The position numbers were made by a program, and so were the translations under genes. Positions 1-64,000 of a stretch of 64,000 nt of DNA are shown piece by piece. Under the pieces are notes generated by a model. It saw only the letters and a program-made list of their open reading frames with translations, was not told the origin of the DNA and ran no database searches. Source of the DNA: Desulfobacteraceae bacterium (GTDB lineage: Bacteria; Desulfobacterota; Desulfobacteria; Desulfobacterales; Desulfosarcinaceae); contig QZKV01000007.1 of assembly GCA_003599575.1 (NCBI GenBank), forward strand, positions 21,538 through 85,537, in the 5' to 3' direction. How positions within the stretch are numbered: the stretch's first letter is position 1; each line of letters begins with the position of its first letter.

Positions 1-1538
1 GGCACCAACATAGTAGAAGGATAATATCTCCCTGTAATTCTTTTTCTTGGCCATGTGGGCTGCGCCCCACTGGAATAACCCACGCCATGGCCCCAGCCGT
101 GGCCTTCGAAAATGAAGGTATTGCCATCCAGGCGAATTCCGTGGAGGATCTCGGGCAGGTCCAATGCCCGGCGCAGCGTTGTCCGATTGCGCAGAATCTT
201 GGTTTCTCCTCCGCTCAGGACAAGACGGACCTTGATGATTCGACCGCATGACGCCCGCTCATCTGCTTCGATCGCCTCAAGCCCCTTGGCCTCAACATTA
301 ATCTTTCGAAGAGCCGCCACAACATCGGGTACTGAATATTTGCGGGTCCAATTGGCCATCCCGCCCTTGAGACTTTCCGGGTCCCGGTGCACGGTGAGGT
401 AGGGTTTGGACAGGTTAAAAATAGCCTGGGAATCGGCCGTAAAACCCCCGCTGTTGGCGCTGAACATGGCCAGGATCGGTTTATCTTCGTAGGTCAGAAC
501 CTCGCCGGTGGTGGCCTTGACCGCATTGGTACTGCGCGCGTGTTCCTTATCCATTCCGCCATAGGCTTGATCCCCCGCATAATCAACCAGATCGTATGCC
601 CAGGCTTTGCGATGCAGGAGTTGGTAGTAGGCGTAGGTGCGGGCAGCGACGGACTGGGCTTTCAGACTCTCAACAGGCCAGCTGACCATACTTTCGGAAG
701 GAACCACACCAAGCAGATAATCTTCGATGTCGACGACATTGATAACCAGAAGCTTGCCCTCGCGGATTTGGGCCACAAGCTTGCCCCGCACCCTTTTCTC
801 CTGGCTGCTGCAAATGATCTTGAGGGGTTTCTCACTTTCAAAGACCAGAACCTTCTCATCGATCTGCGAACGATTGAACAGGATTTTGCCATTCCGGGTA
901 CCAAGGGTAAATCGATCCCTGCAATCCAGTCCGGCAACGCATACAGCGGCCCCCTCGATACGCAGCTCTCCTGTGGTTTGGCACATGCGCACACGCACAT
1001 CGATACGTTTCCGGATGGGCGGCACTGGTGACGGGGGCGGCGGGGTCGGTTCCGGCGGCGCAGCTTTGGCAATCTCTCTCAGAAGCGCCTCGGCTTGGAA
1101 GCGAAAGCGACCTTGCGGATATGTTTTAAAGTAATCTTCCAGCGTCGCCTGCGCCTCATCGAACCTTTGCATGTCGAAAAGCAAAATACCTTGTCGATAT
1201 TGTGCAATCTCCGCAGCCTGCGGATAATTCTTGCGCACGTCCGCATAGACTTTCAAAGCCTCTTCGGAGGCATCCAGAAAAGACGATAAAAGCGAAGCCT
1301 TGGCCAGAAGGGCGTCGACTTTGGTCTTGGAGATCGTGGTGATCTCCTCGGCGGCATTAAAGCCCTCCAGTGCCTCCAGGTACTTTCCAACATCGATCAG
1401 GTAGCTGGCATAATTGATGTAGTATCTGGATAAATGCTCCTTCTCCAGAGTCTCATTGGACAACTCGGCCATGGACAAAGCGCTAAGCCCGGGTAATGCA
1501 ATGAGCAATCCGAAAATCAGCAGGCTGAATCTCTGCAT
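1..1538 (-). CDS. SpoIID/LytB-domain protein with N-terminal signal and TPR-like region (partial, runs off the window; apparent frameshift near position 71)
   Basis: Read by eye on the minus strand from ATG 1536-1538 (MQRFSLLIFGLLIALPGLSALSMAELSNETLEKEHLSRYYINYASYLIDVGKYLEALEGFNAAEEI...); contains VNVVDIEDYLLGVVPSESMVSWPVESLKAQSVAARTYAYYQ and GHGWGHGVGYS, typical of SpoIID. Missing from the ORF track because no stop lies inside the window. Confidence 0.85.
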   Translation of the reverse strand, partial: MQRFSLLIFGLLIALPGLSALSMAELSNETLEKEHLSRYYINYASYLIDVGKYLEALEGFNAAEEITTISKTKVDALLAKASLLSSFLDASEEALKVYADVRKNYPQAAEIAQYRQGILLFDMQRFDEAQATLEDYFKTYPQGRFRFQAEALLREIAKAAPPEPTPPPPSPVPPIRKRIDVRVRMCQTTGELRIEGAAVCVAGLDCRDRFTLGTRNGKILFNRSQIDEKVLVFESEKPLKIICSSQEKRVRGKLVAQIREGKLLVINVVDIEDYLLGVVPSESMVSWPVESLKAQSVAARTYAYYQLLHRKAWAYDLVDYAGDQAYGGMDKEHARSTNAVKATTGEVLTYEDKPILAMFSANSGGFTADSQAIFNLSKPYLTVHRDPESLKGGMANWTRKYSVPDVVAALRKINVEAKGLEAIEADERASCGRIIKVRLVLSGGETKILRNRTTLRRALDLPEILHGIRLDGNTFIFEGHGWGHGVGYSSGAQPTWPRKRITGRYYPSTMLV

Positions 1539-1633
1539 TGTTTCTAAACCTATAGCGCGGTCATTTCAATCGTTTTAGAAAATTCTTTTTGCAGTGATAA
1601 AAGGTTCAACGCACTGGGTCCCTTGCGATACCC

Positions 1634-3634
1634 TCAGTCCCCCATTGTCTCGACATACTGCTTCATGAATAAAAGGTTTTGGTCTTGCGGATTCATTTTC
1701 ACTGCCTTTTCCAGGAGAGACAATGCCTTTTCCTTCTTGCCATGCGCAGCAAGATACTTGACGTAAACTTGATAGATCCGGACTTCATAGGGAAAAGCCG
1801 CGAGGCCTTGCTCCAGCGTCTTCAACATTTTTTCTTCTTCACCCAGGCTGCTCTGGGTATAAGCCAGGTAAAGATAGACTTCCTTGTCCTCTTTGATCTT
1901 TGCGGCCTGGGAAAGCTCCTGGTAGGCGTCACCAAATCTTCTTTGCGTAAATGCATCGATGCCTTTGCACTTGTGGGCTTCAAAGCGCTTTTCGAGAGTC
2001 TCCGGCGTGACCTCCGAGTCATCGATCAAAACCACCGTCCGGCCGTGAGGGAAAGGGGTATCCAATAGACTCTTGACAAGGACATCGCCCTCCATTTTGA
2101 GTTCCTTGACGATCGTCGCTCCCAAGTAATTGCCCTCCAGGACGACCTTGTTGCGGGCACGCAGGTTGCTCTGCCGGTTGTCAAAAACGTTGTTTTTGTT
2201 TAATTGCATATCGCCGCCGGCCTTATCCAAGCCTATCTCATTGGCCGTCAGTAAGCATTTTTCGATGGTTCCCCTGCCGCCCTCCACGGCGACTCCGCGC
2301 ATGCAGCCGCTTATCTGGCCGCCCTTCAACGCCAGCACGCCGTCTTCTTTCAATACGATTCCGTCGCCCAGGTCACCGTTGATGAAGACCGTATCCATAA
2401 CCACACTGCCGCCGTCGGCCTCTACGCAAGGCGCACAACCTTTCAAGGTGACGTGGGTAAGTTCGACCTGCCCCCGTTCAGCGACCAAAATTTTTTTCCA
2501 TCCCTGCCCCGCAAAGATGGTGGGCCGTTGCAATGATCCTTTTACAGTAAGGATGCCGTTGACGACCATACGGGCCCCTGGTGCCAAAATCATTTGGACA
2601 TCAGCCCCGATATTAAGCACGCTGCCACGGGCAATGGTGCCCTGTCCCTCCAGCCGGTAGACACCTGAAACCAGGGTTCCGGACAGCGATCCGCTGAGTT
2701 TGACCTCATCGTAGAACGGCATGGTCGCCAGGATGGTCTTTTCGTGAGAGGAACGATTTCCGGCCGGATCGACGGCTCTGATCCGGTAGTAATACGAATG
2801 TCCCTGAGACACTTCGGCATCCAGATAGTACAAATCCTTCGTATTCGCCACGAAGGCGAAATCGCCGACCGCTTTTTCGCTTTTCTCCACTGCGAAGGCC
2901 TTTAAATCTTCACTCTGCGGCAAGGCCCAGGTCAGAGACACCCCGGCCCGGCTGGCCTGTGCCGTGACCTTTTCCGGAGCCGGCGGCAAGACACCGTCAA
3001 TCGTGACCGTACCCGCGGTCTCGTGCCAAACCCGTTCAACCCCGTTAGACCGGAACAGGTGTATACTCAGGGGCTGACGGGAGACCTGGTCTCCCTCCTG
3101 AACCACATAAACCCCCTTGTAAGCTCCGCCGCCAAGGTTGGACATGGGTAAACTCTTCTTGAAGTTCCCCAGGTCAAACGAGCAGGTCAGGTCCTTTTCG
3201 GATGCCACTTGCACTATAATTTGCTCCCCCGCCGCAAAAACATCTTTGTCGATGTTAGACTCCACGGAAAAGACTTCCGGCAGGCTTTTCCCGAGAGGGC
3301 TGTCGGGCACGAATTGAGACACCTTCCACCCCCAATCGTAAACCACCAGTCGCATTTTTTTCTTGGCCGAATCATCAAGAAACGCCTCAGCAATGGTCGC
3401 GGCGATTCCCACCGGGCTGGTGGGAATCGCTATTTTGCGTTTGGATGCGCTGTCCTGCCATGTGCCCAGTTCGGCACCTGCCTTGTTGACCAATCTGATT
3501 TTGGCCTCGACCTTGAATAGATCGTAGGCAACGCCCGTCACCATTGTGGCTGTGACTGGCCCCACCATCGAAATTCCGTGCGCAGCCGGCCGACTTCTGG
3601 CCCCCTGTTTCAGGACGTTCATTTGCATCAGCAT
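1634..3634 (-). CDS. FN3-like / right-handed beta-helix / TPR multidomain protein
   Basis: 666-aa ORF; FN3-like segment (PPAPEKVTAQASRAGVSLTWALPQSEDLKAFAVEKS...YYYRIRAVDPAGNRS), beta-helix-like repeats (GCAPCVEADGGSVVMDTVFINGDLGDGIVLKEDG...), C-terminal TPR-like helices. Confidence 0.7.
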   Translation of the reverse strand: MLMQMNVLKQGARSRPAAHGISMVGPVTATMVTGVAYDLFKVEAKIRLVNKAGAELGTWQDSASKRKIAIPTSPVGIAATIAEAFLDDSAKKKMRLVVYDWGWKVSQFVPDSPLGKSLPEVFSVESNIDKDVFAAGEQIIVQVASEKDLTCSFDLGNFKKSLPMSNLGGGAYKGVYVVQEGDQVSRQPLSIHLFRSNGVERVWHETAGTVTIDGVLPPAPEKVTAQASRAGVSLTWALPQSEDLKAFAVEKSEKAVGDFAFVANTKDLYYLDAEVSQGHSYYYRIRAVDPAGNRSSHEKTILATMPFYDEVKLSGSLSGTLVSGVYRLEGQGTIARGSVLNIGADVQMILAPGARMVVNGILTVKGSLQRPTIFAGQGWKKILVAERGQVELTHVTLKGCAPCVEADGGSVVMDTVFINGDLGDGIVLKEDGVLALKGGQISGCMRGVAVEGGRGTIEKCLLTANEIGLDKAGGDMQLNKNNVFDNRQSNLRARNKVVLEGNYLGATIVKELKMEGDVLVKSLLDTPFPHGRTVVLIDDSEVTPETLEKRFEAHKCKGIDAFTQRRFGDAYQELSQAAKIKEDKEVYLYLAYTQSSLGEEEKMLKTLEQGLAAFPYEVRIYQVYVKYLAAHGKKEKALSLLEKAVKMNPQDQNLLFMKQYVETMGD

Positions 3635-3712
3635 TGTTTACAAAACCGACCCGGCCCTTAATGTCTAACTAAGCGGCATGCACATTCAGGCTTGCACAAG
3701 AAGGAGAAGGCA

Positions 3713-4660
3713 ATGAAAGCATGTTTCATCGAAGATTTTGGCGGACGCGAAAAGCTTAAAGTAGCGGATCTGCCCAGACCCCATGCCGGTGAAGGCGAAG
3801 TGCTGGTTCGTATCCATGCGGCGGGCGTCAACCCGGTGGATTTTAAAATACGCGAGGGATGGCTCAAGGATTTGTTCCCCCATCGCTTTCCACTTATTCT
3901 GGGATGGGATTTGGCCGGCGTGGTGGAAGCGGTCGGCCCGAACGCCGGCCGCTTCAAACCCGGGGACTCCGTCTATGCCTATGCGCGCCTGCCGGAGTTG
4001 CAAAAAGGAACTTACGCCGAATATATGGCCTTGCCGGAAGGCCGACTTGCCCGCAAACCAAACCGCCTGAGTATGATCGAGGCTGCTTCCATCCCGCTGA
4101 CCGCATTGACGGCCTACCAGGCGCTCGAGGCGGGGCGGCTGCAACGGGGCGAATCTGTTTTCATTCTGGGGGCATCGGGCGGGGTGGGTACCTTTGCCGT
4201 ACAGCTTGCCGCCATCAGGGGCGCCCGCGTGATCGGTCTGAGCAGTGCAAAAAACAGTGCTTACATCAAGTCGCTGGGCGCCGATGCCGCCATCGATTAC
4301 GAGCGCGGCGATTTCATCCAATCGGCCGGGGAATTGCTGCTTGAAGGCGCCGACCTGGTCCTGGACTGCCGGGGCGGCGACACTCTGGCCCGCGGTATGC
4401 TGTGCGTGCGCCCCGGCGGGCGGGTGGTGTCCATTATCGAAATCGTGGATGCGGAAGACCTCAAAAAACGCGATGTGCGTTTTGCCTACATCTTCGTGGA
4501 ACCGAATGCGCAGCAGCTTGACCACATCCGTGAATTGATCGAGGGCGGCCGTTTCAGGACGCATGTCAGCCATACCTTCAGCCTGGATGAGGCGGCCAAA
4601 GCGCACGAGCAAATGGAGACCGGTCACACCCGGGGTAAAATTGTCCTCCAGACCGCTTAA
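3713..4660 (+). CDS. Zinc-independent MDR-family NAD(P)H:quinone oxidoreductase / alcohol dehydrogenase
   Basis: MKACFIEDFGGREKLKVADLPRPHAGEGEVLVRIHAAGVNPVDFKIREG...; GASGGVGTFAVQLA nucleotide-binding motif; AAGGAGAAGG upstream of ATG 3713. Confidence 0.85.
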   Translation: MKACFIEDFGGREKLKVADLPRPHAGEGEVLVRIHAAGVNPVDFKIREGWLKDLFPHRFPLILGWDLAGVVEAVGPNAGRFKPGDSVYAYARLPELQKGTYAEYMALPEGRLARKPNRLSMIEAASIPLTALTAYQALEAGRLQRGESVFILGASGGVGTFAVQLAAIRGARVIGLSSAKNSAYIKSLGADAAIDYERGDFIQSAGELLLEGADLVLDCRGGDTLARGMLCVRPGGRVVSIIEIVDAEDLKKRDVRFAYIFVEPNAQQLDHIRELIEGGRFRTHVSHTFSLDEAAKAHEQMETGHTRGKIVLQTA

Positions 4661-4728
4661 GCCATACTGGCCGGCGTACGCCACCGACCACTTGAAATCG
4701 CCAGGCGTGTAAGACTCCGGTCTTTGAA

Positions 4729-6537
4729 TCAGACTGCTGCTTGCTGATTCTGCCCGTTTCCGGTGTGAACCCAATTCGTTCGCGCAGCGGGGAGCGTCAC
4801 TGTAAAACAGGTCCCCTTATTTACTTCTGAAACAAGTTTAATTTCACCATTATGCTTGTGAACAATGGAACTGGTAATCGCCAATCCCAGGCCGGTGCCT
4901 TTGTCTTCTCCTTTGGTGGTAAAAAACGGGTCGTAGACCGACTGCTGGATGCCTGCCGGAATCCCGCAGCCGTTATCGGCGATTTCTACATGAACAACCC
5001 CATCATAGGCATACGTCTTGATTCTGATCTTGCGTTCGCCCCTAGGGTTTTGTTCCAAAGCGTCAATGGCATTGGTCATCAGGTTTAAGAATATTTGCTG
5101 CAGGCCATCATCATCGCCGGTGATAAGCGGTAGTGAACCCTCTTTGACCCTTTCGGTTTCTATCCACTTGACCTTAAAGTTGTGGTCCAGGAGGTTTTGA
5201 ACTTTGTCCAGGATAACATCGATGTCTATTTGTGTGAAAACTTCCTGAGCATTCCGCGTGAATGGGCGGAATTTAGAAATTATGGTCTTGAGACGTTCGG
5301 TTTGCTGGCAAACAATCGATAGAAAATGGCGTTGCTCTTCGGGCGATATACCCATTTTGAGAAGTTCGGCGTAGCCGCTGATGGCATTGAGCGGCTGCCC
5401 GATCTCATGAACGATCCCGGCGCTCATCTGCCCAAAAGTGCTCATTTTGGCTGCCCTCAAAAGCATGGCTTGACCCTGCTTGAGTTTATCGCTCATTTCA
5501 TTGAAGGTTTGCGCCAGATGGTCAAACTCATCGCCGCTTGAAATCTCCACATGGCAGCCGAATTCACCCTGGGCGATTTTTTGCGCACCGATTCTCAATG
5601 CTTCAATGGGGGTCGTTCTGTTTCGGATCGCCCGGAGCGAAAGCAGCAGAATGATCCAAAAAGTGAGCAAAACCATGAGAAAGAAGCTCAATTTAAAATG
5701 AGAAACCGGCGCTATGATTGAAGCCCTGGATTGGCTTAAAACAATTGTCCATTCCGGACTCGCAAAGCGGTGATTCAAAAAGAGGGACCAATAGATATTG
5801 GTGTAAGCTTCACCGCCGTGGCTGGTTTCGAATCCCCCTGAAAAAGGGTTCCGATGATGCGCCTTGGAAAAGTGATCATGCAATTGAAAGTTTGGAATGC
5901 TGGATATGAGCGTTTGGTTTCCAGCAGAAAGGACGGACATTTCGATTTCAGGGGCAAAGGCGCCTTCGGACCCAATGCCCCATAGGTATATCGGGTTGAT
6001 CTCTCCGGCGAGGATGCCTTGGGCCGGCAGGTCGGTATCGATGCTTTTCAACATGTATATAGAGGGAAAGCGTTCGGCGCCGGAAAGAATTCTGATGACC
6101 GTTTGCCCGGCTCCCGGCTGTGTCCCTTTGTCTATCTCAGGATACGGAAGATCAGCCAAATGATCGCTGATGGGAGTGGTTCGACCGTCCGGCAGCAGCA
6201 GAAGTATACGTCTTAGGCCGCTGCCCTCCTTCGTTATCGGATTAAACGGATCCTTTTCGAACCGCTCCCGGCCTCCGTGCGTAAAATCCCATGCTACTGT
6301 GTTTAACTGATCCTCAATTGCGATCAGACGCTCATAGATCTGGAATCCATTACTTTTACATAGTTGGCGAAGGCGGTCTTCAGCTTGCTGCTTGAGTTGA
6401 CGGCCGACGGAAAAGAAGGACACGACCGATATGATCAGCAATGGTATGATCGCACACAGGACGAACATGAAAAATATTCGCCTGGCGATCTTGCTGGTTA
6501 AAAAGCGCTTATCGATGTTCCACTGGGTGTTTCCCAT
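4729..6537 (-). CDS. Membrane sensor histidine kinase (HAMP, HisKA, HATPase_c)
   Basis: IVHEIGQPLNAISGYAELLKMG H-box, DNGCGIPAG and GTGLGLAI G-boxes, N-terminal TM segment and HAMP-like segment. Confidence 0.9.
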   Translation of the reverse strand: MGNTQWNIDKRFLTSKIARRIFFMFVLCAIIPLLIISVVSFFSVGRQLKQQAEDRLRQLCKSNGFQIYERLIAIEDQLNTVAWDFTHGGRERFEKDPFNPITKEGSGLRRILLLLPDGRTTPISDHLADLPYPEIDKGTQPGAGQTVIRILSGAERFPSIYMLKSIDTDLPAQGILAGEINPIYLWGIGSEGAFAPEIEMSVLSAGNQTLISSIPNFQLHDHFSKAHHRNPFSGGFETSHGGEAYTNIYWSLFLNHRFASPEWTIVLSQSRASIIAPVSHFKLSFFLMVLLTFWIILLLSLRAIRNRTTPIEALRIGAQKIAQGEFGCHVEISSGDEFDHLAQTFNEMSDKLKQGQAMLLRAAKMSTFGQMSAGIVHEIGQPLNAISGYAELLKMGISPEEQRHFLSIVCQQTERLKTIISKFRPFTRNAQEVFTQIDIDVILDKVQNLLDHNFKVKWIETERVKEGSLPLITGDDDGLQQIFLNLMTNAIDALEQNPRGERKIRIKTYAYDGVVHVEIADNGCGIPAGIQQSVYDPFFTTKGEDKGTGLGLAITSSIVHKHNGEIKLVSEVNKGTCFTVTLPAARTNWVHTGNGQNQQAAV

Positions 6538-6552
6538 GAACTGCCTCTAACA

Positions 6553-7086
6553 TCAATACTGTGATGCGCGTCCAATGAAACTGCCGTCATTGGCCCTGAT
6601 GATGTCATCCCTGCTTTTCTTTGCCGTTAATGGCCCGGCACTCTCTCCATCCGGCCCCATGCTCCACAAGTCATAGGTGGAGTTAATCGGGACCAAGAAT
6701 TTGTCTTTGCGCCATTTGCCCTTTGGCACCAGCGCGAAGCTTTGATAGCGGTATGGGCTGCCCCATGGATCGTCCAGCACTTCCCTGTCGATTTCCGACA
6801 GATCCACCGGCAGTCTGTTGTTTTCCTGCTCGAAAAGATCGATCTCCCTTTGCAGAATTCGTATTTCCACGATGGCCCTGGCAACTTTGGCCCTGCTGAC
6901 ATACTCCGAAAAAAGCGGCACGGCAATTGCCGCCAAGGTAGCCACAATGGCGATAACGATCATCAGTTCGGTCAGGGTAAAGCCTGTGTGATCAGTGTGA
7001 AGTTTTCTCCTGGATACGCAAAATTGGAGAATTATTTTGCGAAAAGTGAGTGCATGGCCGACAGGGATGCGTGTTGATAATCTCAT
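6553..7086 (-). CDS. Type II secretion / type IV pilin-like prepilin (GspG-like)
   Basis: Prepilin motif HTDHTGFTLTELMIVIAIVATLAAIAVPLFSEYVSRAK followed by a GspG-like tail (LSEIDREVLDDPWGSPYRYQS). Confidence 0.8.
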   Translation of the reverse strand: MRLSTRIPVGHALTFRKIILQFCVSRRKLHTDHTGFTLTELMIVIAIVATLAAIAVPLFSEYVSRAKVARAIVEIRILQREIDLFEQENNRLPVDLSEIDREVLDDPWGSPYRYQSFALVPKGKWRKDKFLVPINSTYDLWSMGPDGESAGPLTAKKSRDDIIRANDGSFIGRASQY

Positions 7087-7676
7087 TTCGCGCTAGGCCC
7101 AAAGTGTTGCCCGCCAACTGGCAAGCAGCTTCGTTTGTGATGCGTGCTCGCTGTGGGGCTGCAAAAAACATACCGTTCAATATGTTGTTTTGCGGATCCC
7201 AATATTGATTGGAGGGTATGCCGGTGCAGTGTTTACGGAGAGCCAAGCGCCTGAATATAATCGGTTTGCGGAATGTTGGGCAACAGGAGGTGCCCGGAGC
7301 AACAAATTTAGGATAATGCTTAGGTCATAAAAATTGATAGATAGCATGCTTTTTTGACAGTTTAGGCCTTCAGACTGACAAAAAGTGGTCCCGATCTCAA
7401 TCGAGTTCAATGTCCAAGCCCCGTGTGGCGCAGGTATTCAAGGGCGGTACACCGATAGGGTTTTGAGGAAATTGGCATTTCAAGCCCATCACTGGAAGCG
7501 GGAGGTTTTTGAAAAGCTTTGAATCCACTTCTGACCCGCTTCCCAATAGACGCAAAGGGATGTAATCGGGTGGGATATCGAGATGTCCGGACAGCATGCC
7601 CTTCGATTTTCCAGTCGTGTGCGGCTTTTTATCGCGTGTAGATGATTCGATGGGCTGTAAAGACCTGGTCTGATTG

Positions 7677-7952
7677 CTAGAATCCGTCTTCTGCGCTGTC
7701 CAGGCAGTATTGGCGCCATGAGCATTCCCGCTCATGGCAATCGGCAAGTCCGCGCCGGAAGCAGTCGGTCATTCCTTCCGTGCGCTGCAGGCTTCGAATC
7801 ATTGCGGTAATATCCACATAGCGCTTGTTTACTTCGATGCTTTCCGTGACGCTGGGTATGCAGGGGGAGGACCTTGATGATCCGTTTTTCTCCCCGTCGA
7901 TTCCCGATTCTGTCTTGATGTGATCGGCCATTTCAAAGATCCAATTTCCCAT
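7677..7952 (-). CDS. Small Cys-containing conserved-looking hypothetical protein
   Basis: 91-aa ORF with C-terminal CFRRGLADCHERECSWRQYCL cysteine cluster. Confidence 0.5.
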   Translation of the reverse strand: MGNWIFEMADHIKTESGIDGEKNGSSRSSPCIPSVTESIEVNKRYVDITAMIRSLQRTEGMTDCFRRGLADCHERECSWRQYCLDSAEDGF

Positions 7953-8040
7953 TATGACATAAACTTTCTACTGTACCGGTTCGTATCCTTTTCAAGATAT
8001 ATCCCGGCTCGCAGGTAAATGGAACATATGAACGGCAACG

Positions 8041-8080
8041 ACTCGGGAAAAATCCCAAGTACTCGGGATTTTTCCCTAGA
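8041..8080. promoter_or_regulatory. Two abutting 20-bp palindromes (ACTcGGGAaaaaTCCCaAGT, ACTcGGGAttttTCCCtAGA)
   Basis: Direct reading: both match ACTnGGGA-N4-TCCCnAG, centre-to-centre 20 bp; the inner arms also form GGGAAAAATCCC-N8-GGGATTTTTCCC. Confidence 0.65.
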
Positions 8081-8152
8081 CCCAGGGGGGAGTTTGGATC
8101 CGCATCCATCAATACTTCCCGATCAAAATCTCGTCATTTGCTGACGGATCGA

Positions 8153-8401
8153 TCAGCAGGCATTCAATGCACTGGCGAACGGGGAAGCGATCTGGAAGCG
8201 GCTTTCTTCCGTGAAATCTACGGCCGTGTAAACATTGCTCTCTCTGCGTGCCAATTGCATCCCCTGAATGTTTTGGATCAACTCACAGGTCTTCAAACAC
8301 TCGTCTTTAGGGAAGTTTCTTTTTTTGCAGGCTTTACACGGAGACGAGATCATTGGAAGCTCCTTTCGCATTTGGGTATAACCGTGTGAAACATTTACCA
8401 T
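8153..8401 (-). CDS. Small Cys-rich (putative zinc-binding) protein
   Basis: CKACKKRNFPKDECLKTCELIQNIQ: CxxC...CxxxC arrangement near the N-terminus; internal ATG starts possible. Confidence 0.5.
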   Translation of the reverse strand: MVNVSHGYTQMRKELPMISSPCKACKKRNFPKDECLKTCELIQNIQGMQLARRESNVYTAVDFTEESRFQIASPFASALNAC

Positions 8402-8546
8402 AGAGAGAACTCTTCCATCGCGTTCAAAGTGACTATACAGAATGGCGCCGGTGCTTGTCGATAAGGCACCACGCTCATTTTTATGGGGGATTCAGGGGGG
8501 CTTGGGGAGAAATCCCGGGAGGGGAAGGCTGAAAGAGGTCGTTTTT

Positions 8547-9224
8547 CTACTCTTTCCACAAATCCACATCGATGAGCCCCAGCCTCGCGGCGTAGCGCAC
8601 CAACTCCATTGCGCTGTGGATATTCAACTTGCGCATGATGTTGGCACGATGGTTTTCGACCGTTTTGATGCTGATGCACAAGCGTTCGGCAATTTGGCCC
8701 TTGGAAGCGCCTTCAGCCAGCATGCGCATGATCTCTTGTTCGCGGGACGTCAGTTTGCCGTATCCGGCATCGCTGACTTTGGCTTCCTTCACGGGAGATT
8801 TCATCAGTTTGGCGACTACTTCATGAGAGATGGAGGTGTCGAGAAAATATTCTCCCGAGATAACTGCTTCGAGGGCCTGGGCCAGGCGTTCCGCCGCCGA
8901 TTCCTTCACCACGTAACCGGTGGCGCCGGACTGGAAAGCTTCCACGATATGGTCGATTTTGGAATGCATGCTGAGGATCATAATCCGCGTGCGGGGAAGA
9001 TGGTGCCGGATCTTGCGCGCCACCTCCATACCGCTTTCATCCGGCAAAGAGATGTCCAACAAGACCACGTCCGGTTTCAGTCTGCCTGCCTTCTCAAAGC
9101 CTTCACGTCCGGTCCCGGCTTCATCCACAACTTCGAAACGGCTGTGGCGGGCGATAATGGTTTTGATGCCCTCTCGGAACAGCGGATGATCGTCAATGAT
9201 CAGAATGCGCCTCTTCTCGGTCAC
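8547..9224 (-). CDS. NarL/LuxR-family response regulator
   Basis: MTEKRRILIIDDHPLFREGIKTII receiver; C-terminal LTSREQEIMRMLAEGASKGQIAERLCISIKTVENHRANIMRKL HTH. Confidence 0.93.
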   Translation of the reverse strand: MTEKRRILIIDDHPLFREGIKTIIARHSRFEVVDEAGTGREGFEKAGRLKPDVVLLDISLPDESGMEVARKIRHHLPRTRIMILSMHSKIDHIVEAFQSGATGYVVKESAAERLAQALEAVISGEYFLDTSISHEVVAKLMKSPVKEAKVSDAGYGKLTSREQEIMRMLAEGASKGQIAERLCISIKTVENHRANIMRKLNIHSAMELVRYAARLGLIDVDLWKE

Positions 9225-11265
9225 GGTAGTACTCCTTGATGGGAATAGTAATGAAAATGCCGGCCCCCTTGTTCAGGCGCGACCGGATATCGATGGCGCC
9301 GTTGAGCAAGCTGACCCTTTCGACCATGCTTTGCAGGCCCATGCGTTTTTCTTTATACGACTTTTCACGCCAGTTGGTGACGTCGAAACCCTTGCCGTCA
9401 TCGATGATGCGCAGCATCAGATTGGGCGAAGAGGCCACCAGGCGAATGGTGACCCCTTTGGCCTCGGCATGTTTTTTTACGTTGTGCAAGGCTTCCTGAA
9501 TCAGGCGGTAGATGTTGATCTGGAAATCCTGGTCCAGAGTCAAATCGTCCAGCCCGGCGGCGATGAAATCGATCTTCAGGTCGTTGGTTTGGGCAAAATC
9601 TTCGCAGTACAAAAACAGGGTGCGCACCAAGCCGAGTTGATCCAGACCTGGGGGACGAAGGTCGTACGCCAAATTGCGCACCTCCGAAATCGAGCGCTGC
9701 AGAATTTCAATCGTGCCGTTCAGCTGCCTGCGAAATTCTTCGCTCTCCGGGGGATGCGAACCGAACAAAGTCTGCAGGCGTATTTTAAGCGATGACAAAT
9801 CCTGGGCGATATGGTCGTGCAAATCGCGGGAGATCCGGTAGCGTTCGGTTTCCTGGGCCTTGAGCAGCTCGTGTGTCAAGGTGCGGATCTGCCGGCGGGT
9901 TTTGTGGCGTTCGGTAAGATCCACCCCGACCCACAGGAATTCGACAGTTTTTCCTTCGTCATTGAAAATCGGCCGATTGGTCCAGGCGACCCATACCCGT
10001 TCGCCGTTGCGCCGCTTGTTTTCCAATTCTCTGATTGTGAATTTTTCCGGATTGACGTAGAAATCATCTATCTCAGCCTGTATGCTGCGGCCGTTGCTGC
10101 GGATGGTCGGCAAAATGGTTTCCAGAAGAGAACGTCCCAGGATTTCTTCTTCCTCATATCCGAAGAACTGCTGGGCGTACTCGTTGAAAAACGTGATCCG
10201 GCCCTGGGTATTGAAGCGGATAATGAGGCTGTTGGCATTTTGGACCAGGTCGCGGTATTTGGCTTCGCTTTGGCGCAGCGCTTCTTCGGACTGCTTGCGC
10301 GAAGTGATATCGCGGGCAGTGGTGTGAATGCAGGGTATACCGGCGAAAGTTATTTTGCTGCTGCTGAATTCGGCACAGATGACCAAACCGTTCTTTAGGC
10401 GGAGGGTGGTTTCGCTGTCGAACGACTCACCGGCCTGGATGCGGTTGAAATATTCCTGATAGGTCTTTAAATCGATGCTGTTGTCCAGGTCCTGAATGCG
10501 CTTGTGAATCAGGTCCGGTTTGCTGAGGCCGGTCAGCGCAGTGGCTGCGTCATTGGCATCCAGAATGCAGCCGTTGCCGTTGCTGATGATGATGGCATCG
10601 CGCGACCCCTCGAACAAGCTTCGATAGCGCTTCTGGCTCTCGCGCAGTGTCTTTTCAATCTGGATGCGTTCTTCGATTTCAAGGCGCAACTGCACGTTGG
10701 CATGGGTCAGTTCGGCCGTTCGCGCCCTGACCATTTCTTCCAGGTGATCGCGGTGCTTGCGCAGCTCTTCTTCGTTTTGTCTGCGATCGTGGATATCCAT
10801 CATCAGGCCGTATTTGGAAACCGTACCATCGACATGCCGAACAGGCGCGTTGACCACCTGGTACCAGCGCCGGTTGACGGGGCTGATCACTTCCCAAGCC
10901 ACAGTCTCGCCGCCTCTGATAATCCGGTGGTTGATGCACCAGGGGCAAACCGTACGCCGTCCGAAGGCTTTAAAACAAAGATCGCCTGTGGCATCAAAGC
11001 CAAGGTGTTGGATCATCCGGTCGTTGAGATATTCGATACGGTAATCTTTCGAGCAGATGTAGATCAGGCCGTCGAAAGCCTCGACCATGGCGTTGAACAG
11101 CCGCTGATTTTCTTCTAGAATTGCCAAAAGAGGCCGCAGGTCGCCAATTGCCAAAAGAGGCCGCAGGTCGCCGGCCTCGCTATCGATGGCGGTGGGACCC
11201 TTGCGTAAAAATGACTGCCAATGCACCCAAGCGCTGCCCGGGGGTGGGGCGGCGTCAGCACCCAT
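9193..11265 (-). CDS. PAS-domain sensor histidine kinase (HisKA_3 / NarX type)
   Basis: Three PAS-like segments; ERYRISRDLHDHIAQDLSSLKIRLQTL H-box; IDDGKGFD G-box; overlaps the start of the downstream LuxR regulator. Confidence 0.92.
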   Translation of the reverse strand: MGADAAPPPGSAWVHWQSFLRKGPTAIDSEAGDLRPLLAIGDLRPLLAILEENQRLFNAMVEAFDGLIYICSKDYRIEYLNDRMIQHLGFDATGDLCFKAFGRRTVCPWCINHRIIRGGETVAWEVISPVNRRWYQVVNAPVRHVDGTVSKYGLMMDIHDRRQNEEELRKHRDHLEEMVRARTAELTHANVQLRLEIEERIQIEKTLRESQKRYRSLFEGSRDAIIISNGNGCILDANDAATALTGLSKPDLIHKRIQDLDNSIDLKTYQEYFNRIQAGESFDSETTLRLKNGLVICAEFSSSKITFAGIPCIHTTARDITSRKQSEEALRQSEAKYRDLVQNANSLIIRFNTQGRITFFNEYAQQFFGYEEEEILGRSLLETILPTIRSNGRSIQAEIDDFYVNPEKFTIRELENKRRNGERVWVAWTNRPIFNDEGKTVEFLWVGVDLTERHKTRRQIRTLTHELLKAQETERYRISRDLHDHIAQDLSSLKIRLQTLFGSHPPESEEFRRQLNGTIEILQRSISEVRNLAYDLRPPGLDQLGLVRTLFLYCEDFAQTNDLKIDFIAAGLDDLTLDQDFQINIYRLIQEALHNVKKHAEAKGVTIRLVASSPNLMLRIIDDGKGFDVTNWREKSYKEKRMGLQSMVERVSLLNGAIDIRSRLNKGAGIFITIPIKEYYRDREEAHSDH
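11119..11172. repeat. Perfect 27-bp tandem duplication inside the histidine kinase gene
   Basis: aattgccaaaagaggccgcaggtcgcc x2; encodes duplicated GDLRPLLAI. Confidence 0.97.
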
Positions 11266-11476
11266 GTGTCCGATCTCTTTCAGTCCGCAGGCGGTTCATC
11301 TCATGAAAACCAGCAGGGCTTATTGAACTCAATGCGTCTGCAATTTGGAAAAAAACGAACCTAACTTGCCATGAATGTCCTTAAAAAGAAAGGAAAATCT
11401 AACCAGCCGGGCAGGTAAAGGAAAGAACCCATAGGTAACAGGAATTCGCCCTCTTCCGAGCGGGGCGCAACGGAGC

Positions 11477-11592
11477 GCTAAGTACACATGTTCCTAAATA
11501 GTATGACCAACTATTCGGGGCGGAGTCGGTATCGGGGTCGCAATCGAATTCGATATCGATGCCGATTCCGATACCGACCCCGAGGCCGACCA
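11477..11592 (-). repeat. Dispersed intergenic repeat copy A with hexanucleotide palindromic core
   Basis: taAGTACACATgTTCCTAA...TCGCAATCGAATTCGATATCGATgCCGATTCCGATACCGA; matches the reverse complement of 30390-30500. Confidence 0.8.
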
Positions 11593-11837
11593 ATTCACCG
11601 ACTAAACAAATCCCCCCAAGGGCCGGCGGGCAACCATCTCCGTCCCGGACGACCCGCCCCGTGGACCTTAACTGAATCCTTTTGCGCAGGAATTGCTGCA
11701 CATATGGTTCCCCCGCTTTACTTGCCGGTTTTTTTATGTCAAATTTGGACTCGAAAGAGACCTTCACCGGCCGGCATAAATCAACCAACCGCAGTCGGTG
11801 CCTTGTTTTGAACACGTTATGTGACCAGGAAATCCTT

Positions 11838-12197
11838 ATGGAAACTCGACAGGCCATAATTTCGTTTTCGCAAAGTGAAAAAATCAAGAGCGGATTGATT
11901 TGGTGTTCCCAGTGTGTCCACATTCTCCAAAACCTGCCTGCGCCGGAACAGCAAGGTGCCCTGAGGCTGTTGCAGGCACTGGTTGCCATGATCGGTTCCG
12001 AAGCTCAAGTTTCCCGGCAGGCTTCCCAGGACCCGGTATGGTCGGAAGTGGACAAGATTTTGAACAATGCCCGTATCATGATTGACTCTGGTGTGGGCCA
12101 TGAAGTCGATTACCATTTTACACAGGCCCTGTCCCAAGTGAACCGGATCGGTCAAAGAGCCATGACCCATTTGATGGACAAGGGCCTGTTGACCTGA
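11838..12197 (+). CDS. Hypothetical helical protein
   Basis: METRQAIISFSQSEKIKSGLIWCSQCVHILQNLPAPEQQGALRLLQALVAMIG...; internal ATG 11838 preferred over the ORF-track start. Confidence 0.6.
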   Translation: METRQAIISFSQSEKIKSGLIWCSQCVHILQNLPAPEQQGALRLLQALVAMIGSEAQVSRQASQDPVWSEVDKILNNARIMIDSGVGHEVDYHFTQALSQVNRIGQRAMTHLMDKGLLT

Positions 12198-12213
12198 AAA
12201 GCGGAGAAGGGCA

Positions 12214-12537
12214 ATGGAGACCTTTTTCATCTATGTGACCACAAAGGACAAGGCCGAAGCGCGCTCCATCGGCCGATATCTGGTGCAGTCGCGTCTGGCC
12301 GCGTGTGTCAATATCTTTGAGCAGATGAATTCGATGTATATCTGGCAGGATCAATTTCAAGACGACCAAGAGGCCGTGTTGATCGCAAAAACCACCCAAC
12401 AGCGTCTGCCTGAACTCATCGAAGCGATCAAGAGCCGGCACAGCTACGATGTCCCCTGTATCGTCAGCCTGCCTATCCAGGACGGCAACCCGTCCTTTTT
12501 GCAATGGATAGCGGGGCAGGTGGAGGAAAAAACATGA
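12214..12537 (+). CDS. cutA: CutA-family divalent-cation tolerance protein
   Basis: METFFIYVTTKDKAEARSIGRYLVQSRLAACVNIFEQMNSMYIWQDQFQDDQEAVLIAKTT; full-length CutA pattern. Confidence 0.9.
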   Translation: METFFIYVTTKDKAEARSIGRYLVQSRLAACVNIFEQMNSMYIWQDQFQDDQEAVLIAKTTQQRLPELIEAIKSRHSYDVPCIVSLPIQDGNPSFLQWIAGQVEEKT

Positions 12538-12797
12538 AAGACGACCGCGGCTTGTACTACTATCCTTTTCCGACCAATAAACGCGTGCGGATGTACGTCC
12601 GGCAAAATATGGACGAAATTGAGTTCCGGATGTGGAACCAGGATGACCCGCAATTGTGGGAGGACCATGGCTGGGTGCCACACAGCGCCATCATTCAGGC
12701 CCAGGCCATGTACACGGGGCGCGGTTTCGACCCCAGAAGGGCTTATGACCTGGATCTGGCCAGGGCGCTGTTCCGAGAGAATCAGATTTCCCGGTGA
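12534..12797 (+). CDS. Hypothetical protein, translationally coupled to cutA
   Basis: ATGA overlap with the cutA stop; MKDDRGLYYYPFPTNKRVRMYVRQNMDEIEFRMWNQDDPQLWEDHGWVPHSAI. Confidence 0.6.
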   Translation: MKDDRGLYYYPFPTNKRVRMYVRQNMDEIEFRMWNQDDPQLWEDHGWVPHSAIIQAQAMYTGRGFDPRRAYDLDLARALFRENQISR

Positions 12798-12989
12798 CCA
12801 TGATAAAAATGCTTTGAAGCAGATAACCGTGCAGGTCAACCTGCACGTTCACGTGCACGGAGATCCCTCTTACACCGTGAGAGCATAGCCATATCGCTTT
12901 TGCAGAATGATCAAGTTCATGGTTTGTGAAACGCAACCAACTGAGCGAAGTAGATAACCAGAATTGACAATTCAAGCGGAACATAGAGC

Positions 12990-14234
12990 ATGGCACACAT
13001 TCAGGGTCCGGCGGGCTTGCTGGTCATCATGGCGTTGGCTTGGGCGCTGAGTGAAAAGCGGCGCCGATTTCCTTTCAAGATCGCAATCCTTGGCATTGGT
13101 TCCCAAATCGCCATTGCGGTCATCCTGCTCAAAGTGCCCATTTTTCAAAGGCTGTTCATAGCCTTGAATTCCCTGGTCATGGCATTGGAAGCCGCCACGA
13201 CCGCCGGCACCACCATGGTGTTCGGGTTTCTGGGAGGCGGCCCCCCGCCGTTCGAGGTCGATTCACCCGGGCATCTCTACATTCTGGCGTTCCGGGCCTT
13301 GCCGCTGATTCTGGTGATCAGCGCACTCTCCGCATTGTTGTTCTATTGGAGGATCTTGCCCTGGGTGGTCCGGGGGTTCGCCTGGTGCCTGACCCGCTCG
13401 CTGGGCATTGGCGGGGCTGAGGGCTTGGGGGTGGCCGCCAATGTATTCGTGGGGATGGTGGAAGCGCCTCTGTTTATTCGGCCATACCTGCTGCAGATGA
13501 CCCGCAGCGAACTGTTCTCCCTGATGGTGGCCGGCATGGCCACGATCGCCGGGACGGTGATGGTCTTGTATGCCTCACTGCTGGGCGGTCTTATTCCAGG
13601 CGTGATGGGACATATCCTGGTGGCATCGATCATCAGTGTACCGGCCGCGGTGGTCATTGCCAAGATCATGATTCCCGAAAACAGTGTGCCTACCGCGGGG
13701 CGGCACAGCGTGCCGTCAGAAGCCCATAACAGCATGGACGCCGTTACCCGGGGGACCATGCAAGGCGTCCAGCTGCTCATCAATATAGTGGCCATGCTGG
13801 TGGTGTTGGTCGCACTGGTCCATTTGATCAACCTGGTGTTGGGTCTGCTGCCCAACTGGGGTGGCACCAAGATCACCCTGCAAACCTTGCTCGGACTGAT
13901 CACAGCGCCCCTGGTATGGCTGATCGGTATCCCCTGGTCGGAAGCCCCCACGGCAGGCGCCTTGTTGGCCACTAAAACGGTGCTTAACGAATTTATTGCC
14001 TACCTGGATTTGAGCCGTTTGCCCCCCGGCGCCCTGAGCGAACGTAGCCTGATCATCATGATCTATGCCATGTGCGGGTTTGCCAATCCGGGATCGCTGG
14101 GAATCATGATCGGCGGATTGAGCACCATGGCGCCGGAAAGGCGCGCCGAGATCGTCTCGCTGGGAATTCGCTCGATTCTGGCCGGCACCCTGGCCACTTG
14201 CATGACCGGGGCAGTGGTGGGGCTGATCAGGTAG
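12990..14234 (+). CDS. CNT-family (NupC-like) nucleoside transporter
   Basis: Multi-TM; GLGVAANVFVGMVEAPLFIRPYL and YALCGFAN-like YAMCGFANPGSLGIMIGG motifs. Confidence 0.85.
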   Translation: MAHIQGPAGLLVIMALAWALSEKRRRFPFKIAILGIGSQIAIAVILLKVPIFQRLFIALNSLVMALEAATTAGTTMVFGFLGGGPPPFEVDSPGHLYILAFRALPLILVISALSALLFYWRILPWVVRGFAWCLTRSLGIGGAEGLGVAANVFVGMVEAPLFIRPYLLQMTRSELFSLMVAGMATIAGTVMVLYASLLGGLIPGVMGHILVASIISVPAAVVIAKIMIPENSVPTAGRHSVPSEAHNSMDAVTRGTMQGVQLLINIVAMLVVLVALVHLINLVLGLLPNWGGTKITLQTLLGLITAPLVWLIGIPWSEAPTAGALLATKTVLNEFIAYLDLSRLPPGALSERSLIIMIYAMCGFANPGSLGIMIGGLSTMAPERRAEIVSLGIRSILAGTLATCMTGAVVGLIR

Positions 14235-14334
14235 AAAGAAGCATTCACTCGAATTCTTCCAAGTGACCTTCTCAAAGCAGGTATGGACGTAAACGTGCGC
14301 GGCTTTAAGCCGCGCTGTCGACTCCCTAATGGAA

Positions 14335-14370
14335 AGAGGGCAACCTGCGGCTGCCCTCCGATTTTATTTT
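14335..14370 (+). terminator. Rho-independent terminator downstream of the CNT transporter
   Basis: GAGGGCA...TGCCCTC stem followed by a T-rich tract (gattttattttc); a GCGCGGCTT-T-AAGCCGCGC hairpin lies just upstream. Confidence 0.65.
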
Positions 14371-14386
14371 CTTACTTTTCTTCCAT

Positions 14387-14900
14387 TCAGAATGGCAGCA
14401 CCTGGGCCAGCTCTTCGTCGCCGAAGTCGAATTTGGCGCCCGTCAGGGGCGACGCTTCATCGTAGAAGAATTGCGGCAGACGGTCGTCTTTGGCCGTAAA
14501 TCAGGCGGCCCGGTTGAACTTCTTTTCCAGCATGAGAGTTTCGATGCGCGCGATGATATCCAGGTCCCGATCAGGCAATTGGCGCCGATCAGGGCCACCG
14601 TCGTACTCGAAGCCCGAGATGAGGTATTTGCCGTCCTTGTCGGCGAAGTCGATTGCGGTCTTTTTCTTGGCGAATTCCACGACGATGGTCTTGAGATCCT
14701 TGGACCCCATCACCGATCCCATGCCGCCGCGTGCCATGGCCCGGCTAGGCTGGCCGGTCGTGTGATCCGTCACCTGGATGGTGGAGCTGACGTACCCGCG
14801 CTCTCCGGCCGGGCAGCCGGTGCCGATGCGGACCTGCTCACATCGGACCGGGGTAATCCATCCGTATTTCCGGAAACCACAATTTTGAGCCCGTCATTAA
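14387..14900 (-). pseudogene. Decayed aldehyde:ferredoxin oxidoreductase (AOR family) remnant
   Basis: Minus-strand reading RIGTGCPAGERGYVSSTIQVTDHTTGQPSRAMARGGMGSVMGSKDLKTIVVEF... then C-terminal-like FNRAA*FTAKDDRLPQFFYDEASPLTGAKFDFGDEELAQVLPF*; in-frame TGA at 14501-14503 and large internal/N-terminal deletions. Confidence 0.8.
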
Positions 14901-15286
14901 GCTAAGCGTGGGGTGCGTCACCCATGTATCTGGCTGAGCAAACCGCATGCACCCAAGTTTCGGGGCAGTCGTTCTTCAAATACGTTGAAATACAATCAAA
15001 CTTTCAAGTCGCTCGCAAGGTGAGCGTAAACCCGGCAGGGACGATGAAAATTTTAACAATTTGAAAAACGATATGCACCTTCATACCAGTCAGGCAGTAT
15101 GGCTTAAGTCCTCACGTGAAGCTATCGCGACGTTCGACACCCCAGGCAAGGCTGCTGACTTGTACATGAAGATTACATGTGCAGATGGGCTGGACTGGGG
15201 TAAAAACCGTATTCTTTTGACGGGAAGGTCCAGGTATTTGGAGGACGCTGCTCTCAGGTATTATTTCCGCCTTTAGACGCCGCTTT

Positions 15287-15592
15287 GTGCCTGATCAACC
15301 GTACACAAGAAGGGAGAGCCAAATTTTGGATAACATCGGCTTGGAAATGTTTAAAATGTGGAACTCATCCTGGAGAAATTATGTCCAGGCGCTTGGCTTG
15401 ATGCAGGACCAGGGAGAAAGAATGCTAGACCTCGCCTTTGGTCAAAGCCAGGCGGTTCAGGAAGAAACCAAAAGACTCTTAAAGGATGGGATGACCCGGG
15501 CCCAGGAGGCCCAAAAATCATATTTGCAGGTCGTGAATGACAACTTTAAAAAAATCGAGGAGCTGCTTGGACAAAGTTACCAAGAATCCTGA
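15287..15592 (+). CDS. Small phasin-like / PHA-associated protein
   Basis: 101-aa helical ORF (MFKMWNSSWRNYVQALGLMQDQGERMLDLAFGQSQAVQEETKRLLKDGMTRAQEAQKSYLQVVNDNFKKIEELL) directly upstream of phaE/phaC. Confidence 0.6.
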   Translation: MPDQPYTRRESQILDNIGLEMFKMWNSSWRNYVQALGLMQDQGERMLDLAFGQSQAVQEETKRLLKDGMTRAQEAQKSYLQVVNDNFKKIEELLGQSYQES

Positions 15593-15833
15593 CCGACACA
15601 AGCTGCGGGAAAAAGATGCCCGGCCTAAAAATTGAATCTTAATCAACAAAGGCTGGGCTTCGTTTTTCTACAACCGGTGCGCAGCGCTGTACGGGGACAT
15701 GGTTCCTGCCGACTTGGCGGACGGGAAACATGAGGCGGGCGGAAACCGCCAAAAATGAGCGCAGATGAAACAAGCATTTTTTCAAGGATGTCAGTTATTC
15801 TCAGATAAAGTTCTTACATGAAGGGAGTTTCAA

Positions 15834-16943
15834 ATGGCTATGGCCGAACAAGCCAACGATTTCTTTTCCCAGTTGGGGGAATTTCAAAAAAAATCGTATG
15901 TCCAGTGGGGGGATGCTTACAACAAATTGTACCATCCATTGTTCGATTCCATGAACTACTGGCAGGGGATGAAGATGCCTTTTCAAATGCCCGATCTTTT
16001 CACCAAATGGAATGAAAAGATCAAGGAACCCGTCGGAAAATCCGCAGATCAGGTCAATGAGGATCTCGGGCCCCAGACGATTGACCGAATGATGCGGGCC
16101 AGCAATGTGTTCGTTGCATTGAATGAGTTTTGGATGGAGACTCTAAAAGAACTGCCGGAACTCTATAAAGTAAAAGGAGATGCCGAAAAATCCCGCGAGA
16201 TCTTCGATATGTGGGGAGAGCGCTACAAAAGCCTCTTTGAGAAAATGCTTGGCATGCCGGTTTCAAATGCGGCCGAGGAAATCATGGCCTCCTGGCTGAA
16301 CACCATCCAGATGGATCAGACCGCATTGGGCCTGGTCTGGAATCCCTGGATAGAAGCCATGCCAAAATTGCAGGAACAGGCCGAGAAAATTACCAAAGGA
16401 GATTTTTCCGCGATTGCCGAAGGATTCAGCCTCTGGCGCGATGTATATAACGATACCTTGGGCCGGATTTTCAGAATGCCGGCTTTCGGGCTAACCAAGG
16501 AGCATACCGAAAGGGTCAGAAAGGCCTATGCTGCCTACATTCAATTCGCATCATCGCTGCCGTATTTGTATCAATTTTTCTACAACACAGGGATGACGGC
16601 CCTCAAGGAGGTGTTTCACAAGCTGCAGAATTTGAAGTTTGATGAATTGACACCGGAAACCATGCGGGAAATCTACAAAATATGGTTGACCACCAACGAG
16701 AATGCATTTTTCGAGCTCTTCAAGAGGCCCGATTTCAGCAATACCATGGGCGAGGTTTTCAACTATGGTCTCAGGTTCAAAAAGCGGCTTGATGATCTGA
16801 CCGCGGAATGGTGCAAGTCCCTTTCCATCCCCACAAACCGCGACCATGATAAAATGGCCACGGCCATTCACGAGCTTCGCAGAAAAGTGCGGCTGCAGCA
16901 GAAGAACATTGATGCACTTCAACATAAACTTGAGAGCTTATAA
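15834..16943 (+). CDS. phaE: Class III poly(R)-hydroxyalkanoate synthase subunit PhaE
   Basis: Size, helical C-terminal ELRRKVRLQQKNIDALQHKL, and direct linkage to class III phaC. Confidence 0.85.
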   Translation: MAMAEQANDFFSQLGEFQKKSYVQWGDAYNKLYHPLFDSMNYWQGMKMPFQMPDLFTKWNEKIKEPVGKSADQVNEDLGPQTIDRMMRASNVFVALNEFWMETLKELPELYKVKGDAEKSREIFDMWGERYKSLFEKMLGMPVSNAAEEIMASWLNTIQMDQTALGLVWNPWIEAMPKLQEQAEKITKGDFSAIAEGFSLWRDVYNDTLGRIFRMPAFGLTKEHTERVRKAYAAYIQFASSLPYLYQFFYNTGMTALKEVFHKLQNLKFDELTPETMREIYKIWLTTNENAFFELFKRPDFSNTMGEVFNYGLRFKKRLDDLTAEWCKSLSIPTNRDHDKMATAIHELRRKVRLQQKNIDALQHKLESL

Positions 16944-16960
16944 AAGAGAAGGAGAAACTG

Positions 16961-18073
16961 ATGCAGCTGACACCCGAAGAAGTAGCCGCAAAGTATTTCA
17001 AGGAAATTGAAAAATACAACAGCCGTCTTCTCCGTATAACCGAGACCCTGCTGGAAAAGGAGGACGTGGACCTTGCAACTTCTCCAAAGGATCTTGTCTT
17101 TCAAGAAGATATCATGAGTCTTTACCATTTTAAACCTTCGAAGCAGATCAAATGCCCGATTCCGTTGCTCATCACCTATGCCCTTGTGAATCGTGAGACC
17201 ATGATGGACCTTGAAGAAGGGCGAAGCCTTATCCGCAATCTGCTCAATCTGGGAATGGATATATACATGATCGTATGGGGCTATCCATCCAGAACCGAAC
17301 GCTATCTGACACTCGATGACTACATTGATGTCTATATGGACGATTGCGTGGAGTACATTAAAAAAGAAAGAGGCATCAACAGCCTCAACCTGATGGGAGT
17401 CTGTCAGGGTGGCACGTTTTCAGCCATCTACGCTGCGCTCTACCCGGAGAAAGTCCGTAATTTGATCACCATGGTGACTCCTATCGATTTTCATACGGAA
17501 GATGGACTTTTAAACATCTGGGCCCGTTACCTCGATGCAGATTTGATGGTGGATGCGCTGGGCAATATACCGGGGGATCTTATGAATCTCGGGTTCCTGA
17601 TGCTCAAACCCTACCAGCTCATGATGGACAAATATATCGGCCTTGTAGATGGGGCTGAAAACCCAAGGGCGGTTGAAAGCTTCCTGAGGATGGAAAAGTG
17701 GATTTTCGACAGTCCCGACCAGGCCGGTGAAACCTTCCGCAAATTCATCAATGAGATGTTTAAGAAAAACAGCCTGATCAAGGGCGAACTCGAAATCGGG
17801 GGCAAAAAAGTGGATTTGAAGAAGATCGATATGCCGGTGTTGAATATCTACGCGGAGCAGGATCACCTGGTGCCGCCCTCTTCATCAAAGGTTTTCGCCA
17901 AATATACTTCCTCCAAGGACTTCACCAACAAGAGCTTTCCGGTAGGCCATATCGGCATGTATGTGAGCTCCAAAGCCCAGTACGATCTGGCCCCATTGAT
18001 TGCGGATTGGCTTATCAAACGCTTTGCAAGCACGAACAAAGTCCGGGTATTTACCTCCCCGAGCATGGCGTAG
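16961..18073 (+). CDS. phaC: Class III PHA synthase subunit PhaC
   Basis: LMGVCQGGTFSAIYA lipase-box-like Cys motif; 370 aa; AEQDHLVPPSSS and VGHIGMYVS segments. Confidence 0.92.
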   Translation: MQLTPEEVAAKYFKEIEKYNSRLLRITETLLEKEDVDLATSPKDLVFQEDIMSLYHFKPSKQIKCPIPLLITYALVNRETMMDLEEGRSLIRNLLNLGMDIYMIVWGYPSRTERYLTLDDYIDVYMDDCVEYIKKERGINSLNLMGVCQGGTFSAIYAALYPEKVRNLITMVTPIDFHTEDGLLNIWARYLDADLMVDALGNIPGDLMNLGFLMLKPYQLMMDKYIGLVDGAENPRAVESFLRMEKWIFDSPDQAGETFRKFINEMFKKNSLIKGELEIGGKKVDLKKIDMPVLNIYAEQDHLVPPSSSKVFAKYTSSKDFTNKSFPVGHIGMYVSSKAQYDLAPLIADWLIKRFASTNKVRVFTSPSMA

Positions 18074-18336
18074 AGAAATAGATCAATTTCATAAGCAAAC
18101 AATCAACCAGGGTGCTTCTCCTTTCAGCGGCTAAACACACCGCAAAGGGGAGGCGCCCGTGATTCGCCCGGCAGCTGCGAACTGTTGCATTGATCCGATG
18201 CGCCCATTTCGGGACAGAGCCAGAAAAAGGAAAAACGGGCTCCTGACCTCTGGCGCCGGTTTCTAAAAACGAGTGGCGCCGGGCCGCATAACGTCCCTTC
18301 GCATACCTAAAAACACATCAACAATGGAGTAAATTC

Positions 18337-18765
18337 ATGAACAAAGGGTTGACCCTGCACCAGCTGGCCGTTGATCAAACCTACGAGAAAAGCGTGACTG
18401 TGCAAGAAGAAATGATCAAGCTGTTCGCACAAGCCACCGGCGATCACAATCCCATCCACCTGGATGAAGAATATGCCAAAGGAACCCGGTTTGGGACTCG
18501 AGTGGCTCATGGAATGCTTCAGGCGGGTATTTTATCTGCGATCCTGGGAATGGAATTTCCTGGTATCGGCACCATCTATCTTTCGCAAACCCTCAAGTTT
18601 ACGAGGTCCGTTTTTATCGGGGATACGATTCATTTCAATCTGAAGGTGCTCGAGGTGATTCCGGAGAAGAATCGCGTTCGTCTGGAAACCGTGTGCAGCA
18701 ATCAAAAAGGCGAGACGACCCTGGTCGGAGAGGCTGTGGTTTTGCCCCCGAGTCAAACTGATTAG
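18337..18765 (+). CDS. MaoC-like (R)-specific enoyl-CoA hydratase
   Basis: FAQATGDHNPIHLDEEYAKGTRFGTRVAHGMLQAGILSAILG hydratase-2 motif; PHA cluster context (PhaJ-like). Confidence 0.9.
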   Translation: MNKGLTLHQLAVDQTYEKSVTVQEEMIKLFAQATGDHNPIHLDEEYAKGTRFGTRVAHGMLQAGILSAILGMEFPGIGTIYLSQTLKFTRSVFIGDTIHFNLKVLEVIPEKNRVRLETVCSNQKGETTLVGEAVVLPPSQTD

Positions 18766-18903
18766 TTTGTCGGGATTGGCTGCGTTCGTTGGGTTGTTTC
18801 AGGAACAGTGTATTTAGCGGCCCTTGATTGGAAATGCACATGAGCGGCAACGCTTTTAATCGGCGGCGGGCGGCGTATCCTGCCGCCGAAGGACTTCCGG
18901 AAT

Positions 18904-19302
18904 CTATTTTTTTTGCAGTACTTGTTTGACCAAATTGCCGTCTGCCGAACTACCGAAATGGGCCATGATGGGTTTCATGGCCTGCATTTTGTTGTTGAAT
19001 TGTGAAAAATCGATATTTTCATCAATCCATGCTGAAATTTCCTCTTCGGTCGCCTGTTTGGGCAAATATCCCTCCACTACTTCGACAAATTGGTTGGTTT
19101 CAGGACCACCGGTTTGCGCCAGCACTTCTTTTTCGGATTTGATCAGTTTTTTAAGAATCTGGATTACCTCGCTGTCGGGAATATCTTTGCGGGTTTGTCG
19201 TCCGAATTCCCCCATCACAACCCTTAAGATGTTCTTTTTCTCCTCATCCCTGGCCTTCATGGCCGACGTCAAATCCTTTTTAATTTGATCCTGTAATCCC
19301 AT
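18904..19302 (-). CDS. GatB/YqeY domain protein
   Basis: MGLQDQIKKDLTSAMKARDEEKKNILRVVMGEFGRQTRKD... typical YqeY. Confidence 0.9.
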   Translation of the reverse strand: MGLQDQIKKDLTSAMKARDEEKKNILRVVMGEFGRQTRKDIPDSEVIQILKKLIKSEKEVLAQTGGPETNQFVEVVEGYLPKQATEEEISAWIDENIDFSQFNNKMQAMKPIMAHFGSSADGNLVKQVLQKK

Positions 19303-19565
19303 AGAAAAACCTCCCCCTTTTTATTTGAAGAGCAGACGCCCCAGCTTGCCCTTCAGGCCGGAGCCACAGCTCATATCGTGTTCGGCCGAAAACTGCATTA
19401 AAAATGTTTTCATTCCGGCGCTTAAATGTTTGAGTTGCGGCTTTCCTTTCGCTTCCGATGCGTGGGCAAGTTTCCGGATCGGTATCGAAAAATTTTGACA
19501 TTTCCCCATAAATTACGGATATATCTGGTCGCAGACAGGGGCAAGAGAGGAAAAAGGACCCAATC

Positions 19566-20243
19566 ATGCGTTTGCTGTTGATCGAAGACGATTTCAAAAT
19601 CGCTTCCTTTGTGATGAAAGGATTGGAGGCGGCGGCTTTTGCCGTGGACCATGCCGCCGACGGCGACAGCGGATTGGATCTTGCGTTGAATGCCACCTAC
19701 GATGTGATCATCGTGGATCTGATGCTTCCCCGGCGCGACGGCCTTTCGGTGATTCGCCGGTTGCGCAGGGAACAGATCATGACGCCGGTGATTATCCTCA
19801 GCGCCAAGGATTCGGTGGACGATCGCGTCAAGGGGCTCGAGACCGGCAGCGATGACTACCTGCCCAAGCCGTTTGCCTTTGCCGAGTTGCTGGCCCGAAT
19901 CCAGGCCCTGATACGTCGGGCCAGCGGCAGGTCCGAACCTACCCTTCTGACATTTGCGGATTTGAGACTCGATCTGGTCACGCGCGAAGTATTCCGGGGT
20001 GGACGGCGCATCGACTTGCAGCCTTTAGAGTACTCTCTGCTGGCCTACCTGATGCGCAACGCCGGCAAGGTGGTCTCCAAAACCATGATCATGGAGCATG
20101 TCTGGAACTACAATTTCGATCCTCAAACCAATGTGGTGGAAGCACGCATCTGCCGATTGCGCGATAAAATCGACAAAGGGTTTGAACCCAAGTTGCTCCA
20201 CACCGTGCGCGGGGTCGGATATGTCATTCGAAGTGATACGTAA
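19566..20243 (+). CDS. OmpR-family response regulator
   Basis: MRLLLIEDDFKIASFVMKGLEAAAFAVDHAADGDSGLD receiver; winged-helix C-terminus ending RLRDKIDKGFEPKLLHTVRGVGYVIR. Confidence 0.95.
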   Translation: MRLLLIEDDFKIASFVMKGLEAAAFAVDHAADGDSGLDLALNATYDVIIVDLMLPRRDGLSVIRRLRREQIMTPVIILSAKDSVDDRVKGLETGSDDYLPKPFAFAELLARIQALIRRASGRSEPTLLTFADLRLDLVTREVFRGGRRIDLQPLEYSLLAYLMRNAGKVVSKTMIMEHVWNYNFDPQTNVVEARICRLRDKIDKGFEPKLLHTVRGVGYVIRSDT

Positions 20244-21627
20244 ACTGACCCGCACGCTGGCTTTTAAGTTGACGCTCTGGTACGCGGTATTTTTTATAGT
20301 GTCGGCCGCCGTCGCCTTTGCCTTCTTTTACGTTTTGATTGTCCGGATCATCGATCAGCGCACGGATGCCGACCTGCTCACCCAGGCCAACCGCCTCAAC
20401 CAGATCTATGCCCTGCAAGGCAGCGAGCTGTTGGAGCGTGCGGCCCTGCTGCAGGTCCAGGCCGCCGGCGAACAGAAAATGTTCTTCCGGCTGTTCTATC
20501 CCAGCGGGGTATTTTTCGCTTCTTCCACAGCATCCTACTGGAAGGATATCGGGATCGACCGCCGTGCCGTGGAAGCCGTGCTCCGACAGGGCACGCCGCA
20601 CACATACGCCACCCAGGCGGTGCCATCCCAGCCATTCCGGGCGCGCGTGCTTTATAAGCGCCTCGGGGGCGCCATCATGCTGCAGTTGGGGTACTCGCTG
20701 GAGGGCGAGAGCAGCCTGCTGCGCACCTTCCGGCGCACCTTTGTGGTCACCATGGCGGGCCTGCTGGTGGTCGCCATGGGCGTGGGATGGTTCATGGCCC
20801 GCAGGGCGCTGTCCGGAGTGGCGTCGGTAACGCGGACGGCCAGGCAGATTTCCGAAGATGATCTGGATACCCGCGTTCCGGTTCGTCATCGGCACAATGA
20901 GATCGACCAGCTGGCCGTTACCTTCAACCAGATGCTCGACCGCATCAAGCAACTGGTGGGCGGCATCCGGCAAATGAATGACAATATCGCTCATGACTTG
21001 CGCAGTCCGATCACAAGAATCCGCGGATTGGCGGAAGTGACCTTGAGCAGTGGAAGGGGGATGGAAGACTACGCGCAGATGGCTGCAAGCACGATTGAGG
21101 AATGCGACCGGCTGCTGCACATGATCAATACCATGTTGACCATCTCGCGCACCGAAGCGGGCGTGGATCCCATAACGTTCCAACCCGTGGATATAGCCGC
21201 ATTGGTGCGCAATGCCTGCGGCTTGTTTCAGCCTTTGGCCGAAGACAAAGATATCCGGTTGCGCTGTGAAGCCGACGGGGCATGCGCGGTCCGCGGAAAT
21301 GAATCCCTGCTCCAGCGCATGGTGGCCAACCTGCTCGACAATGCCATCAAATACACCCCGGCCCATGGTGAGGTCCGCGTCTCCGTAACCGGCGGCGCGG
21401 AGAGCGTCCGTGCGGTGGTGCAAGACAATGGACCCGGCCTGGCCCCAAGCGATCAGGCCCGCGTATTCGAACGGTTTTTCCGAGCCGATCAAAGCCGCTC
21501 CCAAAGCGGCGCCGGCCTCGGCCTAAGCCTTGCCCAGGCCATCGCGCATGCCCACAACGGGAAGATCATCCTGGAGAGCCGACCCGGCACGGGCAGCACC
21601 TTTACGGTAAGCCTGCCGGCGCTTTGA
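20221..21627 (+). CDS. Sensor histidine kinase (HAMP, HisKA, HATPase_c)
   Basis: ATG 20221 overlaps the regulator gene end; NIAHDLRSPITRIRGLAEVTL H-box, GAGLGLSLAQAIAHAHNGKI. Confidence 0.95.
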   Translation: MSFEVIRKLTRTLAFKLTLWYAVFFIVSAAVAFAFFYVLIVRIIDQRTDADLLTQANRLNQIYALQGSELLERAALLQVQAAGEQKMFFRLFYPSGVFFASSTASYWKDIGIDRRAVEAVLRQGTPHTYATQAVPSQPFRARVLYKRLGGAIMLQLGYSLEGESSLLRTFRRTFVVTMAGLLVVAMGVGWFMARRALSGVASVTRTARQISEDDLDTRVPVRHRHNEIDQLAVTFNQMLDRIKQLVGGIRQMNDNIAHDLRSPITRIRGLAEVTLSSGRGMEDYAQMAASTIEECDRLLHMINTMLTISRTEAGVDPITFQPVDIAALVRNACGLFQPLAEDKDIRLRCEADGACAVRGNESLLQRMVANLLDNAIKYTPAHGEVRVSVTGGAESVRAVVQDNGPGLAPSDQARVFERFFRADQSRSQSGAGLGLSLAQAIAHAHNGKIILESRPGTGSTFTVSLPAL

Positions 21628-21665
21628 ACACTACAGGGAACCCACCGGTGAATGGACATAACCAC

Positions 21666-21681
21666 ATTACCAAATGGTAAT
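21666..21681. promoter_or_regulatory. Palindrome ATTACC-AAAT-GGTAAT plus downstream direct repeat upstream of htrA
   Basis: Perfect inverted repeat followed by GCGATCATgttGCGGTCAT direct repeat, ~75 bp before the htrA ATG. Confidence 0.5.
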
Positions 21682-21755
21682 CTTGCGATCATGTTGCGGT
21701 CATCTTGATACCTTATAGTGAAGCGGTCTTGATAACTCATTAAAGGAGGAAAGCG

Positions 21756-23189
21756 ATGATTCCCAACATACGTTTCTTTGTGATCATTTTGACCATTTTG
21801 TCGTTCTCCGTCCCCTTGGGTCCGATCGCAGCGTGGTCCCAGAACGGTGAGGTGCCTATGGTGCCGGCCAATTTTACGCAGCTGGCGGAGTCGGCCCGTC
21901 CGGGCGTCGTCAATATCCGCACCGAGCGGACCATGAAGGGAGGAGGGCGTGTGTTCAAGCATTTTTTCGGTGATCCGTTCGGCGGCGGCGGCCGGCGCCA
22001 TCCCTTCGAGGAATTTTTTGGGCCCTTTTCCGAGCCGCCGCAAGAGTTTAAACAGCAAAGTCTCGGGTCGGGTTTCCTCATCGATAAAGAAGGGTACATT
22101 GTAACCAACAACCACGTGATCGAAGGAGCGGATCAGATCAAAGTGCGGCTCGCCAATGAAAAGGAATATCAGGCCACCGTGGTCGGGCGTGATCCCAAAA
22201 CCGACCTGGCCTTGATCAAAGTCGAGGGTGCCAAGGAGTTGAACCCTTTGCCTCTGGGGGATTCAGAAATACTGAAGGTCGGCACATGGGTGGTGGCCAT
22301 CGGCAGCCCCTTCGGTCTGGAGCAAACCGTCACGCAAGGAATTGTCAGTGCCAAAAAGCGCGTGATCGGGGCCGGGCCGTACGATGATTTTATCCAGACG
22401 GATGCTTCGATCAATCCGGGCAACAGCGGCGGACCGCTGCTCGATCTGCAGGGCCGGGTCGTGGGCATCAACACGGCGATCGTCGCCAGCGGACAGGGCA
22501 TCGGGTTCGCCATTCCGATCAACATGGCCAAAGCCATTGTCGCGCAGCTCAAGGAAAAGGGCGAAGTCACCCGTGGATGGCTCGGTGTGGGCATCCAGGA
22601 CCTCACACCGGAACTGGCCGAGTATTATGGCTTGGCAAACCGTCATGGGGTTCTGGTGACCCAGGTGTTTGAAGGCGATCCGGCCCACAAAGCCGGCGTC
22701 CAGAGATACGATATCATTACCGCTCTCAACGGCCAGTCCGTCTCGACGGGCCGTGAATTATCGGCTGTCATCGCCAACACGCCGGTGGGTGAAAAGACCA
22801 AGATCACCGTCATGAGAGGGACCAATGAATTGAACCTCACCGCCACGGTGGTCAAACGAGATGACGATCAGCAGCGTGCCGGTGGTGCGGTGCCAAAACC
22901 CAGCGATGCATTGGGTTTGCAAGTGGCCGAAATGTCGCCCGAAAGATCTCAGCAATTCGGTTTGGATAAAGATGAAAGCGGTGTTCTGGTGGTCGATGTG
23001 GAAAAAGGCAGCCGGGCCGATAAGGCCGGGGTCCGGATGGGCGATCTGATCAAGGGCATCAACAAGAAGAAGGTTGAAAACTTAAAAGATTACGAAACTC
23101 TGATGAAATCGGTTGATAAAAAAGAAGCTTTGTCCATGTTGATTGCGCGACGCAATGAAGGTCTGAAGGCCATTAAAATCACGCCATAG
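21756..23189 (+). CDS. DegP/HtrA (Do family) serine protease with PDZ domains
   Basis: VTNNHVIEGADQIKVRL, GNSGGPLLDLQGRVVGINTAIVASGQGIGFAIP; two PDZ-like segments. Confidence 0.97.
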   Translation: MIPNIRFFVIILTILSFSVPLGPIAAWSQNGEVPMVPANFTQLAESARPGVVNIRTERTMKGGGRVFKHFFGDPFGGGGRRHPFEEFFGPFSEPPQEFKQQSLGSGFLIDKEGYIVTNNHVIEGADQIKVRLANEKEYQATVVGRDPKTDLALIKVEGAKELNPLPLGDSEILKVGTWVVAIGSPFGLEQTVTQGIVSAKKRVIGAGPYDDFIQTDASINPGNSGGPLLDLQGRVVGINTAIVASGQGIGFAIPINMAKAIVAQLKEKGEVTRGWLGVGIQDLTPELAEYYGLANRHGVLVTQVFEGDPAHKAGVQRYDIITALNGQSVSTGRELSAVIANTPVGEKTKITVMRGTNELNLTATVVKRDDDQQRAGGAVPKPSDALGLQVAEMSPERSQQFGLDKDESGVLVVDVEKGSRADKAGVRMGDLIKGINKKKVENLKDYETLMKSVDKKEALSMLIARRNEGLKAIKITP

Positions 23190-23230
23190 TTCTTCTCCCC
23201 CCACAGCAGGGTGTCTGCCCTGCTCTTCAA

Positions 23231-23262
23231 GGGGCCGGCGGCTGCATGCGGCTGCCGGCCCT
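23231..23262 (+). terminator. Strong GC hairpin downstream of htrA (possible terminator)
   Basis: GGGCCGGC...GCCGGCCC stem; no long T-tract, so the terminator call is tentative. Confidence 0.4.
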
Positions 23263-23390
23263 TCCCGACGTTCCCCACTGGATGAAGGCCTGACCGGCGG
23301 GTTCGACATTTTGAATTCTCTTGACACTGGCCCTTTTGCTCCCTAAAGTGGCGCTGCATTGCCACACCAAACGCGGCGGAGAAGGAAACT

Positions 23391-23576
23391 ATGCCTGTCT
23401 ATGAATTTGAATGCAAATGCGGTCATGTTTTTGAAGAGCTGGTGCCAGTGGGAACCAAGAGCCATCAATGTCCTCTGTGCAAAAAGAAAGAGGCCAAAAA
23501 AATCATGAGTGCCTGCACCTTTGAGCTTAAAGGCGGCGGCTGGTACGCGGACGGATACGCTTCAACCAAAAAATAG
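23391..23576 (+). CDS. FmdB-family zinc ribbon protein
   Basis: MPVYEFECKCGHVFEELVPVGTKSHQCPLCKKKEAKKIMSACTFELKGGGWYADGY. Confidence 0.93.
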   Translation: MPVYEFECKCGHVFEELVPVGTKSHQCPLCKKKEAKKIMSACTFELKGGGWYADGYASTKK

Positions 23577-23747
23577 CCCCATCCATTTTTGCCGTATGAT
23601 CGGCATGCCAATGATCCAACGACCGGAAAGAGCGGGTTCCATCCGCCACCCGCGTTTTACTTTATCCCCCCGCAGTGTTTCTTCGCACTTCTCAGGTGAT
23701 CCTGACTCTTTCTCCTTAATTTTGCCCACCCTTGCAGAGGAGGATTC

Positions 23748-24548
23748 ATGCCAAATTCGGCGAATGCCCTGGACATCGGCGATTTAAGTTTTTTTGCGCT
23801 GAGCACAATTCAAAAAATCGGCCAGGAGGCGCTTCAGTTTTACGGCAAGGGACGGCGCCGCCCTCCCTTTGATCAAGATCTTGTGACCCAAGCCGAATTG
23901 CATCTGAATGATCTGTTTCAGCAGCAACTTGGGATGCGTTTTGCGGATCATCAGATTTACGGAGCCGGACCGCTGAGCGAGGGGTATACCCATGGGGCCA
24001 AGCGCTATCTCTGGATTTTCGATCCCCTGGATGGGGTGGACAATTTTCAGATCGGCATTCCTATCTGGGGGATGTCCTTGGCGCTTTACGAAAACCACTG
24101 GCCTGTGTTGGGTATTTTCTATATGCCGGCCACAAACGATCTGTTTAGGGCCCAGGCGGGACGGGAAGCCTACTGGAACGACCGGCCGATTCGAACGGTC
24201 GATAGCGGGGATCTTTCCCAGGAAAGCATTGTGTTGACCTATTCACGCTTTCATCAGCACTACAGCTGCCGTTTTCCCGGCAAAATAAGATGTCTGGGAA
24301 GTACGGTGGCACATGCCTGCTATGTGGCCATGGGAAGGGCCAATGCGGCAATAATTGCAAATGGAACTTTCAAGGATTTGGCCGCCGTGCGGGTGATTGT
24401 CGAAGCCGCCGGCGCAAAACTGTATAAAGCGGACGGTTCGGTTTTCTTTCTCGGGGATTACACCGACGGCCGCAGAATCGAAGATCATTTAATCATTGCC
24501 GGTCCCAGGTATGCCCGGCCGGTCCTGAATTGTCTCACGCGGCTGTAG
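23748..24548 (+). CDS. Inositol monophosphatase family protein
   Basis: WIFDPLDGVDNFQIGIPIWGMSLALYENHWPVLGIFYMPATNDLF matches the IMPase DPxDGTxNF motif. Confidence 0.88.
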   Translation: MPNSANALDIGDLSFFALSTIQKIGQEALQFYGKGRRRPPFDQDLVTQAELHLNDLFQQQLGMRFADHQIYGAGPLSEGYTHGAKRYLWIFDPLDGVDNFQIGIPIWGMSLALYENHWPVLGIFYMPATNDLFRAQAGREAYWNDRPIRTVDSGDLSQESIVLTYSRFHQHYSCRFPGKIRCLGSTVAHACYVAMGRANAAIIANGTFKDLAAVRVIVEAAGAKLYKADGSVFFLGDYTDGRRIEDHLIIAGPRYARPVLNCLTRL

Positions 24549-24560
24549 TTGTCGGTTTGC

Positions 24561-24728
24561 TCAATCCTTCTTCTTGGCCGTTACGGATCGATCTTCTTTT
24601 TGATAAAAATAGGCGCAAATCGCCAAAACAAAACTGTACCCCATGCAAAAGAGCCATAGCGGATCGCTTGTGCGCCGCTCCGCCAAATAGAATAGCCAGG
24701 TCATAAATAAGAGCAGTTTCGGGTTCAT
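24561..24728 (-). CDS. Small membrane hypothetical protein
   Basis: MNPKLLLFMTWLFYLAERRTSDPLWLFCMGYSFVLAICAYFYQKEDRSVTAKKKD; internal start preferred. Confidence 0.5.
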   Translation of the reverse strand: MNPKLLLFMTWLFYLAERRTSDPLWLFCMGYSFVLAICAYFYQKEDRSVTAKKKD

Positions 24729-24808
24729 GAATAGTGTCGTCTCACTTGCTTGACGCCGTTGGGTGCCTACCCGAATTATCGGTCTTCGGACGGACATCTT
24801 TAATCGAC

Positions 24809-25237
24809 TCAAGCGGCCTTGAACGGGACAGGCTTGCCGGTACAATACGCCAATGCCTGGCAGGTGGCGATCAAGTCGCCCGCGGGATCGCTCACCGAAA
24901 TCCGGTATGTCGCGGTCTTGCGGGTCCGGGCGCTTTCATCGGCCTGGGCGCGCAGCCGTTCACCCGCTTGGGGCGGCCGGATATAGGTGACGTTGACATT
25001 GAGGGCCACGGCGATGGTGCCATGGGTCTGGGAGGCGGTTTCAAAAGCCTCATCGATGAGGGCGAACAGTGCGCCGCCGTGCGCCCGGGCATAGATGTTG
25101 TTCATCAAGGCCGGATCGTAAGTCATCTCGACAACGGAATGGCCGAGTTCCAGGGCAATCAGTTTCATTTTCAGCGCCCGCGCAAACGGCTCATTTTCTA
25201 CGGCGGCGAATATTCCGGTTCGAACAGCAGGATCCAT
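24809..25237 (-). CDS. PaaI-family hotdog thioesterase
   Basis: MKLIALELGHSVVEMTYDPALMNNIYARAHGGALFALIDEAFETASQTHGTIAVALNVNVTYIRPPQAGERL. Confidence 0.85.
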   Translation of the reverse strand: MDPAVRTGIFAAVENEPFARALKMKLIALELGHSVVEMTYDPALMNNIYARAHGGALFALIDEAFETASQTHGTIAVALNVNVTYIRPPQAGERLRAQADESARTRKTATYRISVSDPAGDLIATCQALAYCTGKPVPFKAA

Positions 25238-25631
25238 GCCTGAACTCCCGAGAGCGGATGGTCGGTGTATATGCCTTGGATAGATAAGCGAGCGCCCGGC
25301 GCCTGTCAATACGGCTTCGTCATGGGGGCGATTTCGGCATCGGATCGAACTTTCGCGCGTAAAAAAACAAAGCCGCTCCCGAACGCGGTAAGCGGTGATC
25401 CGAAGCCGACCCCGCAGACAGTGAATCTTTGGGTCCCATCAGGACAAAATTGGGGCATTTACCCCATGGCCTTAATGAAACCACGCAGGTAAACACCAGT
25501 GGTCGTTTGCTCCAAGATCCGCTTGATCAAAGTGGATATTATCAATCGTTCCATCTGCGTCTTTTCCACAATGTTAAAAAGGCGGTACGCCGCCCACTCA
25601 GAACTTTCTGACAAAATGTACCAAGGTGCCG

Positions 25632-26090
25632 ATGAGCCGATTTCATTTGCGTTGGCGTTTGATCTTGATACTTGTTTTAATCGCCGCCGCCGCCGGCGGT
25701 TTCCTCATGCTCGGACCGCCCGCGCTGCTGGCGAAATCCGAGACGCCGGAATTCTGTTCTTCCTGCCACGTCATGCAGGCGCAGTTTGACGCCTGGTTCC
25801 ACGAGGGGGCCCACCGGTCCATCCGCTGCGTGGATTGCCATCTGCCCCACCAGAATGTGTTTGTGCATTATATGTGGAAGAGCATCGACGGGATGAAGGA
25901 CGTCATCGTGTTTCACTCGGGAACGGTACCCGAACGAATCGTCATATCCAATCATGGACAAGAGGTGCTGCAGGGCAATTGCGTGCGCTGCCACGAGACC
26001 ACCGTTTGGCGGATCAACAAGGAACGCAGTTGCTGGGAATGCCATCGCCGGCTCGCGCACAGCAGAAGCGGCGCGATCTTGACCAATTGA
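25632..26090 (+). CDS. nrfH: NrfH-like tetraheme cytochrome c quinol dehydrogenase
   Basis: N-terminal TM plus CSSCH, CVDCH, CVRCH, CWECH; directly upstream of nrfA. Confidence 0.92.
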   Translation: MSRFHLRWRLILILVLIAAAAGGFLMLGPPALLAKSETPEFCSSCHVMQAQFDAWFHEGAHRSIRCVDCHLPHQNVFVHYMWKSIDGMKDVIVFHSGTVPERIVISNHGQEVLQGNCVRCHETTVWRINKERSCWECHRRLAHSRSGAILTN

Positions 26091-26132
26091 GGGAGGAACA
26101 GCAAAGTGAGCCGACTGCATCGGGGTACAATC

Positions 26133-27605
26133 ATGAAAAAGAAAAGAACGATCTGGACGGGTGTCGGTTTGGGCATCCTGCTGACAATCGGAATAATGGT
26201 GTCCGGATGCGCGGAAAAAGAGCCGGTTACGGTTCAGACGGTCCAGATTCCGGAGGGTGAGATCGACCCTGTGGTCTGGGGCAAAGCCTATCCCGTCGAG
26301 TATGATTTGTGGAGGCAAACCGAAGAGCCCACCCAGGACGGATTGAGCAAATACAAGCGTACCGGCTTCGATGCGGACAGGCCCACGGTGGACAAGCTTT
26401 CCAAGTTCCCCTACATGGCCCTGTTGTTCAGCGGCTGGGGATTCGGTGTCGAGTATAACGAACCAAGGGGGCATGCGCACATGGTCCGCGATCAGCTCGC
26501 CATCGATTCGGCCCGGCTAAAGTCCGGCGGAGTCTGCCTGACCTGCAAATCCCCCTATGCACCGAAGCTTGAACAGGATCTGGGTGTCGACTATTATAAA
26601 CAACCCTTCAAGCAGGTCCTCTCGCAGATTCCCGAGGAGCACAAGACGCTCGCGGTGGCATGCGTGGATTGCCATGATGCCAATGGCATGTCCTTGAAAA
26701 TTTCCAGAGAATTCACCCTTGGCCGGGCTCTCCAGGACATGGGTATCAAGCGCAACGATCTGACCCACCAGCAGATGCGCTCCGTTGTCTGCGCCCAATG
26801 CCATGTGACCTACAATATCCCCAAGAACGAGCAGAACGAATCGGTGGGCGTCTTCTTCCCGTGGCAAAACAGCAAGTGGGGCAACATCACGATCGAAGAT
26901 ATCATCCGCACCATCCGCCGGCACCCCGAGGTGAAGGAGTGGACCCAGAAAGTCACCGGCTTCAAGATGGCTTTCATCCGCCATCCCGAGTTCGAGCTTT
27001 TTTCCAATAACAGTGTGCACTGGAAGGCCAATGCTTCCTGTGCGGATTGCCATATGCCCTATACCAAGGTTGGTGTTTACAAGGTTTCCGACCACAGGGT
27101 GCGCAGCCCCCTGGACAACCAGTTGCGCGCCTGCGGGCAATGCCATGCCGAAGGGGCGGAATGGCTTCAAGAGCGGGTTTTTGCCATCCAGGACCGGACC
27201 GTCTCTTTGATGCTGCGTTCCGGATACGCCACGGCCTCCACGGCCAAGCTGTTCGAAATGGTGCACCAGGCGCGCGACGGGGGCAAGCCTGTCGATGAAG
27301 AAATGTACAACAAAGCCAAAGAATTTTACGAGGAAGCGTTCTATCGCTCCGTTTTCATCGGCGCCGAAAATTCGGTGGGCTTCCACAACGCGCCCGAGGC
27401 CCTGCGGGTCTTGGGGGACGCCATCGCCTTTGCGGTCAAATCCGAATCCTTCCTGCGCCAGATCCTGGCCAAAGCCGGGGTGGACGTACCGCTGAAAGTG
27501 GACTTGGAACTGAAAAAATACATCGATATGCGCGGCGAGCACAAGCTCATGCGTGATCCGGAACTGGAAATAAAGGATCCGATGAATTTGCAGGAGATGT
27601 TCTAA
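26133..27605 (+). CDS. nrfA: Ammonia-forming pentaheme cytochrome c nitrite reductase
   Basis: CLTCK (Lys-ligated catalytic heme) plus CVDCH, CAQCH, CADCH, CGQCH; lipoprotein-like N-terminus (VSGCAEKE). Confidence 0.95.
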   Translation: MKKKRTIWTGVGLGILLTIGIMVSGCAEKEPVTVQTVQIPEGEIDPVVWGKAYPVEYDLWRQTEEPTQDGLSKYKRTGFDADRPTVDKLSKFPYMALLFSGWGFGVEYNEPRGHAHMVRDQLAIDSARLKSGGVCLTCKSPYAPKLEQDLGVDYYKQPFKQVLSQIPEEHKTLAVACVDCHDANGMSLKISREFTLGRALQDMGIKRNDLTHQQMRSVVCAQCHVTYNIPKNEQNESVGVFFPWQNSKWGNITIEDIIRTIRRHPEVKEWTQKVTGFKMAFIRHPEFELFSNNSVHWKANASCADCHMPYTKVGVYKVSDHRVRSPLDNQLRACGQCHAEGAEWLQERVFAIQDRTVSLMLRSGYATASTAKLFEMVHQARDGGKPVDEEMYNKAKEFYEEAFYRSVFIGAENSVGFHNAPEALRVLGDAIAFAVKSESFLRQILAKAGVDVPLKVDLELKKYIDMRGEHKLMRDPELEIKDPMNLQEMF

Positions 27606-27731
27606 GAGGTGCGTCAGCTTGTGCCCGTCAGCCCTTTGAAGGGCAAGGCGGACATACGGTATCCGTGCAACATCTTGGAGTGTCTTTGGCCGCCTGAACC
27701 GGAAAGGGCAAAGGGCTGACGGCAACGGTAT

Positions 27732-29504
27732 CTATAGCTCTCTAAACCTCCAGTACGGATACTCCAGCACATATTCGGCCACCCGGCCGGGGGAGGCCTC
27801 GCGGCTGGCCACCACCCATAGCGTGCTTTTGCGCTGCTGATCCGCCGCGGGGGCCATGGGATCCCAGCCGGGCATCAGGATCAGGGCGTTGTCGGCGCTG
27901 TATTCGATATCGCCGGACTCCTTGAAGGAGCTTAAATCCGGCTTTTCACCGTATCCGCCCCCCTTTCCGCGGCTCAGCTCACTGATCACCAGAAAACAGG
28001 CATGCTGTTCGTCCCGGATGGCTTCAAGTTGCCTGAGCCAGGAGTCAATGCCCGTACGCCGTTCGGTCAGATCTTTAAACGGCAGCTTGTGCAGGCTGTC
28101 CACCACGATGAGCACATCATCCTTGCGGGTTTCGTGCCGTATGAATGCGATATGGCGTCGCATGGTATCGGGGGTCAATTGCCGGTCGTTGACCACCCGG
28201 AAGAAGGCCAGCATCGTTTCCAGTTCGGCTTGCGCTTTTTCAAGCACCTGGACTTCGGCGGCACTCATTGCGCCGCTGCGGAGTTCTTTCTCCGCCAGAT
28301 TGGTCCAGCGGACCAGGGTGCGAACGTAGATCTTGTGCCGCCCGTTTTCGAAATCATAATAGATCACCGGCACCTTGCGGCGGGCCACCTCCGTGGAAAT
28401 TTGCATGAAGAAACATGATTTGCCGGCCTTGGGCGGTCCACCCAGGATATTGATGCCCCGCAGTCCCTCCAAATGCAGGTCCATTTTGGAAAAGCCGGTT
28501 TCCAGACCCAACAGGGATTTGCCTTTTTCCTTATCCAGGAACTCCTGGAATTGGCGGCGTTCTTTTTGAGGTGTATTGAAGGGCGAAAAGGCCTTGGCCT
28601 GCTGGACCATCCGGTGGACCGTTTTTTTGGCGTCCTTGGACGCTTCGGCCGCCAGGTGGGATAAATGTGCTCCGCGCTTGAAGTTTGGCGGCCAGGCAAG
28701 GATCCTGGCCTTGAATCCTACCCGTACCGCAAAATCGCGGGCGGCCAGGCGTGCTTGGGGGGCCTCGGCGACCAGCACAAAAAGATGTTCGATGCGGGAG
28801 AACCGCTCGGCAGCCAAGTCGCCGAAGGCATCGGCCGAAGCAACGGCAATGGCCGGATAGCCCATCTCGTTGAGGATCAGCAGGTTCAGTTCGCCTTGGG
28901 TGATGAACAACGCACCGCCCTCGCACCGCCCAATGTCGCGTACATTGTAAATCGCCGTCTCCCCGCTGAAGAAAGCCTCGTCGCCATGCCAGAAATGATC
29001 TTCTTCCCTGTCCGGTAGCACACAACGGGCTGCATAGGCATAGCCGTTCTCCTGGACGTAAGGGTACACCAGATAGCGTCCGTTAAACCCAACGCGCATT
29101 TTCTTGAGCGTGGTATCGCTGATGCCGAAGCGGGCGAAGTGGTCGTATTGTTCCCGGCCCATCAAGGTTGCGTTTTTATCCAGCTCATGACCCAGATGGC
29201 GTGAGGGAAGCGGCGCATTGAGCGCATAGATGTCCGCATCCGGATCGAATCCCGGTACGTTTCGGTTTTCCAGGTCCAGCAGACGCGCAAAATGAAAATG
29301 AAATCCGCCCGGAACGCAGCCGTTCAGACATCTGAAATAGCCGCGGAAGTAACTTTCCGGATCAAGTTGCACCAGAATTCGGCCTGCTTGCTCCAGTTTG
29401 TTGCGTTGGCAAAAAGGGCAGGGCGCGATCAGATGATGCCCTTTCCACATGGATTGCGGCAAGTGGGCCTCGTAAAAGGCCTTGATCTGCTCAAATGGGA
29501 TCAT
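27732..29504 (-). CDS. Primase-helicase fusion: zinc-finger / Toprim / RecA-like DnaB C-terminal (T7 gp4/Twinkle-like)
   Basis: CPFC...CLNGC zinc-finger-like N-terminus, Toprim-like LFITQGELNLLILNEMGYPAIAVAS, Walker A GGPPKAGKSCFFMQIS, Walker B VLIVVDSLHKL. Confidence 0.8.
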   Translation of the reverse strand: MIPFEQIKAFYEAHLPQSMWKGHHLIAPCPFCQRNKLEQAGRILVQLDPESYFRGYFRCLNGCVPGGFHFHFARLLDLENRNVPGFDPDADIYALNAPLPSRHLGHELDKNATLMGREQYDHFARFGISDTTLKKMRVGFNGRYLVYPYVQENGYAYAARCVLPDREEDHFWHGDEAFFSGETAIYNVRDIGRCEGGALFITQGELNLLILNEMGYPAIAVASADAFGDLAAERFSRIEHLFVLVAEAPQARLAARDFAVRVGFKARILAWPPNFKRGAHLSHLAAEASKDAKKTVHRMVQQAKAFSPFNTPQKERRQFQEFLDKEKGKSLLGLETGFSKMDLHLEGLRGINILGGPPKAGKSCFFMQISTEVARRKVPVIYYDFENGRHKIYVRTLVRWTNLAEKELRSGAMSAAEVQVLEKAQAELETMLAFFRVVNDRQLTPDTMRRHIAFIRHETRKDDVLIVVDSLHKLPFKDLTERRTGIDSWLRQLEAIRDEQHACFLVISELSRGKGGGYGEKPDLSSFKESGDIEYSADNALILMPGWDPMAPAADQQRKSTLWVVASREASPGRVAEYVLEYPYWRFREL

Positions 29505-29705
29505 CTCAATTTTCTTTTTTCAGTTTGAGTGCCGATTCCTGTCGGGTTGAAAAATTATAAAATGAGTCAAGATTATTGTAAACAAGACATCTTGGAATGA
29601 AAAAAAAGCTCCAGGCCCGGTGGGGATGCTTTGCGCATGCCGAACAGCAGGGGGCCGTTTAAATCCTGTTTTGGATTACCTGCATGTGCGCAAAAAGGAG
29701 GCGTC

Positions 29706-30338
29706 ATGGCCAAAAGCTATTTTGCGATACTCGGGGTCTCATCCGACGCATCACCCGAAGAGATCCGATCGGCTTTCCGTCGATTGGCCAAACAATTCCA
29801 TCCTGATCGAGCCGGTGGAGACAGCGGGCCCTTTAGACAAATCCTAGAAGCCTATGCTGTCCTGAGCGATGCGCGACGGCGAAACGAATATGAACAATCC
29901 CTGGCCCAAGCCCGCAGCAGCAGGCGCAGCGGGCCCGCCCGCTCCTTCTATGCCCCTTTTGCCACGCCTTTTGAGGGTCTGTTCGAATGGCTGTGGGATG
30001 ACTTCCCCGGCCTGGGGCGGCCCCGATCCCGGCGCAGGCAGAATGTCACCCTGGAAGTACCGCTCACCAGAGAGCAGGCCAGGCGAGGTGGCAAGGCGAA
30101 AGTGATGGTGCCTATCCGGACCCTATGCCCGCAATGTGGCGGCTATGGTGGGATAGGCTATTATGAGTGCCCCCAATGCGAGGGGGCGGGTGTCCTTATG
30201 GGAGAATTACCGTTTTGGGTTTCGTTTCCGCCCGGTCTGAAAAAAGAGCATGCCGTGGTGATTTCGCTTGCGCGGTTCGGAATCCGCGATTTCCAGCTCT
30301 CTGTTTTGTTCATACCGCCGGATGCGGATGCGTTTTGA
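29706..30338 (+). CDS. J-domain protein with reduced zinc-finger region
   Basis: MAKSYFAILGVSSDASPEEIRSAFRRLAKQFHPDRAGGDSGPFRQILEAYAVLSDARRRNEYE; HPD motif; only CPQCGGYG and CPQCEGAG. Confidence 0.88.
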   Translation: MAKSYFAILGVSSDASPEEIRSAFRRLAKQFHPDRAGGDSGPFRQILEAYAVLSDARRRNEYEQSLAQARSSRRSGPARSFYAPFATPFEGLFEWLWDDFPGLGRPRSRRRQNVTLEVPLTREQARRGGKAKVMVPIRTLCPQCGGYGGIGYYECPQCEGAGVLMGELPFWVSFPPGLKKEHAVVISLARFGIRDFQLSVLFIPPDADAF

Positions 30339-30389
30339 TACCTGGCATCCATAAATAGCTCTTCGACTATCCGGCTGCGTAAACCTAAA

Positions 30390-30500
30390 CATCGGTATCG
30401 GTATCGGTATCGGAATCGGTATCGATATCGAATTCGATTGCGATACCGACCCCGACCCCGAACAGGTACTTCATAATATTAGGAATATGTGTACTAAGCC
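30390..30500 (+). repeat. Dispersed intergenic repeat copy B (inverted relative to copy A)
   Basis: Reverse complement: TTAGTACACATaTTCCTAATATTATG...CGGGGTCGGTATCGCAATCGAATTCGATATCGATACCGATTCCGATACCGATACCGATACCGAT. Confidence 0.8.
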
Positions 30501-30507
30501 ATCAAGG

Positions 30508-30562
30508 CAACGGCAACCAACCCCAACCCAACAAACCCAACCAACCCAACCAACCCAACACC
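30508..30562. repeat. (CCAACC)-type low-complexity repeat
   Basis: ggcaaccaaccccaacccaacaaacccaaccaacccaaccaacccaacacc. Confidence 0.85.
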
Positions 30563-30563
30563 C

Positions 30564-33548
30564 TCACATCGGCTGCACCCTGGAGACGGTCAATGTCGCC
30601 GCCCCCCAGTTCTGCTCCACTTCCCCCCACAGCATATATGGCCGGTTGTGGTCGATGAGATGAGCGAAGCGGTCGTAGGTCCGGGGAAAAAAGGTGGTTT
30701 CCACGAGGCCCGTGTCGTCTTCGAAGGTGAGAAACTCCATGGGGTCGCCGGCTTTGGTGTGCACCACCTTGCCGGTGATCAGCCAGCCGGCGAATTTGAT
30801 GCGGCGGCCCACCCGGCGCCCCACCTCACAGGCCGGAATGGCGCCGGCCCGGCGCACGGCATCGCGGAAAAGGGTAATCGGATGGCGGTCGCACAAAAAT
30901 CCCAGCACGCGGAATTCACGCCGCAGCCGCTCCTGGGGATCGTCCGGCGGCAGGTCCGGCGGTGCAAGGACTTGGATCTCTTCAAAAAGCGGCAGGGTCT
31001 CCTGGGTGGTGGTGCGGCCGGATTGCCATTGGGCCAACACCCACAACAATTGAGCCCGGGACAGCGCCGGCGCAAGGCCGTCCAGGGCGCCGCACAAAAT
31101 CAGGGCGCGCGCTTCGGCATCGTCCGGCCGTACGCGCTGGAAGAAATCGACCGGTGCGCTGAAGGGCCGGGTATCGCGCTGATCGACGATGCACCGGGCG
31201 GTCTCGCCGGCCAACCCCTTGACGGCCATCAAGCCCACGCGCATGCGGCGGTCGCGGCCGGTCCAGCGTATTTGGCTGTGGCGTACATCCGGTGGATCAA
31301 TCGCCACTCCCAGTCGGCGCGATTCCGAGACATAGGCAAAGGTGCTGTAAAAACCGCCCTGATTGCTGATCACCGCGGCCATGAATTCGGCCGGGAAATG
31401 AACCTTGAGGTAAGCGGCCTGAAACGAAACGCGCGCATACGAGGCGCTGTGGGGTTTGCAAAAGGAGTAGCCCGAAAAGCTCATCATCATGGTCCAGACC
31501 GCTTCGATCTGCGCCGGGGTGACGCCGTTGCGGCGGGCACCCTCGACAAATCGTTGGCGGTAGTCCAGCAGTTGATGCTCGCGGTCTTTTTTAGACATCA
31601 CCTTGCGCAGACCGTCGGCTTCGACTTCGTCAAAGCCGGCCAAGGCCATGGCCGTCCGGGAGACATCCTCCTGGTAAACCATGATGCCGAAGGTTTCCTC
31701 AAGCACATCGGCCAGCAGGGGGTGGATGGGGTCCCAGGCGCCGCCCTGCAGCCGGCGGATGTACTCCTGAATGAAATCGTTGGCGGCCGGCCGGATAATG
31801 CTCGAGTGGATCACCAGGTGCTCGAAATCGCCCACACAGGATTTTTGCTGGAGCAGCCGGATGGCCGGGCTTTCAATGTAAAAGCAGCCCATGGTGCGGC
31901 CCTGGGCCAATGATTCCTGAGTGGACAGATCCTCTTCGGGATCCCATTGTCTTTCGTCGAAAACGATTCCGTTCGCATGCACGTTATGGATAGCGTCGCG
32001 GACAACTCCCAGACTGCGGTTGCCCAGGAGATCGATCTTAACCAGGCCGAATGCTTCGGTGGCGTCTTTTTCCCACTGGATGATGGGCACGCCTTTGGCT
32101 GAGCGCTGCACGGGAACGTACTCCCGGATGGGCCGGGGGGTGATCACCATCCCCCCGGGATGGACCGACAGGTAGCGGGGCGTGCCGATCAACTGCCGGG
32201 CCAAAGAGAGAATTTCGGGCCAGGGGTGGATGAAGTCCAAAGATCGGGTTTCCGGACGCTTGTTCAGTTCGGTCAGAAAATCGCCGTCACCTTCCATGCG
32301 CCAGAACCAGGGCAGCCGCCGGGTTACGCGGCCGATTTCGGCATCGGTCAAACTGAACACTTTGGCGGTTTCGCGCACGGCCATGCGCGGCTGAAACAGG
32401 ATATGGCTGGAGACCATGGCGGCATGGGCGCCGAACTGATCGAGCACGCTTTGGATGACCGCATCCCTTTCGTCCCAGGCAAAATCCACGTCGATATCGG
32501 GAGGATCCTTGCGGCCCGGGTTCAAAAAGCGGCCGAAATAAAGGTTGTGTTTAACCGGGCAGACATTGGTGATCCCCAGGCTGTAGGCCACCAGGGAGGC
32601 AGCCCCCGAACCGCGGCCGCAGGTACGCGGGCTGCGCCGCACGATATCGCGCACGATCAGGAAATAAGCCGAAAAATGCATCTGGGCGATGATGCGCAGT
32701 TCATGTTCCAGGCGATCGACCACCGGTTCGGGCAGATCGTTGCCGTAGCGCAGGCGCGCGCCTGCGTAGGCTTCTCGGCGCAGCACCCCGTCGGCGTTGC
32801 CGCCGCCGGGATGGTGCCAGGGCGGCATGACCAATCCGAAGTCCGGCCCGCGGAAGCTGATCCGGTCGGCGATGGCCCGGGTTTGCGCAATCGCTTCGGG
32901 ACAGGCGGCAAAACGTTCACGGTAGACCTCCGGGGCGGCCAACCAGGCATTGACAGGCGCCACTTGATCGGGTGGCAAACGTTCCAGGGTGGTGTTCAGG
33001 GCTATGGCCCGCAGCAGACGGTGACTGGCATAATCTTCGGGGTGCCGGAAAAAACTGCCCGGCGTGGCCGCCAGGGGAATGCCCAGGGCACGGGCACACC
33101 GGCGCAAGGCATGGAACGGTGCCAGCGGCGCTCGGGGCATGGCTGCGGCCACATGCACGCCGGCCTCGTGCCAGCGCGCGAGCAGGTCGGCATCGGAGGT
33201 GAGCACGATCAGACCCTGGGCATGCGCAGGCAGGGCTGCGGCCAGATCGAAGCCCTCATCCATGTGGCGCTCGCTGAGCAGGCGGCACAAACCCGCGTAT
33301 CCAGCGGTGTCGGCCACCAGGCAGACGGCGCGGCGCCGGCGGCCCGGGTCGGTGATTTCGGCCCCCACGATGGGCGTCAATCCCTCCCGACCGCAGGCAC
33401 TCAAAAAAGGCCCTAACCCGTAAAGATTGTCGGTATCGGTCAGCGCCAGTTGCGCATAGCCCAGGCGCCGGGCCGCGCGGCACAATTGCGCGACCGGGGT
33501 CGTACCCCACATGAGGGAATAGTGTGAGCGGACGGTCAGGGGGATCAT
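30564..33548 (-). CDS. dnaE2: Error-prone DNA polymerase III alpha subunit DnaE2
   Basis: PHP domain start MIPLTVRSHYSLMWGTTPVAQLCRAARRLGYAQLALTDTDNLYGL; catalytic PPDIDVDFAWDERDAVIQ; immediately downstream of imuB. Confidence 0.93.
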   Translation of the reverse strand: MIPLTVRSHYSLMWGTTPVAQLCRAARRLGYAQLALTDTDNLYGLGPFLSACGREGLTPIVGAEITDPGRRRRAVCLVADTAGYAGLCRLLSERHMDEGFDLAAALPAHAQGLIVLTSDADLLARWHEAGVHVAAAMPRAPLAPFHALRRCARALGIPLAATPGSFFRHPEDYASHRLLRAIALNTTLERLPPDQVAPVNAWLAAPEVYRERFAACPEAIAQTRAIADRISFRGPDFGLVMPPWHHPGGGNADGVLRREAYAGARLRYGNDLPEPVVDRLEHELRIIAQMHFSAYFLIVRDIVRRSPRTCGRGSGAASLVAYSLGITNVCPVKHNLYFGRFLNPGRKDPPDIDVDFAWDERDAVIQSVLDQFGAHAAMVSSHILFQPRMAVRETAKVFSLTDAEIGRVTRRLPWFWRMEGDGDFLTELNKRPETRSLDFIHPWPEILSLARQLIGTPRYLSVHPGGMVITPRPIREYVPVQRSAKGVPIIQWEKDATEAFGLVKIDLLGNRSLGVVRDAIHNVHANGIVFDERQWDPEEDLSTQESLAQGRTMGCFYIESPAIRLLQQKSCVGDFEHLVIHSSIIRPAANDFIQEYIRRLQGGAWDPIHPLLADVLEETFGIMVYQEDVSRTAMALAGFDEVEADGLRKVMSKKDREHQLLDYRQRFVEGARRNGVTPAQIEAVWTMMMSFSGYSFCKPHSASYARVSFQAAYLKVHFPAEFMAAVISNQGGFYSTFAYVSESRRLGVAIDPPDVRHSQIRWTGRDRRMRVGLMAVKGLAGETARCIVDQRDTRPFSAPVDFFQRVRPDDAEARALILCGALDGLAPALSRAQLLWVLAQWQSGRTTTQETLPLFEEIQVLAPPDLPPDDPQERLRREFRVLGFLCDRHPITLFRDAVRRAGAIPACEVGRRVGRRIKFAGWLITGKVVHTKAGDPMEFLTFEDDTGLVETTFFPRTYDRFAHLIDHNRPYMLWGEVEQNWGAATLTVSRVQPM

Positions 33549-33600
33549 GTTGGTTTATCGAAATTACCCCAGGGTTGATCCAAATTCGAAGCACAACGGT

Positions 33601-34761
33601 CTAACGGGCAAACGCAACCGCCGATCCCCCGAACCGATCGCGGATTTTATCCAAGGCCGCCACCAACCGATCCCGGCGCAAGCCGGTTTGGCATTCTTCT
33701 TCGAACAACGGCAATTGCGCCGGCGGGAAAACCAGGCGGTCGCAGGTCAGGCGCAGGTGGCGTACCCGCGTGCGCCGGGTGACGGCCAGGTGCAGGGCGC
33801 GCCGGGCAAAAGGGAACAGGGCCAGATCGTTGGCCGTGGGCGGTTCCACGCGGATTTGCCGAAAGCATCGCCGGCCGTCGCTGTAGTCCACTGCAATGAC
33901 GACCCGCCGGGCGACGCGCCCCTGCCCGCGCATGATGCGGCCGGCCTTTTCGACCAGCGTATAGAGTGCGGCTTCCATTTTCGACGGGGCGTGGGCGTCG
34001 GTGCCGAAGGTGTGATCCAAAGCCACCTGCAAAGGTTTTTGGCCCGCCGGTCGCACGGTTGCATTGTCCCGGCCGCGTAGGGCCGAGTCGATGAAGGCCG
34101 CCCGCGCGCCCAGGACCACCTCCAGGCGGGCCGTGCCGAGGGCGGTGACCTGATGGACTCGGGTCAGGTTCAATTCGCGCATCCGGGCCAAATCGCAGCC
34201 CTCGATGCCCGGAACCAGCCACACCGGAAGGGGCGCGAGAAAAGCCTCTTCGTCGCCCGGCGCCACGATGTATTCGCCCAGCGGCTTGACCAGCCGCGAG
34301 GCCACCTTGGCCACCAGTTTGTTGCCGGCCAGGGTCCAGATGGGATCCAGGGCCGATGCTCGCAGGGCTTGGCGGCGCAGGCGCCAGGCCACATCCACGG
34401 GCGGACCGAACAGGCGGCTGGTGCCGGTCACATCCACGAACAGATGACCGTCCTGTTCGCCGGGTTCGATGAGGGGCGAGTAGGGCAGGACCTGGCGCAG
34501 CAGATCGGCCATGGCCTGCTCGTAGCGGGCCGGCTGAGGCGGCCGTATGGCCGCATCGCGGCACAAGCGCGCAGCCCTGTCCAGCGGCATGCCTTTGCGC
34601 ACCCCGGCCTGATAAGCCTCTTCGCTCATGTCGTAGACTGTGGCCCGGGCCGCCCCTGCGGGTGCAATGAGGAGCGGGCGGCTTTCCAGTCGGCGGTCCA
34701 GGCGCCGTTCCACTGCCACGGCGAAATCGGCGACATTGAGATGGATGATTGAACGATCCAT
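33601..34761 (-). CDS. imuB: ImuB-like catalytically degenerate Y-family polymerase
   Basis: Start at MDRSIIHLNVADFAVAVERRLDRR; Y-family layout but acidic catalytic positions altered (IIHLNVADF; no SxDE equivalent); linked to dnaE2 and lexA. Confidence 0.88.
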   Translation of the reverse strand: MDRSIIHLNVADFAVAVERRLDRRLESRPLLIAPAGAARATVYDMSEEAYQAGVRKGMPLDRAARLCRDAAIRPPQPARYEQAMADLLRQVLPYSPLIEPGEQDGHLFVDVTGTSRLFGPPVDVAWRLRRQALRASALDPIWTLAGNKLVAKVASRLVKPLGEYIVAPGDEEAFLAPLPVWLVPGIEGCDLARMRELNLTRVHQVTALGTARLEVVLGARAAFIDSALRGRDNATVRPAGQKPLQVALDHTFGTDAHAPSKMEAALYTLVEKAGRIMRGQGRVARRVVIAVDYSDGRRCFRQIRVEPPTANDLALFPFARRALHLAVTRRTRVRHLRLTCDRLVFPPAQLPLFEEECQTGLRRDRLVAALDKIRDRFGGSAVAFAR

Positions 34762-34805
34762 TTTGAGTTTGTTGGGTTCGTTGAGTTTGTCGGGTTGTTG
34801 GTTAT
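34762..34805. repeat. (GGTTGG)-type low-complexity repeat, opposite orientation to 30508-30562
   Basis: ttttgagtttgttgggttcgttgagtttgtcgggttgttggtta. Confidence 0.7.
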
Positions 34806-34902
34806 GGGAAAAAATGGATGATGTGAACGCCATTGACCGTCCATGCCGTCCTACCCTTGGGTGCCCCGGTGCCTGAATTGAACCAAAGATTCGCCCCCTG
34901 AA

Positions 34903-35727
34903 TTATTTGCCGAACAGTTGTTCCATCAGCATTTGCGCATTGCGTGGCGCCTGGGCGTGCACGTGGTTGTTGAAAAAAATAATGCCGCTGTGCGCCCGGG
35001 CCGCCATTTTAGGAATAGTGACCTGGCTCCAGGGCTGCAACTCGGACGCACTGTAAAGATAATCGAACTGTTTTTGCAGGTTGCCCGAATTCCAGCCCCG
35101 GGCGTTGCGACCGTGGAATCGGATGTACAAAAGGTCAGGATTGGTCACCACATCCAGGGAGGGAAACAGATAGGGTAGATCCGGCACATCCACGGCCACC
35201 AGTGTGACCCGGCGCCGTTCGAGCTCGGCAAACACCCGGTCCACCGCCCAGGAGCAGTGGCGGAACTCCACGGCCACCGGCAGGCCGTCCAATTCATCCA
35301 GCAGATGGGCCAGGTAGCTGCGATTGGCGTCGCATCGTTTGAACGAGGGAGGCAATTGGACCAACAGGGCCGGCATCCGGCCGGCCTGCACCAGCGGTGT
35401 AATGCCTTCCCGAAACTGGATTACCTGTCCGCGCCACCCATGCAGATCGATTTCGTGGGTCATGGTCCGGGTCAGCTTGGCGGCGAAACCGAAACCGGCC
35501 GGTACCCTGGGGAGCATGCGCTCGATGGCTTCGGCCTTGGGCATCTGATACCAGGTGTAATTCAGTTCGGTAACGGCAAACCGGCGGGCGTACAGCGACA
35601 GCATCTCCCGCGCGGGGGTGCCGGGCGGATAAAAACCGGCATCGCTCCACTCGGGATAGGTATAACCGCTGGTGCCCACCCGCAGGCCGCAGGAGGGGGG
35701 TATCGTATCCTTCTTGGATGGTTCCAT
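34903..35727 (-). CDS. DUF72 (YecE-like TIM-barrel) protein
   Basis: LRVGTSGYTYPEWSDAGFYPPGTPAREMLSLYARRFAVTELNYTWYQMP...; YIRFHGRN and IIFFNNHVHAQAPRNA motifs. Confidence 0.92.
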   Translation of the reverse strand: MEPSKKDTIPPSCGLRVGTSGYTYPEWSDAGFYPPGTPAREMLSLYARRFAVTELNYTWYQMPKAEAIERMLPRVPAGFGFAAKLTRTMTHEIDLHGWRGQVIQFREGITPLVQAGRMPALLVQLPPSFKRCDANRSYLAHLLDELDGLPVAVEFRHCSWAVDRVFAELERRRVTLVAVDVPDLPYLFPSLDVVTNPDLLYIRFHGRNARGWNSGNLQKQFDYLYSASELQPWSQVTIPKMAARAHSGIIFFNNHVHAQAPRNAQMLMEQLFGK

Positions 35728-35831
35728 GGAACGTGAATATCCCTTTTAATCCCTCATGGGGGCCGGGGTCGGTATCGGAAGATGGTATATTTCGCAAACC
35801 ACCCGTGTGCCGCGATAAGAACAGCATTCCC

Positions 35832-36464
35832 TCACCCGATGCCCTCCGGCCCCCTGTGCACCCCCACCACCTTGCCTTGGACCAGGACCGCATCGAAGTC
35901 GTAAAACATCGGTTTGAATTTGGGATTTTCCGGCCGCAATTCTATTCGGTTTTTAAGTAAGAAGAAGCGCTTGACGGTGGCTTCGTCGTTGTGCACCAGG
36001 GCGACAATGATTTCGCCGTTGCGGGCATACTGACGCGGTGTGCAAATGGCCAGGTCGCCGTCGAGGATGGCGGCATTGCGCATGGAATCGCCCTGCACCC
36101 GCAAGGCAAACAAATGTTGCTCCTTAAACAGGGTTGTGTCCAGGACCAGCGTGCCATCCCATTCCTGCTGGGCGTACATGGGCAGCCCGGCGGTGACACG
36201 CCCGATGATGGGGATTTCACGCCAGCGGTGGGCGGCGGCGGTTTGATGCGCCTGATTGAGCAGATAAATGGTGCGGCTGTAGCGTCCCTCGCGCTTGATA
36301 CAGCCCTTGTCTTCCAGGGTCTTGAGGCCCTGGGCCACGGCTGCATGGCTGATGCCCAGGTCAGCGGCGGCTTGACGCAGGCTGGGGGCCCGGCCCTGTT
36401 TATTGATTATACGATCCAAGTAATCGAAAAGCTGCTGTTGTTTGGCAGAAAGTCGAAGCGACAT
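35832..36464 (-). CDS. lexA: LexA-family repressor / S24 autoprotease
   Basis: HTH QAAADLGISHAAVAQGLKTLEDKGCIKREGRYSRTI; cleavage-site-like GRVTAGLP; catalytic GDSM and ATVKRF. Confidence 0.92.
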   Translation of the reverse strand: MSLRLSAKQQQLFDYLDRIINKQGRAPSLRQAAADLGISHAAVAQGLKTLEDKGCIKREGRYSRTIYLLNQAHQTAAAHRWREIPIIGRVTAGLPMYAQQEWDGTLVLDTTLFKEQHLFALRVQGDSMRNAAILDGDLAICTPRQYARNGEIIVALVHNDEATVKRFFLLKNRIELRPENPKFKPMFYDFDAVLVQGKVVGVHRGPEGIG

Positions 36465-36548
36465 GCGCACCCCTTGTCCGTTGTGGGTTGCCCGGTTGCG
36501 CCGACATGATCCCGGAACGCCCTGGGCGCATCGTTGAATTACGCTTCT

Positions 36549-36593
36549 ACTATAGCGGGAAAAATGTAAATGTCAATGTAAAGTAAATGTAAA
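36549..36593 (-). promoter_or_regulatory. Putative lexA promoter with three phased AATGTAAA octamers
   Basis: Minus strand TTGACA (36576-36571) -N16- TATAGT (36554-36549); octamers at 36563, 36575, 36586 (spacing 12 and 11 bp). Confidence 0.65.
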
Positions 36594-36740
36594 GAACGTC
36601 TTTAATGCATTCTGGCATTGCAAGGGTGCTTTTTGCGGACGCTGATGGACCTGCAGTATTGGCGCTGGGGATAAGCTGTCTACAGGCAAATTCGTGCCTA
36701 AAATACCTATTCGTATGCACGTTGCCGGATGGGTCGGCGT

Positions 36741-37256
36741 TCACTTCGGCCCGGAACCCGTCAACTCCCTCAGATCGATCTCTCCCCTTGAATCGAAGGG
36801 TATCTTGTCCAACCAGCCTGAGTCGCCCAAACGCAGGTGGCCTTTGACCGCGTAAGTCCATTGTTCGGCCGGGGTAGCGCCCTGCTGAAAGCCCCTCAAC
36901 AGGCGATAGGCGATATCCACCATGTGGAACAGAGAAGCGTACACCGTGACGGGGACAATGTCGCTGCTGTAGGCGGCGATTTCTTTTTGGGGATTGGCCA
37001 CTCCCTTGGCGATGTGACGGCCTTCAAGGGACAGATCACATTCGACTCCGCGAATCGGCAAAGCGACATCGTTGGGATTGACTACGCGCAGATCGACTTG
37101 AAAAACACTTTCGAAACTTCTGATCTCCTGCACCCGGATGCCGGCCAAGCTGATGTAAGGCTTTTCAAAGCGGGTCCCCAAAGTGACGCAACCGTTCACC
37201 ACCGCGAAAGCACAGACCACGAAAGCAAGCCACCATTGATGATGAACCGCTTTCAT
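36741..37256 (-). CDS. LEA14-like (LEA type 2) lipoprotein
   Basis: Lipobox-like AVVNGC; FQVDLRVVNPNDVALPIRGVECDLSLEGRHIAKGVA. Confidence 0.8.
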   Translation of the reverse strand: MKAVHHQWWLAFVVCAFAVVNGCVTLGTRFEKPYISLAGIRVQEIRSFESVFQVDLRVVNPNDVALPIRGVECDLSLEGRHIAKGVANPQKEIAAYSSDIVPVTVYASLFHMVDIAYRLLRGFQQGATPAEQWTYAVKGHLRLGDSGWLDKIPFDSRGEIDLRELTGSGPK

Positions 37257-37283
37257 AAGTTTATTTTCAGTAATGGATGAATG

Positions 37284-39290
37284 TCACTTCTCCCGACCGC
37301 CGGGGCCCAGTCTTTTAAACAGATCCTGGGCCTTTTTTTCCAAACCTTTTTTGAGTTCATCTTCCCGGGGGATCGCTTTTTTAAGGGTTTCCTTATCCGG
37401 CAGATCCTGCTTAAGAATGGCTTTTAGATCAGGCCTGTACTTGGGCTTCTCGAATGTGCCGCCGACCAGCACCGGGACCATGATGCCCGCGCGCTCTTTG
37501 ATATCGCCCTGTCCCTTCAGTGTGGCCACAAATTTGGGTTCGACACGAATATCGAGTGTTTCCTGCGCCAGATCAGCGTTGCCGCCAGCCTCCACGCGCA
37601 ACAACGGGGACACCAGCCGGGCATTGTCGAGTTTGGCCAGTCCGTCTGCAATTGAAAACGGTATCAACAATTCGCTGAAGTCGGTGCGCGGCTTTTCGGC
37701 CGGCTTTTCGGCCAGGCCGAAAGCGGATTGCACGTTGCGCACCATACCGGCCAAATCAATACCCACAATGGCGCCCTCATTGAATTTGAGCTCTCCTTTT
37801 CCGTTCAAGGTCCGCCGGATCTGATCCGGCTGATCGCCGATCATCTGCAGCGAAATGGCGGCGTTGACCACACCTTCGAGGAACTCTTTTTTCATGACAT
37901 CATTGAGCAGCGGTCCGGCCCGGACATTGCTGACGGACAAGTCCGCCTCGCTGCGCGGGGTGTCCTGCTGCACATTGATGGTGCTCGCAATGGATATGCG
38001 GCCGTCATAAAGGTCGATGTTCAGGGGATCGATGCGGATGATCCCGTTGTTCGCCTTGGCTTTCAGCGCTATGTTCCGGGTGCGCGCATTTTTGACCTTC
38101 AATTCGTTTACCCTGATCTGCGCGTCCATTACCAGCTTACGCAAAGGGGCATAGTCGGTCTTTTTTGCGGGTGGTGCAGTGCCGGTGCCGGGCGCCTCCG
38201 GCGTCTCGCCCGGTTTCTCTTCCGATGGCTGCGGCTGCGGCAGGTAACGGTCCAGATCGATGCGATCCAGCGCGGCCTCCAGTTGGATATTGGGCTTGGC
38301 AAACTCGGTGGCCTGGGCGGAGAAGGTCACTTGGGATTGATCCAATGTCAGGGTGCCTTCGGAGGTGAATCGGTCCGGTGTACCGCTCAATTTGACGGAA
38401 AAAGCCAGCTTCGTTAAAGCACTTTTGTCGGCCGGTTCGACTGGAAGCGGCTGCTTCAAATCGGCCATGACGTTGCGCAAGGAAAAGGGGGCGACCTGCA
38501 CGTTCATAACCGCCTGCGGCGAATCCACCGGGTTTTCGACGCGGCCCTGCATTCGGATTTTGATTCGATCGAGTAATTCAGCTGTAACATCTATATCTAT
38601 AGGACCTTTGCCGGGATCGCTGCCCACCGGTCCCACCATACCGCCCAGGCGGATCGGATGACCGTCGGCGGCGGCGCTGAAATCCATCCGGATGGGTCGA
38701 TTGAGGGAGACATCGGTCAGGTTGACCTGGATATCTTTGATTTCATGGCGGGTACCGGCGGCGTGGTCGATGTACTGCAGACTTCCGTCCGTGATAGCGA
38801 ATTGCCCGACCGCCAGATCTTTGATGGGCAGTGGTCTTTTATCCGGCGGCCGGCCTTGGGGCGGGGGGGCAGGCCCCGTTTGGGTCTTACCGCCAAGTCC
38901 TTCCCAGTTGCTTCGACCGTCCTTTTGCTTGATCAGCACGATCCGGGGATCATTGACCACAAACCGTTTGACTTCATATTCCCCAAACAGCAGCGGCCAT
39001 AGCTTGACGCGGATCTCGAACAATCCAATGGAAGCGAAATCCTCTTCTCCGAATCCGGGTGGATTGCCCAGGTGAAGGTCATGCACCGCCACGCCGATCC
39101 ACGGGAACACCGAGGGTTCGATTTCGCCACCCACCGTGACTGGCCGCCCAAGGGCCTTGGAGGCCTGGGCCTCGATTTGAGGTTTGTATCGATCAAAGTT
39201 GATCACCATGGGAGCGACCAAAACCGCCACAAGGACGATCACCACCAGGCCGGCGACAATGATCAGGAGCCACTTGATTGCTTTAGACAT
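37284..39290 (-). CDS. AsmA family protein
   Basis: N-terminal TM; NFDRYKPQIEAQASKALGRPVTVGGEIEPSVFPWIGVAVHDLHLGNPPGF; C-terminal AsmA-like repeats. Confidence 0.92.
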   Translation of the reverse strand: MSKAIKWLLIIVAGLVVIVLVAVLVAPMVINFDRYKPQIEAQASKALGRPVTVGGEIEPSVFPWIGVAVHDLHLGNPPGFGEEDFASIGLFEIRVKLWPLLFGEYEVKRFVVNDPRIVLIKQKDGRSNWEGLGGKTQTGPAPPPQGRPPDKRPLPIKDLAVGQFAITDGSLQYIDHAAGTRHEIKDIQVNLTDVSLNRPIRMDFSAAADGHPIRLGGMVGPVGSDPGKGPIDIDVTAELLDRIKIRMQGRVENPVDSPQAVMNVQVAPFSLRNVMADLKQPLPVEPADKSALTKLAFSVKLSGTPDRFTSEGTLTLDQSQVTFSAQATEFAKPNIQLEAALDRIDLDRYLPQPQPSEEKPGETPEAPGTGTAPPAKKTDYAPLRKLVMDAQIRVNELKVKNARTRNIALKAKANNGIIRIDPLNIDLYDGRISIASTINVQQDTPRSEADLSVSNVRAGPLLNDVMKKEFLEGVVNAAISLQMIGDQPDQIRRTLNGKGELKFNEGAIVGIDLAGMVRNVQSAFGLAEKPAEKPRTDFSELLIPFSIADGLAKLDNARLVSPLLRVEAGGNADLAQETLDIRVEPKFVATLKGQGDIKERAGIMVPVLVGGTFEKPKYRPDLKAILKQDLPDKETLKKAIPREDELKKGLEKKAQDLFKRLGPGGREK

Positions 39291-39601
39291 TCTATCTTCC
39301 TTTGCACATGGAATGAAATGTCAGGCGCCGGCGGCAGTGCGCATCCCGCGGTATGATGACTTCACCCCACATGGTGCCTGCAAGCTAAGGCATTTTAGTG
39401 CCATGTAAAGATAAGAGAACTTGCACGACCCCTGTTGAAAAGGCCGCAAGACCGCAAGACCAGTGAAGTAATGACCACATATGGATTGCCATAGGCATCA
39501 CGGACGAATGGAGTTGGAATTGCCTTTTCACACGCCTTTGATTATGTTCTGGCCGGTACAGACGTTTGAACCGCATTTTGGTATCCGAACTTGAGCCTAC
39601 G

Positions 39602-40966
39602 ATGACCCAGGATCTATTCGAGTCCATAAACGACCCTCCGGTCGCGGAATCCAGGCCCCTGGCCGAACGCATGCGGCCGCGCAACCTGCAAGAATTTATC
39701 GGCCAATCCGAGATGGTTGGACCGGGCAGCTTGCTGGCCGAAGCCATACGCCATGACCGTATTTTCTCAATCATCTTCTGGGGCCCTCCGGGTTCAGGCA
39801 AAACCACCTTGGCCCGGATCATCGCCAAGGACAGCCGATCCTACTTTGTTCATTTTTCCGCCGTCTTGTCCGGCATGAAGGAGATCCGCGGGGTCATCGA
39901 GCAGGCCCATGAACAACTCAAATTGAACCGAAGACGAACCATTTTGTTCGTAGACGAGATTCACCGGTTCAACAAAGCCCAGCAGGATGCGTTTCTGCAG
40001 CATGTCGAAAGCGGCTTGCTGACCCTGATCGGCGCCACCACCGAGAATCCCTCCTTTGAAGTTGTGCCCGCCTTGCTTTCGCGGTGCCGCGTGATGACCC
40101 TCAAAGCCCTGACCGATGGTGACCTGGACGCCATTATCAGGCAGGCATTGGAAGATGACGAACGCGGGTTGGGACGTTATCACCTCAGCCTGGACGACGA
40201 TGCCGGCGCCCACCTGGTGCGAACATGCGACGGTGATGCACGCACGGCGTTGAACAATTTGGAAATGGCGGCCTTTTTGACCCTTGCCCGCCGCGGCCCC
40301 CCATCAGATCACAGCCGGCGGCGCATCGAACTGGACGACATCGAAAACGCCATTCAGCAAAAGGCGCTGCAATATGACAAAACAGGCGAAGAGCACTATA
40401 ACCTGATCTCCGCATTCCACAAAAGCCTGCGCGGCAGCGATCCCGATGCTGCGCTCTATTGGCTGGCGCGCATGCTCATGGCCGGCGAAGATCCTCTTTT
40501 TGTGGCCAGGCGCATGGTCCGATTCGCCTCTGAGGATATCGGCAATGCCGATCCGTATGCATTGCGATTGGCCGTGGCGGCCATGGAAGCTTTTCGCTTC
40601 ATCGGGCCTCCCGAAGGAGAACTCGCGCTGGCCCAGGCGGCCGTCTATATGGCCACCGCTGCCAAAAGCAACAGCATCTATATGGCGTTTAACAAAGTCC
40701 AGGAGGTGATTCGCAAAACCGGCACACTGCCTGTGCCCCTCCATATCCGCAACGCCCCCACCCGATTGATGAAAGAACTGGGTTATGGCCGTGATTACAA
40801 GTATGCCCACGACTATGAAGGAGGCTATGTTGCACAAGCATATCTGCCCGACCAGCTCAAAGAGCAATACTTTTATACAGCCCAGGATCGCGGCTATGAA
40901 AAACTGATCAAACAGCGCCTGGATCAATGGCGCCGTCACGCGGGCCGAAATACCAAACCGAAGTGA
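39602..40966 (+). CDS. rarA: RarA/MgsA replication-associated recombination AAA+ ATPase
   Basis: [64 protein letters not shown]. Confidence 0.95.
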
Positions 40967-41246
40967 ACCCTGAAATAAGCGCTTTGCCGGGCCGGGTTTT
41001 TTAAGAGATTACGACAAAGCTCGCCGGACGATCATAAATGCCTTGGCGGCCAAAGCGATGCGGCGCTATTATTTTTCTTCGCAGCCCTGGCATTCGGTCT
41101 CGTTTGGATTTAGTATATAAAGGCTGAACGCAGGGGTGAAAAATGCCGAGGCTACAGTGATCAGCCGCTGTGCAAAGCGGTCCATTGAGAGGATACGGCC
41201 GGGGATTCAAGCCGGAAATTATTGTCCAAACGGGAGGGAATAGAAG

Positions 41247-41870
41247 ATGTCCCAATTGATTGCCTGTAAATCCCGGGATGGCGTCGTGTTCGGCGCGGAC
41301 GGAAAAGCGGTCGATGTGGATGCCAACGGAAATCTGATCGAACTCAGGGTCGATCGTTTGCACCAGCTCTCCGATCATGCCTGCATTTTAAATGGCGGGT
41401 CTGTTGCGGGCGAATCCATGTGTCAGGCGCTCAAGCATTTTGTCGATCAGGAAAACCTTCGCAACGTCGATGATATCTACAGCGCCGCGCTGCCGTTCCT
41501 GGCCACCGAGTATGAGCGCTTCATGCGCAGGAAATGCGAAATTCAGCCCATCGATCCCATCCATCAGGTAACGTTCATTCTCGGGGGATACACTGAGTTC
41601 GATCCTGAAAAGCCGTTTCGCATGTATCTGCTGTGGACCAAGAGGAAGCTGCCCTTGCTGGACAGCGATGAGGTCGGCATCTGTTTCAGTGTCCCGCGCA
41701 TCATCAAACTGGAGCACAGTCTGCACCAGCTTGTGAAACAGGGCGCTGAACTGGATCGCATCATCAGTGTGGTGCGCCATGAGCTGGAACGATTGGCCGA
41801 GATGAACGAAGAAATCTCCGATCCCCTCTCCTACGCTTACATCTCGCAGGAAGGTTTCAAGAGACTGTAG
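41247..41870 (+). CDS. Proteasome beta-like Ntn-hydrolase family protein
   Basis: M-SQLIACKSRDGVVFGADGKAVDVDANGNLIELRVDRLHQLSDHACILNGGSVAGESMCQAL: proteasome-fold motifs (DGVVxxAD, GSVA). Confidence 0.7.
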   Translation: MSQLIACKSRDGVVFGADGKAVDVDANGNLIELRVDRLHQLSDHACILNGGSVAGESMCQALKHFVDQENLRNVDDIYSAALPFLATEYERFMRRKCEIQPIDPIHQVTFILGGYTEFDPEKPFRMYLLWTKRKLPLLDSDEVGICFSVPRIIKLEHSLHQLVKQGAELDRIISVVRHELERLAEMNEEISDPLSYAYISQEGFKRL

Positions 41871-41984
41871 GATCGTCCACTCGGATGATTCGTTTATTCG
41901 CGATGCTTCGCTGGGAACCGGTTCTTTTTGGCTTGAACTGGCGCCACCGGCGATCCAAAAAGGGTTTTAGTTTGCCCTATCTAC

Positions 41985-42749
41985 TTACCTCAGCATCACC
42001 CCGCCATCAATGTTTATGGCTGCGCCGACGAGATAGTCTCCTGCCGGCGAGGCTAATAAGACAGCTAAGCCAGCTATTTCCTTTGGATTTCCGATCCGGC
42101 GAGCAGGGATCCTTTTTTTGACCTCTTGTTCGACTTTGGATGCGAGACCCGGGTTCAGGTCGGTGTCGAAGTAGCCTGGACAGATGGCGTTGACCTGGAT
42201 ATTGTATTTGATCAATTCCAGGGCCATGACCTTGGTCAGCAACAAAGCTCCGCCTTTGCTAGCGCAGTAATCGCCGCTGTGGGGCACTGGCATGAAAGAA
42301 GCCACTGAGGTGACATTGATGATCTTGCCGTTCTTCCGCTTGATCATCTCGCGGGCTGCCGCCCGCGAGCAATTGAAGATGCCGGTCAGATTGATCGATA
42401 GCGTCTGCTGCCACTCTTCATCGGGGATATCAACCATAGCCTTGGCACTGCCTGTGATGCCGGCGTTGTTAGCCAGAATATCCACTTGGCCAAATTTTTC
42501 GACCGTGGCAGCGATCATATTCTCTGCATCTTCGACCCGGCTGACGTCGCATCGGACGGGCATAGTCTTGACTCCGAAATCTCGGTTAATTTCGGCTGCG
42601 GCCTTCTCACAGCCCTCGAAGTTCCTGGCGGCGATTATGAGATTTGCCCCTGCGCTGGCCAAGCCTTCAGCGATGCCACGGCCGATGCCCTTGTATCCGC
42701 CAGTGACCACGGCCACTTTCCCCTTAAGATCAAAAATATTCAGAGTCAT
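41985..42749 (-). CDS. SDR-family oxidoreductase
   Basis: VTGGYKGIGRGIAEGL, NNAG, YCASKGG catalytic motif. Confidence 0.93.
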   Translation of the reverse strand: MTLNIFDLKGKVAVVTGGYKGIGRGIAEGLASAGANLIIAARNFEGCEKAAAEINRDFGVKTMPVRCDVSRVEDAENMIAATVEKFGQVDILANNAGITGSAKAMVDIPDEEWQQTLSINLTGIFNCSRAAAREMIKRKNGKIINVTSVASFMPVPHSGDYCASKGGALLLTKVMALELIKYNIQVNAICPGYFDTDLNPGLASKVEQEVKKRIPARRIGNPKEIAGLAVLLASPAGDYLVGAAINIDGGVMLR

Positions 42750-42763
42750 GTTTCTTCCTCCCG

Positions 42764-43390
42764 TTATTTATACAAATGAACGCGACAGGGTTGCAGGCCG
42801 ACTTTTTTAGGGAGTTCTGTAATAAAAAGCGGTTTGCCGTTTGTCTCATCCGCTATCAGGTTCTGGAAATGGCAGTGGGCGCAATACACAGGGAAATCTG
42901 GCCTGCCAAAAGCCATGGCCTGGGGTTTCTCTATGCGCAGAAATCCGTCTGACCGGTCGTAAAGCCCCTGCCTGATTTGCCGTCCTCCGCTAGGGCATTC
43001 ATCCACCGTGATAGTGAATTTTTCTTCATCCTCAGTGATCTTTAGTGAACCCAGGTGGCCCCTCAGTCCGGCTGCAAGGATTTGAAGCTTTCGGCCAGGG
43101 GACTTGCCGGAGTACCGCTTGGACAGGAGTTTGGTGAAACCCTTACGAACCGTCTCATCAAAAGCTTCATACAGAACCTCATCATCGAAGCGCCGGCCGA
43201 TGAAGGACAAGAGGTCGGTGACCCAGTCCAGATACAGATCATGCATGGACAAAAACTCGCTATACATCCGCTGAGTTAATTTTTTGGCCGCTTCCTGGTC
43301 GCCTGTTTCGATGGCGGCCATAGTCAGATCCAGAGTCCTTTGTCCCATAGCCTTCAGTTCATCATCCGTGAAATATCTTTCATTGCCCAT
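42764..43390 (-). CDS. Hypothetical protein with C-terminal Cys/His motifs
   Basis: 209-aa ORF in operon; VDECPSGGR and VYCAHCHFQN. Confidence 0.7.
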   Translation of the reverse strand: MGNERYFTDDELKAMGQRTLDLTMAAIETGDQEAAKKLTQRMYSEFLSMHDLYLDWVTDLLSFIGRRFDDEVLYEAFDETVRKGFTKLLSKRYSGKSPGRKLQILAAGLRGHLGSLKITEDEEKFTITVDECPSGGRQIRQGLYDRSDGFLRIEKPQAMAFGRPDFPVYCAHCHFQNLIADETNGKPLFITELPKKVGLQPCRVHLYK

Positions 43391-43432
43391 CTTTCTTCCT
43401 TTCGCTTTGAATCGGGCTGTTAGGCACCGGCT

Positions 43433-44818
43433 CTATTTATGAATTGCCATTTTGCCCGCATCCAGCGCGGCTTCCATCATGGACTCCGAGACGGTTGGAT
43501 GGGCGTGGACGGCTGCAGCCAGATCTTCGAAGCCGGCCTCCAGGGACATTGCGACCACGGCTTCAGCGATTAATTCGGTGGCGTGCGGGCCGACCATGGT
43601 CACTCCCACGATCTCGCCGTACTTAGGTTCAGCTACAATTTTGATCAGGCCTTCGTTTTCGTTCAGGATGGCGGCTTTGCCATTGGCCATCAAAGGAAAT
43701 CGGCCAATCTTGAGCTTATCGCCATAGTGTGCCTTGGCTTCTGCTTCGGTCAAACCCGCGCTGGCCAGTTCCGGGGCGGTATAGACGCACCTGGGGATAG
43801 GGCGGTAATTCATTGGGCGACCGATCCCGCAAGCATTCTCGACAGCGCAGATCCCTTCTGCCATAGCGGCGTGGGCCAGCATGATCCCGCCGGTCACATC
43901 GCCTATGGCATAAATGCCGGGCACGCCGGTTTCCATTCGTTCGTTCACTACAATATGGTTTTTATCGGTCAAAGGGATACCCAAGCTTTCCAAGCCCAAA
44001 TTGCTTGTACACGGTTTGCGACCCGTGGCTACAAGAACCAGATCGGCCGATCGGATGTGGTCTTTTCCGTTCAGACCGAAGACCACCAGCTTGCCCCCTT
44101 TGCCGTCTGCTTCGATTCTTTTAACACCGGCCCCAGTGATGAGTTCCAGACCCTCTTTCTCCAGAAGATCAGACAGCACCCGGACAGTTTCATTGTCCTC
44201 GGCCGGAAGAATCGAACCCATCTGTTCGATGACCGTGATTTTGACCCCCATCCGGTGCATGAGCTGAGCGAATTCGATCCCAATCACACCGCCACCGATA
44301 ATGACCAGACGAGACGGCAATTGTTCCAGAGCCAATGCTTCGTTGCTGCTAATCACACCTTTTTGATCAAAACTCTCCGTCGGAAAGCCGGCTGGTACCG
44401 AACCCGTGGCCAAGATTATTTTATCCGCTGTTATTTTTTCTCCAGTCTTCAAGACCGAGATCGTCTGGGCATTGGACAGGGTCGCTTCACCCTTGATCAC
44501 TTTGATGCGGTTTTTTTTCATCAAAAGTCCCACGCCACTGACCAGGCGCTTGACGACGGCATCTTTGCGTTCGAGCACGGCCGGGTAATTCAAACCTACT
44601 TGCGGAATCTTGATCCCGAAAGCTTGGCTGTTTCGGGCCTGCCAATAAACATTGGCCGAGTGAATCAAGGCCTTGGTTGGGATGCAGCCCCGGTTGGTAC
44701 AGGTGCCGCCCAGTTGATCCTTTTCGAACAAGGTCACCTCGTTTTTTAACTGTGCGGCCCGGATGGCCGCCACATATCCACCGGGTCCTCCGCCGATAAT
44801 GGCTATCTTCTGACTCAT
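43433..44818 (-). CDS. lpdA: Dihydrolipoyl dehydrogenase (E3)
   Basis: GGTCTNRGCIPTK redox-active disulfide; FAD/NAD GxGxxG motifs; HAHPTVSE C-terminus. Confidence 0.95.
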   Translation of the reverse strand: MSQKIAIIGGGPGGYVAAIRAAQLKNEVTLFEKDQLGGTCTNRGCIPTKALIHSANVYWQARNSQAFGIKIPQVGLNYPAVLERKDAVVKRLVSGVGLLMKKNRIKVIKGEATLSNAQTISVLKTGEKITADKIILATGSVPAGFPTESFDQKGVISSNEALALEQLPSRLVIIGGGVIGIEFAQLMHRMGVKITVIEQMGSILPAEDNETVRVLSDLLEKEGLELITGAGVKRIEADGKGGKLVVFGLNGKDHIRSADLVLVATGRKPCTSNLGLESLGIPLTDKNHIVVNERMETGVPGIYAIGDVTGGIMLAHAAMAEGICAVENACGIGRPMNYRPIPRCVYTAPELASAGLTEAEAKAHYGDKLKIGRFPLMANGKAAILNENEGLIKIVAEPKYGEIVGVTMVGPHATELIAEAVVAMSLEAGFEDLAAAVHAHPTVSESMMEAALDAGKMAIHK

Positions 44819-44842
44819 GACCGTTTTCCTTACAACTGCTGT

Positions 44843-46075
44843 TCATAGAAGCAACAGGGGTTCCTCGATCAGCTCCACTACCCGATTGAGAAACTGGGCC
44901 GCAATAAAACCATCCAGAATCCGGTGATCGATGCCCAATGTGATATTCAGGGAAAGGACGGGTAGCACCTGATTATCCACCACGCAAGGCCGTTCCTTGA
45001 TGGCTCCCAGTGCGATGATGCTCGCTTCCGGCGGATTGATGATGGGATAGCCGTATTCAATTCCGGCCATACCCAAGTTGGTGATGGTTATGGTGCTCCC
45101 GGTCAGTTCGTCCAGTCCCAATTTGCCATCACGGCCACGGGTAACTAGGTCCAATCGGATGCGGGCGATTTCGGCCATCGATTTCAAGTTGGCCTGGCGG
45201 ATAACCGGGACAATCAATCCATCCTTGACGCTGGTGGCCAGCCCTACATTGATTTCATCCAGAATCTCGATTCCATCTGTCGTCCAGTAGGAATTCACAT
45301 CTGGAAAATTCTCCAGAGCGATAGCTACACATTTGATAATCAAATCGGTATAAGTCAGCCTCAGCCCTGTTTCTCTCTCGATAACCGGCAGCATTCGTGC
45401 CCTGGCTTCGTTCAGCCTGACAGCGTTGGCCTGTTTGGACATCCAAAAATGGGGTGTCTGGAAGCTTTCGGACATCCGCCGGGCAATGGTGCGTCGCATG
45501 CCTCCGGGCTTGATCAGACGGCTTCTTAGCGGGCCGGCCTCCGTCTGGGCCGCAGGAGCGGCGGCTGGTTTTTGAATTTCTTTAACCGCCTGCAGAACGT
45601 CTTTTTTAACGATGCGGCCCTGAGGTCCGGTGCCTTTTATCCGGGTGATATCCAGGCCGTGTCCTTTAACAATTTTTTTTGCTACTGGGGAGATTTTAAT
45701 TCTCCCCTTGATTTCTTGGCTCAAGCCTCCGGATTCGAACCTGGTTGTCACGCCCGCTGTTTCATCGGGCGTAGATTGAACTTGAATGTCCAATCTCGGG
45801 GACGTGGTCTCAGCGGCCGTTTGGGTCAGAGTCTCGCCGGGCTGGACGATATAAGCCAGCGTTACCCCGATGGATCTTGTTTCCCCCGCCGGGACCAAAA
45901 TTTTTCCCAGTAGTCCGGATTCCGGCGCTTCAATTTCATAGGTCACTTTTTCCGTTTCGATCACGAGGAGAATCTCGCCCTTCTCGACTCGATCGCCTTC
46001 GTTTTTTATCCATTCAATGATCTGCCCCTCAACCATGGTAAGGCCGAGACGGGGCATGATTATCGCTGTGGCCAT
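44843..46075 (-). CDS. 2-oxo acid / acetoin dehydrogenase E2 (lipoyl acyltransferase)
   Basis: MPRLGLTMVEGQIIEWIKNEGD...ETEKVTYEIEAPESG lipoyl domain; LGIDHRILDGFIAAQFL catalytic motif. Confidence 0.95.
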   Translation of the reverse strand: MATAIIMPRLGLTMVEGQIIEWIKNEGDRVEKGEILLVIETEKVTYEIEAPESGLLGKILVPAGETRSIGVTLAYIVQPGETLTQTAAETTSPRLDIQVQSTPDETAGVTTRFESGGLSQEIKGRIKISPVAKKIVKGHGLDITRIKGTGPQGRIVKKDVLQAVKEIQKPAAAPAAQTEAGPLRSRLIKPGGMRRTIARRMSESFQTPHFWMSKQANAVRLNEARARMLPVIERETGLRLTYTDLIIKCVAIALENFPDVNSYWTTDGIEILDEINVGLATSVKDGLIVPVIRQANLKSMAEIARIRLDLVTRGRDGKLGLDELTGSTITITNLGMAGIEYGYPIINPPEASIIALGAIKERPCVVDNQVLPVLSLNITLGIDHRILDGFIAAQFLNRVVELIEEPLLLL

Positions 46076-46119
46076 TCAGTTGCCTCCATTTTTTCCGATC
46101 ATACCGGTTTTGGCAGGAC

Positions 46120-46905
46120 TTACTTGCCCTGCCAATTCGGTTTTCGCTTTTCCAAAAAGGCACTGGTTCCTTCCCGGGCGTCTTTGGTCGTGGCAGCAAT
46201 GATGGCGCCGTACTGGCAATATTCCATCGCCCCCTCCAGGGGCATGTCCAGGCCAACCTGAATAGCGCGCTTGATCAGGGCCACCGCGGACGGAGCGTTT
46301 TTGATGATGCGCTGGGCGAGTTCCTCGGCCGCGGCCATAACCTGATCCGAAGGAACCACTTTGAGAACCAAGCCCATTCGCAAGGCTTCCTGGGCATCAA
46401 TGGGGTCTCCGGTGAGTTCAATGTAAAGGGCAAGCTGTTTGCCGATCAGACGACCAAGCCTGGCCGTTGCCCCGGCTCCGGGCATAATGCCAAGCCCCAC
46501 TTCAGGCAGACCGATCCTGGCTTTTTCGGACATGATTCTGAAATCGCAGGCTGTAGCTATTTCCAAGCCGCCACCGAAAGCGTAACCGTTGATGGCCGCG
46601 ATAACCGGTATGCCCAAACGTTCCAGGCGTAAATTGAACCTGGTTAGTTTATCGTGGATGCGGAAGAATTCGTAAGGCGCTTCCAGACCCTTGTTGATCA
46701 TGTTGATGTCGCCGCCCGAGACAAAAGCCTTGCCAGCCCCGGTCAGGATGAGCGCCCCAAGTTCCTCATCGGCTTCAATCCTGGTCAGAACATCCTCCAG
46801 TTCTAAAATCATCTGTTCGTTTACGCCGTTGAGCACTTCAGGCCGATTGAAAATGATATAGGCAATTTTGCCTTTTTTCTCATTAATGATCGTCTGGTAG
46901 TCCAT
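46120..46905 (-). CDS. Enoyl-CoA hydratase/isomerase
   Basis: AAINGYAFGGGLEIATACDFRIMSEKARIGLPEVGLGIMPGAGATARLGRLIG. Confidence 0.95.
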   Translation of the reverse strand: MDYQTIINEKKGKIAYIIFNRPEVLNGVNEQMILELEDVLTRIEADEELGALILTGAGKAFVSGGDINMINKGLEAPYEFFRIHDKLTRFNLRLERLGIPVIAAINGYAFGGGLEIATACDFRIMSEKARIGLPEVGLGIMPGAGATARLGRLIGKQLALYIELTGDPIDAQEALRMGLVLKVVPSDQVMAAAEELAQRIIKNAPSAVALIKRAIQVGLDMPLEGAMEYCQYGAIIAATTKDAREGTSAFLEKRKPNWQGK

Positions 46906-46927
46906 TTCACTTTTCTCCCTTGACCGG

Positions 46928-47992
46928 TCAGAGTTCTGGCGAAACCAAAATCTTGCAATGCTGTAATTTCCTCTCGCTGGTCAGTTCCTTAATCCCCTTT
47001 TCCAGGGCATCTTCCACTTTGACCTTTGAACTGATCATCATGGGATCGCATTTGACCTTGCCATTGCCCAAAAAAGCTATGGCCGCGGGGAACTCGTCTA
47101 CGTAACCCTGGCTGGTGATGATCGACTTTTCCCGCAAGAAAAGATTGCTGAAAGGAAATTTGAACGGTTCGGTCATCAGGCCCACTTCTACGATGGTCCC
47201 GCCCCGGCCGCAGACCGTATCGGCCAGCAGCAACGCTTCACCGGGCCCGGCGCACTCGAAGACCATATCAGCGCGCCGGCCGCTCGTGAGGGAGGCGATG
47301 ATCTTGCCTGGATTGCCTTCCTTGGGGTTGATGACTTCTGTAGCCCCCAGTTCCTTGGCCAACCGCATCCGCTCGGGGAGGAATTCGAAAATGAAGACAT
47401 CACTGGCACCGCAGGCAAGGGCCGACTGCATCGTCAGGAGCCCGATAGGGCCTGCACCGATCACGGCGACGGCCGCTCCCGGCTCCATCCGGCCGCGCTT
47501 GACCGCGTGAACGCAGCAGGCCAGGGGTTCGACAAAAGAACCGGCCTCGTAGCTCACGCTGTCAGGGAGTTTGTAGACGTTGTCGACGGGCGCGACCACA
47601 TAATCGGCGAAAGCCCCGTCGGCGGCGCCTCCGATGCTGCCCAACATTTCGCATTGGATATGCTGGCCCTTTTTGCAGTAGTAACATTGATAACAGGGCA
47701 TGGTCGGCCGGACGGTCACCCGGTCCCCCACCTTGAATTGAGCAACATTATCGCCCATGGCCACAATCTCTCCGGAGAATTCATGGCCACCAGTGATGGG
47801 CGCCTGCCGCCCCGTCAGGGGGTGAGGCCTTTTGACCGGGATCAGGATCGGACCGGCCAAGTATTCATGAACGTCGGAACCGCAGATCCCGCACCATTTA
47901 ACCTTTATTTTGACTTGCTTTGGGCCGGGTGCAGGTTCGGGAATATCTTCCAGCCGGATGTCTTTGCCTCCATAAAACCGCAAAGCTTTCAT
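46928..47992 (-). CDS. Zn-dependent alcohol dehydrogenase, 2,3-butanediol dehydrogenase-like
   Basis: MKALRFYGGKDIRLEDIPEPAPGPKQVKIKVKWCGICGSDVHEYLAGPILIPVKRPHPLTGRQAPITGGHEFSGEIV resembles BdhA-type enzymes. Confidence 0.88.
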   Translation of the reverse strand: MKALRFYGGKDIRLEDIPEPAPGPKQVKIKVKWCGICGSDVHEYLAGPILIPVKRPHPLTGRQAPITGGHEFSGEIVAMGDNVAQFKVGDRVTVRPTMPCYQCYYCKKGQHIQCEMLGSIGGAADGAFADYVVAPVDNVYKLPDSVSYEAGSFVEPLACCVHAVKRGRMEPGAAVAVIGAGPIGLLTMQSALACGASDVFIFEFLPERMRLAKELGATEVINPKEGNPGKIIASLTSGRRADMVFECAGPGEALLLADTVCGRGGTIVEVGLMTEPFKFPFSNLFLREKSIITSQGYVDEFPAAIAFLGNGKVKCDPMMISSKVKVEDALEKGIKELTSERKLQHCKILVSPEL

Positions 47993-48033
47993 ATCTTCAC
48001 CTGTCGCTTTCTTTGGTTTACAGTAAACTCTGA

Positions 48034-49002
48034 TCAGCCCAGTTCCTTGACGGCGGCTATGATGTCCGCCTCCTGGGGCAGGACGGCGCTTTCCATGGCC
48101 GGTCCCCATGGAATGGGTGAAAAGGCGGCTCCTACTCGCTTGATCGGGGCATCCAAGCTGTCGAAGGCCGCTTCCATAACACTGGAAGCAATTTCCGCCC
48201 CGAAGCCACCGATTTTGACCGCTTCATGGGCGATGACCAGTTTATTTGTCTTGGCCACTGATGTGAGGATGGTGTCCAGATCCAGAGGCAAGAGCGTCCT
48301 GAGGTCAATGATCTCTGCATCAATGCCCTGTTCGGCCAGTTTTTCTGCGGCTGCCGCGACCTTATAATAGAGCTGACCCCATGTCACTATGGTCACATCC
48401 GAACCAGGCCTTTTGATATCCGCTTTGCCCAAGGGAAGGGTATATTCTTCTTCGGGTACGTTGCTCTTTACCCGCAGCATTTTGTGCTCGATAAAAAGGA
48501 CCGGGTTCTGGTCCCTGATCGAAGACTTGAGCAGCCCCTTTACATCGTAGGGCGTGCTGGGATAGACCACCTTCAACCCCGGCGTATGACAGAACCAGGC
48601 TTCCAGGCTTTGGGAATGATGAGGCCCGGCGCTGAGTCCACCCCCGCACTGGGTCAAAAAAACAATGGGGACCTTGAACTGCCCCCCGAATATGTATCTC
48701 ATTTTAGCAGCCGAGTTGACCACGGCGTCCATGGCAAGGGTGATGAAATCCATGAACATGATCTCGGCCACCGGAACCAGCCCGGCCATGGCTGCGCCGG
48801 TGGCCACTCCGGCGATGGCCGATTCACTTATGGGCGTATCAATGATTCGTTTTCCTCCAAATTCTTGAAACAATCCTCTCGTGGCGCTGAAACTGCCCCC
48901 GGACAAGCCGACGTCTTCACCGATGATGATCACTCTTTCATCCATGGACAGTTCTTCCCGCAAGGCTTCGTTGATGGCTCTGACATAATTGAGTTCTCTC
49001 AT
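48034..49002 (-). CDS. Acetoin/2-oxoacid dehydrogenase E1 beta
   Basis: MRELNYVRAINEALREELSMDERVIIIGEDVGLSGGSFSATRGLFQEFG... Confidence 0.95.
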   Translation of the reverse strand: MRELNYVRAINEALREELSMDERVIIIGEDVGLSGGSFSATRGLFQEFGGKRIIDTPISESAIAGVATGAAMAGLVPVAEIMFMDFITLAMDAVVNSAAKMRYIFGGQFKVPIVFLTQCGGGLSAGPHHSQSLEAWFCHTPGLKVVYPSTPYDVKGLLKSSIRDQNPVLFIEHKMLRVKSNVPEEEYTLPLGKADIKRPGSDVTIVTWGQLYYKVAAAAEKLAEQGIDAEIIDLRTLLPLDLDTILTSVAKTNKLVIAHEAVKIGGFGAEIASSVMEAAFDSLDAPIKRVGAAFSPIPWGPAMESAVLPQEADIIAAVKELG

Positions 49003-49017
49003 GATCTGCCCCGCCCT

Positions 49018-49986
49018 TTACACATAGATGTTGTCGAATACTGTTTTTGGGTCAGCCGGTGGACTGCACCGAGCAGAATCTACTGCATCCTCAATTTCGG
49101 CCTTGATCGCTTGTTCCAGCTTTTCAACCGTTTCGGCCGTTAATAGGTGTTCGGCAAAGAGCTGCTCCCGGAATTTGGTTACCGGATCGACTTGACAGGC
49201 CGCTTCGATATCCTTTCGGTCACGGTACTTTTGAGGATCACCCACATAGTGCCCCAGCCAGCGGTTGAACCGGCATTCCAGCAGGGTGGGGCCTTCTCCT
49301 CTCCGGGCCCTGTCAACGGCCTCAAACGCGGCCCTGTAAACTTCCAAGACATTGGTTCCGTCCACGAGCTGGCCGGGCATATTGTAGCCTTCAGCCTTGC
49401 GCCAGATATCGGGTTGGGCCGCGGTGAAGATCTGTGGGATGAACTGGGCCCAGCGGTTGTTTTCCACGGCAAAGACTATGGGCAGTTTCCATACGGAGGC
49501 CATGTTGACGCTCTCATGGAAATTACCCTCGTCCACGGCCCCGTCTCCGAAATAGCTGACCACCACCTGACCGCTGTTTTTGATCTGGCAAGCCAAGGCG
49601 AAACCGACCGAGAGGGGAATGTTGGCACCGACCATCCCCTGAGTGCCCAGAATGCCATATTCGATGTCGGCATAGTGCATCTCGCCGGCGATCCCGCAGC
49701 ATGGACCGCCTTTTTTACCCAAAACTTCCAAAAGGAACCGCTTGAGGGGAACGCCCCTTGTCACTATGATTGGCCGGCCTCGGTGGGTATTGTTGATGTA
49801 ATCCTTCGGCTTGAGGGCCCCGGTCACGCCGACACCAACTGCTTCACCTCCCAGACTGGGATGAAGCCAGCCGGCGATTTCGCCCCTGGTGATCATGTCA
49901 ATAAGTTTTTCTTCGAGTCGCCTCGATTTCAACAAAAAGGTAAAGAGCTCTCTTTTCTTTTCTTCGCTTACGGTAACCTCAGTCAT
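49018..49986 (-). CDS. Acetoin/2-oxoacid dehydrogenase E1 alpha (ThDP)
   Basis: GEMHYADIEYGILGTQGMVGANIPLSVGFALACQIKNSGQVVVSYFGDGAVDEGNFHESVNMASVWKLPIVFAVENN. Confidence 0.95.
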   Translation of the reverse strand: MTEVTVSEEKKRELFTFLLKSRRLEEKLIDMITRGEIAGWLHPSLGGEAVGVGVTGALKPKDYINNTHRGRPIIVTRGVPLKRFLLEVLGKKGGPCCGIAGEMHYADIEYGILGTQGMVGANIPLSVGFALACQIKNSGQVVVSYFGDGAVDEGNFHESVNMASVWKLPIVFAVENNRWAQFIPQIFTAAQPDIWRKAEGYNMPGQLVDGTNVLEVYRAAFEAVDRARRGEGPTLLECRFNRWLGHYVGDPQKYRDRKDIEAACQVDPVTKFREQLFAEHLLTAETVEKLEQAIKAEIEDAVDSARCSPPADPKTVFDNIYV

Positions 49987-50009
49987 TTTTTATCCTCTTT
50001 CCACCGCGC

Positions 50010-51155
50010 TCAGAAGACGCCTTGAGCGAAAACATGGTCAGCTATTATCCGGCGGTGGTAGTCGCTGTCACCAAAAGTCGCCTCGGCCACTCTGGCCCGT
50101 CGGAAGTAGTGAGGCAAGTCGTACTCCTCCATGTAGCCGACTCCACCGAAGACCTGGTGACCTAAAGCGACGATTCGTCGATGGGCTTCATTGCACCAGG
50201 CTTTGGCGATGGAAGCCTCGGTTTCAAAATGCAGGCCTTGATCAAACATCCAGGCGGCTTTGTAAGTCACCCACCGGGAACATTGCAAGTCGACCAACAT
50301 ATTTGCGCAATGATGCTGGATGGCCTGAAAACTACCGATAAGCCGCCCGAATTGCTCGCGTTTTTTGGCATAAGCCACAGTCAGGTCCATGACCTGTTGG
50401 CCGCTGCCAACCATCTGCGCGCATTCGGCCACGGCTGCCCTTTGCAGGACCTTCTTCAACGGCAGCCAGCCTTGGTTCAGAGAACCAAGCAGATTTTTTT
50501 TGGGCGCTTCGACCATATCGAAGACCACCTCGAACTGCTTGTCCCCCGCTATTGTTCTGAGCGGCCTCAGGCTGATACCCGGTGTCCTGCGATCAACAAT
50601 GATCAGCGAAATTCCTTCCTCTACGCCACTGCTGGTCCCGGTCCTGGCTGCGCAAATAATCCAGTCCGCCACGTGGGCATCGGGAACGAAGAGTTTCGTT
50701 CCCTTAATGATGAATGTATTTTTTCTTTCCGTAGCCGAAACCGCAATGGAACTCGGATCATAGAAACTTTCCGCTTCGTTTAAGGCCAAGGTCATGATTC
50801 GTTCGCCCCTGCCCAGCGGGGGTAAAAATCTATTTTTCTGCTCTTCGTTTCCGGCTTCAAGCAGAGTGAAACCGCCCAAAACAACTGTCGAAAAAAACGG
50901 CCCCGGAAGCAAGACCCGGCCCATTTCTTCCAGCAGAACGATCAGGTCTAAGAAACCCAGGCCGTCACCCCCATATTTTTCGGGAACGATCAAGCCCATC
51001 CAACCCAACTCGGCCATTCCTTTCCACAGATCTTCGCTGAAGCCCTTTTCATCTTCAACCATTTCTCGGACAAATGAACTTGGACAGTTTTTAAACAAAA
51101 ATTGACGAACGCTGTCGCGGATCATTCTCTGTTCTTCGGAAAACTTGATGTCCAT
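50010..51155 (-). CDS. Acyl-CoA dehydrogenase
   Basis: Full-length ACAD: MDIKFSEEQRMIRDSVRQFLF...GWMGLIVPEKYGGDGLGFLDLIVLLEEMG; C-terminal QVFGGVGYMEEYDLPHYFRRARV. Confidence 0.93.
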   Translation of the reverse strand: MDIKFSEEQRMIRDSVRQFLFKNCPSSFVREMVEDEKGFSEDLWKGMAELGWMGLIVPEKYGGDGLGFLDLIVLLEEMGRVLLPGPFFSTVVLGGFTLLEAGNEEQKNRFLPPLGRGERIMTLALNEAESFYDPSSIAVSATERKNTFIIKGTKLFVPDAHVADWIICAARTGTSSGVEEGISLIIVDRRTPGISLRPLRTIAGDKQFEVVFDMVEAPKKNLLGSLNQGWLPLKKVLQRAAVAECAQMVGSGQQVMDLTVAYAKKREQFGRLIGSFQAIQHHCANMLVDLQCSRWVTYKAAWMFDQGLHFETEASIAKAWCNEAHRRIVALGHQVFGGVGYMEEYDLPHYFRRARVAEATFGDSDYHRRIIADHVFAQGVF

Positions 51156-51182
51156 GACTCACTGCCTCCTATAGACAGCGCC

Positions 51183-52355
51183 TTATTGCCTGGGCAGACG
51201 CAGTCCACGAATAGCCGTAATATTTCTGATTACCTCGCTGGTCCCCCCGCCGATCGTATCCACAACCGAGGCTCGACATAGGCGGGATATCTCACCTTTA
51301 AGGGGAACCCACGCAGAACCCTCTTCCAGCAGGCCGAATTGGCCCAGAATTTCCATGGCTTTGTAGCCCATGCGCTGGCGCAGCTCGGAACCGAAAAGTT
51401 TGACGATCCCGGCTTCGTAGTCGATCCGCCCGTCGATCAGCAAGGATAGCGCTTGATACTCCAGGCATTTTCCCACTTCGGCCTCGACCACCAACTCAGC
51501 CAGCTTGTTCCGGACCAGCGGGTCATCTGCTAAGACGATCCCATTGCGACGGGTTTTTTGAGTGTATTGGATCAAACGGTTAAGCGTGGGAAAGATTCTT
51601 TCCATCTGAAAAAGGGCCAGACGCTCATAGTTGAGCGCGTTGACCATATAAAGAAAACCCTTGTTTTTTTCTCCGACCAACCTGCTCTTGGGAACTTTGA
51701 CATTGTCATAAAAGACCTCATTGGTTGTTTCTCCGCCCAGGGTCGCCATTGGCCGGATATCGATGCCTGGCGCACGCTGGTCAACGACAAACAGGCTGAT
51801 CGACTCGAGGCGGGGGCCCTCGGGGTTGGTCTTGGCAGCCAGCCAGTGATAGTCGGCATAATGAGATTCTGTGTTGAATGTCTTTTGACCGTTAATGACG
51901 AAATGATCGTCTTTCTCCACAACCTGCATTTGCATGGCCATGAGGTCGGAGCCGGCCGGAGGTTCGGTATAGCCCAACCCAAACTCGATCTCTCCGGCGA
52001 CAATTCTATGCAGGAATTCTTTTTTCATATCCTCGCTGCCGTGATGGAGTATAATCGGGCCGGCCATGTACCGAGCAATTTCATTGGGGATATGGGCTTC
52101 ATGGCGGGCGAACTCCTGGAGCAAAATAACCTCGTAGATCAGCGAGCCGCCTGAGCCGCCGTATTCCTTCGGCCATCCCAGACCCAACCAACCCTTCTGC
52201 CCGATTTTGCGGTTGAAAGCCCGGGCCTCCGCACCCAAACCTTTGTCCATGGCATGCTGTCGTCTGATTTCGTCGTTTAATTCAGCCTTTAGAAAATCGC
52301 TGACTTCGCAACGAAAAGCTTCTTCCTCGGGGGTGGTCGTCAAATTGAAATTCAT
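51183..52355 (-). CDS. Acyl-CoA dehydrogenase
   Basis: GWLGLGWPKEYGGSGGSLIYEVILLQEFA; FGLGYTEPPAGSDLMAMQ; C-terminal GGGTSEVIRNITAIRGLRLPR. Confidence 0.94.
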   Translation of the reverse strand: MNFNLTTTPEEEAFRCEVSDFLKAELNDEIRRQHAMDKGLGAEARAFNRKIGQKGWLGLGWPKEYGGSGGSLIYEVILLQEFARHEAHIPNEIARYMAGPIILHHGSEDMKKEFLHRIVAGEIEFGLGYTEPPAGSDLMAMQMQVVEKDDHFVINGQKTFNTESHYADYHWLAAKTNPEGPRLESISLFVVDQRAPGIDIRPMATLGGETTNEVFYDNVKVPKSRLVGEKNKGFLYMVNALNYERLALFQMERIFPTLNRLIQYTQKTRRNGIVLADDPLVRNKLAELVVEAEVGKCLEYQALSLLIDGRIDYEAGIVKLFGSELRQRMGYKAMEILGQFGLLEEGSAWVPLKGEISRLCRASVVDTIGGGTSEVIRNITAIRGLRLPRQ

Positions 52356-52427
52356 GTATTCCTTCGCCCCTTTGCTTTTTAAAAAAAAAGGCCTTGTACG
52401 GGACCCAAGCTGAGCGGAGCCCAGGGC

Positions 52428-53234
52428 TCAACCCAGCCATCTTTTCCTTCTTCGATAATGCTTGATCGACCGGTAACTTTTTTTTTCGCCCAACTGACTC
52501 AGACCTAAGTAGAATTCTTTAATATCCTCATTTTTCCTGAGTTTTTCTGCCGGTCCGTCCATGACGATCTTGCCGTTTTCCATGACATAGCCATAATCGG
52601 CCACGGAAAGGGCCATCTCCACGTTCTGTTCAACCAAAAGGATGGTCGAGCCCTCATTTTTGTTTATACGATCGATAATCCCAAAGATTTCTTCCATCAT
52701 CCGCGGGGCTAGGCCAAGTGAGGGTTCATCCAGCATCATTAACCGGGGTCTGGCCATCAAGGCCCGCCCGATGACCACCATCTGTTGTTCGCCACCCGAA
52801 AGATAACCGATGATGCGGTTTCGCAATCTGGATAGCCCCGGGAAATAGGAGTAGACGTGTTCGAGGTCTTGTTTAAGCTTGGCCTTGTCCCGGCGCAAGT
52901 GACCACCGATCATGATATTTTCCTCAGCGGTCAAATGCTGGAATATCATTCGACCTTCAATGACATGAATGACGCCTGCCTTTACGATGTTTTCCGGCCA
53001 CTCGTTGTCAATCCTTTTACCCTCGAACTCGATACTGCCGGCGCTGACTTCACCTTCTTCGACCTTTATCAAGCCAGAAATGGACTTCAAAGTTGTGCTC
53101 TTTCCTGCGCCGTTAGCACCGAGCAGGCTGACGATTTTTCCTTCCTCAACATTTAGAGACACCCCTTTTAGAACCAGGATCGAATTCAAATAAATAACAT
53201 CTATATTGTTCAACTTAAGCATGGAGTTCTCCAC
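52428..53234 (-). CDS. Branched-chain-type ABC transporter ATP-binding protein (LivF-like)
   Basis: LLGANGAGKSTTLKSISGL; YLSGGEQQMVVIGRALMARPRLMMLDEPSLGLAP. Confidence 0.95.
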   Translation of the reverse strand: MENSMLKLNNIDVIYLNSILVLKGVSLNVEEGKIVSLLGANGAGKSTTLKSISGLIKVEEGEVSAGSIEFEGKRIDNEWPENIVKAGVIHVIEGRMIFQHLTAEENIMIGGHLRRDKAKLKQDLEHVYSYFPGLSRLRNRIIGYLSGGEQQMVVIGRALMARPRLMMLDEPSLGLAPRMMEEIFGIIDRINKNEGSTILLVEQNVEMALSVADYGYVMENGKIVMDGPAEKLRKNEDIKEFYLGLSQLGEKKSYRSIKHYRRRKRWLG

Positions 53235-53284
53235 ATTTGAATAAAGAATGAAATTCTTTATTCCGAATGACTCCGTATGTGTCC

Positions 53285-54541
53285 CTATCGGTGAAAAAAT
53301 TCCTCTTCTGAAAGTCCTTTAGAGAATGGCATCCACCCGGCCATGTCAACCGGTTCGCCATTTTGGCATTGAAGTATTTTGATGGCTGAGGGGCCGACGC
53401 GCCTCTGTGCGTTCCACTTCAGATGGGAGACGATTCCACCGGTGTCCACTTCAACCCCAGAGTTGAGCATCTCAAAAATTGTTTCGCCGGTGACCTTATC
53501 CCATGAGCCGTATTTCTCCACAGCTTTTTCCAGGAGAGCTTTAGCCACCATGACATGCCCATAGGCCCACATGTCCCCCGTATCCGGAGGCCAGAGGTCC
53601 TTGAGTGCTTCATTTTTCTTGAATAACTCGTTCATACTTTTGATTCCGGGCGAAGATTCATCCAGATAGGTATTGAACGCGCTTACCTGGTAATGTCCTT
53701 CCAAAGTTTTTTTATCTACATATTTCAGGACTAAGCTGAAGGGCATAAAGCCGGGCAGTATCAGCTTAGATCTCATGTTCCGCCTCTCCATCTCGGTAAG
53801 AAGCTTGGTGTAAGCGGACACTGGGGTGATCCCATAAATAAAATCCGGCTTGGTTTGCTGGAAACGCATCATAATGCTTGTGATGTCCACCGGTACCGGG
53901 TCGACGAATTCTTCGGCCACAACTTCGATGCCTTTTTGTTCCAGCCAGGGCTTTAGTCTCATAGGCTCCCGCCCTCCCGGAGTGTTTAGAGTATAAAAGG
54001 CCAACCGTATAGGTCGCGCCTCTTTCCAGTTTTTTTGAACCCAATCAAGGAATGTCCCTAAGCTCTGGTAATAGAGCGCCCCAAAACTGAAGATCCAGGA
54101 GGGTTCTTTAACGAAGGCTTCATAGGCGGCCGGGGCAAGAAGAGGAATCCGGTAGTCAGGCTCTGGCATTTTCTTGGCAGAGGCCACGAAAAATGGTCCA
54201 ATAGAACCACCGATCACCGCTGGTTTAGGTGTTAGGTTAATCAGTCTGCCTAAAATCGAAGTGCTTACGCCCACATCGTAACGACAATCATAGGGTTTTA
54301 GAATGACTTTACGCCCTGCAATGCCCCCTTTCTCATTAATGTCTTTCTCGAGAACTTGAAAAATCTTTACCCAGCCTGTGCTCTCTGATTTGTAGGGCCC
54401 TGTCATGTCAACTACCTGAGGAATTTCCAAAGGCAGTAAATCTGCTGCCGCGGCCTTCTCAGGCAATATGGCAGTGGAAGCGAAGATCAGTCCAAAAATG
54501 ATAACAATTACACACTTTATAAAGGTTTTTTGTCCCAACAT
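53285..54541 (-). CDS. ABC transporter periplasmic substrate-binding protein (LivK-like, type 1 PBP)
   Basis: Signal peptide; PQVVDMTGPYKSESTGWVKIFQVLEKDINEKGGIAGRKVILKPYDCRYD. Confidence 0.92.
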   Translation of the reverse strand: MLGQKTFIKCVIVIIFGLIFASTAILPEKAAAADLLPLEIPQVVDMTGPYKSESTGWVKIFQVLEKDINEKGGIAGRKVILKPYDCRYDVGVSTSILGRLINLTPKPAVIGGSIGPFFVASAKKMPEPDYRIPLLAPAAYEAFVKEPSWIFSFGALYYQSLGTFLDWVQKNWKEARPIRLAFYTLNTPGGREPMRLKPWLEQKGIEVVAEEFVDPVPVDITSIMMRFQQTKPDFIYGITPVSAYTKLLTEMERRNMRSKLILPGFMPFSLVLKYVDKKTLEGHYQVSAFNTYLDESSPGIKSMNELFKKNEALKDLWPPDTGDMWAYGHVMVAKALLEKAVEKYGSWDKVTGETIFEMLNSGVEVDTGGIVSHLKWNAQRRVGPSAIKILQCQNGEPVDMAGWMPFSKGLSEEEFFHR

Positions 54542-54856
54542 GGTTTATTCCTCCATTATCGGTTGAATACTGGTGTATTAATTAATTTCGGAGACTAATC
54601 GTGTAAAATGCGTTTAATTTTACCAGCTTCTATGAAATGTTGTATTTATGAATTGCTAAGACTTCCGGCTTTTCTGGTCAGATAATTTCGATATAAGTAC
54701 TTAATTTTTTAACCTGATGGACTTTTTTGAAGTTGTTAGTGGAACCATGGTGCCCGTACACCGGCCTTTAGATCATACCAAAAGTGTGAACCAACTCGAT
54801 ACATCCAAAACCCATTGAATTTTGCCCTCTGCCTCCTTTCTTTTCTAAGCATGCAT

Positions 54857-55918
54857 TTAATACCTGTAAGGAAACAACCGGTAGTATCTTTTGAAGATCT
54901 CCCAGCGGTGGGCAATGCCCTTGGGTTCGAAGATTAAAAAAAGTAAAATGACCACACCAAACGTAAGCGTGACTCCCGAAAAGATGATGCCGGCCCCAAT
55001 CTCCGGGAAAATTTCATTAAGCAAGGGTCCCGAAATCGTCACCAATTCTTCAAAAAACCTTAAAAAGACCACGCCGAAGACCGCCCCCATAATACTGCCC
55101 ATACCTCCAACTATTAGCATTCCGATAAACCAGACGGAAAACCATACGGTGAATTGCTCTAATCCGATGTAACGGATGTGATAGGCCCAAACGGCTCCGG
55201 CCACCCCTGCGAAAAAAGAACAGATGAAAAAGGCCAAAACTTTATAAGCAAAGAGATTTACACCCATAGCCTGGGCCGCAAGGTCGTTATCGCGAATAGC
55301 CACAAAGGCCCTCCCGGTTCTGGTCCTGACCAGGTTCTTGCATAGAAAAAGACATAAACCAACGAAGAACATGATAAAATAAAACATCTTGCTTTCACTG
55401 TTGAAAACCATACCTCCCAAAGTGGGCGCCGGCACGTCAATGCCGCTCTCCTGGCCGGTCCACTCCCTTGGCAGATGGAGAATGCCAAAATCAAAAATGT
55501 AGTGGAAAGCGATCGTAGCCATAACCAAGTAGAATCCTTTGATCCTTACAGCGGGCAGGCCGAAAACAATACCGAACAGGCCGGAGACCAACCCGGCCGC
55601 AGGTACCACCAGCCAGAACGGCAGACCGACCTTGCCGGCCAAGATCGCGCAGGTATAGGCGCCCACGCCCATAAAGGCTGACTGCCCCAATGAAATCTGC
55701 CCGCAATAGCCCGTCAAAATGCTCAATCCCAGCACGGCGATCACCGAAACGCCCATCCGGTTCATCAGGCCGATCCATTCATTGCCTAGAAAAAGGGGCA
55801 AAAATACCATCAAAGCGATGAATCCGATCAGCACATACCACTGGACTTTACTTCTAATGACGGCATTGTCCTGGAAATAGCTGGTATGGTATTTACCGCA
55901 AGGAACGCTTAAGTCCAT
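54857..55918 (-). CDS. Branched-chain-type ABC permease (LivM-like)
   Basis: LSILTGYCGQISLGQSAFMGVGAYT; AMGVNLFAYKVLAFFICSFFAGVAGAVWAY. Confidence 0.95.
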   Translation of the reverse strand: MDLSVPCGKYHTSYFQDNAVIRSKVQWYVLIGFIALMVFLPLFLGNEWIGLMNRMGVSVIAVLGLSILTGYCGQISLGQSAFMGVGAYTCAILAGKVGLPFWLVVPAAGLVSGLFGIVFGLPAVRIKGFYLVMATIAFHYIFDFGILHLPREWTGQESGIDVPAPTLGGMVFNSESKMFYFIMFFVGLCLFLCKNLVRTRTGRAFVAIRDNDLAAQAMGVNLFAYKVLAFFICSFFAGVAGAVWAYHIRYIGLEQFTVWFSVWFIGMLIVGGMGSIMGAVFGVVFLRFFEELVTISGPLLNEIFPEIGAGIIFSGVTLTFGVVILLFLIFEPKGIAHRWEIFKRYYRLFPYRY

Positions 55919-55922
55919 AGCC

Positions 55923-56804
55923 TTAAACCCTCTCGATTTTTTTCAAACCGAATAAACCGTGAGGCCGAATCATCAAAATGGCCATCATTACCAGGAAGGG
56001 AAAGAGTTCGCCCATTCCGCCGCCCACCAAAGGATCGATGTAAAATGAAGCCAATATCTCACCGACCCCAACGATGGCCCCGGCAATCAAAGCTCCGGGC
56101 AAAGACTCCAACCCGGCAAGCAGTCCCACAGCAAAGGCTTTCAAGGCCACTTCGGCCAAATCAACGGAAACTGTACCGATGCCCGAAACAAAAATGATCG
56201 CCCCCAAGGTTGCCGCTGAGCAGGATATGATCCAGGTGGCGGTCATTATGCGTGAAATGGAAATCCCAATGCTTTGAGCGCCGACTTGATTGTCCGAGAC
56301 ACAACGCATCTTCAGACCAAGCTGCGTGTAGGCAAAGAAGAGCCAGAAAAACAGCAGCATCAAAAGTGACAGTAAAAAACCAGCGAGGAGATAAGGAGCA
56401 ATGCTCACGCTGCCTAAAGTAATGTAATTTTGCGGAAAAATGGAGGGGCAGGACTTGACGTCGGGGTTCCAGATTATCAAGCTGCCTCCGCGCAATATCA
56501 TGGAAATAGCCATGGTCATCATTACGACAGACAAAACAGGTTCTCCTATTAGAGGCCGCATTGTGAATTTTTCAATGCCTACAGCTAAAAGGGTGGCGAA
56601 GACCAATGCCAGCAAGACGGCCAAGACGGGACTTAGCCCCAAAATTGACAAGCTCCACCAGAAAAAAAATCCGCCGATCATGACCAGTTCTCCTTGCGCC
56701 AAATTGAATACGCCGGTCGCTTTAAAAATCAGAATGAACCCCATAGCGATCAGTCCATAAAGAGAACCGAGCATTACCCCGTTAACCGCTAAGTTCAGAA
56801 ACAT
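55923..56804 (-). CDS. Branched-chain-type ABC permease (LivH-like)
   Basis: MFLNLAVNGVMLGSLYGLIAMGFILIFKATGVFNLAQGELVMIGGFFFW; start moved to MFLNLAV to limit overlap with the upstream gene. Confidence 0.93.
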   Translation of the reverse strand: MFLNLAVNGVMLGSLYGLIAMGFILIFKATGVFNLAQGELVMIGGFFFWWSLSILGLSPVLAVLLALVFATLLAVGIEKFTMRPLIGEPVLSVVMMTMAISMILRGGSLIIWNPDVKSCPSIFPQNYITLGSVSIAPYLLAGFLLSLLMLLFFWLFFAYTQLGLKMRCVSDNQVGAQSIGISISRIMTATWIISCSAATLGAIIFVSGIGTVSVDLAEVALKAFAVGLLAGLESLPGALIAGAIVGVGEILASFYIDPLVGGGMGELFPFLVMMAILMIRPHGLFGLKKIERV

Positions 56805-58734
56805 TTCCAGCTCCTTTGGAGACATTTTCGATCTTGATCGGAATCTGAAATTTGTCCTTCCGTCCATCCTGATATTCTACGTTTATATCCATGGTCGCTT
56901 CTTTGCGGTCTGCATACATTGCCGAAATGATATTTTCATATTTCTTTTCGACAAAGCTCCGCCTGATTTTACGCGTCCTTGTCAACTCTCCTTCATCCGG
57001 GTCGAATTCCTTGGGCAGGTTGATGAATTTTTGTATAAACGCCGCCGAAGGCACGCGGGTGTTGACCTCGGCCACTTCCCGTCGGATGAGTTCCAGCACA
57101 TGGGGATTTTGAGAAAGATTGGCGTAAGTCGTGTAATTGATCCGGTTCCTCTCGGCCCATTTGCCGACGTTCTCATAATCTATGCTGATCAAGGCGGTGA
57201 TATAGGATTTCTCCGGACCGGCTGTGACCATTACGTCCTTGATGAAATAACTAAACTTAAGGTGCCCTTCCAAATATTGGGGCGCATACTTGTCCCCGCT
57301 AGCCAGGGACATCATGTCTTTCATCCTATCAAGAAAGACCAAATGGCCGTCTTCGTTGACAAAGCCTGCGTCGCCGGTGCGAAACCAGCGCCCTCCCAGT
57401 AAAGCTTGGTCGGCTTTTTCAGGCTCTTTGTAATAACCGGAAAAAATCTTTTCAGCAGTGAGCAGAATTTCTCCTTCTTCGGAAATTTTTACTTTGGCAT
57501 TGGGGAGAATCACCCCAAGGGTTTCCCATTTGACATCCTCAGGGCTATGCGCGCAGGCCCCCATGACTTCCGTGGCTCCGTAAATTTGTTTGATAGGTAG
57601 CCCCAAGGACCGGAAAAAACCGAAACAAGAAGGTGACAAAGGCGCGCCACCGGTCCAGGCGCTCCGCACATTTGCGAATCCCCATTTGTCTTTCACTGGT
57701 TTGAATAAGAATTTATAGACAAGCTTATATGTCAAGGCGAGAAATACAGCCGGCTTTATTCCCTTTGTCTCCAGCTCGGCGTACTTGCTCCCGTAGGGAA
57801 AAAGCCGCCGCCAAATCCATCTCTTCAGTCGACTGGAGTCGGTAATCTTGGCGTAATTCGAAGACATGAGGCTTTCCCACATTCGCGGAGTATAACAAAA
57901 AACAGTCGGTCCAATTTCCCTGATATTTTCCTGGACTGTTTCCGGAGCTTCGGGAAAATTGATCGATGCCCCCGACAGGAGGGCCATTATCCAAAAGCCG
58001 TGTTCCGTGATCCAGGCCGGCGGAATGTAGGATAAGTAGCGGTCATCCGGGGTCCAAGGGTCACACACGCCCAGTCCATTTTTGATGGCGGAAATGAGGT
58101 ATTCGTGTGAGATCATTGCCCCTTTTGGCAAGCCCGTTGTGCCTGAGGTATATGAGATGATGCAGATATCTTCGCCTTTTCCCCGCAGAATTTGTTCTTC
58201 AAACAAATTCTCTTTCTGATTTTCCATCTCCCGGCCCAGTGCCAGAAGGCTTTCGTAGTTCACCAGTAAGGGGTCCTCGTAGAACCACAGGCCTTTGGGC
58301 TCCCAATAAATGATGTTTTTCAAATTGGGCAAATCTTCCTTAATCTGCAGAACTTTGTCTACCTGCTCCTGGTCTTTGGCGAAGATAATCTTGGCGTCCG
58401 AATGACCGGCCAGATACTTTATTTCGTCAGGTGTGGCATCGATGTAAATCCCTACTGCCACCCCTCCCATGGCCTGAATACCTATTTCGGCCCAAAAGTA
58501 TTCAGGATCGTTATCTCCGATGATGCAGGCCTTGTCCCCCCGGACCAACCCCAGACTCATCAACCCCAAAGACAGGTGCTTGATCTTTAAATATGAATCT
58601 TCCCAGGATACTTCCCCCCACAGGCCATATCTTTTCTTTCTTATGAACGTTCGGTTGCGGTATTTTTGATGTTGCTCAAGAAAGATTTTGGGCACAGTGT
58701 CGCCCTGAGCATAATTAAAATCTTTTTCCAGCAT
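56782..58734 (-). CDS. AMP-binding long-chain acyl-CoA synthetase
   Basis: ICIISYTSGTTGLPKGAMISHEYL; IYGATEVMGACAHSP; WFRTGDAGFVNEDGHLVFLDRMKDM. Confidence 0.95.
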   Translation of the reverse strand: MLEKDFNYAQGDTVPKIFLEQHQKYRNRTFIRKKRYGLWGEVSWEDSYLKIKHLSLGLMSLGLVRGDKACIIGDNDPEYFWAEIGIQAMGGVAVGIYIDATPDEIKYLAGHSDAKIIFAKDQEQVDKVLQIKEDLPNLKNIIYWEPKGLWFYEDPLLVNYESLLALGREMENQKENLFEEQILRGKGEDICIISYTSGTTGLPKGAMISHEYLISAIKNGLGVCDPWTPDDRYLSYIPPAWITEHGFWIMALLSGASINFPEAPETVQENIREIGPTVFCYTPRMWESLMSSNYAKITDSSRLKRWIWRRLFPYGSKYAELETKGIKPAVFLALTYKLVYKFLFKPVKDKWGFANVRSAWTGGAPLSPSCFGFFRSLGLPIKQIYGATEVMGACAHSPEDVKWETLGVILPNAKVKISEEGEILLTAEKIFSGYYKEPEKADQALLGGRWFRTGDAGFVNEDGHLVFLDRMKDMMSLASGDKYAPQYLEGHLKFSYFIKDVMVTAGPEKSYITALISIDYENVGKWAERNRINYTTYANLSQNPHVLELIRREVAEVNTRVPSAAFIQKFINLPKEFDPDEGELTRTRKIRRSFVEKKYENIISAMYADRKEATMDINVEYQDGRKDKFQIPIKIENVSKGAGNVSELSG

Positions 58735-58747
58735 ACGCAGCCTCGTT

Positions 58748-59530
58748 TCAGCCGGCTTTGCCCAAGTAGGCCTTTACGACCTTCGGGTCCTTACTTATTT
58801 CTTCGGGAGTTCCCTCAGCGATTTTGACACCAAAATCCATAACCACTATCCGATCGACCAAGTCCATTACCACACCCATGTCATGCTCGATAATGACCAT
58901 GGGCGTCCCACGCAGTTCATGGATGTCTAAAATATAGCGGGCCATGTCCTCCTTTTCTTCCACGGTCATCCCAGCCATGGGTTCATCCAGCATCAAAATC
59001 TTGGGCTCCATGGCCAAAGCTCGGCCCAGCTCGACCCGCTTGCGCATGCCGTAGGGCAAGGTGCCCACGATCTTTTTTCTCAAAGGCTGAAGATCTAGAA
59101 AATCAATTAAAGACTCGACTGTATGGCGGTGCTGCGCTTCCTCTCTGGAAGCCTTTCCAAAATACAGACTGTCCCAGAGAAAGTTGGATTTCATCCGGCC
59201 GTGGCGGGCAGCCATCATGTTGTCCAGGGTGGTCATGCCTGTATAGAGTTCAACATTTTGGAAAACTCTGGAGATCCCCAGTTCGGCCACTTGATGCGGG
59301 CTCAGACCAACCAGGTTTTTCCCCTGGTAAAATATTCTGCCGGTTTGAGGTCTGTAGAATTGATTGATGCAATTGAGAATACAGGTCTTGCCGGCGCCGT
59401 TGGGACCGATGATGCCCAGGATTTCCTTTTCAAGATTGAAACTGACGTCCAACAGGCTTTGAACCGAACCAAAACTTAGGGAAACGGATTCAAACTCCAG
59501 CACATTTGATTTTTCCGCCATGGCCTTCAT
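58748..59530 (-). CDS. Branched-chain-type ABC transporter ATP-binding protein (LivG-like)
   Basis: IIGPNGAGKTCILNCINQFYRP; GTLPYGMRKRVELGRALAMEPKILMLDEPMAGM. Confidence 0.95.
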   Translation of the reverse strand: MKAMAEKSNVLEFESVSLSFGSVQSLLDVSFNLEKEILGIIGPNGAGKTCILNCINQFYRPQTGRIFYQGKNLVGLSPHQVAELGISRVFQNVELYTGMTTLDNMMAARHGRMKSNFLWDSLYFGKASREEAQHRHTVESLIDFLDLQPLRKKIVGTLPYGMRKRVELGRALAMEPKILMLDEPMAGMTVEEKEDMARYILDIHELRGTPMVIIEHDMGVVMDLVDRIVVMDFGVKIAEGTPEEISKDPKVVKAYLGKAG

Positions 59531-59572
59531 CTCGTCTTCTTAAAAATTATAGGCGAAAAACCGAAGCCTCAT

Positions 59573-60214
59573 TTACTTTTTGAGTATGCCCGTGCAAAAA
59601 GATGAAAAGGTAAATGTCAATGTTTCCAGTAAATGGTTTTTCTTGGAGATCAGGAACTTGGCCTGCTCCAACTGAACAATGCCCAAAAAGGATCCCCACA
59701 GCATGTCGGCCAATTGGACCGGATCAAGTGGTAGGAGGTAACCCAATTCTATGCCTTGGGTGATAATCCGCTGTAACAGGGTGAAGTTGGCGTGTCCGAT
59801 TTTTCTTAATATGTCCCTGGTCGGCTCCGACATGGAAGAAAAAAGGCTTTCGAGTTGAAATATCTGGAAAATGTTCAGGGCGTGGGGATCAAATTTGTGT
59901 AGCTCAATTAAAAGATCGACGATGCCCCTGATAAATTCCTCCCCATTCCTGTACTGGCCTTCCTGAACGTTTTTTTCAAATTCCTTCAGGAGAAAATTCA
60001 ATTGCTCGATCAGAGGAATCATCAGGGAGACGTAAAGCTCGTCCTTACTCCGAAAATAGAAATATACCGTGCCCTTGCTGACTGAAACCTTTCGCGCGAT
60101 ATCCTCGACGGATGTATTGTGGTAACCCTTTTTCCAAAAGACCTTGCGGGCGGCCTTTTGGATTTTTTCTATCCGCTCGTTTCTTTCTTTCGCTCTTCTT
60201 TGGACGATGGACAT
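59573..60214 (-). CDS. TetR/AcrR-family regulator
   Basis: KIQKAARKVFWKKGYHNTSVEDIARKVSVSKGTVYFYFRSKDELYVSLM HTH. Confidence 0.95.
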   Translation of the reverse strand: MSIVQRRAKERNERIEKIQKAARKVFWKKGYHNTSVEDIARKVSVSKGTVYFYFRSKDELYVSLMIPLIEQLNFLLKEFEKNVQEGQYRNGEEFIRGIVDLLIELHKFDPHALNIFQIFQLESLFSSMSEPTRDILRKIGHANFTLLQRIITQGIELGYLLPLDPVQLADMLWGSFLGIVQLEQAKFLISKKNHLLETLTFTFSSFCTGILKK

Positions 60215-60246
60215 TGTTCAGCCTCTGACTGGTGGGCGAAAACTGA

Positions 60247-60279
60247 TTGACGGTCAGTCAAGAATTGACTATGTGTCAA
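60247..60279. promoter_or_regulatory. Tandem TTGAC-N5-GTCAA palindromes upstream of the TetR gene
   Basis: TTGACGGTCAGTCAA (60247-60261) and TTGACTATGTGTCAA (60265-60279), 18 bp centre to centre, 33 bp from the TetR start. Confidence 0.75.
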
Positions 60280-60688
60280 TATACTGGACCCGCAAGGCTA
60301 TTCATGTCAAGAAAAATTTTTAATTGGTTTCTGTCAATTTGAATCTATGAAAAAGGGTTTAGAGGTCTTTGACTGCGGGAGGAATCAAAACAGTCAGCCA
60401 GCGGGCATGTTCAAAGATTGATGTCAAATGACACCCAAGCGGCCAAATGCATCTATCCGTTCCATACGCAGGATGTTTAATTAAATCGGGTGGCGCTATT
60501 AAACCCATTCCTCAGCCTCGGCAATGCCATTTCGACACGAGCGCGTGACCGGCTGCCGGAATGTAAGAGCCCTGTGGGTGCTTGGGTGTTTTCATTTTCT
60601 ATCGCAGTGGAGAGAAAATGGAGAGAGGATTTCGAGAATTAAAAATAATGTTTGCGCTGGAAGGCCTAAGCCGTTGATAATTTTTGAG

Positions 60689-60761
60689 TGCCCCCGGCAG
60701 GAATCGAACCTGCGGCCAACAGATTAGGAATCTGCTGCTCTATCCCCTGAGCTACGAGGGC
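60689..60761 (-). tRNA. tRNA-Arg (CCT)
   Basis: Cloverleaf GCCCTCG...GCAGA-TTCCTAA-TCTGT...GCAGGTTCGATTCCTGC...CGGGGGC-A. Confidence 0.93.
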
Positions 60762-60843
60762 GTTGCGAGGATTGCTTAAACGCAGCAAGCGTTATCACAA
60801 TCCGGCGATATTGGAAATACGAAAGATCCAGCTTAATCCCAGC

Positions 60844-62769
60844 TTATTCTATGAATAGCTTTTGGCCCGGATAGATTGTACTGCCGTTGTCCAACTGGTT
60901 GATGCTCAGAAAACGTCCAAGCGGCATGTTGTGTTTCTGGGCGATGGCGGTGGGGCTGTCACCTTTTTTCACGTAGTAGGTGCTTAATCGAGTGGAATTG
61001 GGCAAAGGCTCCGGTGTGGAACCGGGTATTTTCAGTTTTTGCCCGACATGCAGGTTGCCGGAGGACAAATTGTTCAAGGCGCTGATTTGCTTGATGGTGG
61101 TTTGGTAGCGTTTGGCGAGGCCGTAAAGTGTGTCGCCTTTGATAACCACATGGATACCTGAAAAGCTCGCGGTGCGCACCCCTACGTTTGCGGCGCTGCC
61201 GCCGGCTGGAATTTTAAGGTTTCTACCGGCACGAATGTATTTCGCGCTCTTCAGATTGTTGGCTCTCATGAGTGCGTTGACGCTGACGCGATAGCGGCGG
61301 GCTATGGAGGCAAGCGATTCCCCGGAGCGAACGACGTGATATGTATGCGCCCGTTGCGGCAGCGTGCATGTGGGAATGGTCTCCAAATTGGCCAGCAGGA
61401 GGTCCGCTGTACCCTTGGGCACCCTCAGTGTATAGGGTTCCGGCGGCAGTATTTGGTAGCGCAGTTCGGGATTGAACCCTTCCAGTACGTTCAGCTCAGC
61501 GCCAAGCAGAGTGCCGATTTCCCTGAGGTGAACCTGCCGGTTGATTGCAACTTCGTCCCAGGTCATCGCAGATTCGACAGCGACTTTATCCAAACCATAG
61601 TGTTCCGGATTCTTGACGATATGCAATGTGGCGAAAAACCGGGGCACGTAACGGGCGGTTTCGCGGGGCAGACGCTGGTAAAGGTCCCAGAAGTTGTCCA
61701 GGTAGTTGACATTTTGGGTGCGAATGACCTGCAGCACACGTCCTTCGCCGCAGTTGTACGCAGCCAGCACCGTCGACCAATCTCCGAAAATATTGTGCAG
61801 CTCTTTTAGGTAGGCGATGGCCGCTTGGGTCGACTTGATGAAATCGATGCGCTCATCGATGTAATTGTTGCGTTTCAATCCGAACTTGTATCCAGTCGAA
61901 GGGATGAATTGCCACAGGCCCAACGCGCGTGCGCGGGAAAGTGCTTTAACTTTGAATCCGCTTTCGATCAAGGGCAGCCAGGAGAGATCTTCGGGCAGGC
62001 CGGCCTCCTTCAAGGCCTGCAATATATACGGGCGGTAGCGTCCCGAACGCTGATAGGCTTTCAGAAAGGCATCTTTTTCGAATCCGACGGTAAACAGCTT
62101 CAGCTCCGCTTCGATATGCTGGTTTTGCTCCATGGGAATCTCATCATGGTCGCCGTTGACCACGATGTTGCGGGAGGCATAGATTTCAAGGATCCGCTTG
62201 GAGATCAGGAAGCGCAGATCTTCTTTCTGCTGCATCAGTTTGGGATCCTGCCGGGCGTCGACTTCAAAAATCAGGGAGTAAGCTTTGTCCAGGGCTTCAA
62301 GGGCGTTGTCCAATTCGCCTTTTTGCCATAAAGATTGGGCCACATCGCAGAAATCGAGCGCTTCATCCAAAACTGCTTGGGCTTCCTTGTCCGCGTCCGC
62401 GGGCAATTCTTTTTCGGCAGTTTCGCAATCGATACCACCTTCCGGGCAATCGTCGGTCGCAAGCTGTACTTCGGCGGCAACGGCCTCTGTGGGCGGCGTC
62501 ACTGCATCGGAGGGACATTCCGGCGGGTCTGCCGCCAGGTTGTTCTCGGTGCGGGTGATCTGTAATGGGGCACCTTTTCCGGAGTCCTTCACTGCACCGT
62601 TGCCGGCGCTATCGCGTTGCACCGCATCGGAGGAGGGGGGTGCCGAAGATGAGGTGGGTCCTCCAGCCGATCGCTTGTCCCGGTCAGGCTGTTCCGGAAA
62701 AAAATGACTGCAATTGCAAAGGAAAACGACAAGAGGAAGGGCCAACGCGTAAAAAACCTGTCTTTTCAA
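60844..62769 (-). CDS. mltD: Membrane-bound lytic murein transglycosylase D-like (SLT + three LysM)
   Basis: GLPEDLSWLPLIESGFKVKALSRARALGLWQFIPSTGYKFGL; three LysM modules; lipobox LCNC. Confidence 0.92.
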   Translation of the reverse strand: MKRQVFYALALPLVVFLCNCSHFFPEQPDRDKRSAGGPTSSSAPPSSDAVQRDSAGNGAVKDSGKGAPLQITRTENNLAADPPECPSDAVTPPTEAVAAEVQLATDDCPEGGIDCETAEKELPADADKEAQAVLDEALDFCDVAQSLWQKGELDNALEALDKAYSLIFEVDARQDPKLMQQKEDLRFLISKRILEIYASRNIVVNGDHDEIPMEQNQHIEAELKLFTVGFEKDAFLKAYQRSGRYRPYILQALKEAGLPEDLSWLPLIESGFKVKALSRARALGLWQFIPSTGYKFGLKRNNYIDERIDFIKSTQAAIAYLKELHNIFGDWSTVLAAYNCGEGRVLQVIRTQNVNYLDNFWDLYQRLPRETARYVPRFFATLHIVKNPEHYGLDKVAVESAMTWDEVAINRQVHLREIGTLLGAELNVLEGFNPELRYQILPPEPYTLRVPKGTADLLLANLETIPTCTLPQRAHTYHVVRSGESLASIARRYRVSVNALMRANNLKSAKYIRAGRNLKIPAGGSAANVGVRTASFSGIHVVIKGDTLYGLAKRYQTTIKQISALNNLSSGNLHVGQKLKIPGSTPEPLPNSTRLSTYYVKKGDSPTAIAQKHNMPLGRFLSINQLDNGSTIYPGQKLFIE

Positions 62770-63266
62770 AACCGTCTCCGCGGATACTCATTGTTTTGCC
62801 ACGCCGGTCTCAATTTACGGTTGAAAGCGCGGGAGTTTACGGATAGTGGGTGCACTCGCGTGTAGGCCTCGATTGCACCGGATTCCGAGCTGTCGAGGGA
62901 CAAATAGCACGGAAATCACCGCATTTGTCAAGTAATTATCGATAAGTGAATGCGCAATTACGGAATTGGCGGTGGTGCAGGACATGATCTTCAATGATGC
63001 ATATAATTGATGCAATTGATATAAATTTGTTTTGTCAAGCCCCGCCACGGACGAGGCGCGCCGTTTTTTAACTGGAGATAATCAAAGAAAAGGATAGCTT
63101 TTAGAAGCAATTCGGAAAAAATGCACTATCTGGATGTATAAAGATTGAATTTGACCAAAATTAAAGCTTGTTTTTTTTGTTTTTAATGTATAAAAAGACC
63201 AATTTTAATTACCTGGAACGAGACGCTGGTTTCGGAGCGATCTTTTAAACAGCTGTAAGGTGCTGT

Positions 63267-63342
63267 GCCAGCGTAGCTCAGTTGGTAGAGCTACTGATTT
63301 GTAATCAGTGGGTCGGGGGTTCAAGTCCCTCCGCTGGCTCCA
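63267..63342 (+). tRNA. tRNA-Thr (TGT)
   Basis: gccagcgtagctcagttggtagagctactgaTTTGTAAtcagtgggtcgggggttcaagtccctccgctggctcca. Confidence 0.95.
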
Positions 63343-63350
63343 TGGATATA

Positions 63351-63435
63351 GGTGGGGTTCCCGAGCGGCCAAAGGGAACAGACTGTAAATCTGTCGGCGA
63401 AGCCTTCGGAGGTTCGAATCCTCCCCCCACCACCA
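63351..63435 (+). tRNA. tRNA-Tyr (GTA)
   Basis: ggtggggttcccgagcggccaaagggaacagactGTAaatctgtcggcgaagccttcggaggttcgaatcctccccccaccacca, long variable arm. Confidence 0.95.
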
Positions 63436-63596
63436 CACATGCAAACGCGCTGTATGTAGGAGATCCGTATTTATTTGGAATCGTTTCTGACTACATGGCT
63501 TCCAGCATACATATGGCCCGCCGCGGGGACCAATCTGCGGCAGAGAAATGGTATGGATGCAGGGTTCAGAACTTTAACTTGATCCGAAAAAATCGG

Positions 63597-63672
63597 GCGG
63601 GAGTAGCTCAGTGGGTAGAGCTTCAGCCTTCCAAGCTGAATGTCGCGAGTTCGAGCCTCGTCTCCCGCTCCA
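63597..63672 (+). tRNA. tRNA-Gly (TCC)
   Basis: gcgggagtagctcagtgggtagagcttcagcctTCCaagctgaatgtcgcgagttcgagcctcgtctcccgctcca. Confidence 0.95.
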
Positions 63673-63731
63673 TGCTTCTTTCTGGACACAGCCTTCGATC
63701 AGAAAAATCCGAAACAACAGAGAGCATGAAT

Positions 63732-63808
63732 GCCCACGTAGCTCAGTCGGTAGAGCGCTTCCTTGGTAAGGAAGAGGTTCACCGGTTCGATCCCGGTCGT
63801 GGGCTCCA
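63732..63808 (+). tRNA. tRNA-Thr (GGT)
   Basis: gcccacgtagctcagtcggtagagcgcttccttGGTaaggaagaggttcaccggttcgatcccggtcgtgggctcca. Confidence 0.95.
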
Positions 63809-63915
63809 CCCGTTGCTCGGAACAGATGCTGATAGGCATTGCAAACCCACTGCTCGGCCTAAATCGCGACTAAAATTTTAGTGCTCAACCTTTTAATGAC
63901 CAGAGGAGGGACGAG

Positions 63916-64000
63916 ATGGCGAAGGCAAAATTTGAGAGGAAGAAGCCGCATGTCAACGTAGGCACGATTGGTCATATTGATCACGGCAAGACGACCCTGA
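63916..64000 (+). CDS. tuf: Elongation factor Tu (partial, runs off the window)
   Basis: [28 protein letters not shown]; downstream of the Thr-Tyr-Gly-Thr tRNA cluster, a classic arrangement. Confidence 0.97.

Follow-up and report, generated by a model that had tools for sequence, protein, structure and literature searches.

The window, a stretch of 64,000 nucleotides from a Desulfobacteraceae bacterium, contains an open reading frame on its forward strand that begins with ATG and encodes 207 amino acids (Table 1). The protein reads MSQLIACKSRDGVVFGADGKAV...VDRLHQL...NGGSVAGE. Its ATG is preceded by a Shine-Dalgarno-like motif, and comparable G-rich sites occur upstream of most relatives. A weak terminator-like stem-loop follows the stop codon, and the consensus scan found four such sites in the region against 1.2 expected. 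Orthologues are present in 9 of the 11 genomes of the genus, with exactly one match each, and none of the 19 other sampled genomes of the window's taxonomic family carries a member. Desulfatitalea orthologues with finite dS have dN values of 0.13-0.19 against dS values of 1.4-2.1; dS is near saturation, and the resulting dN/dS of roughly 0.06-0.1 is thus approximate. The reading frame is a genuine gene and is maintained by purifying selection. Neither phage nor plasmid collections contain a match to the protein, and an origin from such elements was discarded on this basis.

Table 1. Features of the gene, its protein and its surroundings (positions within the window; "with Met" means that the initiator is counted)
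Feature	Position	Strand	Basis or remark
RarA (AAA+ ATPase) gene	39566-40966		upstream, 280 bp gap to the gene under study
Shine-Dalgarno-like GGGAGGG	41232..41238	+	sequence; 8 nt before ATG
Open reading frame, 207 aa	41247-41870	+	ATG start; stop included in coordinates
Ser1, mature N-terminus after Met removal, nucleophile position	41250..41252	+	alignment
Asp17	41298..41300	+	Asp or Glu in 75/75 family members
Arg, mature position 33 by raw count (R34 with Met)	41346..41348	+	non-catalytic, variable column
Arg36 mature (R37 with Met), true Lys33 equivalent	41355..41357	+	alignment
Gly, oxyanion Gly47 equivalent (G51 with Met, second Gly of GGSVA)	41397..41399	+	invariant 75/75
Loop after helix H2, pore-loop position, with P101 and D103-P104	41538..41567	+	alignment, model
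Pro150-Arg151, just before helix H3	41694..41699	+	invariant 75/75, all three clades
Terminator-like stem-loop, weak	41870..41891	+	consensus scan; directly after stop
Gene run with dehydrogenase components	41985-48109	-	
208 aa reading frame	42767-43390	-	no Pfam match

In sequence searches the protein scores 14.9 bits against the Pfam Proteasome model (PF00227), below the cut-off of 22.4. No NCBIfam model matches it, and a search of the PDB with the protein alone gives no significant match. Only 3 of 48 family members reach the Pfam model at E <= 0.01. A profile built from the family matches 20S proteasome beta chains from residue 1, with a best E of 9.8e-5. The kinship with 20S beta chains is therefore recovered by the family profile, but only below threshold by the single sequence. 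The seven nearest relatives have 71-83% identity to the window protein; four of them are entries named Desulfatitalea, one of these being the isolate Desulfatitalea alkaliphila.

Of 395 genomes searched in the window's phylum, 45 gave hits; in one of these (G227) the match is broken and was not confirmed by the profile search. Besides the window's own, 57 members were extracted. These counts refer to that phylum, and sampling across other phyla is uneven. A scan of named genomes found 23 loci, mainly in Desulfatitalea, other Desulfobacterales, Syntrophaceae, and Desulfohalobiaceae. Unclassified Deltaproteobacteria MAGs are also among the matches, and candidate division B38 is represented by one MAG. 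The scan used an alignment of the window's own clade, as the family-wide alignment is too diverse, and its names therefore apply to relatives in that clade only.

The window protein is predicted to have a proteasome-beta Ntn fold. The AlphaFold2 model built on the family alignment has pLDDT 93.7 and pTM 0.91, and its strands and four helices (H1-H4) follow the proteasome order without insertions. Foldseek finds 599 matches in the PDB at E <= 0.001; the 50 best are all 20S proteasome, and the first has an E of 1.5e-10 and a TM of about 0.6. The preliminary description of a divergent, stand-alone, proteasome-beta-like protein with an Ntn fold thus agrees with the prediction, with the family tree, and with a genome that has no second member besides HslV. 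The model has no C-terminal helix H5, and the chain ends after a strand at 203-206. The pore-loop segment lies between helix 74-97 and strand 108-115, and Cys97 comes just before it. There is no propeptide, and removal of Met would directly expose residue 1.

When compared to 20S proteasome beta, the window protein has the same fold, Asp17, oxyanion Gly, and H1-H4, but it lacks the propeptide, Lys33, and H5, and has a Pro-Arg motif before H3. HslV is likewise bacterial and has an Ntn fold. However, HslV is a threonine protease that works with HslU, and the genome of the window has a separate HslV gene, whose product contains TTI...GDGQ. In a profile-to-sequence comparison, HslV and the family reach only E 0.012 with a probability of 3.6%. 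Anbu resembles the window family in its Ntn fold, its bacterial range, and its group II neighbourhood in the 2021 cluster map of these proteins. In contrast, Anbu has a long C-terminal H5 that the window protein is predicted to lack. The PDB chain 5lox (labelled 'Peptidase'), which is presumably Anbu, matches the family profile with an E of only 0.031. An identity with either HslV or Anbu was rejected on these grounds and by the missing NCBIfam match, and the suggestion of an Anbu/HslV-like relative is not supported.

Alignment of 75 members separates three clades: T with 29 members, S with 10, and A with 36, the last including the window protein. All 29 T members have Thr1, Asp17, and Lys33, and all 10 S members have Ser1, Asp17, and Lys33. 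In the A clade the Lys33 column holds Arg in 30 members, Trp in 2, Pro in 2, and Ser and Cys in 1 each. Lys is therefore found in 39/39 members of the T and S clades and in 0/36 of the A clade. Residue 1 in the A clade is Ser in 23, Gly in 8, Thr in 2, and Ala, Asn, or Pro in 1 each, while residue 17 is Asp in 31 and Glu in 5. A careful tree of 69 rows, from which six truncated or very long rows were left out, separates the A clade from all other rows by a branch supported at 100/99. The S clade has support of 100/100, and the T clade is also split off by one branch, with the weak support of 64/7. The clade labels come from a first quick tree and the catalytic residues, and hence are not independent of the sequences. 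Nevertheless, the A clade cannot be the product of one column out of 209.

The S clade consists of L036, L037, L038, L040, L043, L044, L045, L048, L087, and L088, with the pattern MSQL..ADRRV..KL. With a complete triad, its members would be serine-type Ntn enzymes. Among the sampled genomes, an S member never occurs together with an A or T member. A further group, L058-L064, comprises A-clade members with Gly1 (MGQ...) and thus no nucleophile at residue 1. In 7/7 of their genomes a Thr1/Lys33 paralogue is also present.

The sequence features named in the preliminary description are all present. Ser is residue 1 after Met removal, Asp17 falls in the catalytic column of the family, and the GGSVA motif carries the oxyanion Gly. 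The replacement of Lys33 by Arg is also real, but the residue concerned is Arg36 in mature numbering. Residue 33 by that count, also an Arg, stands in a variable column (T, K, S, Q, N, A, and others). Which column corresponds to Lys33 was set by alignment to the relatives and to a mammalian proteasome beta type-2 chain. Thermoplasma beta was also aligned for this purpose, and its alignment is weak. The Thr/Ser1-Asp/Glu17-Lys33 triad is thus incomplete: Ser1 and Asp17 are in place, and Arg occupies the Lys33 column. All Desulfatitalea-type relatives share Ser1, Asp17, and the oxyanion Gly with the window protein. Conservation of the pair Ser1/Asp17 across the clade is only partial; residue 17 is always acidic, but residue 1 is Ser in only 23 of the 36 members. 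Glu156 is invariant in all 75 members. Residues near-invariant within the A clade, numbered with Met, are Cys97, Asp103-Pro104, and Trp130 (34/36); the T and S clades mostly have other residues at C97, D103, and P104.

Fuchs, Alva and Lupas (2021; PMC8665760) describe 22 proteasome-like families, including PHD, the "Proteasome Homolog of Deltaproteobacteria", which is uncharacterised. The main text of that paper reports no function, AAA+ partner, or telling genomic context for PHD. The window family is most likely PHD (representative OGP72033.1), which is the best fit because both the distribution and the compact architecture agree with the published description. Within the uneven sampling of other phyla, the window family appears to share the range of PHD, the former Deltaproteobacteria. 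Both lack a propeptide and an AAA+ partner, are uncharacterised, and have a proteasome-like core free of the large insertions known from PMI or PHI. The compactness of PHD is taken from the main text, which lists no large S3/S4, H2, or H3/H4 insertions for it; the secondary structure of the window model likewise has none. The label 'unrecognised' in the preliminary description was therefore mostly wrong. The conserved core of the 2021 homologues is described as harbouring the Thr1/Ser1-Asp17-Lys33 triad (PMC8665760). The window clade does not have Lys33, and the main text contains no description of a Lys33-less clade. By comparison with that main text, the Lys33-less and probably inactive branch, which stands alone in its genus, is provisionally considered new.

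A T member occurs in 14 of the 19 genomes with an A member, against 15 of the 376 genomes without one. Counted by genus, T is found in 8/12 with A and in 12/234 without (Fisher p 1.7e-7, uncorrected for shared ancestry). Co-occurrence is more frequent than expected, and shared ancestry inflates the figure. The A and T genes are adjacent in none of the genomes examined. The genome of the window has no second family member even at E <= 10, and HslV, encoded on another contig, is the sole protein there to match Pfam Proteasome. No T paralogue was found in the genus genomes searched, nor in the A genomes G057, G106, G215, and G299. The T paralogue is absent from these five A-clade genomes and from the rest of the genus, and therefore an obligate partnership of the alpha/beta type is excluded there.

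In the yeast beta5 subunit, K33R gives an inactive site, as Arg33 cannot hydrogen-bond Asp17, while T1S retains activity (PMC4792962). Therefore Arg, and not Ser, is the predicted lesion in the window protein. Because Lys33 is lost clade-wide and the yeast K33R site is inactive, the A clade is probably a pseudoenzyme lineage. The freedom at both the Lys33 column and residue 1 across the clade argues that the function shared by its members would not be hydrolysis. The preferred reading, with a rough probability of 0.55, is that the window protein is a catalytically dead or nearly dead subunit of PHD type. The preliminary description had mentioned a pseudoenzyme as one option, and the predicted fold, the family tree, and the clade-wide loss of Lys33 favour it. 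Membership of the Ntn superfamily by descent stands; an active enzyme does not follow from it. That the window protein and the relatives closest to it retain Ser1 and Asp17 counts against the preferred reading, as a fully dead enzyme would not need them.

These retained residues, with the oxyanion Gly, are what an active Ser1 Ntn enzyme would have, in which Arg36, the Ser1 alpha-amine, or an ordered water replaces Lys33. Such a protein would be a slow or highly specific amidase or a connectase-like transferase rather than a general protease. Most A-clade members keep a basic Arg in the column, and yeast K33A with the propeptide in trans has some water-mediated activity, reduced by about 83% (PMC4792962). 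Connectase, moreover, is a case of a monomeric homologue acting as a ligase (PMC8665760, main text). However, yeast K33R is inactive, and other A-clade members have Gly, Ala, Asn, or Pro at residue 1, or Trp, Pro, Ser, or Cys in the Lys33 column, so that an active enzyme is possible but distinctly the less probable reading. An ordinary divergent Thr/Ser peptidase of HslV, Anbu, or 20S type, served by a housekeeping ATPase, would be in line with the predicted fold and with the full triad of the sister clades T and S. It is disfavoured and unlikely, given the absence of Lys33, of H5, and of any NCBIfam match, the separate HslV gene, and the lack of a conserved neighbour of proteasomal-ATPase type.

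The non-random co-occurrence of A and T members would suit a dead subunit that works only within a mixed barrel shared with a Thr1/Lys33 paralogue, like that of alpha and beta. The genomes without a T paralogue and the unlinked positions of the A and T genes speak against it. As the sole explanation it is quite improbable, and for Desulfatitalea it is refuted by genome content. Degenerate catalytic columns across the A clade might also mark a non-functional remnant under relaxed selection, but the low dN relative to dS, the intact reading frames, the presence in most of the genus, and the clade-specific invariant residues mostly refute it and leave it very improbable.

Under the preferred reading of a dead or nearly dead subunit, a duplicated proteasome-like protein may have dropped catalysis and retained its ring-building and substrate-contact surfaces, as proteasome alpha subunits did. 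By analogy, 20S alpha is also a non-catalytic paralogue of a proteasome-like enzyme; the window protein differs in having no N-terminal gating helix and in its origin in a different family. Where a Thr1/Asp17/Lys33 paralogue coexists, as in most lineages, the A protein would act alongside it, perhaps as a partner, ring, or gate without catalysis. Desulfatitalea lacks such a paralogue, and there the protein would stand alone as a binding or scaffolding particle. C97, P101, and D103-P104 around the pore loop, together with W130, are mostly absent in the catalytic clades and could form the working surface. That PHD underwent an independent split into catalytic and dead subunits, mostly in a mixed particle and with the dead one alone in Desulfatitalea, is a tentative and rather doubtful extension. 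If true, it would be a second, independent case of an active/inactive paralogue split among proteasome-like proteins, and a test bed for the origin of the alpha/beta division of labour. A dead homologue that stands alone would mean that the proteasome fold was retained for a purpose other than cutting. The finding supplies concrete candidates for a protein family without known function.

As stated in the preliminary description, none of the immediate neighbours examined was identified as a proteasomal ATPase gene, and no gene neighbourhood is conserved across lineages. Neighbour clustering shows RarA next to the gene in 7/8 loci of the Desulfatitalea group and only there; an operon with RarA was not taken as functional, in view of this restriction and the intergenic gap. 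Some Syntrophaceae-type A members have GlgC, an AMP-ligase, and a histone-deacetylase-like gene nearby, and a true GlgC is found close to two A-clade genes of f18 (G215, G299). In five Syntrophaceae-type loci (L050, L053, L055, L104, and L108) the histone-deacetylase-like gene (PF00850) adjoins the A-clade gene in convergent orientation. Six f17 T-clade members (L071, L072, L074, L075, L078, and L080) have MalQ, a 4-alpha-glucanotransferase (PF02446), directly upstream on the same strand, and a same-strand GH13/debranching-like gene is likewise found directly upstream of the f17 T-clade paralogue. A lineage-limited link of the f17 T clade to glycogen metabolism is possible. Such a link was set aside for the family, as it is limited to a lineage and the nucleotidyltransferases beside the Gly1 members stay well short of the GlgC cut-off. 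Four of L058-L064 have a HlyD-type membrane-fusion gene and then an ABC transporter ATPase downstream.

On the reverse strand of the window, the 208 aa reading frame contains a 'YCAHCHF' stretch and is flanked by short-chain dehydrogenase and dihydrolipoamide-dehydrogenase-like genes. The run in Table 1 comprises a short-chain dehydrogenase, lipoyl E3 and E2 of a 2-oxoacid dehydrogenase, an enoyl-CoA hydratase, and a zinc alcohol dehydrogenase, and looks like a catabolic gene cluster.
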